Shown: positions 1 through 64,000 of the stretch, in pieces | Layout of the letters: each line of letters starts with the position of its first letter | How positions within the stretch are numbered: position 1 is the first letter of the stretch | Assembly: GCA_004369045.1 (NCBI GenBank) | Contig: ML213503.1 | Coordinates: 757,343 to 821,342 of the forward strand | Source: Heliocybe sulcata | Taxonomy: Eukaryota > Basidiomycota > Agaricomycetes > Gloeophyllales > Gloeophyllaceae | Reading direction: 5' to 3' | DNA: 64,000 nucleotides | The notes under the pieces: model-generated | Databases searched by the model: none | The model's input: the letters and a program-made list of their open reading frames with translations, nothing else | What the model was told of the DNA's origin: nothing | Made by a program: the position numbers and the translations under genes

Positions 1-1185
1 TGACGCGAACCCGAGTGAACGGAATTCACCGGCTTCTCCGCCCAGTCCTTGCCGTTCTCTTGCATCTTCTGGAGTCTGTCCTCGATTATTGGGCCAAGGT
101 ATTCCACACCTCTTCCTATGGTCCCAGGAACCCTCGTCAATACGCGACCGACCAACCTGCGAAAAACGTGAGTGGTCATTACCGATATTGCGTATCTCGA
201 CTGAGTGGACTTACGGTCTTAGGAATGTGGGGAACATATTGATTATGAAGGCGCCAAGTGCGACATCTATGGTGAACCCTATGCACAGGTCAATGTACCC
301 CCGATTACGACCTGAAAGCATCACGGAGCTAAGTATCCAGGACGTGGAAAACTGGATACTATCCTTACAGAGCGGGAGGCCAACAAAGGCGCGGTTAGTG
401 GCGCGAGTAATTATCCTAGACATTGCTTCGAGACCGGGTATCTCAATCCATTCTACGCTTGTCCCGTTAGATGTCACATATGAGTAACTGAAAATGATAG
501 CTCACCGTTGCCTCCAGGCCGTACCTCATCGCTAAAAGCAGCGGCTACTTCGTCATGCATATCGTCAAAAGCATGACCTAGGTGGCGCGTAAGCTGGGTA
601 CGAATAATGGGGATGTGATATTCGTTCTCTCGGATGTTGGGGCCCAAGGTGTATGCTATGGCGAGAGTCTGATGTGCGGTCAGAAAAGGTGAACGCTGTG
701 TCCCGAAGAAGGTCGCTCACATCGTTTGTAGCCTCCACAAAGGACAGAACATCATCTGGAGCCATTCGAAATTCTTCCATCAGCTTCGGGCCAGTCACCA
801 CAACCAGCCATCGGTCAGGCCTAGCAATTTTGAAGACCCCGCCTCGGTACTGGAATATCCGGTCAATTGGATTTGTCTACGCCTTCTCTTTAAGAAAGGG
901 TGACTTACTCGAGAGTAACCCTGGTGGACCAAGTCCCTCGCGCCACGTACAAATCTGAACGCTCCGATGTAGGAAACGATAGGCTCGGAGGGTCCGCCAA
1001 CGGTAGGTATCCTGTCAAGCTGAATGTGCATTAGATCATGCGCATATCTTATGTGCACGCTTAGCACCTACACATCTCTGCTTAAAGCTGGATATCTTGG
1101 CAATATAGAGAAGAATAGCAATGATAATTGCTATTCCATAAGTCGATAATGACGGTGCTTGTGCGATGTCCAAGGGGAGAGCCAT
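1..1185 (-). CDS. Cytochrome P450, N-terminal half (cut by window edge)
   Basis: A microsomal monooxygenase of the P450 superfamily; substrate unknown. The ATG at 1185 opens a hydrophobic membrane anchor (TYGIAIIIAILLYIAKI). Splicing at a GTAGGT donor near 1071 joins it to the proline hinge LDRIPTVGGPSEP, followed by FKIARPDRWLVVVTGPK, then APDDVLSFVEA and YTLGPNIRENEYHIPI. Later exons carry TRATNRAFVGLPLC and FTIDVALGAFIINMFP, all typical of Agaricomycete P450s. At least five introns of about 50-60 nt are needed. The I-helix, the ExxR motif and the heme-cysteine loop lie beyond base 1, so an intact enzyme cannot be confirmed. Near base 25 the reading runs into what looks like another intron (GTGAAT donor). 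Family assignment within the P450s is not possible here. Confidence 0.88.
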
Positions 1186-2009
1186 TACCGAGATAACGGC
1201 GTACGGCGTGCAAGGTCGGCCTTTTGAAGAATTCAAGAATTCAGATCTCCCGATATTTGAACATGAGCGCAGAACCAAGCATCATGTTTGCGCGGTGTAT
1301 CACCGATGTGCCGCACTCGCAGCAACCAACCACTGGCCTCGTTAATTACGACTGTATCTGGCTCGGAGACAATGCGCTAACTGAATCAGGATTGTTATTG
1401 TGGCGCTAACGGGTCCGAATGTTTTGCAATGATAGCAGTCATTGGATTGCTGCCTTCTCCGTCGCGAAATTAAGATATCGGCTTTAGAAGGACTTTCTTA
1501 AGGCAGAGAAATCTATGACGCACTCAAATCGTGCAGTTTCGGAACACATCACACCAAACGACGGTGACTGGTATCCGGTCTTCAGCGCTTCAGCTCCTCT
1601 TGGGCATACGCTTGACGTGGTTGCGACGCAAGAAGAGCCAGAAGGTTATTTAAGTTGACCGGATCAGCCTGCGGCAGCTCGTCCTACTCCAATTACGACA
1701 GATTAATATCCGTGGCCTGAGAGTCCGATGTCTCCAGGAGTGTCGACAGCAAAATCGCGGGGACGGGGAGATGAAGCGGACAACTTCTAGGCTCGGGACC
1801 CACTGTGATTGGTGCAGACGTGCTGGCGTACGTAATCAAGATATTTGCCGGCCGGAGTGCACAGCCACAGTGTCAATCGCGATAATGACTTCATCCAAAC
1901 GGACCAGTGTCGGAATAGGCGGAGTGGCTAATCCTATGACTGCCCACTGACCGAAGACTTTCCCTCGCGTTTCTTGCCGTCAACCACGACGCTCTACCGC
2001 TTTCTCAGA
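1186..2009. other. Intergenic, divergent promoters of P450 and FGH genes
   Basis: This 0.8-kb gap lies between two divergently read genes. I see only short open frames with no protein resemblance, no repeat and no RNA gene. It presumably holds both promoters. It is much longer than the other head-to-head gaps in the window. Confidence 0.5.
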
Positions 2010-3296
2010 ATGTCTCTCGAGACCCTCTCTGCCAGCAAGTCCTTCGGTGGCATGCTGACCAAGTACAAGTTCAAGGTATGGGCGATCTATTGCACGTTCA
2101 TCGGTGTCATGCATACACCGCGGCTGATCGCATCTAGTCGGCGGCGCTAGGAGGTCTTGACGCTCAGTTCAATCTTTTTCTTCCAGCAAATGCTTCCCAA
2201 GGGAAAGTGCCTGTCCTGTTCTATCTTGCCGGCCTGACATGCACCGAAGATAACGGGTATGTTAGGTTTCTCGGGTATCGTTCGGTTGACGCGAACGCCT
2301 TAAATGCGCCAGGACCCAGAAAGGCGGTTTCCTCAGGGAAGCCGCTGATGAGGGTATCGCCCTCATTTTCCCGGACACGTCCCCCCGAGGAGCTGGAATC
2401 GAGGGCGAGGATGACGACTGGGACTTCGGAACTGGTTTATATATCGACGATTATCAAATGTCTCTCGGCTTCTGACCTTCTGGGCAGGTGCTGGATTTTA
2501 CCTGAATGCGACGCACCCCAAGTATGCGAAACATTACAACATGGCTACGCACGTTACTTTGGAGCTCCCGCAAGTCATTGAGGCTGCCGGCATCCCGGTA
2601 GTGAGTCTGCAAGACTGAACCCGCTGTCTTGGAGGCTGAATGGTATCGGGTTCCATAATTTCAGGACTTCACACGACAGTCTATTTTTGGCCATTCGATG
2701 GGCGGACATGGTGCCCTAACGTTGTACCTTGGCGCCTTGACGAACAGTCCGAAGACTAAGCAGTTCCGGTCGGCCTCCGCCTTTGCGCCCGTTGCTAACC
2801 CCACCAAATGCCCTTGGGGTCAGAAAGCATTCAAGGGCTATTTTCAGGGTGGCGTTGAAGAGGCTGCGGCCAACCATGATGCCACGGAGATGATCTCAAG
2901 GATCAAGGACAACGTCCACATTTTGATCGATTATGTACGATGGCTGCATAAGCGAACTAGAGAGCGCAGGGCTAACCATTTCACTACAGGGTACTGGTGA
3001 CAATTTCTATAAGCAGGGTCAGCTTCTTCCGGAGAACTTCCTGAAGGCTGCCCGCGATGCTGGCCATGATGAGGTGCAAGTCCGTGTAAGGCCGCAAGAT
3101 GGATACGATCACAGCTACTATTTCGTAAGTCGCCGTGCCCATTGTAATGCCTCTCCCGCTTACCTGCTTGAAACCCTTAGATGTCCACATTTGCCTCTGA
3201 CCACGTTCATTGTGAGTGCGCAGTCCCGCAGATCTGACACGTCGTAACCACGGATGAAAAACTTTTGCAGTCCACGCGAACTTCCTGAAAGCGTGA
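2010..3296 (+). CDS. S-formylglutathione hydrolase (esterase D family)
   Basis: Hydrolyses S-formylglutathione to glutathione and formate, the last step of glutathione-dependent formaldehyde detoxification in the cytosol (EC 3.1.2.12). The ATG at 2010 gives MSLETLSASKSFGG, then FNLFLPA and VPVLFYLAGLTCTEDN. Later exons give IFPDTSPRGAGIEGEDDDWD and GFYLNATHPKY. The nucleophile elbow is FGHSMGGHGALTLYLGAL, with the acid in YGTGDNFYKQGQLLPENF and the catalytic histidine in YDHSYYF. The last short exon ends HANFLKA with TGA at 3294-3296. About six short introns interrupt it. All catalytic-triad residues are present and the size is normal for the family. Its 3' end faces that of the FHA kinase gene 277 bp away. 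Confidence 0.93.
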
Positions 3297-3573
3297 CAGT
3301 CATTCATAGATGGCGGGTAATAAGCGGCGTGAAAGTAGCAGAAGTCCTGTGAGCTGTAAGCCAATGCGTAGTAGATGGGGTTTTATAGGAGCAGTCCGAT
3401 TATAACGAGAAGCGATTTTGAGACAGGTAATACGGATGTACAATAGCATATGGATACGATACATGAAACGGACCCGGCGGAACCCAGGCCTTGGACAGGT
3501 TGGAAACAGGGCGGACGAAGGAATCCCGAACAAAGCAGAAGGTCCATTGGCCAGAGTGCGGTTCCAGGTCGCC

Positions 3574-5736
3574 TCAAGAAGCTGAGATCCGCGAGCGATA
3601 GGCATTTTCTAGGTGTTCCAAGTCCGAACGAATCCAAGAACTGCGCATAGCGCCGTAGACAGTGGCACGTTGCTGATAGTCGTAGATGAGAAGCCGAGCT
3701 ACAAGTGCTTGGGCTGAAGAAGACGCTTTGGATTAGGTCCAGGACAAACAGATAGCAGAAATAGAGGCAGATGATGAACAATGATCTCCAGAGAACTCAT
3801 ACCGTCGGGAATGGTCTTCCATATGGACTGATCGAACTCTAAATCGTAGTTCAGTATTCGCTTCTTGACGATTCTGTTGCGATCGACCGAGGCTTGCGAG
3901 AACTGGGAAGGGTCCTGCGATTGGGAGGCTCTGTCTCCGTGCTGACGAGACGATTCGTAGTCATAAGGGCCGTAGTCGAACGGATGACTTCCACTGGCAA
4001 ATACGCAGCACGGTAGGCATTGCCTCAGTAGCCTCTTACCCTACACAAAAGCGGGAGGGTAACTCACGTGAGCATAATGTAGAGAATGACCCCAGCACTC
4101 CAGCAGTCCGAGGGCATGCCGACATAGCCTCTATCTTTGTGATCCAACGCCAGGACGGCCTCCGGAGGCAGATAGCAGACCGTTCCGCATGCATTGAGCG
4201 TCTCTTGATATGCTTTTGGTCGTGCAAGCCCGAAGTCAGCAATCAGGACCCGAGGGTAGGAGCCAGGTGCATGAAGGAGAATATTCTCCGGCTGTCACGA
4301 AGCTAAAACAAATATTCTTAGTGAAATATAGCAGGTCAGTCACCTTAAGGTCTGAAAACAGCGAGAGAAAGTAAAGAGACGCATTAGCACGTTATCGTTT
4401 TCGCCGTTCGAAAAACCAACCGCGGTGACAGATCATCTTGTTATGGAGGTACGTCAAACCTCGAAGCAACTGATACATGATGTACTTGGCTTCCCCTTCG
4501 CATAGACGATGCTCTGTCTCTTTCCGGCTGATAATGTACGCGAAGAGGTCGCCGCCCGTGCACAGTTGCAGAAAGATATGCCTGGGGAGTATTCCAAGTG
4601 TCAGCATACACCTGGGAAGCTTTGTCAGGCATGCAACAGACAGGAATTTCCCGTTTACTTCCACGTTGTATGCCCTGTTGATATTTGGCTAGGACGTGTC
4701 AACGATCTCTGCGCATACATGATCACGGCTGCACGAAACTCACGTGGTTCAGAGCAAGCAGTATCCTAACCTCCTTCATCACGCTCCGCAGCTCGTGTTC
4801 TTTCTTAGTCTTAATGATCTTGCACGCTACCTGTCTGTGGTTTGCTGGATCCAAGGCGAGGTGTACGCTAGCAAAACTACCCTGACCCAGGCAGTGCGAC
4901 GTCACAGTGTATGCGCCTATTTGCTGGTAGAAGATGTGAACAATACTCAATATGTAGGACGGGTTGACCTACCTTGAACGATGGTTGCTGCGGTGGCGTC
5001 GGGTCGAACAGATTAGCTTTTTCAGGCTGCTGCTTCATGAGATGTATGCATGTGAATTCTTTATCCCACAGCAATATGTCAAGACCCTGCAATGATCAGC
5101 GCACAACAGACGAACTTTGTGACGAAGGTATCTCCAGGACATCCTCGTCCATGAGAATCACGGACGTTTTTCGGACTTTCTGGCCATTCAGCACGATGCC
5201 GTTGGTAGAAAGATCCTGTTGGCGCCCATCGTATGTCAAAAAAATTTCAGATACATGAACTCAATGTGTACCTGACAGGATACAATCACCCCTCCATCTC
5301 CTGAAGGAACACTGGAGAGCCGCGCCGGCCCCGTCAACTCGGGGATACGGCGCAGTAAATGGGGTAACTTACGCATACACCTTGCAATGCATGCTGGAGA
5401 CGACGATATCGGGAAGTACGTAAGAGCTGCCAAAGATATGAGCAAGCAGGGCGCCGCCATCCGAAGTCGCTAATGGTGCTTACCATACGGCGGGGTTACG
5501 ACCGATCGTCACAGGTTTGTTTACGCTCAGAGCAACAACTTCGCCCCATCACCCAACATAAATGATAAGATTATAGCAGTCGCTGAAGATGCAGCCTCAC
5601 CTTCTTTACGACCGTGCTTGTTGGCTGTGACCAGTTTGGCGCATATATCACCGGAGAGTCCATCACAATCCACCGACCGATGCCCTGACGACGCCCAAGT
5701 AGGAGGAGGAGCTCTGTCATGAGTTACGCCAGGCAT
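3574..5736 (-). CDS. FHA-domain Ser/Thr kinase, Cds1/Rad53/Chk2-like
   Basis: Likely a nuclear DNA-damage or replication checkpoint effector kinase. The ATG at 5736 follows an in-frame TGA. After MPGVTHDRAPPPTWASSG the chain enters an FHA domain: VTIGRNPAVCSYVLPDIVVS, SSMHCKVYA and DLSTNGIVLNGQKV (phosphothreonine-binding R, S/H and N residues visible). The kinase domain has the glycine loop LGQGSFASVHLA, lysine in VACKIIK, the start of the catalytic loop at MICHR/DLKPEN, DFGLARP and the APE-equivalent YLPPEAV, then GYVGMPSDCWSAGVILYIML. The tail is ALVARLLIYDYQQRATVYGA, ending SRISAS with TGA at 3574. One FHA domain before the kinase matches Cds1/Chk2 rather than two-FHA Rad53. Other FHA kinases cannot be fully excluded. 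About ten introns. Confidence 0.87.
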
Positions 5737-5976
5737 TTTTCCAGAGCCTCAGAAACTACAAGAGAGTCGAGAGGGTTCAGTCGGCAGTGACTAGTGAGGA
5801 CGTGGCCCAGAGGAACGCGTAAGGAGAAGTACCGCGGGTGGAATATATGGGCGCGACCAAGTCACGTGAACGGCGAGACATTCCCGCCACAATCTGCCAC
5901 AACGCACATACATGATGCATCAACTACTCAAGACATTAGATAGTCCAAGAAAATTTCACTAATCGTTAACATTGGC

Positions 5977-8419
5977 CTAATCATACCCCTTCCCACTTCT
6001 TTGTTTAGCTCTCTTAGGCTTCTTATGGTGCTTCTTGCCAGACCCAACCTCTCCGCCCGCATTCGCAAGCACCGCCGCAATCCTGGCCCTTCTCCCACTG
6101 ACCGGCGTACCGTCGTCCGCCACAGAGTTCTGATGCGGAAACATCCTCGCCCTCGAAAACTCTTGTCCATTCTTGCCCGATACAAACGCTTTTGCAGACA
6201 GCCCCGAGTCCGCTTCGAAGAAGTCTCGATCCAGATTCTCTCCCTTGAGACCCTCAGCAGGCACACTTTGGCCGTCCGCTGGACGTGCGCTCGGAATGAA
6301 CGTGTCAGCCTTCTTCGTGACCCTGGTGAGAGGAGCCTTCTTCTTCCCTGACATCCGCTTGAGCGCGAGCTCTCGCGTTTGCTGGTTGAACTCATCCTCT
6401 GGCACCCCGGGAGGAGGGTGGCAATACAGCAGCTTGGCGTTCACGTAGTCTTTGAGGATATACCGGGCGGCGCGAGCCTCGTCGGGATTGCCTTGACCTG
6501 AGCGCATGAAGCCCCTAGCAACTGTAAGAAAGAGGGCATGAGCAACTCCTTTCATAGTTCAGACGGCGAAAATGCGACTTACTGGCATAAGCTATGAGGA
6601 GATCTTGCGCGCTGACATCGCCTTGCCCGCCTGGACCTCCACCATCCGACTTTATCGCCAGACCATACGTAGCCTCCAGTACCTCCTTCGGGATACGCTT
6701 CGCAACCAGTGTCATAGGCCCCGTGTATTCCCTCATTTGATCAATCGGTAGCACTCCGTCGCAAGTCAGATCCGCCTTAGTCGTAGCGAACTGAGGGAAG
6801 ACCAGACCCGGACAGTCACAGAGAGTCATGGTGGCGGACAGATTGATCGTCTGGAAGTGCTTGGTCTTACCAGGCGTCGATGACACACTGACCTTCTTTT
6901 CGCCTAGCAAGGAGTTGATAGTACTGGACTTTCCGACGTTCGGATATCCGACTAATCCAACGACCAATTTCGTGGGGTGGTTACCCGAGGAATCCTGGAA
7001 AGCTAAGCTGCGCTCAGCCCTTGTGGTACAAGACGGGCACACCCGGCTACTCACTGGTGAGGTCTGGAGCCGCTGCTGTGAACAGAGATTCGAGTTCTAG
7101 TACGCTGAGCACCTTCGCTCTTGGATCTTGGCCGTCTGCTGTGTCCTCTTCTTCCGAAAAGTACAACTCATCGTCAGAGGACTCTTCCTCTGACAGAGGT
7201 GTTGCGCCTTCAAGCAGATCTTCAGCAGCGTCATCTTCATCCCCAGACTCCTCACTACCGGAATCAGAAGCGCCCGCCTCCTCTCCAGCTTCGGCCTCCA
7301 ATGCCTCTTCTGCTTCCCGTGCTGCCTGCGCTTCAGCTTGTGCTAAGGCTTCCTTCCGTGCCTCTTGCAGCGCAGTGGCATTTGCGGCTGAGAAGAAAGC
7401 GTACTGCACTCCCTGCTCATCGAAATAGTCTGCCCATAAACGTCTGCTGATTGCGTGAATTCCGATAGCGAATGAAAGCAACACTTTGTTCACCTTTGCT
7501 TCGCTGTAAGTAGATCTGCCTTGTTGATCAATAGCAAGTTCCGTCTTTTGCCAGCCCCAGTCCCCTTCTCTCCCTCAGTTCCCTCTACATCTTTGACGTA
7601 GGACTCCAGATCTTCGCATCGGAAACGCAACGGGTTGCGAGCATCCACAATCTGGATAACCAGATGCGAACGTTCAATCACGCGCCATAGCTGACGCCAG
7701 ACTTCGATATTCCGTTCGAATGGCGTCAAGAGGAAACGATCTCGATCCTGTAAACTGACGAGTACGATTAGATGAGATAATACCGTAGATAGCCGATGGA
7801 CTGCGCGTACTCAGCTAATCCTCTTCGCCATTCAAGAAAAGCATCTTTCTCCTGTCTGTCGAGCTGGGTAGGGGACATGTTCTTCGTCCATGGTGGTCTT
7901 CGGGGTACGCGTAAACGCTGCTTGTTTTCACGAAACTTTTGCAATGTCTGCTTTTCTTCTTCTTCTGACAATAGGAAGGGGTTCTGACTTGTCCCGGCAG
8001 GAGTGCTGATAATCTTGACATTTCTCCGTTCTATCATAATAGTCATTCACTTGCAATCACTGAAGCAGGCGTGAACTCACCTGCGGTAAAATCGGTCGCC
8101 GCTAATTGCGCTGTATTGAGAAATTCGTCGAGATCGTTCTCCTGGGTCACGGAGCGCAGGCGGCTGGTCGTGTCGAAGTCCGTGGTATACTTTAGATTAT
8201 ATACAGAAACTTGATGAATATTATTCCACGGTAACTCATCAGAGCGATACAAGCGCACTCACAAGGCCAGACTCCTGTGCGCGACGTGCATCCTGCGTCT
8301 TTCGGTTTATGATGGCTCTGCCGAGCCCACTCGGATTATGGTTGCGACCTTTCTGAGGCGCCTGAGAACAAAGTAGGTGGTCAGGAGCGGACTGTCTTAG
8401 GCTGTGTGATACGTACCAT
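5977..8419 (-). CDS. LSG1: LSG1, cytoplasmic 60S-subunit maturation GTPase
   Basis: Circularly permuted GTPase that helps release Nmd3 from pre-60S ribosomal subunits in the cytoplasm. Visible order: N-terminal SGLGRAIINRKTQDARRAQ, then VIQIVDARNPL, then G4 motif LLINKADLL. After an acidic insert (around 7050-7330) come G1 GLVGYPNVGKSSTINSLLG, G2-region STPGKTKHFQTI and G3 DCPGLVFPQF. The G4 motif before G1 is the permutation typical of the family. The C-terminus is lysine-rich (KKHHKKPKRAK). The start rests on an ATG at 8419-8417 that is immediately followed by a GTACGT donor; the intron ends at CTCAG before GCG, giving M-APQKGRNHNPSG. The first coding exon is therefore only the start codon. 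Head-to-head with the LYR gene. Confidence 0.93.
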
Positions 8420-8569
8420 GCAGTCAATATACGGGTCCCAAGATTCTAGTCGAGAGATGATATGAAAGATGCGGAGAGCAGACAACAAATTGTGGCTGAT
8501 GACATATTCGATCGCTAATACTTGCCACGTGCAAGGACATTCGGACGCGTTGAAGCCACAGTTGTTTGC
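8420..8569. promoter_or_regulatory. Shared divergent promoter, LSG1 / LYR gene
   Basis: Only 150 bp separate the two start codons on opposite strands, so both promoters must overlap here. No clear TATA box is visible. Confidence 0.5.
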
Positions 8570-9749
8570 ATGACCATCTCATCTCTATACAGAGCATATC
8601 TCCGTGAAGCAAGGCGGTTACCGCATGAGTACCTCCGGTGCGTATACTTGTACATGCTTTAGATGTTGTACTAATACCACGCGCAGACTATTCTTCCGTC
8701 TCAAGGCTCGTGACGATGTCGAAGCCGTATCTTCAACACGAAGGCAGAAGGATTTGCGACAGAGAAAAGAGAAGCGAGTTCTAAAGGTCTCATTCTATTT
8801 TCATTACTCAGCCTTATCATCATGACTTACAAACGAGTAGGAAGTTCGTAAGCTCAAGGCTGCCAGCTCGGGCGACAGGACTGCGTTCCTGCATGTACTG
8901 GACCTTGCATACGGGAGGAAGGGGAAGCTGAAGTGGGAACTGCTCCATGTAAGTCATTCACACCTATGAATAAACTGATCGTGCCCGACCGTCTTTGCAA
9001 AGCCACTACTTGAAAATTCTGGGGGACCTGTGCCCGACCCGATCATAGCAGGCGTGGACAAATCGCGGCCTCCGAGCTACTCTCCCCAAATCGCAGCGTT
9101 ACTCACGTCTCAGTACGCTCGTGCAGTGAAAGCTCTCGCCCCTAAGAATCTTGTCACCCCGCCAGTCCTTCCTGCACAAGCCGACCCCTCCTCGGAGGAG
9201 GCGCGGTTGCTGGGCCCCTTCAGCAAACGCCGTGAAGTCAATATCCGCCACCGCTACTTCAAAGAGCAAACCGACAGGATTTACCCCCCACTACAAGTCG
9301 TGGTCCACGAGAGAGGAAAAGATACCGGAAGCAGTAGCCATGATACTCTGAAACAGGCTGGCATCCGAGGTACAGCAATGCAAGATGCAGGAATTTTTGA
9401 AGAAGTCCTAGATTTAGCGGGCTCAGGACATGAGCCTCCACCTGCTGGCGCTTTCAACTCATCCCTGCCTACAAGATTCATCCGGAGACGTTACCGGGAG
9501 CTTCTTGGCAAGCTACCCATCCTGACATACAACCATGCTCCTGCATCGCGAGGCTCTGGACGTTATGAAGTCTCGTTGGCTCCCAGAGCCCTAATAAGCT
9601 CTGTCCCGCGGACTGCGAAAGGTATTCCCTCTGTCGACGCAGACGATCTGGCATGGCTTGAGTCCTCCAGCAACGAGAAGGACGCAGCAAAGTCAAATTC
9701 CGGAGAACACGCAGCACAACAAAAGCAGGATAATGTAGCGAAATCGTAA
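8570..9749 (+). CDS. LYR-motif (Cup1-like N-terminal) protein, probably mitochondrial
   Basis: The ATG at 8570 reads MTISSLYRAYLREARRLPHE, an exact LYR tripeptide followed by the arginine/phenylalanine-rich helices typical of the Complex1_LYR superfamily. A 46-nt intron (GTGCGT..GCGCAG) then leads to LRLFFRLKARDDVEA, a basic stretch RRQKDLRQRKEKRV, and TAFLHVLDLAYGRKGKLKWE. The block AYGRKGKLKWELL recalls the LYR-type N-terminal domain of fungal Cup1-like proteins. The last exon (about 9005-9749) is a less conserved tail with RFIRRRYRELLGKLPIL. LYR proteins usually act as mitochondrial assembly factors partnered with acyl carrier protein; the exact client here is unknown. Three introns; about 325 residues. 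Stop TAA at 9747-9749. Confidence 0.82.
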
Positions 9750-9790
9750 TGTAATAAATATAATGTAAAGCTGTCCGTTCATCATCGTAA

Positions 9791-12700
9791 TCACCCGTCT
9801 TCACTCGAGTTCTCCAACTCAAGTCCGTGTAAATCGATAACGTACATACTGTAATTGCGGTCGGTTGCTCTAGCGATCCCAGCCTCGCCCAAGCTCGGAT
9901 CGACACCGCATTGAAGACCGAGCATCGTCTTGTACTCTTCGAAGCTGTAGGACTGCTTCTGCCGGACACTGTCCAGCATCTCCTGTGCAAAGTACTAGCG
10001 TGAGCGGATTCGTCACCCTGGAATATCCACGACACTGACCGTAGGCGACATGAAGAACAAGGAGTAGTACCGCTTTGCACGAGTGAACTCCAGATCTGGC
10101 AAAGAACCTGTAATTGTGCGCAAGTTCTGCTGGAGGGCGACCATGTTTCGCATTATCTTGCGGACGCCATATGCATTGGCGCGGTGGATGTGTCGGGCAT
10201 TCGATATCAACAAGTGTTCCATGAGCTGTCCCAAGCCTTCGAAGACAAAGCTGCAAAACCGGTCTGATCATTACCTCGAGGAAGGAGCTTGGAGTGCTTA
10301 CTATTGTTGCCGGAGCGGAAGGGAGCTAGTGATAGACTCTTCACAATCTATCAGCTCCTTGTTGAGGTCGACAATGAAGGCATCAGGCTCTGTGGGTTCG
10401 TCATCGAGGACGTAATTCCCCTGGAACTAAATGTTAGTGAAGTCACCACATTCCAGACGAGGTATCTCACCTGCCGCATTGAGACATCAAGGTAATGAAT
10501 TGTGCGACAGCGTACATCCATTCGCATGGAGTATAGCATCAGCTCACTGAGCTGGTCGTATGTCTTCAGCAATGCCTGGAAGCGGCTAACAATGCAAAGG
10601 CCACTTTAGATGTGCTCTCCTGAAGACAGGACTGGATGCTCACAGTGCCATTTCCCTCGATAAAGAAAGCGTCAACTCATCATTAGATTGCGATGCAGGT
10701 ACCACGGGAAGTGCTGTATACGGAGTGTTCGCAGACAGTGGTTCGAACTTCAACGGACTGGTTGGTGAAGTCGCTTCTTCCGATGTAGACTTCAGGTTAT
10801 TGAGCTCGATAGCAAGCCACGTCTAATGAGTTCCTGCATATCAGACAGGAGATCCTAGGTGAATAATAATATCATACTAACCACACTGTGATAGAGCGTC
10901 CCCAGGGCAGCCAGGTTCCGCAGAGGAGATATCAGATCTTCCTTCTTAACGCTATTGTCACCAAGGAACTGCAGCAGTTCGAAGTGCGTCTCCTGCCGGC
11001 ACAATTGCATCTTCTTGGCTATATCCGTGTTCTTGGTTGTCGTCAGGACTCTGTTATACAATAATGAAATGAATCATACATACAGGCACTACCATCAGCT
11101 CGGACAGACAAGGCACCAGTTCGCTTCTCTGAGCCCATTGAGCAGCCATGGCTATTCGGGTCTCGTTCGATGGTCCACGGAGAGATATTAGATCCTGGAA
11201 TCTGTCACTACACCGCTGGTAGAACTGGATGATCACAGTGAGGATTAGCCGAGCGTAATTTTCCCTGTGGAAGGGCGTGGTACGGAGCATGGTGCAGAGC
11301 GAATTGATGAGAGCCATCAGTTCCGTGCTTGCCTGATGTCAATGCATGATGAATCTATGAAGTCGATCGTGTATAGAGTAGTCCTTCATACCTTGACCAA
11401 GGGCTGCGGTGAAAGTTTCAAGGACGCAGGATCTGGCCGGAAAGCGTCTGGACCTAGGTGACTATAATAAGCCCCAAGCTGGCGCAGACGTGCGTGCGTA
11501 CTGGAACTTGCCTGTGACCGACTGGTGGAACAACTCCGACACCTTCTCCTCCAGTTGCGGCAGATACACCTTCAACACAAATTCCTCCAGAATACCACTC
11601 GACGCCCGCGCACTCTCCATCCCCGAGGGCAATATCTCCGCTATCCGGTCCAGAAACGCAAGCGTCGGCTGGAACAACACGCTAACATGGAATGCATCAG
11701 GCTTGATCAGCAGTCGATGGTGCTGCCCGGTGCCCAACAGCCGGTCATCTGAGGTGCCCACGGTAGACAAGGTATTCTGAGTTGCGTTCTCGGCCGAGCC
11801 GTGAACAAGGCCGGGTACAGTGTCTCGCAGAACTCTGGTCAGGTCATCCTCATATTGCCGCAGGGTTTTTGTCGCGGATTTCATGTCGGTATCGGCGAAG
11901 CGGAAGACAGGCTGATTATAAAATGTGAGCAACCGGTCTTTCAGTGTAAAGCAGGTCTGCATACCTTGGCCTTATCCCGCTGAAACTTCTGTTCTCGGAG
12001 GATTTCATTGATGGAGGAAATCGGATTCCTCCCTGACACTGCACCCTGCTCTTCATCGTTCAGGTAGTCGTTCAACAGCGTGCGCATCTGCGTAACATGG
12101 TCGGTTAAGTCATGGAGTGAGATGTTATTGAGTACTTACTTCGGCCTGCAGAGGTGCCCAAACCTCAGCGATAGGGAACAGGTTCCCAGGCTTGGTTTCT
12201 GACGAATCCTTGAAGTCTCGCCGCTACACGACATCATGATTCGAATCAGCGTCCAGGACATGCTGTCAGCCAGATATCCCCGCATGTACACAAACGACGC
12301 ACAGATCCAATCCTATTCGCGACTTCGTACACCACCCTCAATCCTTGACTAACAGCGTCGAACTTCGAATACAGGGTCCAGAACATATCCCGCAAGATCT
12401 CGTGGTCAACCTGCTTTGATGAAGATTCCAGCGCAGCCAGCCGAAGCAAGGAAGGTTTGATCAACGAGCCCTTCATAGGTCCCGTCACCGCAAGAGTCGA
12501 TATCGTCACAGTAGACCCGACGCCGGACATCCCGGAAAAGACGTATACTCCATCCGGTCTGATGCCGTTGCCAATCCCAAGCGAAGCCCTCCGCCCATAC
12601 TCGGCTCTCTCAGCAACTTCGTCAAGGGTAGCCTCAACAAGCGAATATATCTCCCCTTGCAAGCGTTGCGCCACAACATCCAAAGCGCTACCAAGCTTCC

Positions 12701-14727
12701 CGAGAGCAGCCAGAGATTCGAGAAGCGTCTCAATGTACGAGAACGAGTCGGACTCGGGGTTCTGCGAAGTTGACTGCATGAGCGCATCCATAGAGCTGGA
12801 GGCAACGAGACCAGCCATGGCACTGATCGAGGACGAGGGCGGAAGAGCCCCGTTGTCCGATAGCCGTTGCCCAGAAAGACTGTTCCGAAAGTTTGGTTCG
12901 CTCAAGTCATAGGGCGGATCGTTGGGTCGAAGTGCGAGGTCATTGAGGTAGCGGGATAGGCGGGATGGACGGGAAGACGCTGCGGATGATAATTGCAGCT
13001 TGACAGTTTCTCCTGGCAGCCGGTCATTCTCGAACTCCAACTTGGGGACTGACATGGAGAGAATGAATAGAAGAGGTTTCATAAAGTGCGCATGACGCAC
13101 AGGTTTGTTGTCCTGGTGTGTACGAAGCCCATCGAGACTCGCACCAGAAAGACTTCAGGTATAGATGACTGTGTAACTCATCAATTAAAATATCCCGAAT
13201 CGCCTGCAGGGCTCCACTGTAAATCAACGAATCTCTCCAGCAAACGGTAGAACGTACTGTCTCCTGGCCGATCAGGTAACTCCGCAAGTCCGACAGTGCA
13301 CCAATCTCAAGCATATCTGGCTTGTTAATGATCTTCAAGCTCCGTATTAAAAGGACAGATGCTTGAAGCAGCCGCTTCTCAGACATTAACGTTTCGAGTG
13401 CGTCCGGCACGAATTTTAGATGTTCACTGGAGGACCGCCATCGTCAAAAAATCAATGCATTATCTTTGCACGCCACGCACATTTGGTCCAATATCCTCAG
13501 CATTTCGTCCACGGTCTGACTCCTCGTCCACAATTGTACCAGGTCGCTCCGTTTCGTCCCTAGTGACTCCTTCGCTTCCTGTAGAGCTGTTCTCGCGTCC
13601 GTTATTTGTGTCTGGACAAGGCCCATATGGTTCAAAAGGGCTGCATGATGCGGAAGAGATGCTGCAAAGGCCTCATAGTGCTCTAGACAAGAGAAAATAG
13701 TGGTCATGCAGAACGATCCGTCAGGGATAGTGGCCAGAGACAATGCAGCTCAGAACGTACTGTCAACCGAGCCTTTCAATGCCCTGGAAAGCAGATTCTT
13801 GGTATGGCGGAAGGAATCGATGTCTTTGCCCACGGATGTCTCGTCCAACAACTGAAGTGCAAGATCGACCGGGATGAACTGCGAGATACGGCGTATGTTG
13901 ATCAATATAATCGGTCACTGCGCCAGCCAGAAAAGCCTCAGAGAGTAACTGACGTCAGGATCTATGACAAACTCCCAGTCGTCTTTGATCTGGTCCAATA
14001 TGGCTACATAAAACAAGAAATGAAGCGAGTTAGAGGATGCCTTAAGGTAGAGGTATAAAGAGCGAGATCAAGAAAAGTCACAGAATATGCGCAGCGTACC
14101 ATCAATATCTCCTGCCTTTGCCTTGCCATTCATCTTCATTCCTTTACTTCGGAGTTTCTTCTGTCTCAGCTTCTCTTCTTCCATGGCTCTCTCCCTCTCC
14201 CTCTCGTACTCCATATCCGCACTGCCATTCGTCATAGCGCGCTTTCTAGCACCCGCACCTTGAAATGCGGACAAGACAGTGGCCAGGGAAGGAGCAGGAG
14301 CACTGTCATCGGACATCATGCTATTCCCCGTCATAGACCGCTCGGGTGGCCGTCTTACGGTCTGGGTACGCGATGAATAGGACGCATTGGAAGAAGTGGT
14401 GATTGAGCTATCGCGCCGGTCTCGTGCATCGTAACCAGAACGGAAAGACGAGGTCGACGCATGCTCGGACTGCGCGTAATAGTCAGAGCTCTGTCGGCTT
14501 CTCAGCTCGGACCTCTGTGGACGAGAAGGCCCGTTCGGCAGGCCATTGCTGCGAGGCGAGAATGAACCATTGCTTGGTGTCGTCGGACGCGAGGGGGGCC
14601 TGTTAATCTGCAACGGACGGACTTGGGACGCGGCAAAAGGGTCGTATTGGGTTTCGCCGCCATACGGCAGAGGAGGGGAACGGGCTCGCCTGGCTGAATT
14701 TGACGGAAAGGGAGAGGTACGAGACAT
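9791..14727 (-). CDS. SEC8: Exocyst complex component SEC8 (EXOC4)
   Basis: Subunit of the octameric exocyst that tethers secretory vesicles at growth sites. The ATG at 14727 begins MSRTSPFPSNSARRARSPP, a long Pro/Ser-rich low-complexity N-terminus with a coiled, charged stretch (14105-14200, EMEYERERERAMEEEKLRQK-like). The Sec8 core follows: KNLLSRALKGSVDKHYQAFA, AALLNHMGLVQTQI and LVQLWTRSQTVDEMLRILDQ. The family block ALETLMSEKRLLQASVLLIR comes next, then HSHLYLKSFWCESRW, which matches Sec8 closely. The C-terminal part runs through many small exons to SYSFEEYKTMLGLQCGVD, ending NSSEDG at 9791. It is a large gene (about 4.9 kb with at least 15 introns). Head-to-head with the LDAH gene. Interior exon borders not all resolved. 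Confidence 0.88.
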
Positions 14728-14860
14728 CAGATGGTTGTTGCCAGACGCAGGGGGACGAGTGCATGTCCTCCTTCCAATGTCCGCTATATTAGGAATCCCA
14801 CGTGGCTGGGGTGATGTCCGAGCGCCTCTCGCAAGTGCTGCACCTTCGCAGTCCACCACT
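14728..14860. promoter_or_regulatory. Shared divergent promoter, SEC8 / LDAH gene
   Basis: The two start codons are 133 bp apart on opposite strands. No TATA box is evident. Confidence 0.45.
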
Positions 14861-16064
14861 ATGGACCTTCCACCCTTCTTGCAGCCGTGGCCAACAGAGC
14901 TCCCAGTCGCGGTCGACGCCAGCGAGCCGTGCCAGAGCACCGTATACAAGCACGCTGACCACCTGGGGTCGTCTCATGTACTCTGGTGGCCATTCGCGAA
15001 GGCGCACGAACCGACCGCCGAGTCAACCGTGATCCTGTTTATACCTGGTTAATATACATAGACTCCTCGTATGTTTCATTTCTGACTTTGAATAGCTAGG
15101 TAATCCAGGTCTATTGGGATTCTACACCCCTTTCCTTTCTACCTTGTATGAGAAAGCATTGGCGTCTGCGTCTGCTCCGCTAGCTATCTTGGCCCACTCT
15201 TACCTGGGACATACCCCAGGCCTTGTGGACGACACTGTATACTCGAAGCCCGAACGTGTCGGCCTTACTTCTCAAGTTCACGCGGTTGTGGAGGTAGTGG
15301 ACTCCGTTAGATCGGTTTATGGCGCCAACGCTAGAATAGTGCTTGCTGGGCATAGCGTAGGAACATGGACTGCTCTCCAAGTGAGTGAAGCACTCCGAGT
15401 GATTTTAGCTCCTTACTGAGTCGCTCAGGTTCTTAAAGCTAGAGAGGCTGAGGTTGTCGAACTACTCCTCTTATTTCCAACAATCACGCACCTGGTCAAG
15501 ACTCCGAACGGTCGGCGTACATGGGTACGACATAGCCTATCCACTTCCAAAGACTTTGTATTAATTCATTCTTAAGTGGCTAGTCAAGGGTCCGCTGCCA
15601 AGGCTAGTATCTGCCATCTCACCATTGACAAGGCTACTACCACTGCGCGTCTTCTCACTGATCCTGGGCGACTGGCCTCAAGCCCAACTCCAAGTCGTAA
15701 CGAAACTTGTCCACTCCTCGCATTGCGTCTTCTCCGCATTGACTATGGCCAACGACGAGATGGAGACGATCCGCGAGCTCGACATTGCTCTGATGGACGA
15801 GAATCGCCACCGGATTTGCATGTACTTTGGCGACACAGACCATTGGGTTGGAGAACAGAGAGAAGCGATTCTGCGTGTGTTCAATCCAGACCCGGGCAGT
15901 GTGCGTGCTGTTCATGGACACGCAGATATTCCGCACGCGTTTTGCATCAGTACGTCTCGGCTGCGTGCTCGCCTATCGAACGCTCCTGACCCTTTGACTT
16001 AGACCATGGAGAGACCGTCGCAGAGCAGTGCTACGAATGGCTGAAGGCTGCTTTTCTAGTCTAG
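14861..16064 (+). CDS. Lipid-droplet-associated serine hydrolase (LDAH family)
   Basis: Alpha/beta hydrolase of the LDAH (DUF2305) family, whose members sit on lipid droplets; the exact substrate is unsettled for the family. The ATG at 14861 gives MDLPPFLQPWPTELP. Then come ESTVILFIPG, the family block NPGLLGFYTPFLSTLYEKA, and LAILAHSYLGHTPG. The nucleophile motif is VLAGHSVGTWTALQ, followed by LLLLFPTITHLVKTPNGR. A later exon carries YFGDTDHWVG with a likely catalytic acid, and the final exon supplies the histidine in AFCINHGETVAEQCYEWLKA, stopping at TAG 16062-16064. The triad is complete. About four introns. A homologue is usual in fungi. Confidence 0.86.
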
Positions 16065-16409
16065 GGTAGGACGGTCCGCATCCTTCCGTGTATCTTCACG
16101 CCTCTGGTACACGGTAGCACGAGCCTCCCCGGACCTCAGCAGTGACTGCGATAACTTGGACGAAGCCTCCACGTGGACTTTCTCATTTCCTTCTGTATCA
16201 TCTGACGTACTCGCAATAGATAAGCTATCTCCTGGTGCCGTCATTCCAGTATTTTTATATCTGCTTCTGCCAGGCCCGACGACAGCTGGTTGCTTCTCCG
16301 TCCTCCTCATGTTTGTCCATTCCCACATTATGAGGTCGCAGAATCTACCGGCCGTTGTAGTCGTCCTGAGCATCCACCGTCTACGCCGATAACAGGATAT
16401 TTCCTAACG
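16065..16409. other. Intergenic between LDAH and guanine deaminase
   Basis: A 345-bp tandem gap between two plus-strand genes. I see no further gene or repeat; it should contain the LDAH terminator and the deaminase promoter. Confidence 0.45.
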
Positions 16410-18011
16410 ATGTTCTGCTTGCCGTTCTTCAAGCGTTCTTCGCGCCCCAAAGGTACCTCCAAGCCCCCGCACGAAGATGCGCCACCTTCATATTCTGCTG
16501 CCGCCGAGTCCTCGCCGAAGACGACTATCTACTATGGTCGTATTGTCCATTCCAAGTCCTTGGCCAAACTCGAGATCCTCCCGGCAGCTGCGCTCGGCGT
16601 CGATTCGGATGGCAAGATATGCTTTCTAGATCCAGATGTGGCCAGCGGCCAGACCGCGCAAAAGAAGTATGCTGCGCAGGGGTTCGAAAACGCGACGGTG
16701 GTGACGCTGGGGAAGATGCAGTTCCTCTTCCCGGGTCTGGTTGATTGTCACTTCGTGAGCAGCATCGGACGTCGGCTGAACCGTCAGACTCTGACGGACT
16801 TGCACTGTGAAGCATGCGCCTCAATGGCCTAATAACGCACTGGGCATGGAATGGCCTCTGCGTGAATGGGTCGTGCACATGACCGACCCCATCGAGGCCT
16901 CCTACTCCGACACCTCGAAAGCCGAGCGCGTCTACTCCGCACTAGTACCCAAGCTCCTGGAGAACGGCACCACGACGGTCGCGTACAACTCCACCATCCA
17001 CGTCCCTGCGACAAAAGTGCTGATGAACCAGTGCTTGAAGTTCGGGCAGAGGGCGCTGGTAGGGAAGCTGTGTATTAACCATAGAGTGACTTCCGGGAAT
17101 GGGGAGAGCAGTGTGGAGGAGGGGCTGAGGCATTCGAGGGAGGTGGTGGAGTATGCGAGGGAGATTGATCCGGAGGGGAGGTTGGTGAGGGGGTGTATAC
17201 AGCCGAGGGGCGCGACGTATGTAGTGCCTGAGTATCTGAGGGGTCTGGGAGACTTGAGTCGGAACAAGGGAGGGGATATTATCCCCGTGCAGCTGCACAT
17301 GTCAGGTGCGGAAAGTCTTGAGGGAACCGCTTCCGTGTTCTGACTTTCCCCTCAGAGGCAATGCCCGACGTCGAGTACATGAAAAAGATGTACCCTAATG
17401 CGCCCTGCTACGCGTCGGTATTCGACGCGGCGGGGCTGATGCACGCACAGACCGTCGTGGCGCACGCGATCCACCTGACACCCATGGACATGGCCATTCT
17501 CGCAGCCTCAGGCGCGGGTGTCGCGCACAACCCGACGAGCAACACCTGTCTGACGGACGGCGAGTGCATGGTGCGCGAGCTGCTCGAGCATGGGGTCAAA
17601 GTCGGGCTGGGCACGGACTGCTCCGCGGGCTACTCGCCCTCCATCCTCGAGGGCATGCGCCAGGCGTCCAACGTCTCCCGGCATCGCACCATGCACTTCA
17701 ATAATGACGCGCTCAAGCTCTCTCTCGCTGAAATCGTTTACTTAGGCACGATAGGCGGCGCGAGCGTCGTCGGGCTGGCAGACAAGGTTGGGAACTTTCA
17801 GGTGGGGAAGGAGTTTGATGCGCTGGTGGTGGATACGGGGGTGGATGATAATGTGAATGTGGAGGGGTTTGAGGAGGATGGGAGGGCGATGGTGGCGAAG
17901 TGGGTGTTTTTGGGTGATGATAGGAGTATCAGGAAGGTGTTTGTGAGGGGGAGGCTTGTGGCGGGGAAGGATTTGAAAGAGGCTTCGTATAGGCAGATGA
18001 AGAAAATGTGA
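16410..18011 (+). CDS. Guanine deaminase
   Basis: Zinc amidohydrolase converting guanine to xanthine in purine salvage/catabolism (EC 3.5.4.3). The ATG at 16410 gives MFCLPFFKRSSRPKG. The metal-binding HxH sits across the first intron: FLFPGLVDCHF joined to HAPQWPNNALGMEWPL. Then come NGTTTVAYNSTIH, a third ligand region IPVQLHMSE (completed across intron 2), VVAHAIHLTPMDMAIL and HNPTSNTCLTDGEC. The catalytic aspartate is in VGLGTDCSAGYSPSILE. The C-terminal half of the amidohydrolase beta domain ends in KVFVRGRLVAGKDLK. Two introns (about 50 nt each). Length and all metal ligands are as expected. The last 250 bp shift to GTG/GGG-rich codons, but the frame stays open. Confidence 0.95.
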
Positions 18012-18046
18012 ATATCAAGGGTGGATGCTAATGAACTACAATACAC

Positions 18047-19244
18047 TCAGTTGGAGTGATAAGGAGCTCTGGCTTCAGTCTTCGCACTAACATGGTATTC
18101 AGTGAAATTATGTTTGTTTAGCGCGGAGAGTGCTAGGATCTCTCTGACCCCCCGCACAGCCGTTTCGCTAGTCCGCCATACAGCCCACTCTTTTTCGCCT
18201 CCGACGCCCATGCCCATCCCTTCCCGGCGGAAGGTCATTTGACTGTCAACCCAGCCACCGCCGCTCATATGAATTTCAGCAAGGCCGAACGGAAGGAGCG
18301 AGGCGAGTATGCTATGGACGGTATCCGCGTTTACCCCGGACCCGACGAGGACCGTTGGTGCACTGGGATCACTCTTCCAGGCTTGGAGGAGACTCTGCAA
18401 CGCGGCCATAGAATCGGGATTTTGTGTTGATACTTTGAGCCCGCTGTCATATTGATCAGGCAAGTCAGAGCCGTTTGTAGGGGATAGCACTACCTAGTTA
18501 GGATCCTTGATATCCCGGGTATTGATGCGACGGCTCGATATGCTACGGGGTGGAAGTTAGCTCATTGAATCATTGTAAGGGCGCAGGCAAAGTGGCTCAC
18601 ATTCTAATGCGTCGACCGACATGTCGAAGGCTCTGTGGAAACATACTTTTAGAGTCGCGTCAGACTAGATTCGACTATTTACTTAGGGAAATGAATAGAT
18701 AACCTTGCAAAGGACTGGCTGCCCCGACTAGTCTGTTTAATAGAGCCTCAGTTACCCAAGCCGCTGAGGCAAGCGTAGACGAACCGCTTTGTGCCAGAGG
18801 CGTCCACACGACCATCAGTTGTCAGGATCCCGAACACAAAGCCCGAGACGCAACCGGTCGCCTTGAGCTGGCGGATATCTTCGAGCATAACTTCAAGCTC
18901 GTCAGATGTATAGAGAAAGTCTCCGACTCTTGGGCGGATCATAACCTATAGTGTTATAGAGTCTAGTGAACATTGAAGTTTCCGGGAGATTTGGATTCGC
19001 TCACCATCAGTGGCACGTCCGTTAATTTCTGATGAATTGCCTTGACTAGACCTATGCTAGGCGTCGTGCCGCCGCCCAGTCCGAGATTTGCACAGACCTC
19101 GAGGCGGTCAGCACCTCCGTTGAATGCGCTGTAGGGGAATATTCATGGAAGCCCGTGTCGGAGTAGAGAACATATGACGAACGCCACAGCTGATTCGACC
19201 GAGTCTACGCAGACCTCCAATCGAATAGACTCTGTATCAGCCAT
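18047..19244 (-). CDS. CutC family copper homeostasis protein
   Basis: TIM-barrel protein of the CutC family, linked to copper homeostasis although the biochemical role is uncertain. The ATG at 19244 gives MADTESIRLEVCVDSVES. After an intron with a GTTCGT donor comes AFNGGADRLEVCANLGLGGG and LVKAIHQKLTDVPLM. Further exons read VMIRPRVGDFLYTSDELEVM, ATGCVSGFVFGILT, FHRAFDMSVDALE, VASIPGISRILTSG and finally the last exon ending EARAPYHSN. These are the defining CutC blocks in order. About five introns. The 36-bp gap to the guanine deaminase stop is very tight (convergent). A damaged copy of its 5' end lies near 22.7 kb. Confidence 0.88.
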
Positions 19245-19509
19245 CGAGAATGCGAATGAGAGTGGTTACAAGAGGTCTATAGATAAGATAAGTGGATGAT
19301 CGAACGCCGCAATGTCATCCATCTCTTGGCGGAGTCCGGTTTTCAATCCAAGCACGTACGTAGCAGCGTCGCACTCTTCCAGCCCCATCCAAGGCATGCG
19401 GGAGAAATGTATCACGAGAACAGCCGGAATGTTCTCGTCTCCCAATGGTAATCGGTAGACATACTTATTTTCCCAACTTAAGAGAGCATCTTTGCAGGGG
19501 TACATATGC

Positions 19510-19745
19510 ATGATTGCACAATAGCATTCCGACGAGAACACTAGTTCTACTATATGAATCACTGCCTGACCCGGACACTGGTGAAATGAGCATACTTGAA
19601 TGGAACTTGCAGGTACGGTAACTGTACATACAGAGAGCTCGCGGCCGTACCAGGGCCATATTATGAAGATTTGTGGGGAGTATGTGATGAAGCAAATTAG
19701 ACAGAGAGTGAATCCAACAAACAGGCGACCCAACGAGCGTCCTAT
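19510..19745 (-). pseudogene. PFA4 5'-end fragment, copy A
   Basis: Minus-strand sequence matches exon 1 of the intact PFA4 at 30020: the translated block [12 protein letters not shown] then [12 protein letters not shown] is nearly identical. Most base differences fall at third positions or give conservative changes (A/T, T/S, V/I). The position equal to the PFA4 start codon is ATA (19743-19745) instead of ATG, and the frame is lost after the WPWYGREL block. The DHHC catalytic part is absent. This is a truncated, non-functional duplicate. Confidence 0.75.
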
Positions 19746-19883
19746 GAATGAGTGGAAGGAAGGAGTCGAGCGTCAGAGTAACAAGGGTGTGCTCTCCGAA
19801 TGCGGTGCTATAGCTGCGACTCCCGCCACATTTTGCCAAATGGTCTTTTCTGAACCTCCCCGGACGTATGACTCTCGTCCTAC

Positions 19884-20968
19884 ATGTGGCCTGCATCTTT
19901 TGCGCGGGCCCTGCCTTCAACACGAGCTGATGTGATAGTTCGGCTAAAGATTACTCGACATTCCCTTGATGTGGCCAGCCATGGAGCAACACAGACCGAC
20001 TCGAATGCGTCCATGTACAATCCCGTTGCCCGCCTACTCGGATTCACTAAAGAGACGTCCTCCAGCAAGTCTACGAATGTGCCTTCGAGGCGTGTTACAG
20101 CTCCTATAGCGAGCTCATTTGAGGATATAGCGATCGGTGAGTAGGCTTATGACTCCATGGATTCTTTATGAAAATTGAGAACGCCCTAGAAAACTTGCCA
20201 AGAATAACGCCGACAGGAGAGTCGAAGGCTGATGCTCCTCTCTTTCCGACTCCGAAGGGTGCCGGGAGTTCCATCTTTGCTCGTCGCTCATCGCAGAGGC
20301 AGCGGAAAACTGATCCATCTATATTCGCGGACCCACCTCATACTACCACATCCCTCCAACCCAACCTCCACTTCGAAAGGCCCTCAGAGGGTGCACCTGC
20401 TGAGAGGCCATCTCAAGCGTCAAAGTCACCCTTCCACCGAAGCTCAGAAGCCGAATCCCGCTGGAAACGACGCGAAGAAGCTCAGTCTGTGTCCCAGATG
20501 GCTCCAGCAGCTCCTGGTCGTCTCCCGCAACAGCGTTCAGATAAACCGACGTCTGTCCTTGCTGTGCAAGTAGAGGAGTCGACCTCAGAAGAGCCTAGTC
20601 AGGAAGCTGCGAAAGGCACTGAAGAGGAAGGAGAGCGTGAATTGAAGAATGCCGTAGAAAATGTGCCAAGGATAACGCCGCCTGGTCCGCCGATAGGAGA
20701 GCGGAAGCCTGATCCTCGTCTCCGTCCGACTCTGAAGGGTGCCGGGAGTTCCACCTTGGCTAGTCGCTTGATGGAGAGGCAGCAGGAAGGTGGCCGGCCT
20801 AAGTCCACGACGGGCAAAAGGCCTGTCCCTACAGCTGTCCGCACCATCAAAGGATACGGGAGTTCCACGTTAGCTAGTCGCTTGATGGAGAGGCAGCAGG
20901 AAGGTGGCCGGTCTAAGTGCACGGCCGGCAAAAGGCCGGTCCCTACAGCTGTCCGCACCATCAAATAA
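19884..20968 (+). CDS. Copy A of the predicted mitochondrial gene, C-terminus replaced
   Basis: Paralogue of the gene at 30177. The ATG at 19884 opens a similar Arg-rich N-terminus (MWPASFARALPSTRADV), with 24 extra codons in exon 1. A conserved intron, 20137-20189, interrupts the same codon as in the parent, and exon 2 stays open to 20968 (343 residues in all). Shared blocks are RITPTGESKADAPLF, PTPKGAGSSIFARR, and SVSQMAPAAPGRLPQQRS. The parent's conserved C-terminal region (AGDYNRYFPAH onward) is missing. In its place is a second copy of the exon 2 start plus a 114-bp tandem repeat. The internal duplication includes the old intron's 3' end, now read as coding. It may be an expressed derivative or a decaying copy; function unknown. 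Confidence 0.5.
20738..20965 (+). repeat. 114-bp direct tandem repeat, two units
   Basis: Units 20738-20851 and 20852-20965 are nearly identical, encoding GSSTLASRLMERQQEGG and then GKRPVPTAVRTIK twice. The unit is 38 codons, so the frame is kept. It sits at the very end of copy A. Confidence 0.85.
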
Positions 20969-20996
20969 TACCGTGACAGTCAGACACCCGTGCACC

Positions 20997-21066
20997 AATG
21001 AGCTTCATGGTCAACACGGTATAATAATCTACGTCCGTCTACAGCCTCCTGGGCTTGAAACTTGAA
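20997..21066 (+). repeat. Fragment resembling the OLE1 upstream region
   Basis: The run from GGTATAATAAT at 21017 to about 21060 matches the 50 bases just before the OLE1 start codon (23342-23392) with few differences, including ACGTCCGTC and CCTCCTGGGCTTGA versus TCTCCTCGGCTTGA. The OLE1 coding sequence does not follow. It marks a duplication junction. Confidence 0.65.
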
Positions 21067-21079
21067 ACTCCACAGAGCA

Positions 21080-21312
21080 TGATTCCATAATGCATTCCGA
21101 CGAGAACACTAATGCCACTATATGAATCAGTGTCTGACGGGGACACTGAAATGAGCGTACTTGATTAATGGAACTTGCAGGTACAGTACTAGTACCAACT
21201 GTACAGAGACGTACCAGGCCTAGGGCCGTATTATAAAGATTTATAGAGTGTACGATGAAGCAAATTAGACAGAGAGGGCACCTGATAGAAAGACGAACCA
21301 GAAGTGTCCCAT
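21080..21312 (-). pseudogene. PFA4 5'-end fragment, copy B
   Basis: Homologous to PFA4 exon 1 and the following intron/exon 2 start. The start codon equivalent is kept (21312-21310), but the frame breaks inside the first transmembrane stretch, and only the segment CPLCLICFIVHS is recognisable in another frame. Exon 2 remnant includes LVFSSEC-like sequence. No DHHC domain follows. Clearly more decayed than copy A. Confidence 0.65.
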
Positions 21313-21440
21313 AAATAACCGGAAGGAAGTGGTTGAGCGTCAGAGTAACAAGGATACGCCAACATCGTCGAAGAGGCCTTCCCGCCACATTTGCCAAATT
21401 GGTCTTTTCCACAATGCGCCAACCTTCACTCTCGTCCTGG

Positions 21441-22332
21441 ATGCGACCTGCATCTCTTTTGCGGACCCTGCGTCTAGCAAGAGCTGATGTGGCAGCTCAG
21501 CCACAGATTGCTCGATATTACTCTGACGAGGCCACCCAAGAACCAACGCAGAACAAACCGAATGCGCCTCCGAGACGTGTTAGAGCTCGTGTAGCGAGCT
21601 CATTCAAGAGTATATCGAAGGGTGAGTAGTATTATGGCTTGGTTTCTTTGTGAAATTGAGAATGTCCTAGGAACCGCGCGAAGATTATCGCCGTCTGCGC
21701 TGCCGACAGGAGAGTGGAAGGCTGATCCTCGTTTCTCGCCGACTCTGAACAGCGCTGGGAGTTCCACCTTTGCCAGTCGGTTGACGGAGAGGCAGCGGGA
21801 AACTGATCCAACCATATTCACGGACCCGCGTCATCGGGGTTTGCGAGGGCCCTCAGGAGCATCAAACTCACCCTTCCAAAGACGCTCAGAAGTCGAGCCT
21901 CGCTTGAACCAACTAGCAGATGACAGGCCATCCGGAGCGTCGAACACACGCTTCCCAAGACGCTCAGAAGCCAAATCTCGCTGGAACGACTCGGACATCA
22001 CAGGCCATCCGGAGCGTCAAACTCACGCTTCCCGAAACGCTCAGAGGTCGAATCTCGCTGGAAACGACTCGCAGATGAGAGGTCATCGCGAGCGTCAAAC
22101 TCACGCTTCCAAAGACGCTCAGAAGTCGAACCTCGCTGGAACCAACTCGCAGATGACAGGCCATCCGGAGCATGAGCGCTTACGCTTCCCGGAGCGCTCG
22201 GAGGTCGAATCTGGCTGGAAACGACTCGCAGATCAGATGTCATCGCAAGCGTCAAACTCACGCTTCCAAAGACGCTCAAAACTCGAAGGAGACGGCTCGC
22301 AGATGACAGGCCATCTGCATCAGGAGCGTTAG
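21441..22332 (+). CDS. Copy B of the predicted mitochondrial gene, repeat-expanded
   Basis: Second paralogue of the gene at 30177. ATG at 21441 gives MRPASLLRTLRLARADV and ARYYSDEATQE, very close to the parent; exon 1 has the parent's exact length (181 nt). Intron 21622-21670 has the same phase. Exon 2 starts with LPTGEWKADPRFSPT, then SSTFASRLTERQRETDP, and then runs into a 78-bp minisatellite until the stop at 22332 (280 residues). The parent's C-terminal region is absent. The reading frame remains open even though individual repeat units of 77 and 79 bp shift it and then restore it. Function unknown; may be a non-functional but still open copy. Confidence 0.45.
21850..22327 (+). repeat. 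About 78-bp minisatellite, roughly six to seven units
   Basis: The marker GGAGC/CGAGC preceded by CCATC recurs at about 21855, 21933, 22010, 22088, 22166, 22245 and 22322, giving spacings of 78, 77, 78, 78, 79 and 77 bp. The unit encodes 26 residues around RSEVESRWKRLADD. The parent gene and copy A contain one unit only, so the array expanded in copy B. Confidence 0.85.
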
Positions 22333-22369
22333 AGCTATTTTCAATATTATTAGATGCTCAGAAGTTGAA

Positions 22370-22690
22370 AAAGTCCCAATCCGCGATATATCAATCGGTG
22401 AGTAGTCTTATGGCTTGGTCTCTTGGCGAAGTGGAGAACCCCGTAGAAAATGTGCGAATAATAACGCTGTTTGCTCCGCCGACAGGAGAGTGGAAGGCTG
22501 AACCTCGTTTCTCTCCGACTCCGAAGGGTGTGGGAGTTCCTGCATTGCTTGTCGCATAACGGAGAGGCAGTGGGAAACTGATCCGTCTAAATACACGGCG
22601 GGCAAAAGGCCTGCAGTGGCGCAAAAAGAAGGATAGCCTGTCCTTTCAGCTGTCTGCACCATCGAAAAGGACACCGCGACAGTCAGACCT
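22370..22690 (+). pseudogene. Third partial copy of the mitochondrial gene (intron plus exon 2 start)
   Basis: Begins with the last bases of exon 1 (GATATATCAATCG), a full GTGAGT..CCGTAG intron, and exon 2 with the blocks PTGEWKAEPRFSPTPKG. The frame is lost around 22555 and no start region is attached. After it comes a short stretch that resembles the end of copy A (GCTGTC..GCACCATC..GACAGTCAGAC). Confidence 0.7.
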
Positions 22691-22704
22691 CAGGCAAATA
22701 AGCA

Positions 22705-23220
22705 GGCATGCACCGACGCGACGGCTGACTCGACCGGGTCTATATGCAGACTTCCGATTGAATATGCCGTCGAGAAGTTTGCGTTTGGACAAGAGGTGCG
22801 CGGTGATCGATCATCATCCGGGGTCTACAGGCTCATGATCAGACGCCACAATCGGCCCTTGTCATCCATCTCTTGGACGCAGTTTTAAGCATCGTGCAGG
22901 GCTGTACAACACATCCTTCATACGTGAATATTGTCCCATGCTGCCAAGGAGGAGTCTGGAGAAGCAGCCGATTGCCTTGACTCTTTCAACCCGACTTAAG
23001 GCATGCGCGAGAAACGTATTCCTGGGGGGGAAACCTGTCATTTATATGCTTATATAACCCAAACTACTACGACTATACCGAGAATCCACCGTCAAGAGGA
23101 ACAAGGCTCCCACTGCTCCCCGTTGAAGAGCCACGAAAGCACAGCGACCGCTCGCAATTGAGAGCCGGAGTGTCCTCGTCTCCTAATGGATATGGTAATT
23201 GGTAGACGTACCTACTTGAC
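22705..23220 (-). pseudogene. Degraded copy of the CutC 5' end and its upstream region
   Basis: Bases 22722-22775 match the first exon of CutC (19190-19244), but with substitutions that remove the start codon and add stops. Further homology to the CutC upstream region is visible at CATCCATCTCTTGG (22864 versus 19316), GGCATGCGNGAGAAANGTAT (about 22999 versus 19394) and CTCGTCTCC..GGTAAT..GGTAGAC (about 23175 versus 19434). No other gene is seen between here and OLE1. Confidence 0.6.
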
Positions 23221-23392
23221 CTACAGCATGGAGAATCGGAGACAGCCCGCCCCAACCAGGCAACCTCGCCACCATCAAATCTGCGAATCTGCGATCGCGT
23301 CAACCTTAATGGCCTCACCGCATGAACGGATCTGATGAGTCCGGTATAATAATTCACGTCCGTCCGCAGTCTCCTCGGCTTGAGCGCAAACC

Positions 23393-25320
23393 ATGTCCTA
23401 CTCCTCCTCCCAGGCCGCATTCAAGACGCGTCGGCCCAAGATATGGTGGAGTAACGGCATATTTTTTGTCGGTGCCCATGTTGCGGCGGCGATGGGGATG
23501 TACTACAGACCGTTTTACGCGGTCCCGCGCGCGACTTTGGTTCTCGCGTTTGTGCTCTGGCAATTAGCCGAGTTCGGGTACGTTGCGAATATCCATATGC
23601 TAGTAGGTTGTAAACTCATACCCTTGTAGAGTGACAATTGGGTATCACCGTTTATGGTCGCATCGTGCTTTCAGAGCTGCTCCGGGAGTCCGCATCGTTC
23701 TCGCTGTCCTAGGCTCTTCCGCGTTCCAGGGATCTATCAAGGTGAGCAAGGAGCCACCGGCAGGCGAGAATATTGACCATTGACGGGATGTGCGTACAGT
23801 GGTGGTAAGTGCACAAGTCTGCTTCACAACCACTCAATACCGACACCCTTCACTCCAGGTGTCTGAGACATAGGCTGCATCACGTATGTCATGAAGTCGT
23901 CGCATGCGTTCCCTCATTAACCAGCTCATAGCGGTTCACGGATGACCCTGTTCATGACCCGTCAGTACACTTCCCGTCCCCGATTACAGAAGCCTGACGC
24001 GCCTGTTGGATGCAGATACTCCGCAACCCGCGGTCTGCTTTTCTCCCATGTTGGCTGGATATTTTTCAAGCCAGTCTACGAGAAGATGTCCTTAGTGGAT
24101 AGAGAAGACCTTGAGAATGATCCCGGCAAGTCTCCCTCTGCTGCGCACAAGACTTCTTTTATGCTGAAGTATTGCTCCCAGTCGTGATATGGCAGCACAA
24201 GTACTTCGGTGCGCAAGCCTCGGTATCCGCCTTCGTAGTCCAGACTGAAAACCCGTTCCAGTCTACCTCGCCCTCGGGCTTGGCCTAGGTTTCCCAACGC
24301 TGCTCGGTGCTCTCTGGGGCGACGCCTTGGGTGCCTTTATATGGGCCGGGCTGACTGCCAGGCTGTTGAGTAAGTTCGTCCCGTCACCTATAGAGCATGG
24401 ACAAACCGTTCAACATTCATTTCAGTATGGCATTGCACGTTCCTCGTAAATTCGTCCGTGCATCTGCCGAGTTAGGAGATTGAAATACTGACGATGTCCT
24501 CTAGCCTGGCACACTGGGATGGCTTGCAGCCCTATTCAGACGATAACACGTCGCGGGGTAACTTTGTAAGTGGGCGGTTGGTTCGATCCAGGGACATACC
24601 TTGACGAGAGATGAAATCGCAGATCCTCGCGGTCCTAACTGCCGGCGAAGGAAACCATAATTTCGTAAGTGTCCCCGTCTCGGACTAAAAGTTCCATCTG
24701 ACATGTATCTGAAGCATGTACGCGTATAACCAGAAGATGCAAATTCCACTGACCAAACGACCCCTCAGCACGCATTCCCTCACGACTTTCGCTCGGGCCC
24801 CTCTTGGCTTGACTGGGATCCGTCTAAATGGATCATTCTGGCTCTCCACCGGATGGGACTCGTATACAGCCTTCGCACCGCAAAGGGAGTGGACATCGAG
24901 GAGGCTAGAGAGTATATGAAGGGTCACCACCACAGCCACCACGAATCCATCCCTGAGGAAGATGAAGAGAATTGGAAGTGGGAGAAAGGACTTTGGAGCA
25001 AGGACGATGTGCAAAGGTATATTAGCGAGAGGCCGGAGAGGTGCGTTCTGCTAGTGGGCGGGTACCTGTCGGATGCTACTGGGTATATGAAGGAGCATGT
25101 AAGTAGCCTTGTGGCTCGGAGGATGCGACATTGCTGAAGGCATCTTCGACAGCCTGGCGGCTCCGTTCTGTTGAGAGAGTATTCCATCAGGCCGCATAAG
25201 TCGGATGAGAAGGAAACGTGGAGAGACGCGAGTTGGGCTTTCGATGGCGGTTTAAATAACCATTCTAGAGCCGCGAAGAAGCGCTTAGCGGAGTTACGGA
25301 TTGCGAAGCTTATAGCCTAG
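23393..25320 (+). CDS. OLE1: Acyl-CoA delta-9 fatty acid desaturase with cytochrome b5 domain
   Basis: ER membrane enzyme that introduces the delta-9 double bond into palmitoyl- and stearoyl-CoA (EC 1.14.19.1). The ATG at 23393 gives MSYSSSQAAFKTRRPKIWW. Membrane segments follow, then the three iron-binding histidine boxes in order: GYHRLWSHRAF, LRHRLHHRFTDDP and GEGNHNFHHAFPHDF. C-terminal to these is a cytochrome b5 domain with the heme histidine in MKEHPGGSVLLREY; the b5 fusion is usual for fungal Ole1. The protein stops at TAG 25318-25320. About ten short introns. The 5' flank is bordered by duplicated sequence, and part of its upstream region has been copied to 21.0 kb, so promoter boundaries may have been altered. 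Confidence 0.94.
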
Positions 25321-25569
25321 AGACTCTTGTCATTACAGCACTAGTCTTGGTCTGAATAGAGCTGCTTGAAGGGTTGGAGCAGAGACGTTACACGGCGCGG
25401 TGTGACCATGAGTATCGTGACAATGTCGCGTGTACTGGTCACGTGCTTGGGCGCGGCGTCTGAGGTCCGTGGCCCGATTCAACGCAGGGAGAGACGAGGG
25501 TTGCTGCCAGCACCAGAATACCCCCAGTAATTGCTTCACACTATTCCCCCTCCGTATATCGAGGCCGCT

Positions 25570-27893
25570 ATGGTCAACATGAAGAGAGAGCTCGAGCTGA
25601 TGGCCGCGAACGAGGTCGATCCGGCTGCCCCGCGCGCCAAGCGCCGCAAGGAGGCGTCCGCAGCCAGCCCGGATAACACAGCGGACATGCAGGACGTTAA
25701 GGTGGAGGAAGGCGCGGAGGGAGGAGGAGAGGGAGGGGGGCAGACGCTGGAGAGTGTGAGGGAGCAGGGGATGCAGATATGGAAGGCGGTCAAGGATGCG
25801 GTGAGCAAAGAGTGCGTACCGGGTGCGCGCAGGGATTCGAGTTGCCGCGGGTCCAGCCTTGCGCTCTCGTCTTTCCGCGTCTCGCGCGCAGGGTGCTTAC
25901 GATGCTCGGTGCAGGGGGCGAGCGCTCTCGCTGGATTTTATGCGTCTGCCGTCGAGAAGACAATATCCGGACTATTACCAGCTGATCAAGCGGCCTATGG
26001 CGCTGGACGATATCCGGGCTCAGCTGCAGCGAGGGCAGTATATTTCTCTAGATTTGGTCAAGACGGATTTAGAGCAGGTGTTTGTCAATGCGAAGAGATA
26101 CAATTTGAGAGATAGTCAGATCTGGAAGGATGCCAAGGCGTTGCATGTGAGCCCTCCCGTTCCTCTGTGTTTTCAGCGCGCTCCTTCGTCTTGAGATCGC
26201 GCGTGAAAGCGCTGCGACATGCATGCTTTTTTACGACGCTTTTGATTGTCCGTTTGTCGACGAATGTAATCTGACAATGACTACAGAAAATCGTCAAGAA
26301 GGAATATGCAAGGATAACTGGCACCGCAGAAGAAGAACCAGGCGATGGCGGCGAGAAGGCCGAGGGTGAAGGCTCTGACAATGAACGCGACAAGAAGTCC
26401 AAGAAAGCGCCTAACATGACTCGACTACTGAAGAGCAGGCTGCAGAAGCTGGTGGAGAAGACGGATGACAGGTACGTCCTCAAACTACACAAATCGACTG
26501 CATCCTCCTAAATTCGGAATCTTGTTCAGCGGTCGCGTTCTGTCGGAAGAGTTCATGGAACTGCCCAACAAGAAGCTATGGGCTTTGTACTACAAGGCTA
26601 TCAAGCGGCCGCAATGTCTCGAGAATATTTTTGTGCGTCTGTGTCCCGCTCGTTTCTGATGTATGCCTTACGTTTTGCGCATATACTGTGATATAGAAGC
26701 ATCTCAAGCGCAAAGAGTACCACACTTCAGCCGAATTTGCCAGGGACGTAGAGCTCGTATTTTCCAATGCACTAGAGTTCAATCAAGACCACACTCCGAT
26801 ATGGGAAGATGCGCTGACGTTGCGAGTACGTCCAACACCGTGCAAGCGTCGTGTATTGTTGACCGGATTGTCCCAGGATTACTTTCGCAAACTTATGTCG
26901 GATTTACCAGCGCCGTACGCTCTCCCTGAGTACGCTTCTCCAGAGAAGCCTGCCGCAGCCCAGCCCAGCACCAAGATTAAACTCAAGATGCCCGCAGCCG
27001 GTCAGCCTTCTGCAGCACATGGGCCTTCTGCGGAGAAGGCCTCCCCGCCGTTGACCCTCCGCGTCCCAAATGGGGGCCAAAGCTCACCACCAGTACAAAG
27101 CCAGACGACGGACTCTGCCAAGACCAAGCCGCCCGCGTTGGCCCCTCTGGCTCCGGCTACTCAGGCGCCGACACCTATTGCTCCCAGGGCGCCGGGCGTG
27201 AGCGGTCTCCAAATCCAACCGGCACCTGCCCAGGCGGGTGGTACGTCTCAAGTGGCCGCTGTTCCAGCACCTTATCATTATGCTAATGCGACCTACCCTC
27301 ATGCCGGGACAACGACAACTATGGCGGCCGCAGCACTGGGTCCTGCACCGTCGCCCGTCGGCTCCAATCCTCCTGCGCAACAGGCTACGGAGAAGACAGC
27401 CTCTACATCCCCCGCTCCCCCGCCTGCGCTGCCCAAGTCGCAGCTGAGGCATATATCGTTGTCCACAAGCCCCGTCACGCGACGCATTGATCTCGATGTC
27501 GAAGATGGAGTGAAGAGCTGGGCGATGCGTCTGACCACCGGCGAGCGTGCAGTGACGGTTAAAGACGTCAGCTTTTTGGAGGAAAAGGAGAGACGCGATG
27601 AGAAAGGCGAGGAGCATGAGCAGGCGGAACCTGGCAAGGATACTAAAGGCAAAGGCAAGGCAAAGGGCGCTTCGAAAAAGAAGGATGAGACGCCTGCGGA
27701 TCCAAAGCCTTCGGTCAATGGCAAGGCAGCCAAGGGTCCGGAAGCCCTGCAGGTGCTACTGAACGGGAGCTTAGTGAAGTCAATGCAGGGCAGTGAATGG
27801 CATGTCGAGTTACCTGTTGGGTCCAGCACGCTGGAGCTCGGAGAGCAAGGAGGTGCGGCATGGAAAGTTTACTTTGACCGTCCACCGTTGTGA
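25570..27893 (+). CDS. RSC4-like double-bromodomain chromatin remodelling subunit
   Basis: Nuclear protein with two acetyl-lysine-binding bromodomains, resembling Rsc4 of the RSC/SWI-SNF remodelling complex. The ATG at 25570 gives MVNMKRELELMAANEVD. Bromodomain 1 carries RLPSRRQYPDYYQLIKRPM and VNAKRYN (conserved Asn). A spacer rich in acidic/lysine residues follows. Bromodomain 2 carries LWALYYKAIKRPQCLENI and FSNALEFNQDHTPIWEDA. A long Pro/Ala-rich linker (about 26940-27450) leads to a C-terminal domain ending SSTLELGEQGGAAWKVYFDR, stop at 27893. Intron 1 skips 25811-25914 so that SKE joins GRALSLDFMRLP. About five introns. ATG at 25579 is an alternative start. Polybromo-type proteins have more domains, so RSC4 is the best fit. 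Confidence 0.85.
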
Positions 27894-28060
27894 ACGAGGG
27901 TCAAGCGTCTCTTGGTTATTCTTGCTTTGCTTAATTTATCACTGATATCCCTCTTATTGCCCATTAATGCAGCTCTCGTAGTATTTCCGTCGGTACATTG
28001 TAGATATAGCAGCTCAGCTTGGTATAATAGATAGAGGTGGAATGAAATCCTTGATTCTCA

Positions 28061-30020
28061 CTACGATGCTTTCATCGCAAGGCTTTGAGGAAGAGGGCCC
28101 TTCTTTTCTTCCTCTTCCTCTTCGCTGGGCGTATCCGGCTCCGGCACATATCTTTGATATCTGCCAGGTTCACTTGCTTGACTCTGGATATACCTATGCA
28201 ACAGACCCTCGCGGTCTATCGAAGGCACCTCGTATCCTTCAGAACCATGACGAACCCTAACGCCCCATTTACCCTTGTCGCTGACAGGATACTCATCTTC
28301 TGACCCGGAATCTGAATAGAAACCCGGTTGGCGCTCAACGTAGGCGGATGCATCGTAGTCAGGGTGGTACGGTGGCAAGGCCATATGTGAAGAAGGCGAG
28401 CTGCGTTGGCGTAGGCCTGCACCCGAGGAAGGTCGAAGATCGGGATTCAGGGCACCGTTTTCGTAGGTCCAAGGAGATGTGGGTAGCTCGAATTCGTGAT
28501 CTTCGTCTTGCTGTTCAGCAAGATCCTCCGGTGGCCAAAAAGATTGAGAGTGTGGCTCTGTACAACGTCGTGAGCAAACGCAGTATCGACTGAAAAATAA
28601 GTAAAGAAAAAGAAGGAATGCTGCATCTAGATCAGGTTGCGTGATGTATACAGAGATGGCTTACTCACATGCTGGCTTGGAGTCCCAAGGCTCAAGCTAT
28701 ACGATCTCTCGCCCGCTTGGATATCCTCGTGACTGATTCAGTTCCATCCACTTACCACTGCTTTCGGCAAGTTGATACTTCAGACCTGTCCCGGGGACTA
28801 CAGTCGGCCAGCACCATAGCCATGGATTATTGCCGAGAACGGATGCGATATTGCGTCGAGCGCCGAGGTTCTGGAGGTGGTTCAAGTCAAAGTTCACGCT
28901 CTGTTTCAGACTGAGTAGGTTAAGTGGCTTACATATGGGAATTTTATCTGATGAAGTTCAGAATCAGCCTTGATTCTTCCGGGATAAGGTCGAAACCATA
29001 CCTCATTGATTTTACCATGGCGAACGAGCCGTGCAACCTTATCTTTCTCCCAACCTTCAATAGTGGTGGTATTGCCAAGCAGACAATAGAAGTGGTATAT
29101 GCTAGAGTCACCTACGGATGAGCTGCGTTCCGAATGGGTTCAGCCCATTACCTACCTAAAGGCGCCAACGGACAAGATTACGGGTATGCAGGCGGTGTAG
29201 TTGAGGATCGTCAAAACAAGCTCTTTCGTAGAAGGTTCTTCCTACATGTGGATTAGACACCCGCCCAATCCCTTTCCAAGCTCTGGCGACGTACCCAATA
29301 TCTGGGATCCATCCAATGGAACACTCGACGAGTCACCATGGCAAGATGGTATGAACAGGCGAGGTCCACGTAGAAAAGAAACCGCACGAAGTGACCATAA
29401 TTGAAGTGACCGACACAGTTATTCACCCAAGGGCAATGATGGTCTGAAGGAGGTTTGGATATTAAGCGCCGGCATACGGGCTAGTACATACCCATCCTAA
29501 GGACACATCTGATAGCAAATTACAAGTCAGTGACAACATATCTCAGCCTGTAAGCGTACAACTCACTTGTCGCACTGCCTGCAATGGTGCGCCCTGGGGG
29601 GCTTGTACTTCTCGCATGTTCGACAGAATCTTGGCCCACCGGTCAATCGTTTAACTTCATAGCCATCTCCAGAGTTTACGTCCGGGACCTAACAGATTGT
29701 TTTGAGTTCACAACAATAGCGAGCATTGAACCAGGTTACTGACCCAGGACTGCGGGACCGATCCAGGGTCCGTCCTGACGCAAAGAGCGTAATTCCATAA
29801 CAGCATTCCGACCAAAACACTGGATGCACTATATAAGTCACTGTCTAATTGGAACGAGAGTGAATTACGCGTACTTGAATGGAACCAGCAGATACAGTAA
29901 CGACACAGAGAGCTCGCGGCCGTACCAGGGCCATATTATGAAGACTTGTGGGGTGTATGCGATGAAGCAAATTAGACACAGAGTGAACCCAACGAACAGA
30001 CGACCCAGCAAGCGTCCCAT
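28061..30020 (-). CDS. PFA4: Palmitoyltransferase PFA4 (DHHC family)
   Basis: ER-resident S-acyltransferase; in yeast Pfa4 palmitoylates chitin synthase Chs3. The ATG at 30020 reads [15 protein letters not shown], then [25 protein letters not shown] intron joins LLVPFN to [20 protein letters not shown]. The DHHC-CRD follows: [20 protein letters not shown], then CVLRM joined across an intron to [19 protein letters not shown]. Later exons give [40 protein letters not shown] and an acidic tail ending SLAMKAS. Four hydrophobic segments are visible. All motif residues of the Zn-binding and catalytic DHHC core are present. About nine introns. Divergently paired with the mitochondrial gene; this pair was the source of the duplications at 19.5-22.7 kb. 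Confidence 0.93.
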
Positions 30021-30176
30021 GAATAACCGGAAGAAAGGGGTTGAGCGTCAGAGTACAGCATCGTCGAAGAGGGTATGCTCTCCGAACGCGGTTGCGACTC
30101 CCGCCACATTTGCCAAATTGGTCTTTCCTGAATGCACCGACCTTCCCCCTCCTTCTGAATCGTACTCTCGTCCTGC
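30021..30176. promoter_or_regulatory. Shared divergent promoter, PFA4 / mitochondrial gene
   Basis: The start codons are 156 bp apart. The whole interval, including the CCCGCCACATTTGCCAAA stretch at about 30098-30116, is conserved in copies A and B (about 19822 and 21380). A region kept through duplication is a candidate for core control elements. Confidence 0.6.
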
Positions 30177-31398
30177 ATGCGGCCTGCATCCCTTTCGCGC
30201 GCCCTGCATTCAGCAAGAGCTGATGTGACAGCTCAGCTACAGATTGCTCGATATTACTCTGATGTGGCCACCCAAGGACCAAGGCAGAACGAATCGAAGG
30301 CGCCTCCGAGACGTGTTAGAGCTCCTATAGCGAGCTCATTCGGGGATATATCAATTGGTGAGCCGTCTTATGGCTTGGGTTCTTTGTGAAATTGAAAATG
30401 CTCTAGAAAATGTGCTAAGGATAACGCCGTTCGCCTCGCCGGCAGGAGAGTGGAGGCCTGATCCTCGTCTCTCTCCGACTCCGAAGGGTGCCGGGAGTTC
30501 CACCTTTGCTAGTCGCTTGGTGGAGAGGCAGCGGGAAACCGATCCATCCATATTCACGGACCCGCATCGTCCGAGTTTGCGAGGATCGCTGACCGTGGAC
30601 CCGGATACTACGACATCCCGCGAGCAGACCCGGATTTCCAGCCGTCAGTCTGGCAAACGAGTCAGGCCAACTATGTGGAATAGACGGGGTGACAAAACTC
30701 CCACCAACCCAGGGTTATCAGAGCGGGGTGGCCCCCCTCAAACTGCACCTGGGGGATCGCCTTTAGCAGTGCCCAACTTCCGCTTGCAAAGGCGCCCAGA
30801 AGTCGCACTTGCTGATAAGCCATCACGAGTGTCAACATTACGCTCCCAAGAACCTCGCTGGAAACGACACGCAGAAGCTCAGTCTGCGTCCCAGATGGCT
30901 CCAGCAACTCCTGGTCGTCTCTCGCAAAAGCGTTCAGATGAACCGGCGTCTGTCTCTGTTGTGCAAGGAGAGTCGTCGACCTCAGGAGAGCCTACCAAGG
31001 AAGCTGTAGATGGTACTGAAGAAGGCAGAGAGAATTCTCTCAGTCTCCGCGCTAGCGAGCGCAATGTTCAACCGTCTTTGGTTCAACTCGAAGACGCGCT
31101 ACAAGGCTTGTTGGGCGAGCCCGTAGACCAGGAAACGACCACCCTTCCGTCCGCATCATCCAATACGTCAATAAAATCTCACCGGACGCAGATACTCATG
31201 GAAGAGACCGCCGGGGATTACAATCGCTACTTCCCGGCTCATCTGCAGTCGAAGCTGATGGAGCCAGAACAGCTGGGTCCGGTCAGATACGCCCAGTGGG
31301 CTTTGTTGCGGCAGCGGCAGGCGGGTTTGGCAGCGAAGCACGCTGCGTTGGGGATTGTCAAAAGATATGCAGGAAGCGCGAAAGAGTCGCGAGAGTGA
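30177..31398 (+). CDS. Predicted mitochondrial protein, parent of copies A and B
   Basis: Two exons (30177-30357 and 30407-31398; 390 residues). The N-terminus MRPASLSRALHSARADV is an Arg/Ser/Ala-rich helix without acids, followed by ARYYSDVATQG, where RYYS resembles a matrix-processing site. The middle is Ser/Pro/Arg-rich low complexity with TPKGAGSSTFASRLVERQ. The C-terminal 70 residues look structured and conserved in style (AGDYNRYFPAHLQSKLM, then LGPVRYAQWALLRQRQAGLA). I do not recognise the family with certainty; a fungal mitochondrial ribosomal small-subunit protein is a guess. Exon 1, intron position and exon 2 start match copies A and B; only this copy keeps the C-terminal block, so it is likely the functional one. 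Confidence 0.7.
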
Positions 31399-31536
31399 GC
31401 CACTGTACACCTTAGAGCGTATAATAGGTGCAATACATGGATACTGAATAATCAAGACCACGGGCAAGCAAAACGAGTGTACAAAGATGGTGAGATATTA
31501 TAGGGTACTTCGAGTAAGAAAGGGCTAGGGCTACAA

Positions 31537-33564
31537 CTATCCTCCTTTGAATGCGACATCAACCTCTGCAACCTCCGGAGCTGGCGCCGAATCCATCACA
31601 ACGTCCGCATCACCGACCCTGGTGTCCTCTGTAGCAGGGCGGTCGATCTCCATACCATTTGAGATGCCGTTAACCTCCTCTGCCTCTTCCTCTTCCTCTT
31701 CCTCCGCCTCCTCCTCCTCCTCTTCCTCCGTCTCGTAGCCTGGAAGAAGCCAAGGCGGCAGCTCAAAATCCCGGAATTCCTCCACCTCGAAAGGAACCTT
31801 CAAGCCAAACGCAGTCAGGTGCCGCTGCGTCTTTCTGACGTTAGGCTCGCCCGCGTTTCGTTTGGCGGTTGCGAGAAGGATGCACTGCGAGTTGCGTTCC
31901 CCTTTCTTCGAGGCATATATCGAGCCGTCTGCAGCATCACGGACGATATCGGAGTGGGTGTACGACTTTTGGGCCGATAGCCTGCGTGCCGCACTGTGCG
32001 ATATCTCGCCATTCTCGTCCTGGATCTTGGGTATCTTGTAGGGCAACCAGCGCCCGTCGGGTCCGCGCTCCTTGTTGGAGAGATGAGCATGAGTGCTGAT
32101 TGCCGAACCAAAGTCTGAATTTCCTTCTCTTAGCTGCCATTGGTTTATTATGCCAGCAGAATGAACGAACCTGGGTCTAACGGGAACGATGTGTGCCCGG
32201 CAATCTGCCGTATAGGCGACATCGCCAGGCCAGAAGACGACTTCAGTTTCTTAAGCCCTGCTATCGACGCAGACTGGATTTCAACGCTGGGACGCAGTCT
32301 GATCTTCAGCTTGATTTTTTCCGGTGACTTTCGTGTCGCCGCTCTCCGCTCCTCAACGTCAATCTCCGACTCCCCATCGTCGTCTGGGGCCTCTTCCTCT
32401 GTAACAGATATCTCTAGCTCCTGTTTATCGTCTTCTTGCTGCGCCTCCTCCTCCTTCTCCTCCTCCTCCTCCTCCTCCTCCTCTTCGTAGACAGGTGCCT
32501 CGGGTTTGGGCTGGAGTTCAGGTTCCACGGAGAACGAGGCACTCTTTCGCCGTGCAGCATTCTTACCCCTCTCCATCCACCTCCGATCAGGAGGCAATAG
32601 CAGGTTATACCGCTCTTCCAAGCCCTTCGCGATATGGAGCATCTCTTGTCGTCGCCGCTCGCCTTCTGCATGTGCGGCTGCGCCATTGCCACCGGGGAGC
32701 TCCTCATCCGCCTGCTTAGCAGACACTGGGTCGCTTGGTGTTGATAAAGCCGACACCGGCAGAGCAAGGAAGGCCGCGGCGTCCATAGCGCGAAGTTGGT
32801 CGATGCGCTCCTTCAGCTTGTACTGCTCGTGCTTGAGCTTCTCCTTCTCCCTGAGACGCTGCCGTTTTTCGAATGTCTCGTACTTGCGGTGTCGCTTTTC
32901 ATATGCGGCGTCCAGCGTATCTGCCAACTCCTGTAGGACACAGAAGGATTATAGTGCGGAATAGCAGGTTGTGGATATGACAGCAATAAGTGTAGGTATA
33001 CAGAGAGAGATAATGTACACGGACATCTTCGGACCCTCGAGGCCTGAACCTGCTACCAACGCTGGCGTCCTCCGTTAAGAGAGTATACTCGGGTGTTTGT
33101 ATAGTTTGCTGCTCTCGGTAAGCCTTGATAACCTCCGGGCGGTCAAAGTATCGCTCGTAGGCGGAGCTGTTCAGTTCTATCTCGAAAGACGATGCCGAGG
33201 TAGAGGGTATAAGGGAAGAATTTGTTGTCAAGAAGAATCTCGTGTCGGCTGGTATTAGAGGTTCATTCTCGACTTCGATTAGGAGGTCAATTAGACTGTT
33301 CGGTTAATGATTGGCGAGGAACGTACACTTCCTCCTGTGTGCCTCCAGAATCATTACATCGACATCGCAGCTGCCTATCCCCGGTCCTCCTCGACGCGAG
33401 CGCGAAGGAAGCACTCGTTTCTGTCGCGTATTGGGAGTACCCCGGTCTTTTGCAACCGACGCCGGTCCGTTCGCGCTCGTGTCGGCGGCTGACGTGGAGG
33501 GCGTCACGTCCTGCGCGCGCTGCTTGCCAGCCCGTTTGCCAGATATGTTGTTGCTCATAGTCAT
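31537..33564 (-). CDS. Basic/acidic coiled-coil nuclear protein, possibly SAS4-like
   Basis: The ATG at 33564 gives MTMSNNISGKRAGKQRAQ, a basic Ser-rich tail, then KRVLPSRSRRGGPGIGSCDV and VMILEAHRRK. A 61-nt intron joins NEPLIPADTRFFLTTNSSLI. A later exon is strongly charged and helical: KRHRKYETFEKRQRLREKEK, then EQYKLKERIDQLRAMDAAAF. A Glu tract from CTC/CTT repeats lies at about 32440-32490. The last exon gives GPDGRWLPYKIPKIQDENGE and FRDFELPPWLLPGYE before another Glu tract, ending AFKGG at 31537. The RGGPGIG..CDVD motif with a charged helix recalls SAS4-type chromatin proteins, but I am not sure. About five introns. The first exon's codons are clear; the last junction is inferred. Confidence 0.6.
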
Positions 33565-34081
33565 AGAGGCACCAGAATATGAGCAGCAGCGTTGCAAGGG
33601 AGACCGTCAATACCAAACGCTACCGTGCCGCGTCGAACCAAGGCGCGCCGGAAACGTCGGTAATTTCCCTTTTGGGAGGGCCTGTCGCCATATATGTTGG
33701 ACCTTTGACGTCACCTCACAGCTTTTCTTCCGAAAACTGTGCGCCATGTAGTACTTCCAGGACGACACCTTGCTTTCTTCCTTCATCTTTGAAGGTATGA
33801 GAAGGGATCCGGAACTTAGCAGTTGCGAGGCCGCTTCCAATTGGACTTGGGAGACGTTGCATTTTCGCTCTATAGAAATGAATGTCGCGACAGAGCTGTA
33901 TACGAGGCCTTCCTGCCCCGCACCGAGCACTAACAGGAGCGGATGTCCAAGTTGTTGTGCAGTGTAGCGACACCTGCTGCCTTCCAGATCATCCACCAAG
34001 GTTCATACAAGCGTCAAAGAAACAGATTGAAACTGCAACTTGCGAATACAAGAATGAGCGCGGAAAAGCTCGACGTGCGCT
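33565..34081. other. Intergenic between SAS4-like gene and NAF1
   Basis: A 517-bp tandem gap on the minus strand. No protein-like frame with family resemblance, RNA gene or repeat is seen. It should hold the NAF1 3' UTR and the promoter of the downstream gene. Confidence 0.4.
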
Positions 34082-36016
34082 TCAGGTATCACTCGGGTTG
34101 TACGACCCGCCATAACCTCTCCAACTTCCATTCCCAGTGTTACCCTGCCCAGATCCAGAGCCATAGGATCCATACTGCCCATATTGACCGGGCTGAACTC
34201 CATTGAACTGGTAACCATAAGCAGAAGCAAACCGCGGATTAATGTGTGGTTGCACGAAGGACTGTTGCTGATAACCGTATCCAGCATTGTTACCTTGGTA
34301 TGAAGCTGTCTGCTGGTATGGCTGCATCGGGTTTGGCCAGTAATTGTTAGAGGCGTCAGAGGAATACGCAGACTGAGAGGCATAGCTCGCGCTATTGGCA
34401 TACTGCCCTGTCGCACGAGCAATAGCAAGCGAAGCGGGCGATGCTGGGCGCGGCGTACGGGGATCATACTCTTCGTCGCCCTGCTGGTTGTAAGGCTGAT
34501 GATGCTGTAAGTCCCTTGCGCCATCCTGAGAACCACCTGGGCGGCCACGGCCACGGCCGCGATTGGGCTTGTCACGACGTAACCCTCGGCCTCGTCCGTT
34601 TACTTCCCTACCATTGCTATGCTTCGAGTTATACCCCCTTCCGCGGCCCCGTCCTCGGGATCCTTGTTGGCCATAACTAGACGGGGAAGGTATACTGAAA
34701 GCACCCTCCTCTTTCGTTACAGAGAAAGACCGAGATCGGGGCGGCGCCGAAACCGCCTCGTACGCATCCGAGTAAGGATCGTCGTATGGGAGAGGAGCCG
34801 AACGTGTCTGAGAGGAAGTCGAGCCGACATTATAAGGGCTGTGCTCATCATACGGGTTCGACCCATATGAAAGATCACCAGCTCCAAGGTCTTGGTCCCG
34901 CAACTGGGCAGGAGTTGGTGTCGCTTGCCTTGACGTTGGTGCTGGAGTAAGTGACTGTCCTCGAGCTTCTAGTCGCCTGTTGACCGATGTTAGTAAAAGT
35001 AGTCAGAGAAGTCGCAAGTCCGCACTTATGCTTTAATTGTCGTTTGTGCTCGGCTTCTTGTTCGTCGTCAGAAAATTCCATCTCTTGCTCGCCAGGCTCT
35101 TCGTCATGCGCGTTACTAGCGTCACTGCCCTTGAGATGTTTCAATTCGTTTACGAAGACGAATCTACTTCTCTGTGGCACATGAAAGACGGCCCGTGATA
35201 CCTCCACCTTGGTCAGGTCTATGGGGTAAGACTGATTGAACCTGACTTGGTATAATGGCTGATAAGTCGGACCAAAGGTCTCATGGATCTAGGGTTCGAA
35301 GATAAGTGGGAGCTTACGAAGCAAAACAGGGTACGCACATAACCTAACACCCTACGGTCCTCAAACACCAACAACGTCTCGCTATCGAGCGCGCTCTCAT
35401 GAGCCTTTAGCGAATCCTGTGTGACCACACCTTGGACAACTACAACATTGTCTCCGACATTCATGATCCGCCCAACAAGCTCAAGCGACTCTTCCGGACC
35501 GACTTCAGAGATGTCCGGAATTGTGACATTGTAGTCAACGACCTCATGCTCAGTTTTTATCGCGCCGTTTGACGGTACAGAGTCGTCAAGCTCGTCATCT
35601 TCCTCGGCCGCTGGTTCCTGGTCCTCTGCCTTGCCGGCTGTGTCGCTGCCTCCAGGCTCAATATCCGTGTCAGAATCATCCGACTCAGAATCGCTGCTCT
35701 CCGCAGTTGTTGACCGAGACGGGCCAGACCTAAAGATAATGCATAACATGTCTCTTCATACGAAATACATAACTCACGCTTCAGATTCGTCTTCCACATC
35801 ATCGTCTCTCAGGACCAATTTCACAACCTCTTCTTCCTCACTATCGCTGTCTGACTCCTCATCCGAACTTCCTATGGACATATCCTCTTCCTCTGTCAAG
35901 TCCTTCTCATCTGTTGGCGCATTTTGTGGCGAGGGAAGTTCACCAATCAGGTCTTGAATGAGAGTAAGGTCCTGCGGGATACTTGAGGGAACTTTGAACT
36001 GGCCAAGGGCCTCCAT
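34082..36016 (-). CDS. NAF1: H/ACA ribonucleoprotein assembly factor NAF1
   Basis: Nuclear RNA-binding chaperone that brings Cbf5/dyskerin complexes to nascent H/ACA snoRNAs and is later replaced by Gar1. The ATG at 36016 gives MEALGQFKVPSSIPQDLTLI, followed by long Asp/Glu/Ser-rich tracts. The Gar1/Naf1 core reads VGRIMNVGDNVVVVQGV, LVFEDRRVLGYV, then after an intron FGPTYQPLYQVRFNQSYPID and VFHVPQRSRFVFV. The C-terminal region is RGG-like (GSRGRGRGRGY, GRGRGLRRDKPNRGRGRGRP) followed by a Gln/Tyr/Gly-rich tail, ending YNPSDT at 34082. The RGG and Q/Y-rich tail would favour RNA binding or condensation. About four introns. Domain order and the acidic N-terminus match NAF1 rather than Gar1. Confidence 0.9.
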
Positions 36017-36253
36017 CGAAGACCAATGGGTATATCCTTAGAGGACCTACTATAGAAGGTGATGAGACCTAGGGGCGCGGTAGAGTGTGTGATACACGCA
36101 GACGTAGTAGGTCAAAGCCTTGCTTTCTCGAAATTCGTGAAGTGAGCAATGCTGACATAATCACCATGACTATGTGGGTCCAATTTCCCAGGATAATTTG
36201 AAGTGGCTGATCAATCGACAATGATATACTTTTTGAGGGGCACATGACAACAT

Positions 36254-36335
36254 GGACCTGTAGCTCAGTGGTAGAGCGTGTGATTCCAGTTCAGGAACCT
36301 CCACAAGGTCATCCGTTCAATCCGGGTCAGGTTCA
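36254..36335 (+). tRNA. tRNA-Trp(CCA) with a 10-nt intron
   Basis: The acceptor stem is GGACCTG/CAGGTTC, the D-arm is GCTC..GAGC, and the T-arm is ATCCG-TTCAATC-CGGGT. The anticodon loop holds CCA at 36286-36288. A 10-nt intron at 36290-36299, directly after G37, is needed to give a normal 17-nt anticodon arm. The bases TTCC before the intron can pair with GGAA inside it, as in eukaryotic pre-tRNAs. The stem keeps four pairs plus an A-C mismatch at 31/39. Discriminator base A at 36335, 3' CCA not encoded. Confidence 0.78.
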
Positions 36336-36337
36336 CA

Positions 36338-36341
36338 TTTT
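36338..36341 (+). terminator. Pol III T-run terminator of tRNA-Trp
   Basis: TTTT three bases after the tRNA 3' end, as expected for RNA polymerase III. Confidence 0.6.
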
Positions 36342-36594
36342 GTTCTGTTGCGCGTCATCGATCAAGGCCCATGTTTTGTTCAAACCAGTGGCTCATCATA
36401 CGTCGGTATAAAAGCTTCCCTGCAAAGTATCCTCACCATCAAGCAAGCTAGCTCCAAATCTAGCCATGCAGTTGCAAAACGATCGCATGCTGTCAAGCCA
36501 AGGTAGTGAGTCGCTTAAGCATTATTTGAGTATATGCGGCTTTAGGTAGCCACGACCATCACGGCCCCCTAACGGGACCAATACTCTGCAAGTC

Positions 36595-38151
36595 CTAATC
36601 AGAATCCCTCTGACCGTCTCGAACCTTCTTATACAGATTGATGATCAGATCGTTCGCAGTTAATGTGATAATTCTGTCACGGCCATCAGTAGGATGGTAT
36701 TCGGACAAGGAGAAACTCACGTATGCGGTGCAATCCGCAAGAAGTGCGCAGTCGACCCCTTATACCATCCGAACACGCCTTCCGTCTTGAAGGTCTTCCA
36801 GAGGCAATCGATCGGGTTCTTGTAGAGCGCGCCAACCCGCCGTCCGTTAGACAGGGTTCTGGTCGGTTGATTGTATACTCGCGTCAGAGCCTATCAATAT
36901 CCAGGCATGAATCAGTTCGTTGTCCGCCATCTTTTCATGAGAAAAGACCCACCGTGTCTGCGGGCTGCATCACTAAGCACTTGTAGGGATGTCAATCAGC
37001 CCGTGTTACGGCCCCGAAGTCGAAGAGCTGGGGCAGCGTGCTACATACCACGCATGCACCTGACACGGAGCTACTGGCGAGGTATGTCAATGTGCTGTCC
37101 GCAGGTAACCATCCACGCGAGACAATTTGGTTCTTTGTCCAGTTATATGTTGGCAGTTGCACCTACAGACACATGAAACGCAGTCACAATGAGTGAGTCA
37201 AGATAGTGTAAGACATGGGGTGCATGGGCAAGACTGACTGAGGATCCCATAGCTGTCCGGAGAATGGCTGCGTCTATGCCTCTTACTAACCCACGGAATC
37301 CTTCCGCTCGGAAAATTGTGGAGAGAGCATCAAAAGAACTTTTGTAATGGTGTTGAGTGCCGACTGGGAGGGAGGGGGAATATGCCTATAATATTTTAGT
37401 ACAGTTCGCACAGCAGACATGACCAGTTTCGCCCACCTGCATACGGGCTTTAATGAGGAACAGAGGGTTTCCCAATGATGCTAATGCAGACCAATATGAG
37501 TCAGATCAGTCCTTAGGAATTGGAACTATACGGAGTACGTACCCCCAACTGCACCACTGGCTGCTCCCGCAACCACAGAGGTGATAGGGATTTGTTCGGT
37601 TGGCGAACGGCCAATTAGACTGTTTATTGTATGCCGGAAAGGCTCATAGAAACCTGTAATACACACTCAGATCTCTAAGGAGGTGCATCCACAATAATTT
37701 CACCTAGTCGAGACCCATTTAGGAGAATCTGTGACAACATAAATCCCGGCTCAGCACAACAGCTCTCTGAGACTCACCTGATATGCATACTGTGGAGCAT
37801 ATGATAAGAAGCGTGTCGCTACAGGCGTATGGAATCATCACTCACTGCTGGACCCAGTCCTCTCTGCGAGCCTCGAATGCCTTCATTCCTCCACGTCTTG
37901 GCGAGCACGTCAAGGGCGCTCTTGTAGACTCTTGGTGCACCAGCCTTTGCGAGTTCACCTTGTAATTGGAGTCTTGTCTTGGCAACTTCTGCAGGATTGG
38001 AGAAGGTGACCTAGGTCAGGCGGTTAGACTCTATCGTTGACGCGCAACCAGAATCCGAACATACTGCTATGCATGCTGCAACGCCTCCACAAATGAATGC
38101 CTCCGCTGTGGACAGAGGTCTTGATGTCCGTGCTGTCGAAGTGCTCGCCAT
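36595..38151 (-). CDS. Mitochondrial carrier, oxaloacetate/sulfate type (OAC1-like)
   Basis: Inner mitochondrial membrane transporter of the SLC25 family. The ATG at 38151 gives MASTSTARTSRPLSTAEAFI, then CGGVAACIAV. The first signature, TFSNPAEVAKTRLQLQG, follows across an intron, and then VYKSALDVLAKTWRNEGIRG. Further exons give GFYEPFRHTINSLIG and PITSVVAGAASGAVG, where the NSLIG/GFYEP region resembles Oac1 and SLC25A34/35 proteins. The third repeat shows IDCLWKTFKTEGVFGWYKG, and the chain ends INLYKKVRDGQRDSD with TAG at 36595. It is cut into at least eight small exons, making the full model approximate. Substrate is inferred from similarity only. Confidence 0.82.
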
Positions 38152-38801
38152 TGCAGACGTCGTGGCAGGATTCAAGAAAGGTAATGGACAGGCTCGGTCC
38201 GAGTAAGTTTGGTTTTGATGATGGCAAGCAGGACATATTTCGGCGCTTTCGGACAGCCATCAGGAGACCATAACCTTGCCTGTTTCCGGATCAGGAAGTT
38301 GGAATATTGTGGTCCTTCCAAATTCCAGTAAGACAAGGACGATGGCCGCAACCAATATTGGCGATGACGGGGCCTCGCACCCCGAGTTGACATGATTTTA
38401 CTTTGTACCTCGAGCGACTTTCTGACGTGCATGCATATGGGTACCTGCTATGCGACGGCCGTCTTGAAACTGAAAAGGGATATCTAGAAGCTGCCGGCCG
38501 CTCTTCAAGGTCACCGGAGCATGTCATTGTCGCAGCCATGAGAAGTATCGAGTAGTTAAGAAGGTAGATAGGCCTCGTAAATAACAGCAACTAGGGTATG
38601 TTAACAATAAAACGATAAATAGAATTAGATCTGCCGTATTTGTTCTTATTTTGGCCTTTGTTTCGGGCAACGCCACACGGAGCGTACGCGCTTCGACGCG
38701 TCTCGCATTCCGAGTCTGATCCATTTACAGCCTCCTGTCTGCTCGTTCATGCTGCCTGCAGTGCCTTGTCTGGAAAGGCGACCAGCTACTGGACTCTGCT
38801 C
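38152..38801. other. Intergenic, divergent promoters of carrier and sorting nexin
   Basis: A 650-bp gap. A minus-strand open stretch (38290-38590) has no family resemblance and looks like 5' leader sequence. The codons just before the nexin start are also open but have no upstream ATG. No repeat or RNA gene seen. Confidence 0.4.
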
Positions 38802-41800
38802 ATGCAGGTTCTGAGGTTCCAGGTTGCTGCTGGTGTTGTCTTGCTGGGTGTCGGGACAGTGACAACTGCTCGTATCCTGTCTTCGCGGCTTGCGCTCGCA
38901 CTCCTGTCCCCGCTCATACTCCTATGCTTCGGAGGATCCTTTGTTGCATTCAATATCGCGGCTGCCTATATTTTGGACCAGAGGAGAGCTCGGTCTAGGA
39001 AGTCACTTCTGCACTCTGCGCGGCCCCTAGCGTTTTCGACCCCTGCAGCATGGCAGGCTGTCTTGATTCGTTCACAATGGGCCCACAAGTCACCTCAGTC
39101 TCTGTCGCCATTGCTTCCTGGGTTTCCTGTCGTCTCTAGCTCCATTAATGATGTTCTGATTTTGATCGTACGAGATTTCGTCTTGACATGGTACAAAGAT
39201 ATCTCAGGCTCCCCGTCTTTTCCAACGGCTGTTTCATCCACGCTCCATGCTTCTATGGAAAGACTGATTGAGCGCACTACCTCCATTGACCTTCCAAGTC
39301 TTGTTGTGAAACGTATCCTCCCCATGATTACGGGCCACATTGAGCAGTTCCGTCAATCAGAAGTTGCTCTGCGTGGACAAGCCTTAGAACGAAGACTGAC
39401 ACAGTCCGAGGAGCTTGATCTTCTGTTAGCCTCACGCTACGCTGGAAGGAAAGGAGGAAAGCTGCATCCTGCCGTTGACAATCTGTCATCCACTTTCACA
39501 AGACAGACGGAAGAGGCGCATCTTAGGACTCTTGTGGAGAAGGCCCTGCCTCATATTCTGCCGGAGAAAGAGAGTAATAGCAGAGCGGTGAAAATCGTAG
39601 TGAGGGAGATTGTAGCATGCGCGGTCTTCTATCCGATTATGGAGATGCTCTCGGATCCGGACTTCTGGAATCGGATGATTGACGAGGTGGTGAGTGAATG
39701 AACTTTTGGACTTATTGAGAATATATAACATCTTTGCAGGCAGGCGCGGCCATAAGACAGCAGTAAGTTTGATAGCTCGTGACTATGCTGCGTTAGGCTA
39801 AGCTAGGGGCAGGAAGCTAGTATCGAAAGTGCGGAACGTCCTAGAGGCGCAAGCGCCGCGCAAATCACCGCGAATGCCCTCGAACACCATCCTTCCGGCA
39901 GAAACGATTAGTATCCGCACGGATCCTCGGGGATTCGAGTCGTTCCTGAAGAGTATAAACCGCTGCTCCTCCTTGCTCGATGCGCGTCGCCTTAAGAGCG
40001 ACATCCTTAGAGAGATACGTCGCACTCGTACACTGTTAGGTGGGTGTAACCTATAAGTCAGTCGAGTACCGAGGACTCACGCTATTTCCGAGTCAGCCAA
40101 CCACGAGAACGAAGACTGGATCAACGGCGAGCGGACAGAGGACGTTGTCGCCTTCCTGGACAGGTTGTATACCGCCAAACGGAAAGTGGAACAGCGCATT
40201 GTACTGCTTGGCGGAGAAGATGATCCGGTAAGTTTCTTAACATCCAGCAATCGCTACTTCATGACACGGGGTCCAGCGACAAACACTGTACCAAGACCCT
40301 GGCGCGAGTTCCTCTCGTCTTACCCTTCGCGACGTCCTTACTAACCCTTCCTCGCTGTCGTACTTCATGGAGTTCATGGATCGGCATGGACGCTCTTTGC
40401 TCGTGCAGTTCTGGCTTACCGTCGAGTCCTTCAAGAACCCGCTGGAATCGGTCGACTCTGACTCCGAGGGCGAAGATCATGGGCACCCCATCCACGACCT
40501 TTCTAGGTCTAATACTGCGAAAGAGGACATCTCCATGGTGCAAGAACTGTACTTTTCGGGAGCAACTCTAGCGCCCGCGCTTGGAGCGATATCGCAGAAA
40601 CACGTGGATTCCATCAGAGCCTTCGTGTCTCGTGAAGAGGAGGGAGGGCACGATCATGCTAGTGAGAGAAGCGCTCGGAGGAGCGTCATGCTTGCGCAAA
40701 GACAGGTGGAGAAGGACATGGAGGCAGACTTCGAAGAGTTCAAGCGAAGTGACCTTTGGTTCCGTGTGATCGGCGATCTCGAGCTTAGCAAGAAATCTGG
40801 AACAGAGAACACTCTCGAGGGACCCCTCAGAGCGAATACAGGCCCGTCTAGTGGTGTTAGGGAGGCAGACAGGTATCGCAGGCCGAATTTACTTGGCCCA
40901 AGGTCTGAGTCTATGCCCGTGTTTAGCCCAGTGCACACGCCGAAGCCACCATCTGTGCGGTCGGGGGGATCCGGACGGTCGGGGCGCTCGTCTCCTGACG
41001 GATCGCCTGCCAGTTCCATAATGGCACCAACGCGACCATCACAGTCTACATTGGACAGTCTCATGTCATCTGCGTCAGATCCTGCGGATGCGGGCTCTCG
41101 TGCGCCGCTATTTGATGACCCGGAGGAGCAGGCGCACTTCGACCGCGTCGAGGCTATCCAGGCCGCTCTGACGGATATCATTGCTCTAGACAACGAGCAG
41201 GAGAAGAAACCTCAGGTCGTGAGGTCTCCGGTTGCTGCTCCCAGTCAACGGTCGGACACGCTAGGTGAGGAGCGGAAGAAGCGGGTGCTGTTTGAAGATG
41301 AAGTGGAGTCCGAGGAACGGAACGATGACCAAGAGGAGGAACAGGACCATGGCTCGTTCCAGCTCGCTGGACCAGGCGACCTCCAATTGTCTTACGAGAT
41401 TGCAAGGCTAGGCGACAAGCTTAATAATCTGCAGTCGCAAGACGCGATGCTAGACACACTTATCATCAAGGCCGAGCTGACGGGTGACACGCAAGAGCTT
41501 CGTCTCCTCCGCACCTCCCGCTCATCCCTCCAGCGCGAAATGCGCGAGCTGAAGTTTCAGAAAGAACAGTATGAGCAGCAAGACTCCGCCAATCGTCTGA
41601 TCGCTGACCGAACGAAGGTGTCTATCGTGAACTCTACCGTCGGAGAGGAGAACGGGAAGAGCGTCGTGCGATACGTGGTTGAGGTGCACCAACTAGCATC
41701 GGACGGAACGTTTGGAAGCGGATGGGTAGTCGCCCGGAGGTACAACGAGTTTCTGAACATGCACAATAAGCTGAAGGAGAGGTATGTGCAAGTGAAGGCA

Positions 41801-42934
41801 TTGGATTTTCCAGGGAAGAGGCTTGTTACGGCACTTTCAGGGAGCTTTGTAGATGCACGCAGGGCAGGGCTAGAGAAATATCTGCAGGTGCGGGGACTGG
41901 CGATCAACTGATGTGGCGAACTAAATCTTCGATAGAATGTGGTTTCGATACCGGCCGTCTGCGAAAGTGACGAATTGCGCTCCTTCCTCTCCAAAGACTC
42001 TCCGTTCATGACGGCGGAGCCTCCTTCAACCTCTTCGAAATCAGCTGCTTTCCCAGCTCGTGCAATTGCCAAAACCGTCTTCAACTCCGTGGCGGAGAGC
42101 ATAGACGATATGTTCTTTGGACCCTCTATGCTCGATGTCATGCTGCAACGCATGACTCGCCAGGCAGCGGAATTCGCTGGCGTATCGGGCACCGGTGCCA
42201 GTGATGAGGACTTGGTTTCTCGGGCGTTGAGAGCGTCTGGGAAGAAAACGAATGAGGAAACCCTTATGCAGCTGTCTGGCGACCTCATGCCGCTTGAAGG
42301 GGAGAGTAGCACGTTTTCAGCGCCTATATGCGACCTTATCCTGGCAGTGTTCGAGCTGAATAAGAAGAATAACTGGCTGAGGCGGCAGGCCATTGTGATC
42401 ATCTTGCAGCAAGTGCTTGGCGGGACGATCGAGCGGTAGGTCGTATCCTCGATCAAATCGTGCATCATAGACTGATTAGCCTCTTTTACTTAGGAAAATA
42501 TATGAGAGTGCTAGGACATTCTTTGACGAGACACGTCTTCTCGGTTTCGTGCGTGCATTCAAGGATGGGCTGTGGCCGGGCGGACAGCTGAAGCCCCCGA
42601 GTGTACCTCGCACCGCCGAAGCGAAGTCAAAAACGCGAGATAATGCGAACCGCAAATTGTCAGCTTTAATGCCAGGCATGTATCTGATACGCGCTCTATG
42701 ACCCGAGTGCTGATGTGTGTTATGTCGTAGACTTGGCCGCGAACATGATCGGCAGATCGAATGCTAGAAGAGGAGCGCGTAGGATATTCGCTGTCTTGCA
42801 GAACCGCCGTTTAAACCAACACATAGTGTACACAATAGTCGACGAGGTATGTTCCGTAGTACGGGCTAGAGAATCTGGCACTGACCGTGATATACGCACA
42901 GGTATTCGCCGCACTATTCCCCGATGCCGCATGA
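38802..42934 (+). CDS. MDM1: PXA-RGS-PX-nexin C sorting nexin (Mdm1/SNX13 type)
   Basis: Membrane-anchored sorting nexin that in yeast tethers the ER to the vacuole. The ATG at 38802 starts MQVLRFQVAAG; two transmembrane helices follow (ILSSRLALALLSPLILLCFG region). The PXA domain is seen at SPLLPGFPVVSSSINDVLIL through LPSLVVKRILPMITGHIEQF. The RGS domain starts at SSLSYFMEFMDRHGRSLLVQ and closes at FKRSDLWFRVI. A Ser-rich linker with a coiled coil leads to the PX domain (VVARRYNEFLNMHNKLKERY, then VKALDFPGKRLV). The nexin C-terminal domain ends the protein (NKKNNWLRRQAIVIILQQVL, VDEVFAALFPDAA), stop TGA 42932-42934. Around eight introns, with one very long exon (about 40275-41900). Start chosen because no earlier ATG exists in frame. 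Confidence 0.9.
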
Positions 42935-43097
42935 TCACGAACCCACTTATGACCACCTAATGAGTCTCATCGGACACGTACTGTGGAGGATACAATAATA
43001 ATGTATGCATAGTTATCTTATCGCACATGTCACCCTCGGTGATAGAATGATACCCAATTTCCCCGATGGGTAATCTGAAAGCAGAAGTCAACCTGGG

Positions 43098-44936
43098 TCA
43101 TAACAAGCTACTGTTAGGCGCTGTATTTGACGCATCAGACATCTGTGCGCAAACTACGCCCTGACCCATGACCGGTTCGCTGCTGCCCTCTGCTGACTCT
43201 AGCCTTGGTTTCTTGGCCCGCCGCCCGGCCGCAGACTGGGCTGTAGGGTCGTCATATCTAAACATCTGTGAATCACAGTATCTGCTGTCGATAGAGGATG
43301 TACCTACACTTTGATGGCGTGCAACAGGAAGCCGCCCGAGCCGGACATGTTCATGAAAGGATGTGTGCGCCCAGGCAGGACCTGATAGCGACGTAGCCAG
43401 ACCTCTGTGACAGCTGGTGCTAGATAATGGGGCTGCTGACGCATCTTGTTTTGTAGGTCAGCCAAGCTCTGCTTGAGAGTCAATGCTTCGGGTCAGGCTT
43501 GCGGCAGAGTGCTAGCCTTACCTGCGCATTTGGGCTCTGGACAACTATCGACCCCGAACCGGCAAGGTACGGCGACAACTTGTCGACTATTGACAGCAGG
43601 TCGTATTCGCTAGCAACTAATAGCCTGTAAGGGCGGTCAGAAACCAGGTGTGTACTGATGACAGAGCACCTACCCGTCGAACTCGCCATTGAACAGTTCT
43701 TCCCGAAGGTTTATGAGAGAATCACTTGCTGCCTTCCGCTTGCTTGCTCTGAGCTTCTGGCGCTCATTTTGTGGTTCCCTAGCTGTTTCGTTGGATGCCA
43801 ATACTAAGAGTAGGTCTGTCAGTAGAAGGTACAAGCATAGCAGAAAGCGGCTTCAGACACACATGGTATGTAATCCTCGTCCGCGGTAGCCCAATTCAGG
43901 GAAGAGAGCACAGAGGCCAGCTCTTCCTTGTTCAGATTTAGTTGCGTGAGTACTGGGTATGCTGGAGCGGATTCCACATCGCAGATGGTTATTACACGAC
44001 CGTCGCCTGATGCCAAATGGATTTGTTCAGGAGGACTGACTAAGAGTAGGCAAACGTCATACCTGATAGTCGCTCCAGCACACCCGCTACCACGATACCC
44101 GAAGCATCATCGACCACGATATAGCGACCACCAGGTCTAACACCCCCCAGGTTTAGCATCTGGGACAAGGTGTCGATTCTGATATCTCGCAGACGATTCT
44201 GGTCCTTGTTAAACCAGTATTCGCAGATGTTGAATAATGTTGGGTCGATAGTCGTGAACGTCTTTGAGTACCTAACTACAGTCAGAATCGGTTGCAAGTG
44301 CGGACGAGAGGGCACGTACTTTGCTTCCTTCCTCTTTTTATACTTCTCTTTACTATACTCAGTTTTCAGTGAATAGTTAGCATGTTGCTCAATTTGCCTC
44401 TTGATGATTTCCTGTGCCGAGGTATGTTATATTACGGGATTTAGACATCAACTGGAGCTGCTCACCGAAGCAGAGACACCAGACTTTTTTAGGGCCTCAA
44501 TTTCTTCCGACGTGAGCGGTTGGACGAACTCGCCGTCATTTATGAGCTCATTCGTGGCCTCGGTGTCCTCTGTAGGAAGCAGAAAGAGAGCTGATGTTCA
44601 ATGTTTGACCTGGAAGGAAAGAGCACGCATACCTACTTCCTGGATTGAGTGAGGCGGAACGGCCTTCAGCTTCTTGTCCACGATGTCGTACGTCAATCCA
44701 TACGGTTGATTTATCAACTTTAAAGAGTTGAAAGAGCCGACTCGACCAAGATTAACTGTGCTGTTATATACGGTCAATACGCATTCCGCTCGGTAGCAGT
44801 GATTGACATACGAATCATCCTCTAGTTTCACACTTCGGACCTCTCCGGTGGGTACCTTCACCAAAACAGTGTAGCCAGCTTGAATAGTACGAGTAGTATT
44901 GGCGGGAGTTGTGCTCGTTCCTGCCTGTGTATCCAT
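43098..44936 (-). CDS. TRM6: TRM6, non-catalytic subunit of tRNA m1A58 methyltransferase
   Basis: Nuclear partner of catalytic Trm61; together they make m1A58 in tRNAs, including initiator tRNA. The ATG at 44936 gives MDTQAGTSTTPANTTRTIQA, then GYTVLVKVPTGEVRSVKLED. Later blocks are YGLTYDIVDKKLKAVPP, LTSEEIEALKKSGVSA, IIKRQIEQHANYSLKTEYSK, YSKTFTTIDPTLFNICEYWF and DTLSQMLNLGGVRPGGRYIV, which are the diagnostic Gcd10/Trm6 blocks. The C-terminus is variable and ends SNTAPNSSLL (TGA at 43098). About eight introns. An in-frame ATG further upstream (MSERLLF, about 45000) is possible but would add residues without family support. Head-to-head with the She4/UNC-45 gene. Confidence 0.9.
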
Positions 44937-45074
44937 GCTAAGCGTCGAAACTTCACTTAGTGGAATATTGTGGCTGAAGAGAAGACGCTCCGACATCATC
45001 TCGCCGACGGTAAACACGCCCATACACCTCCTCCACGATGCCCGTAACGCTCGCTGTGAAAGCTCGGAAGCGAC
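44937..45074. promoter_or_regulatory. Shared divergent promoter, TRM6 / UNC-45 gene
   Basis: 138 bp between start codons on opposite strands; no TATA box recognised. Confidence 0.45.
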
Positions 45075-47141
45075 ATGTCTCAACCTGCAACTACTGAGGA
45101 GATTGACGAAGTTCTAGACGCCCTCGTCCGAAGATGTTCGAGCCAGAAGGAACCAGCTAAAGTGGCCATCTCATCGGAGGAATTGTCAAGTCTCCGGAAC
45201 GCTTTCCTCCCGTCCCAGTCGTCCCATACGCGCGCCAAATCCTTCGTCGCTCTTTCAGCTTTCTGCCAAGTAGTACAAAGCAGTAGAAAGACCACCACTG
45301 GAGCAGGAGACTCGGTAGCAGAGGACCTGGCCAAGATCTTCTCGTCGAATGTTCAAGACGGACTTGCAGACACCAAAGAAGATGACGTTGTTTCCAGTAT
45401 ATCCCTCCTCGCTGCTCTCTTTCAAGTGCGCGCTGAGGCTGCGTCCATTATATTCCGCGAAGAAGGAGTTATTGCGGGTCTCATGGATGCTCTCGAAATC
45501 TGCCCTTCCGACAGTGTTGCTTTGGAGGTTGCTCACACTTTCTCACAAGCTTGTGGACACAAGCCTTGCCGTGAGGCTCTCCCGACACATGTGGTCCAGT
45601 GGCTCAAGAGTAGCTCCAGGCAGACCAGGAAACCTTCCTTGCGCGCTGCAGCTGCGGTCGCGCTGGTCAAGTTAGCACGAGGTACTCTATCTGATTCCGA
45701 TTCCTCCAAAATTGTCGAGACACAGGTCGACCAAAAGGAGCAGATGGACCTTGTAGACTTCATGAAGGATATGACGATTTCAGGGGCCGATCACGGTGCT
45801 CTATCCGATGCGATTGAAGGACTGGTATATATGAGTACCGAAGCTGCAGTCAAGGAGATGCTATCCCAAGATCTCTCCTTCTGGAAACAGCTATTCTCTT
45901 ATATTCCGAAGCGCAAGATAGATGATACTCCTACATCCATGCCGTCCTCTATTCTCTACGGGATCGTCGCCGTGGCTCTGAATGTCTGCGCCTACAAACC
46001 TCGTTTTACCGAGGAGGAGACGCAGATGTTGAAGTTGCGTAGATTGGCTAATGCTGGTAAATCGGCGGAGACACAGGAAGATCTTCTGGATGATGACAGC
46101 CATGTCAAGGCCAGATGCCAGCGGCTCGTCCAGCTTGGCCTGACAGGCGCACTGTCGGCTATTGTCAGAGTGACCGAGAGCCAGGGAGTAAGGACCGCTG
46201 TGGGGCGCACCATATTGCATCTAGTAGAGGACAAAGAGAATCGCGGGAAAGTGCTGCAGGAAGGGGGCGGCAAGGCCTTGACGGTCATCATACGGGCACG
46301 TATGACAGAGGCTCAAAAGGATAAGTCAGCTCACTCCAGACACGCTGCGCTGGATCCTTCAGACCTTCAGGCGATACAGGCACTAGCGAAGCTTGCTATC
46401 ACCTCAGCACCTTTCCAGGTCTTTGGACCTGGAGAGACCGTGCTGTATGATACGATTCGACCATTATCGCAATTGGTTCTCCATCCTTCCGCCAACCTGC
46501 TACAGCGGTTCGAAGGGATGATGGCTCTAACTAACCTCTCATCTGCTAGCGCTGAAGTCGCGACACGCATCGCAGCAGCGGACGGCCTCTTGAACAAGGT
46601 CGAGCTGCTTCTCCTCGAAGAACATACCCTAGTGCGACGAGCTGCCATGGAACTGATCTGCAATCTGCTGGCTGGATCGGAAGACTTGTTTGACAAGTAT
46701 TCTGGATCGACCTCAAAGATACAGGTCCTTCTGGCATTGTCTGATGTGGACGATATACCCACCAGGTTGGCTGCTTCGGGGGGACTGGCGCAGGTGACAG
46801 CCTCCCCTGCGGCTTGCGCAAAGCTGCTCACATTGCAGAACGAGCGTCATCGGGTCCTGCAACTATTCACGCAGCTCGTCAATCCCAGTGCGGATTCATA
46901 TGAAGAACAGGCAGATCCGGGACTCGTACATCGCGGTGTCGTGTGTGTCCGCAACTTTCTCATGTCCGTCGGCCAAGATTCAATCAAGCAATTGTCCTCC
47001 GACATTATGGCTGCGAAGTTACCGAGGGCTCTTGTCGTAGTTGCTCAGAAGTATCAGAATACCAGTAATACGCCCGTCTTGGTTCCCACTGCGGAGGCTC
47101 TCAAGCTCCTGCTGGAGAGTGGCATCGAAGTCTCGGTGTAG
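45075..47141 (+). CDS. UNC-45/Cro1/She4 family myosin chaperone
   Basis: Armadillo-repeat chaperone that folds and stabilises myosin motor heads. A single uninterrupted frame of 688 residues starts at ATG 45075 (MSQPATTEEIDEVLDALVRR) and ends LLLESGIEVSV at 47141. The alpha-helical repeats run the full length; the She4 central domain is seen around LVQLGLTGALSAIVRVTE and RTILHLVEDKENRGKVLQEG. The C-terminal UCS block follows: AIQALAKLAITSAPFQVFG, then NLLQRFEGMMALTNLSS and LVRRAAMELICNLL. The N-terminal TPR domain of animal UNC-45 is missing, as is normal in fungi. Having no introns over 2 kb is unusual here, since nearly all neighbours carry several. The next gene downstream in the same direction is its expected client, myosin I. 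Confidence 0.9.
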   Translation: MSQPATTEEIDEVLDALVRRCSSQKEPAKVAISSEELSSLRNAFLPSQSSHTRAKSFVALSAFCQVVQSSRKTTTGAGDSVAEDLAKIFSSNVQDGLADTKEDDVVSSISLLAALFQVRAEAASIIFREEGVIAGLMDALEICPSDSVALEVAHTFSQACGHKPCREALPTHVVQWLKSSSRQTRKPSLRAAAAVALVKLARGTLSDSDSSKIVETQVDQKEQMDLVDFMKDMTISGADHGALSDAIEGLVYMSTEAAVKEMLSQDLSFWKQLFSYIPKRKIDDTPTSMPSSILYGIVAVALNVCAYKPRFTEEETQMLKLRRLANAGKSAETQEDLLDDDSHVKARCQRLVQLGLTGALSAIVRVTESQGVRTAVGRTILHLVEDKENRGKVLQEGGGKALTVIIRARMTEAQKDKSAHSRHAALDPSDLQAIQALAKLAITSAPFQVFGPGETVLYDTIRPLSQLVLHPSANLLQRFEGMMALTNLSSASAEVATRIAAADGLLNKVELLLLEEHTLVRRAAMELICNLLAGSEDLFDKYSGSTSKIQVLLALSDVDDIPTRLAASGGLAQVTASPAACAKLLTLQNERHRVLQLFTQLVNPSADSYEEQADPGLVHRGVVCVRNFLMSVGQDSIKQLSSDIMAAKLPRALVVVAQKYQNTSNTPVLVPTAEALKLLLESGIEVSV

Positions 47142-47597
47142 AAGGTCGCTTCAGGAGGATGTGCCGCAATCCCGAGATTCCACTACAAATGTTGGTCTGG
47201 AGCAGAGGACTGGACACCAGGAACGACAGACGACAGCCTGCCTGGCGATCTCCGCATGTTGTTAGTGTCCCAAGGCAATGTAGCACAACTATATGCATTC
47301 AATAACAATTGATGCTATTATAAGTTTGCGTATAACGATCTATCTCTTGAAATCCCTCATCTTCAGGCCGACTATCATTGGGTTTGAATAAAGCATAGGT
47401 TTACAGACGGATTTAGCCGGAGAGGACAGCGCGTCTAACAGACCTCGTGCCTCACATTACTACATAGCCTGTAACTTACTGTGCACTTCATGGTATTCTG
47501 ACCTTGTCGAGCACCTGCATCTCACGCGGACTTGCTGTATACACGCCTTGATACTAGAACTTAATTCTACGCAGCACGGCCCACTTCCCATAATAAC
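47142..47597. other. Intergenic between UNC-45 gene and MYO1
   Basis: A 456-bp tandem gap with an AT-rich stretch at about 47290-47340. No gene, RNA or repeat is seen. It should hold the MYO1 promoter. Confidence 0.4.
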
Positions 47598-50500
47598 ATG
47601 GTCAGTGGTTATCGAGACGGTATCATAAATGTTTCCGACCAGTCTTTGGCAGGCTCCATCCAAGAAGGCGGGCAAGAAGGTGGCCCCTGCAGCGAAGAAG
47701 GGAGGAGGAGGCTCCGGGAAGGTTGCAAAGGTGCGTTACTACGGTTGATATGAGCGGGACGTATCTGATATGTGTCCTGTGCCAGGCGGATTGGAAAGAG
47801 GGATTCAAGAAGAAGCAGGTCGGAGTGTCGGATATGACACTGCTGACTACTATTAGCAACGAGAGTATCAATGAGAACTTGCAGAAGAGATGGACGAATG
47901 GCGAGATATACACGTACATCGGACCAGTCTTGATCTCAGTGAACCCCTTTAAAGGCGCGTGTACTTGTGAGGTCTCGTTAGATCCAATCTGACCCGCTCT
48001 ACAGATCTGGGTATATACACTGATGATGTTCTCCAAAGATACAAGGGGAAGAACAGGCTAGAGGTCCCTCCCCATGTCTTCGCCATCGCCGAATCCGCGT
48101 ACTACAACATGAACGCCTACCACGAGAACCAATGCGTTATCATCTCCGGAGAGTCTGGTGCAGGGAAGACTGAAGCTGCAAAGCGTATCATGCAATATGT
48201 TGCAGCCGTGTCCGGAGGAGGGGATGGCAATATTGAAGAGATCAAGGAGATGGTGCTGGCCACAAACCCCTTGCTCGAGAGTTTCGGTTGTGCGAAGACG
48301 CTGCGTAATAACAACTCAAGTCGTCATGTCAGTGGTTGTCTTCCGATTTACACACTCGCTGACCCATGTATGAGTAGGGTAAATACTTGGAGATCATGTT
48401 TAACGGCCAGGGTGAACCTGTCGGTGCTCAGATCACGAACTATCTGTTGGAAAAGGGACGTGTCGTCGGACAAATAGAGAATGAGCGTAACTTCCATATA
48501 TTCTACCAGTTCACCAAAGCGGCATCGGACGAACAGCGAGGTATTGGAGACTTGATCTCGGTTCTTGAGTGTTCTACTGACAGCGCATGCACAGAGTCAT
48601 TCGGCTTGCAAGGCCCAGAAGCATACGCATATACGAGCGCTAGCAATTGTCTCGACGTCGAAGGTATCGACGATTCGCATGACTTCAGCGACACGATCGT
48701 AAGTCTCTATTTTTAGTGTATTGAGGAAACTCATGAGTTACTCGTAGAAAGCGATGCAAGTCATTGGCCTCAGCGACTACGAGCAGAGCGAGATCTTCCG
48801 TATGCTCGCTATAATCCTTTGGCTAGGCAATGTTCAGTTCACCGAGATGGATGACGGCAATTCAGCTGTCGCGGACACCGGTGTAACAGACTTCATTGGC
48901 TATCTCATGGATGCCGATGGCGCATTGGTCCAGAAAGTCATGACGAGCAAGGTCATGGAGACGCAACGCGGGGGTCGAAGGGGCTCCGTGTACGACGTCC
49001 CGTTGAACCCTGCTCAAGCAGGTGCTGGAAGGGATGCTCTCGCAAAGGCTATCTACAATAACCTGTTTGAGTGGATCGTCTCGAGAGTGAACGTCTCGAT
49101 GAAACCCCGGGGTACATCTGCCCACATTATCGGTATCTTGGTATGTGGTGATCTTCTTCTGATGGGATTATCCGCTGATGTACTTGAACAGGATATCTAT
49201 GGCTTTGAAATCTTTGAGGTAAGCGCCGCCACGGCGGAAGACGGAGGTTGCACCACCTAACCTCTCGTTACAGGATAACTCTTTCGAGCAGCTTTGCATC
49301 AACTATGTCAACGAGAAACTGCAGCAGATCTTTATCGAGCTGACACTGAAGGCCGAGCAGGAGGAGTATGTTAGAGAAGAGATCAAGTGGACACCTATCA
49401 AGTACTTCAATAACAAGATCGTCTGCGACTTGATCGAAGAGCGCCGACCGCCTGGTATCTTCGCTGCGCTCAACGATGCATGCGCAACTGCACATGCTGA
49501 CCCAAGTGCCGCCGACAACAGCTTCGTCCAACGATCTGCAGGTCTCGCCTCCAACCCGCACTTTGAGTCAAGAGGCGCACAGTTCCTTGTCAAGCATTAC
49601 GCGGGAGATGTCATGTACAACATCTCGGGCATGACGGAGAAGAACAAAGATGCGCTCGTCAAGGATCTCTTGGATCTTGTAACAGGGTGTGGTAATCAAT
49701 TCCTTCAATCCCTATTCCCAGACCGGCCAGATCCTAACAGCAAGAAGCGCCCTCCGACTGCGGGCGATCGTATCAAGGTGAGCCAGAGTTTCCGTCATCC
49801 ATGTCAGCTTCGCTTCAAACATCATACAGACTTCTGCGGGAGCACTGGTGGAGAACCTGATGCGCGCTCAACCTTCGTACATCCGAACTATCAAGCCGAA
49901 CCAGAACCGTAGCTCAACCGAATACGATTCGAAGGCGATCTTGCATCAGATCAAGTACCTCGGCCTGCAGGAGAACATTCGTGTTCGCCGAGCCGGTTTC
50001 GCCTACAGGAATACGTTTGAGAAGATGGTGGAGCGGTTTTACCTGCTGTCCCCGAATACCTCGTACGCAGGGGAGTACACCTGGCAAGGGGATGCACGCT
50101 CTGGATGCGCGCAAATTCTCAAGGATACTGGTATTGCTAAAGACGAATGGCAGATGGGTGTCACAAAGGCTTTCATCAAGAACCCGGAGACAGTCAGTTT
50201 ATTCACCCGTATCATTGGCATTCGTTCGACTAAAGTTTCCTCAGTTATTCGCCCTCGAGACCATGCGAGATCGATACTGGCACAACATGGCTGGTCGTAT
50301 CCAACGCGCTTTCCGTAACTATATGCGGTACAAGCACGAGTGCGCGACTCGTATTCAGCGATTCTGGAAGAACAACAAGGAGGGTCTGGCGTACGCGGAA
50401 ATCCGAGATTACGGTCATCAAATTCTGGCAGGTAGGAAAGAGCGGAGACGCTTCAGTTTATTGAGCTACCGCCGTTTCATGGGCGATTATCTCGACGTCA

Positions 50501-52290
50501 ACGGCAAAAATGCACTGGGTGAAGAGATAAATGAGGCATGTGGCCTGGGATGTATGTCTGTATATCTCTATCTCATCTCGTCGAATACTTACAATTACGA
50601 TCGTAGCTGAACAAGCGGTATTTAGCTGCAGGATTCAGTTGCTGGTTTCCAAGTTAGCCAGGTCCAGTAAACCGAGCCCTCGTTTTCTTGTGCTGGTACG
50701 GAGCATTTCAATGGACTTGCAGGATGTGATTCTGATATTCGAATCACCCAGACCGCGAAGGCGGTCTACATCGTGGCCCTGAGCGAGAAGAACGGAGTGA
50801 CCGCGATGGCCCTGGAACGGAAGATAGCGCTTGTCACTATCAAGAGTATTTCCATGTCAAATCTCCGAGATGATTGGATGGCAAGTAGGTTTTATTGACG
50901 GTATGGATGCATACTGACCGCCCGTGCAGGCCTTGAATCTGAATGGCTCGGAAGAGGGCGATCCTGTCTTTAGTTGCTTGTTCAAGACGGAACTATCTAC
51001 TCATCTTCTGCGCCTTACCCAAGCCAGCATTAATATGTTGATAGGCCCGACGTAGGTCTCCCAGTGTTTTCCTGTGTACTGCGCATGCTAACAAAGGTCA
51101 CTGTTTAGCATCGACTACACGAAGAAGAAAGATAAGAAAGCCCAGATCAAGGTCCTCAAGGACGAGACAGTACCCAGAGACGACGCGTACAAGAGTCACA
51201 CCGTGCACGTTCCTTCCGGCGAGCCACCTGACAGTAAATCGAGGCCTCCTGCCAAGAGGAAGCCCGGCGTTGTCCGCCCCATCACGCAGGGTAAGCTCCT
51301 TAAGCGTGGTGGACCCTCGGATGTAAGCAATCTCCTGCGGGTTTCTCTGAATTTCATCACAAACAACTTCCACAGAAACCAGCGACGTCGAGGGCCAAAC
51401 CTGCTGCTCGTCCCCTACCAGGTGGCTCCGCAACTCCAGCGCCTGCACCCGTGAAGGCACCTACTGCTGCTGCTGCGAAACCAGCGCCTGCATCCTCCGC
51501 CAGAGCTCCTCCCCCGCCGCCCCCGCCACCTCCATCTGCCGCAAACGAACCTGATGTTGAGGAGTATCGGGCTACCTATCCTTTCGAGGGTCAAGAGGGA
51601 GAAATCTCTCTTGCTAAGGGCGAGGTCGTTGAAGTCCTGGAGAAGGAAGACAATGGATGGTGGCTCGTCAAGAAGAAGAATGGCCAGGAAGGATGGGCGC
51701 CCACTAGTTACATGGAACTGGTTCCCCCGAAACCAAAGGCTGCCCCGGCCCCTCCGGCGCCTGCTCGACGCCCGCCCCCGTCAGCTCCTGGCGCACCCAA
51801 GCCACCTGCCGCGGCTGTTTCTACGCCAAAGGCTCCCTTGAAGTCTGTGTCTGCAGATGTGTCGGCCAAGCCTGTCTCCGTCTTCCCTGGCATGGCTCCT
51901 TCGAATGGATCTGCCACACCGTGGAAGAAGCCTGCCGCTGCTGGTGCCAACGGTTCTGCAGACAGCACGCCCGCCAGTTCTCGACCCTCAAGTTCACTGG
52001 CTCCGAAGCCCCCTGTCGCGAGTAAGCCCAAGCCTGCGCCCCCTGTAGCGGCGAAGCCTGGTGCGCCGAAGGTGCCAGGCAAACCGCCTGTGCCTAGTGC
52101 ACCGAGGCCGCCCGCTGCTTCCGCGAGCAAGCCTGCAGGTGGAGCTAAGCCGCCAGCAGCGGCCGGGGGACAACTAGACCTTGCTGCAGCGGTGAGTAAC
52201 GCGATATACCCCCCGATCTGTTGCCGAACTCTGACGCTTTCTTTCTTTTAGTTGGCAAAACGAGCACAGAAGATTGCAGATGCTGAATAA
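47598..52290 (+). CDS. MYO1: Class I myosin
   Basis: Actin motor at endocytic patches. The ATG at 47598 is followed at once by an intron (GTCAGT..GGCAG), giving [18 protein letters not shown]. The head has the P-loop [20 protein letters not shown], switch I NNNSSRHGKYLEI, switch [11 protein letters not shown] and the actin loop region [14 protein letters not shown]. The TEDS-rule residue is serine in [13 protein letters not shown] motifs follow ([27 protein letters not shown]). The TH1 membrane domain, a Pro-rich TH2 with a run of prolines, and an SH3 domain ([40 protein letters not shown]) come next. The tail ends [18 protein letters not shown] at TAA 52288-52290, apparently without the acidic Arp2/3-binding end seen in yeast. 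About a dozen introns. Confidence 0.95.
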
Positions 52291-52500
52291 ATAGCGGGTA
52301 CAATGTATATCATCTATACACTTACATGAATTTGGTCCTGGTTCTTTGTGTATTTCTATGCTGAAGCGGTGCCCGGACTAGCAATAAATCAGGTGCATAA
52401 GCAATAAGGTATCTTGCTGAAAGGAAATCCGACCTGTCGAAATCCTATGATGGTATGAATGAGAATAATGAATATGAACAGAATGATCGTAGGGAAGGAA

Positions 52501-52516
52501 TGAGTGAGTGAGTGAG
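52501..52516. repeat. Short TGAG tetranucleotide repeat
   Basis: Four units of TGAG in the 240-bp convergent gap between MYO1 and the coiled-coil gene. Confidence 0.7.
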
Positions 52517-52529
52517 ATGACCGTCCAAG

Positions 52530-54334
52530 TTACGATGTAGAGACCGTGATGGGTGGTACAGACGCTTGGTGTACTGTTGCAGACCCCGACATCAGAGCCT
52601 CGATCTCGTCTTCTGAAGTTAGTCCGTCGTCCGTGACGGGAGCGCGCAGGCTCGAGGACGAAGGCGCCGAGCTGCGACGGCTAGTCTCTCCTTCGGTGTC
52701 GAGGTTGATAGAGATGGAGACTGATGTGTCGGGGTCGCCATTCTGCCAGCGCTGGACCTCTTCGGCTGTGAGGACCTTCGCGCCGCCTCGCCCTTGCTCC
52801 ACGAAGTCCTCTGGTTTCGTCTCCAGCGCGCGCTTGCCGACTTGGACGAGACCTTCTACCATGGCTTTGACCCTGTCAAAGGCAGGATCGCCGTTCTGGT
52901 TCTCCTCCTCCTCTTCCTCCTCTTCTGCGTCCTCTTCCTCCTCGTCGACTTTATCTATGTCCTCCGGGAGAGTCGACTTGACGGCTTGGAATTTCCGTGG
53001 CGGGAGGATGAGCATGGACTCGCGTAACCTGCGACGGAGCTCGCGGATCTCCTTGGCTTGCCTGTTCTTGGTCGCCTCCAGTGTGGAGTTGATGGACATC
53101 AGGGAGCGGTTGGTGATTTCGAGATCGGCAATCTACAGACAGGAGGTCAGTCAGTTTCGCAAACGTGAGGTAGGCGTGGACATTGCAAGTGATATACCTT
53201 GCGATTCGATTTCGCCTCAATCTTCTGTTGACGGTCTGGATCGTCCGATGAAATATCATCCGAGTCATCGCTGTCACTGTCACTCCCACTCTCACTGCCG
53301 CTCTCCGAAGAGACTTCTTCGCTGATGTCTTCTTCGTAAGAAGGCTCTCTCGACGAATGTCCAACCTCGTCGATCCCTAAGCCGACGCGAGAGCTGGACG
53401 TGGGGAGCGTGCTATGAGAAGCAGAGGATTGGGAAGTCGACGACTTGGAAGAATGTGAGACGGCGGAGGCGGGTGGGGACTGGGGTAACGCGATGTTCGC
53501 TTCGGATCCTGCTTTCCTGTGATATGTTCTGTCAGGGTTAGGCAGATGTTGCGGTGGGCGAGGTGGAGAGTACCGGTGGGGGTTCGCAGAGGGTATACAT
53601 GTCGTGATCGGGTATATATTCGGGGCTTTCGAGGGGGAAGGAGAGTCGAAGCCTACGATCGACGATGGACGGGAACGCGTGCGGATCGGACGGGTGGTAG
53701 CATATGGTGGAGAAGAGGGAGCAGATGATGAGTTTGACTGAACACTCGCCGCGAGATGTGCCTTCAGCGTATTCGACACCTTCGACTTCACGCGCACGTG
53801 GCTGACGAGCAGGGAGTCGAGCGTTTCGGAGATGCCAGGTGCTTCGGACGTGGGTGATGCTGGCCCTACGCTTAGCGCCGATGGGGTGGGCGAACCTTGG
53901 AACGATAGACTCTCAACTCGTCGCCTCCCTCCTGGCGACCGGGGTGGGTCCAGACGCTGCGCGGCTGGCGACCGGCGAGAGTCCGGAGAGGCGTTAGGAG
54001 TAGCTGCGAGGGACTTGGAGGTAGGCCGCGCTGGGATACGTGCTGTCGGTGCTCGTGGAGGAGGTGATAGAGTTCCATTGGCACCCTGAAGAGATCTCAA
54101 TGGCGAAGTTGATCGGGGTTGGGGTGCAGAATTTAGTCTGGTCAGGGTCGACGCGGTCGAGGACAGCTTCCGAGGGCGAACAGATGCGGTACTGTTGACC
54201 TTTGCCTTGGGTCTGAGAAGATTCGAGGGTCCTGGTGAGGGTGGTTGTTGCGCCAAGTACTTGGGCGGCGACGGCGGGCGCGATATATCATTAGCATTAT
54301 GGGATGTTCCTCTGGGGTACTGAACCTTGGCCAT
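52530..54334 (-). CDS. Ser/Pro-rich coiled-coil protein, function unknown
   Basis: ATG at 54334 (better Kozak context, A at -3 and G at +4) gives MAKVQYPRGTSHNANDISRP; an in-frame ATG at 54349 adds five residues. The first 300 residues are low-complexity Ser/Pro/Arg with one more ordered segment, SETLDSLLVSHVRVKSKVSN. An acidic Asp/Ser tract (about 53230-53300) precedes QQKIEAKSNRK. A 50-70-nt intron then leads to a clear coiled coil: ITNRSLMSINSTLEATKNRQ, AKEIRELRRRLRESMLILPP. A Glu tract follows at about 52900-52950, then FDRVKAMVEGLVQVGKRALE, and the tail ends VPPITVSTS at 52530. Low complexity with a short conserved coiled coil suggests a cytoskeletal or nuclear scaffold, but I do not recognise the family. 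Confidence 0.7.
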
Positions 54335-54579
54335 TATCTGGCAGAACATGAGGCATTGAACGTAATAAAGACGGATATATGCGCACCTTTCGTTTCTGAG
54401 GCGCCTCCATTACCGCTAACGAACCATAGAATAAGAATCAGAGACGGATTGGAGGTAATAACATGGGCGTGTACGCTCTCGAAAGGGATGCCCTCGTGGG
54501 TCGCGTCGGGATCCGGAAGCCGGAGACCAGGCCCCTCCATTAATATTCATTATTGCGAGTTGCTACACTTTATTCTACT

Positions 54580-55452
54580 CTATTTGATTCCTTTCTTTGC
54601 TAAAATATCCTCGACGGCCCTCTCAATCAAACCCTTTACTCCCTCTCCAGACTCTCCACCAAGAGCAGCCTGCACGCTCTTATACACGTATTTGCCGACC
54701 ATATCCACCTCAATGTTAACCTTTGCGCCGATAGCTTTCTGAGGCAGAGTGATCTTCTCCTGCGTATGCGTGATGAGCATGACGCTAAAGGTGCGTCGAG
54801 CATCGTCCACGCCTGTGATGGTCAGTGAAGTACCGTCAATGGCGATGTATCCCTTGGGGATGATGTAGGGTAGCAGAGACGGCCGAGCAGGTGTTGGTTC
54901 AGGTAGTTGGAAGGTGATCCTTAGCGAGTCACCGTCGGGCTCACGCGAGAGGATCGTGGCCGTGGTATCGACATGCGCCTGTCGAGTTCATGAATGAAGT
55001 TCGAATACCTGATGGTTCTGACCTTGACACACCTGAACGAAATGACCTCCGAATCTCACATGCGCACCCATCGCGCGCTCAAGATTAACTTGGTCTCCAA
55101 CTTTCCGTTCGCCTACGAACCACAGCCCCTCATGACCATTCCGCCTTCCCTCCACTGCGAAAAGCACGCACCCAAATCCGTCCTATCCAACGTCTCATTC
55201 GCCAACCAAACCGTGAACCACCCGTCCTCCTTCTCCTTCTCAAACGCCGTCACAGTCAAGCACGCCCCATTGACCGCTATCGAGTCCCCAGTGTTACAGT
55301 CCCCTAGGATCGGGCCCGCTTTCGCGATAACGAGCGTACATCCTCCTTCATCGTGCTTGATTGAGGAGACAGTCCCGAGATGCTCAATCTATGCTGCAAG
55401 GTCGGAAAACGCGTAAGGTTCCTTAGAAAGGGCGTACCAGACCTGTGAACAT
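54580..55452 (-). CDS. Riboflavin synthase
   Basis: Final enzyme of riboflavin synthesis, dismutating two 6,7-dimethyl-8-ribityllumazine molecules (EC 2.5.1.9). Spliced start MFTGLIEHLGTVSSIKHDEG from ATG 55452: the first exon is five codons, ending at a GTACGC donor. Then come GDSIAVNGACLTVTAFE, the substrate loop ANETLDRTDLG, and VNLERAMGAHVRFGGHFVQ. The second barrel repeats the pattern: AHVDTTATILSREPDG, IPKGYIAIDGTSLTITGVDD and MLITHTQEKITLPQK, then VNIEVDMVGKYVYKSV. Stop TAG at 54580. The duplicated lumazine-binding barrel and the MFTG start are diagnostic. Introns are also found after TLDRTDLG and before AHVDTT. Size is normal for the family. Confidence 0.95.
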
Positions 55453-55621
55453 GTTGAAATCTCGAGTGCAAGCGGAGGACGAGACTGAGAGGCCAGGCGG
55501 GCGCGCCAGCTGAGGTCGCCGGAGAGACCCAGGTGCCGCCGGCATCTTGAGGAACTTCACCAGCCTTCACCGCATTATATGGAAGAATCGTGGTACTCTC
55601 CGCTGCACTATTGCTGGCGAC
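55453..55621. promoter_or_regulatory. Shared divergent promoter, riboflavin synthase / small membrane protein
   Basis: 169 bp between opposite start codons. No clear TATA box. Confidence 0.45.
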
Positions 55622-56121
55622 ATGAGCATACCTAGGCTCTTCATGCAGATCCCGTTGCCGGCGCTGAGGCGCGGACTGCCTAAGCTTTACAATTCCCCAC
55701 TCATGTCTATAGCAATGAAACCGCGAAACAGCACTGCTGCGCCAAAGCTCTCACATCGGCGAATGTCTACTAAAACGCCAGCTAAACCGAAGCAAGCGAA
55801 ACCCATTGTGAAGCCATCGTCGCAGCCAGCGAAGCCCATTGCGAAGTCATCACCGAAGCCAGTATCAGCGGCGTCTGTCGCCAGCCGAAATCTTTGGCAG
55901 TCATGGATGGGTGCGTGCTATACCCCTCCATTGGACCCTTCAAGCGCCCTGACAGACAACCTACAGTCCTCCCACCCCAGACGCGGCTCAAAATATCCGC
56001 AATCATCTTCGCATGGAGCGGTCTTGCCCTCATAGCCAGCTATTGGCTAGAGGATATGTTTCCTGGGGAGTCAAATATGAACGGATCCTGGAAACACGAG
56101 TCGTCCTCGCCGTCCTCGTAG
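55622..56121 (+). CDS. Small predicted mitochondrial membrane protein
   Basis: ATG at 55622 gives MSIPRLFMQIPLPALRRGLP, an Arg-rich amphipathic start without acidic residues, typical of a matrix-targeting sequence. A Lys/Pro/Ala-rich stretch follows (KTPAKPKQAKPIVKPSSQPA). One intron (after NLWQSWM, GTGCGT..CTACAG) joins LPPQTRLKISAIIFAWSGLA, which contains the single transmembrane helix, then SYWLEDMFPGESN and the stop at 56119-56121. About 145 residues. I do not recognise a family; the layout suits a small inner-membrane protein. The longer upstream open stretch has no ATG. Confidence 0.55.
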
Positions 56122-56219
56122 CGCATGTATTTGGACTTGAGATAGGAATGTCATTACAATGTGGAGGAGTAACATGCTACAGTGATATACAGTGAGCGTG
56201 CGATAGACGGGAAGCTTCG

Positions 56220-57218
56220 CTAGGCGATGCCGTCGTACGGATTGGGGGTAACGGTGTACGTGCGTTCATGTCGTCCGTCGGAGGGTGCAACGTGCGCTTG
56301 CGGGTAGGGATCCGGGATAATGTCGCCAGTATCATGCTCGTACGGCGCCTGCTGATAATCCAAATGGCTCTCAAACGGATTCGCACACCGCAGCACATCG
56401 CTCGCAGGCCTCGGGTCCAGCGGCACAATCCCCGGCCTCCTCACGACCGCCCTTGGCTGCGCCAGGTCCTCCACCGACGGGTACCGGTCCTCCCCCTGAG
56501 CCTTCAGCTGCACCTCCCAGCTCCGCTTCTCCCAGTCCGGCACGAACTCCTCGGCCCCGTCGGCCCCCTTCTTGCGCTGGCCGCAACACAGAATGTCGAG
56601 CAGGAAGCCGGACCAGGCGTCGTAGAAGACGACGGTGATGACCATAACAGCGAGCCCGCTGATGGCGATGACGGCGATGCCCAGGACTTTCCATTCCGTC
56701 GAGACGCCGGAGAGGCCTGGAAGAGACGAGGAGGTGCTGGGGATCGGAGCAGCAGCTGTGCTTGTTGCGAGTGGTCTTGCAAAGATGTCAGTCGCCGGAG
56801 CTGTTGTGGGCCCATTTGTGGTCGTCCCGGTGATGAGGTAAGAGGTTGGACTTGAGATCTCAGCGCTAGTAGTAGACGTGTGCATCGCATCCTTAGTCTT
56901 CGTGGATATCTTCATACTTGAACTTGAACTGCCAGTCTCAAAGATATCTTTCCCAAGAGCCGTCACCGTTGGCGTAGTCCGCAGAGTCGTAAACGGGTCC
57001 TTCACGATCGGTTCCGGTTCTGCTGGCGGAGGGTAGATAGGTCCGCCATCGCCGAAGAGCCCGCCAAAATCCTTTTTCTGCAAAGATAGGCCAGCAAGAG
57101 TGCCCACAGCCGGGTGCTCAGAAGATGCAGGACGTAGCGGTATAGAGAGTGCAGAAGGAAGTACAGACAATACACAAGCAACATAGAGCAAGGCGCAGAC
57201 GGCTGAAGGCCTTGGCAT
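56220..57218 (-). CDS. Single-pass Ser/Thr-rich membrane protein
   Basis: One continuous 332-residue frame. The ATG at 57218 opens a signal peptide (MPRPSAVCALLYVACVLSVL, then PSALS). The ectodomain is low-complexity Ser/Thr/Pro (likely O-glycosylated), including GGLFGDGGPIYPPPAEP. One transmembrane helix follows: VLGIAVIAISGLAVMVITVV. The cytosolic side starts FYDAWSGFLLDILCCGQRKK, and the Cys pair suggests palmitoylation. The remaining 120 residues are hydrophilic, ending TVTPNPYDGIA at 56220. The layout (signal, Ser/Thr stalk, one helix, short tail) is like fungal cell-wall sensors of the Mid2/Wsc sort, but no WSC domain is present. No introns. Function inferred only from layout. Confidence 0.72.
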   Translation of the reverse strand: MPRPSAVCALLYVACVLSVLPSALSIPLRPASSEHPAVGTLAGLSLQKKDFGGLFGDGGPIYPPPAEPEPIVKDPFTTLRTTPTVTALGKDIFETGSSSSSMKISTKTKDAMHTSTTSAEISSPTSYLITGTTTNGPTTAPATDIFARPLATSTAAAPIPSTSSSLPGLSGVSTEWKVLGIAVIAISGLAVMVITVVFYDAWSGFLLDILCCGQRKKGADGAEEFVPDWEKRSWEVQLKAQGEDRYPSVEDLAQPRAVVRRPGIVPLDPRPASDVLRCANPFESHLDYQQAPYEHDTGDIIPDPYPQAHVAPSDGRHERTYTVTPNPYDGIA

Positions 57219-57647
57219 GAGGGTCCTACAAGCGCCGAGTCCAGCCGGCGTGGATGCAAGGAAAGTAGAGACTTAGGAAGGGTATACAGGAGACTGGCAA
57301 GACAACGTGGAGGAGACAGACTCGGAGAGACAGGAAGTGTAACGCCGAACGCGTCCTAAGTAGCTGGTCACATCTCACGTGATTGGATCGGTGCAGCCCT
57401 TCACTAAAGCTTCACTAGTCACTTGCAGTCCTCTTACAGAGTCCATGCTTTCGTATTAACAAAACTACACAAAAGATAACAATACAAGACGAACGCAAGG
57501 AGCGCGGAGAGTTAAGTAACTATAAAGTAGTCCGAGTCTGTTCTTCAAGCTATACATCAGGGCAGGGTATCGTGTACGTATGTCAAAAGTTCGTAATTCG
57601 TCAAGAAGTTCGTAGAAAAAGATAGCAATGCAGTGAGCCAAGAAGTC
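57219..57647. other. Intergenic between GH5 glucanase and Ser/Thr-rich membrane protein
   Basis: A 429-bp tandem minus-strand gap holding an AT-rich stretch (57440-57620). It should contain the GH5 3' UTR and the membrane-protein promoter. No gene or repeat is seen. Confidence 0.45.
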
Positions 57648-59252
<1,605 letters not shown>

Positions 59253-59296
59253 CGTTAGGAGAGTGCAGGCTGGAAGGATGCGCAACTGGGCGTCGA

Positions 59297-59304
59297 TATT
59301 TATA
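59297..59304 (-). promoter_or_regulatory. TATA-like box of the GH5 gene
   Basis: TATAAATA on the minus strand, 45 bases upstream of the GH5 start codon. Position implies a short leader. Confidence 0.5.
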
Positions 59305-59559
59305 TTTTATGAAGGTGTTGCCATTAGGTTGCCAACAAGTTGCCAATGACAGGGAGTTTACTCCACAGGGATCTGGGTTTCCGATTTGGCAGGGGTCGGT
59401 AAATGAGAAGAAGAGCCTCATGTGTGGGGTTATGTCCTTACCGGTTGAGGTATGGGGCGCATTGCGTACGCTGACATCAACGTTGAGTAAACAGAATGCA
59501 GGGTTTTTGTCCTGCAGGTTCGGGTAGCTCGGCGTAGACGTTAATCCTGCTCGGCCGGA

Positions 59560-61010
59560 CCACAAGAAAGACGCGAGGAATGTCGTTTATAACCGAGTGA
59601 CAAGTGCAGAAGAGTGACCGACGAATGTAAACAACCGAGTTCTGACAGTTGCGCTCCTTGCCTTCTTCGCATTAGTCGTTTCCTTACGTTCTTATCACAG
59701 ACTTCACCGTCAGTCCCGTGACGGTATACTGGACTTCTTGTACCTGCCTGCAGGGATGCCCGCCGGCAATGTCGGAAACGACTTGGAAGAGGGTTGTGCG
59801 CTGTGCCGTACACCAGCGGTCGAGTACTTGGAGCATCTCTGTCGAGACCTGAGCGACATTCGAGGAGGTAACCAGGGCTGGTGGAGAGAGATTAAGCAGC
59901 GAGATTTGCTCCGATGAATCAAGATCGCAAAGTGCCCGCGACTTGGTCTGACGTCGGACGAACCTCGGCCCCGTAAACCATTTATGGTTAGTACCAGTCC
60001 ATATATGGCACATTCTAAGAATATTATACATGTTAAACATTGAACGTACTTTTTCTGTGTGGTGCCAGTACTCCTCCTTATAATTAAGACATGCTATTAA
60101 TTAACGAACCGGGTTAACTGACTGAACACCTGGCGCGGTATGCTTTGCGTATTCGGTTCCTTCCGGTAATCCCATTTCCGCCACAGCAATCCACAGGCGA
60201 ATTCGAGGATCGTGTTAACGATCACATTAATAGTCAGGAGACGAAGCTGGCAGCCGTGAAACTCGTAGTGTAAGCAAAGCACTTTCCCTCGGACAGATGT
60301 GCATGTGCGACCAGCTGCAGGTGACCTAGCATGGGTTATAGAGCGCGTTAGTTCCGCGGCACACCGCGTTGCATAGTTAGGGCGTATTCCTAGAAAGACG
60401 GTACGAGATCCATACTTATGCGAACAAAACTTGGACGGGAGACGGTTCACTGGACATCGAAGCATCATTCCAGAACGTAAGCTCCGCGGCAACTGACCGG
60501 TCAGATGGCTTCCAGGTCAGTAGTGACCTGGAAGCCATCCTCTGGTAATAATCGCATCGAATGCCAACCGGCCCAAACCGCATGTCAGCATAGCAGGACC
60601 CGGACCGTCTTGTTGTTCTTGTCGCAGCACGACGCACCTTACTCGCAGCAACAATATCTCGACGTGGGCTCCCGCGAATTCATAGCAGAGTCGGATAAAG
60701 AACAGATAGCAGACTGTCCATTGCCAATCTAATCGTAACCATCTGCCACAGAACGGACGAGAACCCTGCACTCAGAAAACGCGTCCAACACGCCTGCCGG
60801 GTCTATCTTTGCGCGTCGTTCGATTCTCGGGAAGACATATCGAATGTACCAGAGCGCAGACAGACAAGTAAGGCACGAAAGGGCTAGAGGAATGCTTGAG
60901 AAAGACGTCCCGAGGCTGTTCTGATAGCCAGCGCTGCTGTGCTTGACGTCAACGAACGTGGATGTGCAGGTCAGCGCCGGCGGTGTTGCCATCCCGAAGG
61001 AGGTCAGGGA
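59560..61010 (-). other. Poorly resolved stretch, possible multi-exon membrane-protein gene
   Basis: Between the GH5 promoter and UAP1 lie 1.9 kb without a clear gene. Minus-strand pieces look protein-like: an ATG near 60990 gives MATPPALTCTSTF and a hydrophobic SSIPLALSCLTCLSALWYIR. Another stretch (about 60650-60720) reads DWQWTVCYLFFIRLCYE, and a third (about 60150-60250) has LLTINVIVNTILEFACGLLW. The spacing would suit a multi-pass basidiomycete membrane protein with short introns. I could not join them with consistent splice phases, so it may be a decayed gene. A perfect hairpin sits inside. Confidence 0.3.
60504..60539. repeat. Perfect inverted repeat, 16-bp arms with 4-nt loop
   Basis: Arms 60504-60519 (GATGGCTTCCAGGTCA) and 60524-60539 are exact reverse complements around a GTAG loop. 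The 12-bp palindrome CTGACCGGTCAG abuts it at 60493-60504. Confidence 0.9.
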
Positions 61011-61209
61011 ACGAGAAGAACCCCAGGCTGTGGGGATGACAACATACAGCCTCACGCCGGGGTCTAGTTGTACGGTATAGCCCGAAACTGCCAGCAGCTG
61101 CTAGCTATAATAATCAGCCACATCCTCCTCCAGCAAAGCATCCGTTCGTTCCTGGCCTCTCGTTTGTCCCTGCATAATCACGACTACATTCTCCTCACGA
61201 ATAATACCA

Positions 61210-62748
61210 TGCCCACTTCCACTTGCATCGACGATCTGCGCAAGCGCTACGAGACTGCCGGGCAAGGCCATGTCTTCCAGTTCTGGCCCAAACTATCGGA
61301 GCCCGAGCGCGCAAAGCTCGCGAAGCAGCTCGAGGCTCTCGACATCGAGCGCGTCAACCGCATCTACAAGAAGGCTGTCACCACGGAGAAGGAGGCGAGC
61401 GACCCGAACGCGAAGCCGGAGTCCATAGAGCCTCTGCCCGAGAAGGCCAGCGACACGACCGTCGGCGTGCCCGAGAAGGAGAGGGAGTGGCGGACCGTCG
61501 GTCTCCGCGCTATTGCGAGAGGGGAGGTGGGTGTGCTGTTGATGGCCGGTGGGCAGGGGACGCGTCTGGGGAGCTCTGCGCCGAAGGGGTGCTACGACAT
61601 TGGTTTGCCGTCGCACAAGTCCCTCTTCCAGTACCAGGCGGAGCGTATCGCGCGCTTGCAGCAGGTTGCGGAGAAGGAGTGCGGGAAGCCTGCAGGGACT
61701 GTGGTCATCCCTTGGTATGTCATGACCAGCGGACCAACGCGTCGGGAGACCGAGGACTTCTTCAAGAAACACTCGTTCTTCGGCCTTGACTCCAAGAATG
61801 TCATCATATTCGAGCAAGGTAAGCATTGACGCCCGAACTATAGTGCAGCTGCTAATTTATCTGATAGGTACTCTGCCTTGTCTAACGATGGACGGCAAAG
61901 TCATGCTCGACTCCCCATCAAACATTGCTGTCGCACCCGATGGCAACGGCGGCCTGTATGCTGCTACACGTCAGCCCTTATCCTCCGACCCTTCGCACAC
62001 CGTCTTATCAGACCTGCAGAAGCGCAAGGTCAACTACGTCCACGCATACTGCGTCGACAACTGCCTGGTCAAGGTCGCCGACCCTGTATTCATTGGTTAC
62101 TGCATCCAAAAGCAAGTCGACTGCGGCGCCAAGGTCGTACCCAAGACCTCACCCACCGAATCCGTCGGCGTCGTCGCCGTCCGCGACAAAAAATTCGGCG
62201 TCGTCGAGTACTCCGAGATTTCCAAGGAGCAGGCGGAGAAGCGCGACCCCAAGACCGGCGAGCTCGCCTTCCGCGCGGGCAACATCGCTAACCACTTCTA
62301 CACTACCAGGTTCCTGAACAAGGTCGAAAGCTTCGAGGACCAGCTCGCCTTCCACATTGCGCGCAAGAAGATCCCGTACGTCGACGAGAACGCGCAGCTC
62401 GTCAAGCCCACCAAGCCGAACGGCATGAAGCTCGAGATGTTCGTCTTCGACGTCTTCCCCTTCACGCAGCAATTCGCCGTCCTCGAGGTCGCGCGCAACG
62501 AGGAGTTCAGTCCGCTGAAGAATGCCCCGGGGACTGGGGCCGACGACCCCGAGACGAGCCGCCGCGACTTGCTGGCGCAGCAACGCCGCTTTTTGGAGCA
62601 CGCGGGCGCCAAGGTCAAGGAGGGCGTCGAAATCGAGATCTCGCCGCTCGTCAGCTACGCAGGAGAGGGATTGGAGTCGGTGAAGGGCAAGACCTTCACG
62701 CGCTCCGGACTCGTCTCGCACTTGGAGGAATTGGACGCACTAGCATAA
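61210..62748 (+). CDS. UAP1: UDP-N-acetylglucosamine pyrophosphorylase
   Basis: Makes UDP-GlcNAc from UTP and GlcNAc-1-phosphate, the donor for chitin, N-glycans and GPI anchors (EC 2.7.7.23). The ATG at 61210 gives MPTSTCIDDLRKRYETAGQG, then FWPKLSEPERAKLAKQLEAL. The nucleotide-binding signature is VLLMAGGQGTRLGSSAPKGC, followed by QYQAERIARLQQ and WYVMTSGPTRRETEDFFKKH. One intron follows EQ at about 61818; exon 2 gives TLPCLTMDGKVML, the GlcNAc-binding APDGNGGLYAA, VNYVHAYCVDNCLVKVADPV and FRAGNIANHFYTTRFL. The C-terminus ends LVSHLEELDALA at 62748. Only one intron, length normal, all signature residues intact. Confidence 0.96.
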
Positions 62749-63004
62749 ATCACTGTATCAGTATAATCTCAAGGACGGACATCACGAGCTTGTTTGGGAC
62801 TTGTGTTTGGAGGACTCTATCGCGGACTCAGTAGAACCACCCTTAATACTTTCTGTTCTTTGTCTTAAAACTCCAGGATGGGTACTTAGCTGCCTGACGG
62901 CGTGCGTCCGTTGCGATCCATTATAATTAATGACAATGTGTATTATGGCGTACTCGGAAGGTCCTGGGTGGGTGTCGCCTGATAGTCGACAATAATGTCC
63001 GACG

Positions 63005-64000
63005 TCAGTCCCCTGAAGGAGGTTCTGGTGGGTGCGCTGCGGCGGCTCTCCGCCTCTCCAGCTCTTCTCGGAGGGACGCGAATATGCGCTGTGTCCGCTC
63101 GGATTGTGGCTATTCCAGCTGCATATCAGATCACCTGTCTTTGGCAAAGGAGAGCCGCACTTACATCCGTGCAACAACTGATCAGCTTATCGATCAGCAT
63201 ATTCTGGCCCTCATGCGCGCTCTCCAGCTCTTTCGCCATCTGCCTTTTCTTCAGGGAGTGAACACAGGAGCGACACGCATGTGTCACAAGTCAATCGCCT
63301 ACCTGCTCCTCCAGAAACTCTGCTCTGGCTTTCTCCCCTTCAGCTACCTGCTTCTGCTCCGCTGCTCGAGCTCTTGATAAGAGAACCTCGAGCTCCTTGG
63401 ATCGGATGACGCATTCGAAATGTCGCTCGCGGAGTTCGTATTGTCGAAGGACCTCCTTTAATCGCTCTCGGACGCTACCAAGGAATCATCAGGATGTATG
63501 CGGGGAAAACTGGAAGGCAGGCGTACACTATGTCGAACATATCCTCCAGGGCGCGCCTCGCTCTGCAAATCAAAGTGTAAGGATAGTGAATATGTAAAGG
63601 CTGGGTGAACGTACTCTCGAGGATTGTCCGTCCAATTCTTTTTTAGCTTCTGCCGTCTGCTCTCCACTCTATCATCCTGTTCCACGTTCATCAAGAGCCG
63701 CCTGCAGGCCGATGGATCATGCACTCACCAAACCATCCGTGTCGGGTGCGTCTGTCAGGTCCATCAACTCCACGGCATATATCTCATCGCCATCTTCCAT
63801 CCCCGCTTCCTCGGGCGTCTGGTCCGCTTCCAACATCCTGCCACCATAGGAGAAGATAAACTGCATGCTGGAAGCATGGCTGCTGGGTGCGGCGTTACCG
63901 TCCGGCTTCGCAGTCCCATTCACCTGAGCATTCGAAGCAGACCCTGCCGACGTCCCCGCCTTCACACTCTCCACCTTCTTACTCGTCGACGTCTCCATCC
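63005..64000 (-). CDS. Ubiquitin-like plus coiled-coil protein, C-terminal part (5' end outside window)
   Basis: The 5' end is beyond base 64000. The first visible exon has a low-complexity stretch (VNGTAKPDGNAAPSSHASS), then the end of a SUMO/Rad60-like fold: MQFIFSYGGRMLEADQTPEE and GMEDGDEIYAVELMDLTD. A 52-nt intron (63681-63732) joins TDGL to DDRVESRRQKLKKNW, and further introns lead to ARRALEDMFDI, then VRERLKEVLRQYELRERHFE, IRSKELEVLLSRARAAEQKQ and MAKELESAHEGQNMLIDKLI. This is a helical coiled coil with some taxilin flavour. The last exon is QRIFASLREELERRRAAAAH, ending PPSGD at 63005. Splice phases agree throughout. An alternative reading ends the ubiquitin-like protein at 63672, but that makes the downstream exons headless. 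Confidence 0.65.

What the first reader, a model, noticed from the sequence alone, without database searches (positions are those of the whole stretch)
19190..23392. Mosaic segmental duplication built from three neighbouring loci
The CutC-OLE1 interval is a patchwork: pieces of the CutC 5' end, the OLE1 upstream region and the PFA4/mitochondrial divergent pair appear in an order not found at their sources. The PFA4 pair lies 7-10 kb away beyond OLE1 and RSC4, so this is not plain tandem duplication. It suggests repeated template switching or unequal exchange at a local hot spot, and it creates new gene fragments and possibly new promoters.
Basis: seen in the sequence. Interest (0 to 1): 0.8.

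Follow-up and report, generated by a model that had tools for sequence, protein, structure and literature searches.

The report
Patchwork of copied fungal gene starts
In this fungus-like DNA the space between two genes is filled with old, partly decayed copies of the beginnings of neighbouring genes, which doubled a shared control region and left two possible new gene versions; the way it arose may be quite ordinary, but the locus shows well how new genes and promoters can be pieced together.

Summary
Between CutC and OLE1 (19.18-23.39 kb) lie, all in direct orientation: A (CutC exon 1 + promoter), Y1, C (OLE1 core promoter), Y2, A', C', OLE1. Y1 and Y2 copy the 5' part of the divergent pair PFA4<- ->gene X, whose intact version is at 28-31.4 kb. 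The PFA4/X locus is the donor: both copies break off at the same point inside PFA4 exon 2, and donor-specific changes are depleted in exons plus promoter relative to introns. Introns are kept, so this is not retroposition.

"Not plain tandem duplication" does not follow: a direct duplication of at least 8.3 kb, a 6.4-kb deletion in its left copy, a local [C-Y] duplication and a small deletion give the same order (4 steps, against 3 for copy-paste). Template switching stays open; the one microhomology looked at (6 bp) is matched by 3% of random pairs.

X1 and X2 keep open two-exon frames without frameshifts in the compared exons, while same-block PFA4 and CutC fragments are broken; but dN/dS is about 1. 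They may be young chimeric genes or lucky relics. No fungal relative could be searched, so cross-species history is untested.

The parts
19181..19490 (-). A: CutC exon 1 (about 19183-19244, minus strand, MADTESIRLEVCVDSVESAVA) and its upstream region, the native copy; CutC body lies to the left
   Evidence: tblastn 19244-19002; Pfam CutC E 4.5e-33 on the hand-joined exons; blastn to A'
19508..20635 (+). Y1 first part (X1a): truncated PFA4 5' end (minus strand, start codon changed) + divergent promoter + X exon 1 (19884-20136), intron, exon 2 from 20190, matching the donor up to 31032
20637..21003 (+). Y1 second part (X1b): second copy of X exon 2 start (from late in the intron), fused in frame, 114-bp tandem repeat 20743-20965, X1 stop at 20966-20968, tail shared with Y2
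21017..21058 (+). C: copy of the OLE1 core promoter / 5' untranslated region (TATA-like TATAATAA)
   Evidence: 36 of 42 identical to 23342-23383, score 30 against best shuffle 14
21071..22332 (+). Y2 first part (X2): truncated PFA4 5' end (frame broken) + promoter + X exon 1 (21441-21621), intron, exon 2 (21671-22332) with 78-bp repeat array 21848-22287
22377..22703 (+). Y2 second part (X3): X fragment from the end of exon 1 / intron onwards, 1-base deletion in exon 2, same tail as X1b
22716..23237 (-). A': decayed copy of CutC exon 1 and promoter; frame shifted, start lost
23342..23392 (+). C': native OLE1 core promoter / 5' untranslated region up to the start codon (ATG at 23393)
29781..30020 (-). 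Donor, PFA4 side: last part copied is PFA4 exon 2 (29787-29820), intron 1 and exon 1 (to start codon at 30020)
   Evidence: tblastn and reading frames; DHHC Pfam E 3.9e-29 for the downstream exons; left edge of all copies
30177..31398 (+). Donor, gene X (X4): exon 1 30177-30357, intron 30358-30406, exon 2 30407-31398, 390 aa, N-terminus like a mitochondrial targeting peptide, no Pfam or PDB relative

Best explanation
It is an old local segmental duplication of the 5' ends of two divergent gene pairs, built in several steps. Shown: the CutC exon 1-promoter-OLE1 5' segment exists twice (A..C and A'..C'), and a PFA4 5'-promoter-X segment copied from the PFA4/X locus exists twice (Y1, Y2), all in direct orientation; PFA4/X at 28-31 kb is the source. 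Inferred: (1) a direct duplication of at least 8.3 kb from CutC exon 1 to beyond gene X; (2) a deletion of about 6.4 kb (OLE1 coding, RSC4, PFA4 3' part) from the left unit, giving A-C-Y-A'-C'-OLE1; (3) a local duplication of [C-Y]; (4) loss of one C between A and Y1. A jump of a replication fork to PFA4/X and back would replace steps 1-2 with one event and gives the same product. The result is that CutC and OLE1, once sharing one short divergent promoter, each keep one copy, 3.5 kb apart, and two chimeric X genes lie between, each with its own copied promoter.
For: Block map. Truncation of both copies at the same point in PFA4 exon 2, with no similarity to PFA4 beyond it (scores 11 and 11 against shuffle maxima 15.5 and 12.5), so one export from PFA4/X. 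Donor direction: PFA4 is whole at 28-30 kb, fragments have a lost start (Y1) and broken frames (Y2). Donor-specific changes are 27 of 152 singletons in exons+promoter but 15 of 30 in introns (Fisher P 0.0005). Retained introns in X1, X2 and X3. K2P distances of all block pairs 0.11-0.37, mostly 0.16-0.28 with overlapping intervals. Search over rearrangement histories: intermediate reached in 2 steps and final order in 4 with direct duplication and deletion only; 2 and 3 with copy-paste.
Against: Four steps are one more than copy-paste needs. No trace of C is left between A and Y1, nor of anything of CutC between Y1 and C (score 6, 290 of 300 shuffles as good). The tail shared by Y1 and Y2 matches neither the sequence downstream of X4 nor any other part of the window, although step 1 predicts that it came from there; loss at the donor has to be assumed. 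In PFA4 exon 2 the donor has more singletons than the copies (5 against 2 and 0), against the constraint pattern. Trees of the five exon-2 copies are unresolved (supports 54 and 42).
Confidence: 0.55

Rival explanations
1. Replication-based template switching (MMBIR/FoSTeS/MMIR type): a fork passing CutC and the OLE1 promoter jumped ahead to PFA4 exon 2, copied through X, and jumped back to CutC exon 1, making A-C-Y-A'-C' in one event; a second event made Y1.
For: Gives the order in fewer events (copy-paste search 3 steps). Parents share the 6-mer CGCAAA at the inferred OLE1/PFA4 junction. Divergence of all blocks is similar. Yeast segmental duplications of this kind make chimeric open frames (PMC2518615, abstract and section 16 read).
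Against: 6-bp or longer matches occur in 3.1% of random pairs and the breakpoints were chosen after seeing the sequence. Intron singletons (15 donor, 9 X1, 6 X2; P 0.04) suggest that Y1/Y2 split later than the export, that is at least two times. No inverted pieces.
Confidence: 0.33
2. Y is a transposable element or part of one that captured the PFA4/X 5' ends.
For: Y1 and Y2 share left and right edges within about 15 bases and sit at two different flanks.
Against: No inverted terminal repeats or inverted pairs in the interval; the left edge is inside PFA4 coding DNA; all copies lie within 12 kb in the same orientation and none in the other 52 kb of the window; no Pfam match for X. The rest of the genome could not be searched.
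Confidence: 0.05
3. X1 and X2 are simply decaying pseudogenes and the locus has no present function.
For: dN/dS 0.84-1.69 with intervals that include 1 in all five comparisons; nonsynonymous share of lineage changes 35 of 43 (X1) and 30 of 37 (X2), not below the neutral 71%; X1 has lost the RYYS motif of the leader.
Against: No frame-shifting indel in the compared X exons of either copy, against 9 in the flanking non-coding and PFA4 DNA of the same blocks (P 0.0016, or 0.0066 without the middle block); neutral chance of a stop-free X1 frame 0.02, of X2 0.025 over all 280 codons or 0.29 over the 113 conserved ones; splice sites kept.
Confidence: 0.55

Closest known systems
Yeast segmental duplications from Pol32-dependent repair of broken forks (Payen et al. 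2008, PMC2518615; abstract and section 16 read)
   Same: Direct local copies with junctions inside genes; chimeric or truncated open frames at junctions while the source genes stay intact.
   Different: Those are fresh, 41-655 kb according to the passage in PMC4232551, with readable breakpoints; here the pieces are 0.04-1.6 kb, about 20% diverged, with an interleaved order.
CUP1 tandem arrays of Saccharomyces cerevisiae (Zhao et al. 2014, PMC4232551; abstract, start of introduction and part 1 of the discussion read)
   Same: Short direct duplications with breakpoints in intergenic DNA and inside a neighbouring gene, made without long flanking repeats.
   Different: Regular arrays of one unit under selection for copy number; here a mosaic of two units with a deletion.
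Template-switch gene amplification, ODIRA (PMC11790251; abstract only)
   Same: Replication-based copy gain in a fungus.
   Different: ODIRA makes inverted triplications; nothing is inverted here.

Membership tests
Local segmental duplication | Copies with source loci, longer and more alike than chance | tested here: met
Plain direct tandem duplication (no deletion) | Copies in source order without gaps | tested here: not met
   Y1 lies between A and C; OLE1 coding, RSC4 and PFA4 3' part have one copy each at E<=1e-6; search for duplication-only histories did not finish
Direct tandem duplication followed by deletion | Order reachable by duplications and deletions, direct orientation | tested here: met
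   4 steps; no inverted copies. Compatible, not proof
Direct tandem duplication followed by deletion | Junction Y2-A' shows DNA from downstream of the donor | tested here: not met
   Tail has no match near 30900-31600 (score 13, 15 of 300 shuffles as good; score 10, 185 of 300) or elsewhere in the window
MMBIR/FoSTeS/MMIR product | Microhomology at junctions | tested here: inconclusive
   CGCAAA at one junction, 3.1% by chance; other junctions not scored
MMBIR/FoSTeS/MMIR product | Dependence on Pol32 or equivalent | not testable with these tools
   Needs experiments
Transposable element | Terminal repeats, target duplications, dispersed copies | tested here: not met
   No inverted pairs, no copies in the other 52 kb; genome-wide part not testable; target-site duplications not tested
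Processed retrocopy | Introns lost | tested here: not met
   X intron kept in X1, X2, X3; PFA4 intron 1 kept in X1, X2
New protein-coding gene | Open frame with splice sites | tested here: met
   343 and 280 aa
New protein-coding gene | Purifying selection on the amino-acid sequence | tested here: not met
   dN/dS about 1
New protein-coding gene | Transcription and translation | not testable with these tools
   No RNA or protein data

The most novel reading that the evidence does not exclude
The duplicated promoters rebuilt the locus: the ancestral CutC/OLE1 divergent promoter was doubled and pried apart, uncoupling a copper-handling gene from the fatty-acid desaturase, and the gap now holds two working chimeric genes (X1, X2) that brought along the PFA4/X promoter, whose proteins keep their frame but change freely (frame-protecting selection with dN/dS about 1 or slightly above).
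Probability: 0.25. Interest if true: 0.6.

Novelty: new member of a known kind. Interest (0 to 1): 0.38.

Why it matters
It is a compact natural example in which the donor, direction and order of copied pieces can be read, and in which one block carries its own controls: PFA4 and CutC fragments that decay beside X frames that do not. If the X copies are expressed, it shows how copying of divergent promoters with first exons makes ready-to-run new genes, and how two genes can be freed from a shared promoter. If not, it is a routine relic.

Tried and rejected
Rejected: (a) the idea that + strand open frames 19600-19935 and 29824-30228 are a conserved upstream gene (dN/dS 0.68, 0.39-1.10): they are antisense to PFA4 exon 1. 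(b) Transposon: see rivals. (c) Retrocopy: introns kept. (d) A tree of the five exon-2 copies to order the events: supports 54 and 42, useless. (e) Naming gene X: no Pfam family, no PDB relative (best E 1.8), a poor fold of its C-terminus (pLDDT 53), no relative in viral contigs (12 pattern matches, none confirmed). 'Mitochondrial' rests on the look of the N-terminus only. (f) tRNA or Rfam elements in the interval: none; one tRNA elsewhere. (g) The sigma-70 and terminator scan is meant for bacteria and showed nothing above shuffles. (h) Literature: searches gave general mechanisms; CutC+OLE1+PFA4+basidiomycete (3 of 4 terms) gave no paper.

Error found and mended: the 344-codon run for X1 included the real stop codon, so its 0.005 is wrong; one search gives 0.021 for 343 codons. 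Notes give 344 and 281 aa; the right lengths are 343 and 280. One search stopped at its time limit with 5 of 8 planned runs done (copy-paste-only to the final order and both duplication-only runs missing); its histories use single-letter blocks, strings of at most 19, and require each source gene to stay intact. The indel lists were typed in.

Full report
What is there. The window (64 kb, 53% GC) reads as fungal DNA with short introns; the species is not known and no whole genome is held. PFA4 and X start codons are only 156 bases apart.

The mosaic. Whole-window self-comparison finds 20 direct repeats at E<=1e-6, all in this family, and none inverted. A finer comparison adds the short blocks. 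In order: A 19181-19490, Y1 19508-21003, C 21017-21058, Y2 21071-22703, A' 22716-23237, C' 23342-23383, OLE1. A and A' are CutC exon 1 with its promoter; similarity stops at the exon 1 splice site. C and C' are the OLE1 core promoter and end just before its start codon. Y1 and Y2 each hold a PFA4 5' fragment, the divergent promoter, X exon 1, intron, the first part of exon 2, then a second partial copy of exon 2 and a shared tail. Shuffle controls: A/A' 40 against 17, C/C' 30 against 14 (100 shuffles each).

Direction. PFA4 is whole at its own locus. In Y1 its exon 1 is still 34 of 39 residues alike but the start codon is changed; in Y2 the frame is broken. Both copies end at the same place in PFA4 exon 2 (29781-29787), where longer coding similarity would be easy to see, and the flanks to the left score no better than shuffles. 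So one export from PFA4/X, then duplication at the new site. Single-lineage changes support this: in exons and promoter the donor has 27 of 152, the copies 57 and 68; in introns 15, 9 and 6 (Fisher P 0.0005). One class goes against it: PFA4 exon 2 has 5 donor changes against 2 and 0. The surplus in introns (P 0.04) hints that Y1 and Y2 split after the export; this is weak.

Age. K2P between block pairs: A/A' islands 0.11-0.28, C/C' 0.16, X upstream 0.19-0.23, tail 0.24, exon 2 copies 0.19-0.37 (the high ones involve X1b). The intervals are wide and mostly overlap. The events are old and may be close in time; their order cannot be dated from this.

How it arose. That does not follow. A direct duplication from CutC exon 1 to beyond X (present-day 22716-31032, 8.3 kb), followed by loss of 6.4 kb from the left unit, gives A-C-Y-A'-C'-OLE1 in two steps; a [C-Y] duplication and a small loss give the observed order in four. 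The first four-step path that the script printed uses two separate deletions with the same right end; I prefer the [C-Y] path because it explains the shared truncation and shared tail, and this preference is inference. Copy-paste needs three steps. Against duplication plus deletion: the tail does not match DNA beyond X4, and no C remains between A and Y1. For a fork jump: CGCAAA is shared at the OLE1/PFA4 junction, but 3.1% of random pairs do as well. I put duplication plus deletion ahead because every copy is direct, and keep template switching as a strong rival.

Are X1 and X2 genes? Both have intact two-exon frames (343 and 280 aa; X4 390 aa). In the compared exons no frame-shifting indel is found (X1: 72, 12 and 15 bases; X2: none), against 9 in the adjoining non-coding and PFA4 DNA (P 0.0016; 0.0066 without the middle block). 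Neutral simulations leave the X1 frame stop-free in 2% of runs and X2 in 2.5% (280 codons) or 29% (113 conserved codons). Against: dN/dS is 1.69, 1.12 and 0.84 in the conserved part and 1.45 and 1.64 in two other parts, all intervals including 1; the pooled nonsynonymous share, 65 of 80, is if anything above neutral (P 0.04); the 78-bp array of X2 (21848-22287) is read in more than one frame of its repeat unit; X3 has a 1-base deletion. Frame kept, sequence free: that fits a leader-carrying disordered protein, or luck.

Verdict. The uncommon points are the doubling of a divergent promoter and the frame-keeping chimeric copies.

Noticed in passing
21848-22287: 78-bp minisatellite (about 5.6 copies) inside X2 exon 2; X1 and X4 hold about one unit (20401-20478, 30813-30875).
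   Followed up: partly
20743-20965: 114-bp direct repeat, two copies, in frame at the end of X1.
   Followed up: partly
29898-30228 and 19600-19935: Long open frames antisense to PFA4 exon 1, which could be mis-annotated as genes.
   Followed up: yes
36254-36336: tRNA-Trp gene, likely with a short intron since it is 83 bases long.
   Followed up: no
17361-18011: C-terminal part of an amidohydrolase gene (Pfam E 1.3e-34), ending about 35 bases before the 3' end of CutC.
   Followed up: no
20930-21003 and 22636-22703: Tail shared by Y1 and Y2 with no match elsewhere in the window: perhaps a third source outside it.
   Followed up: partly
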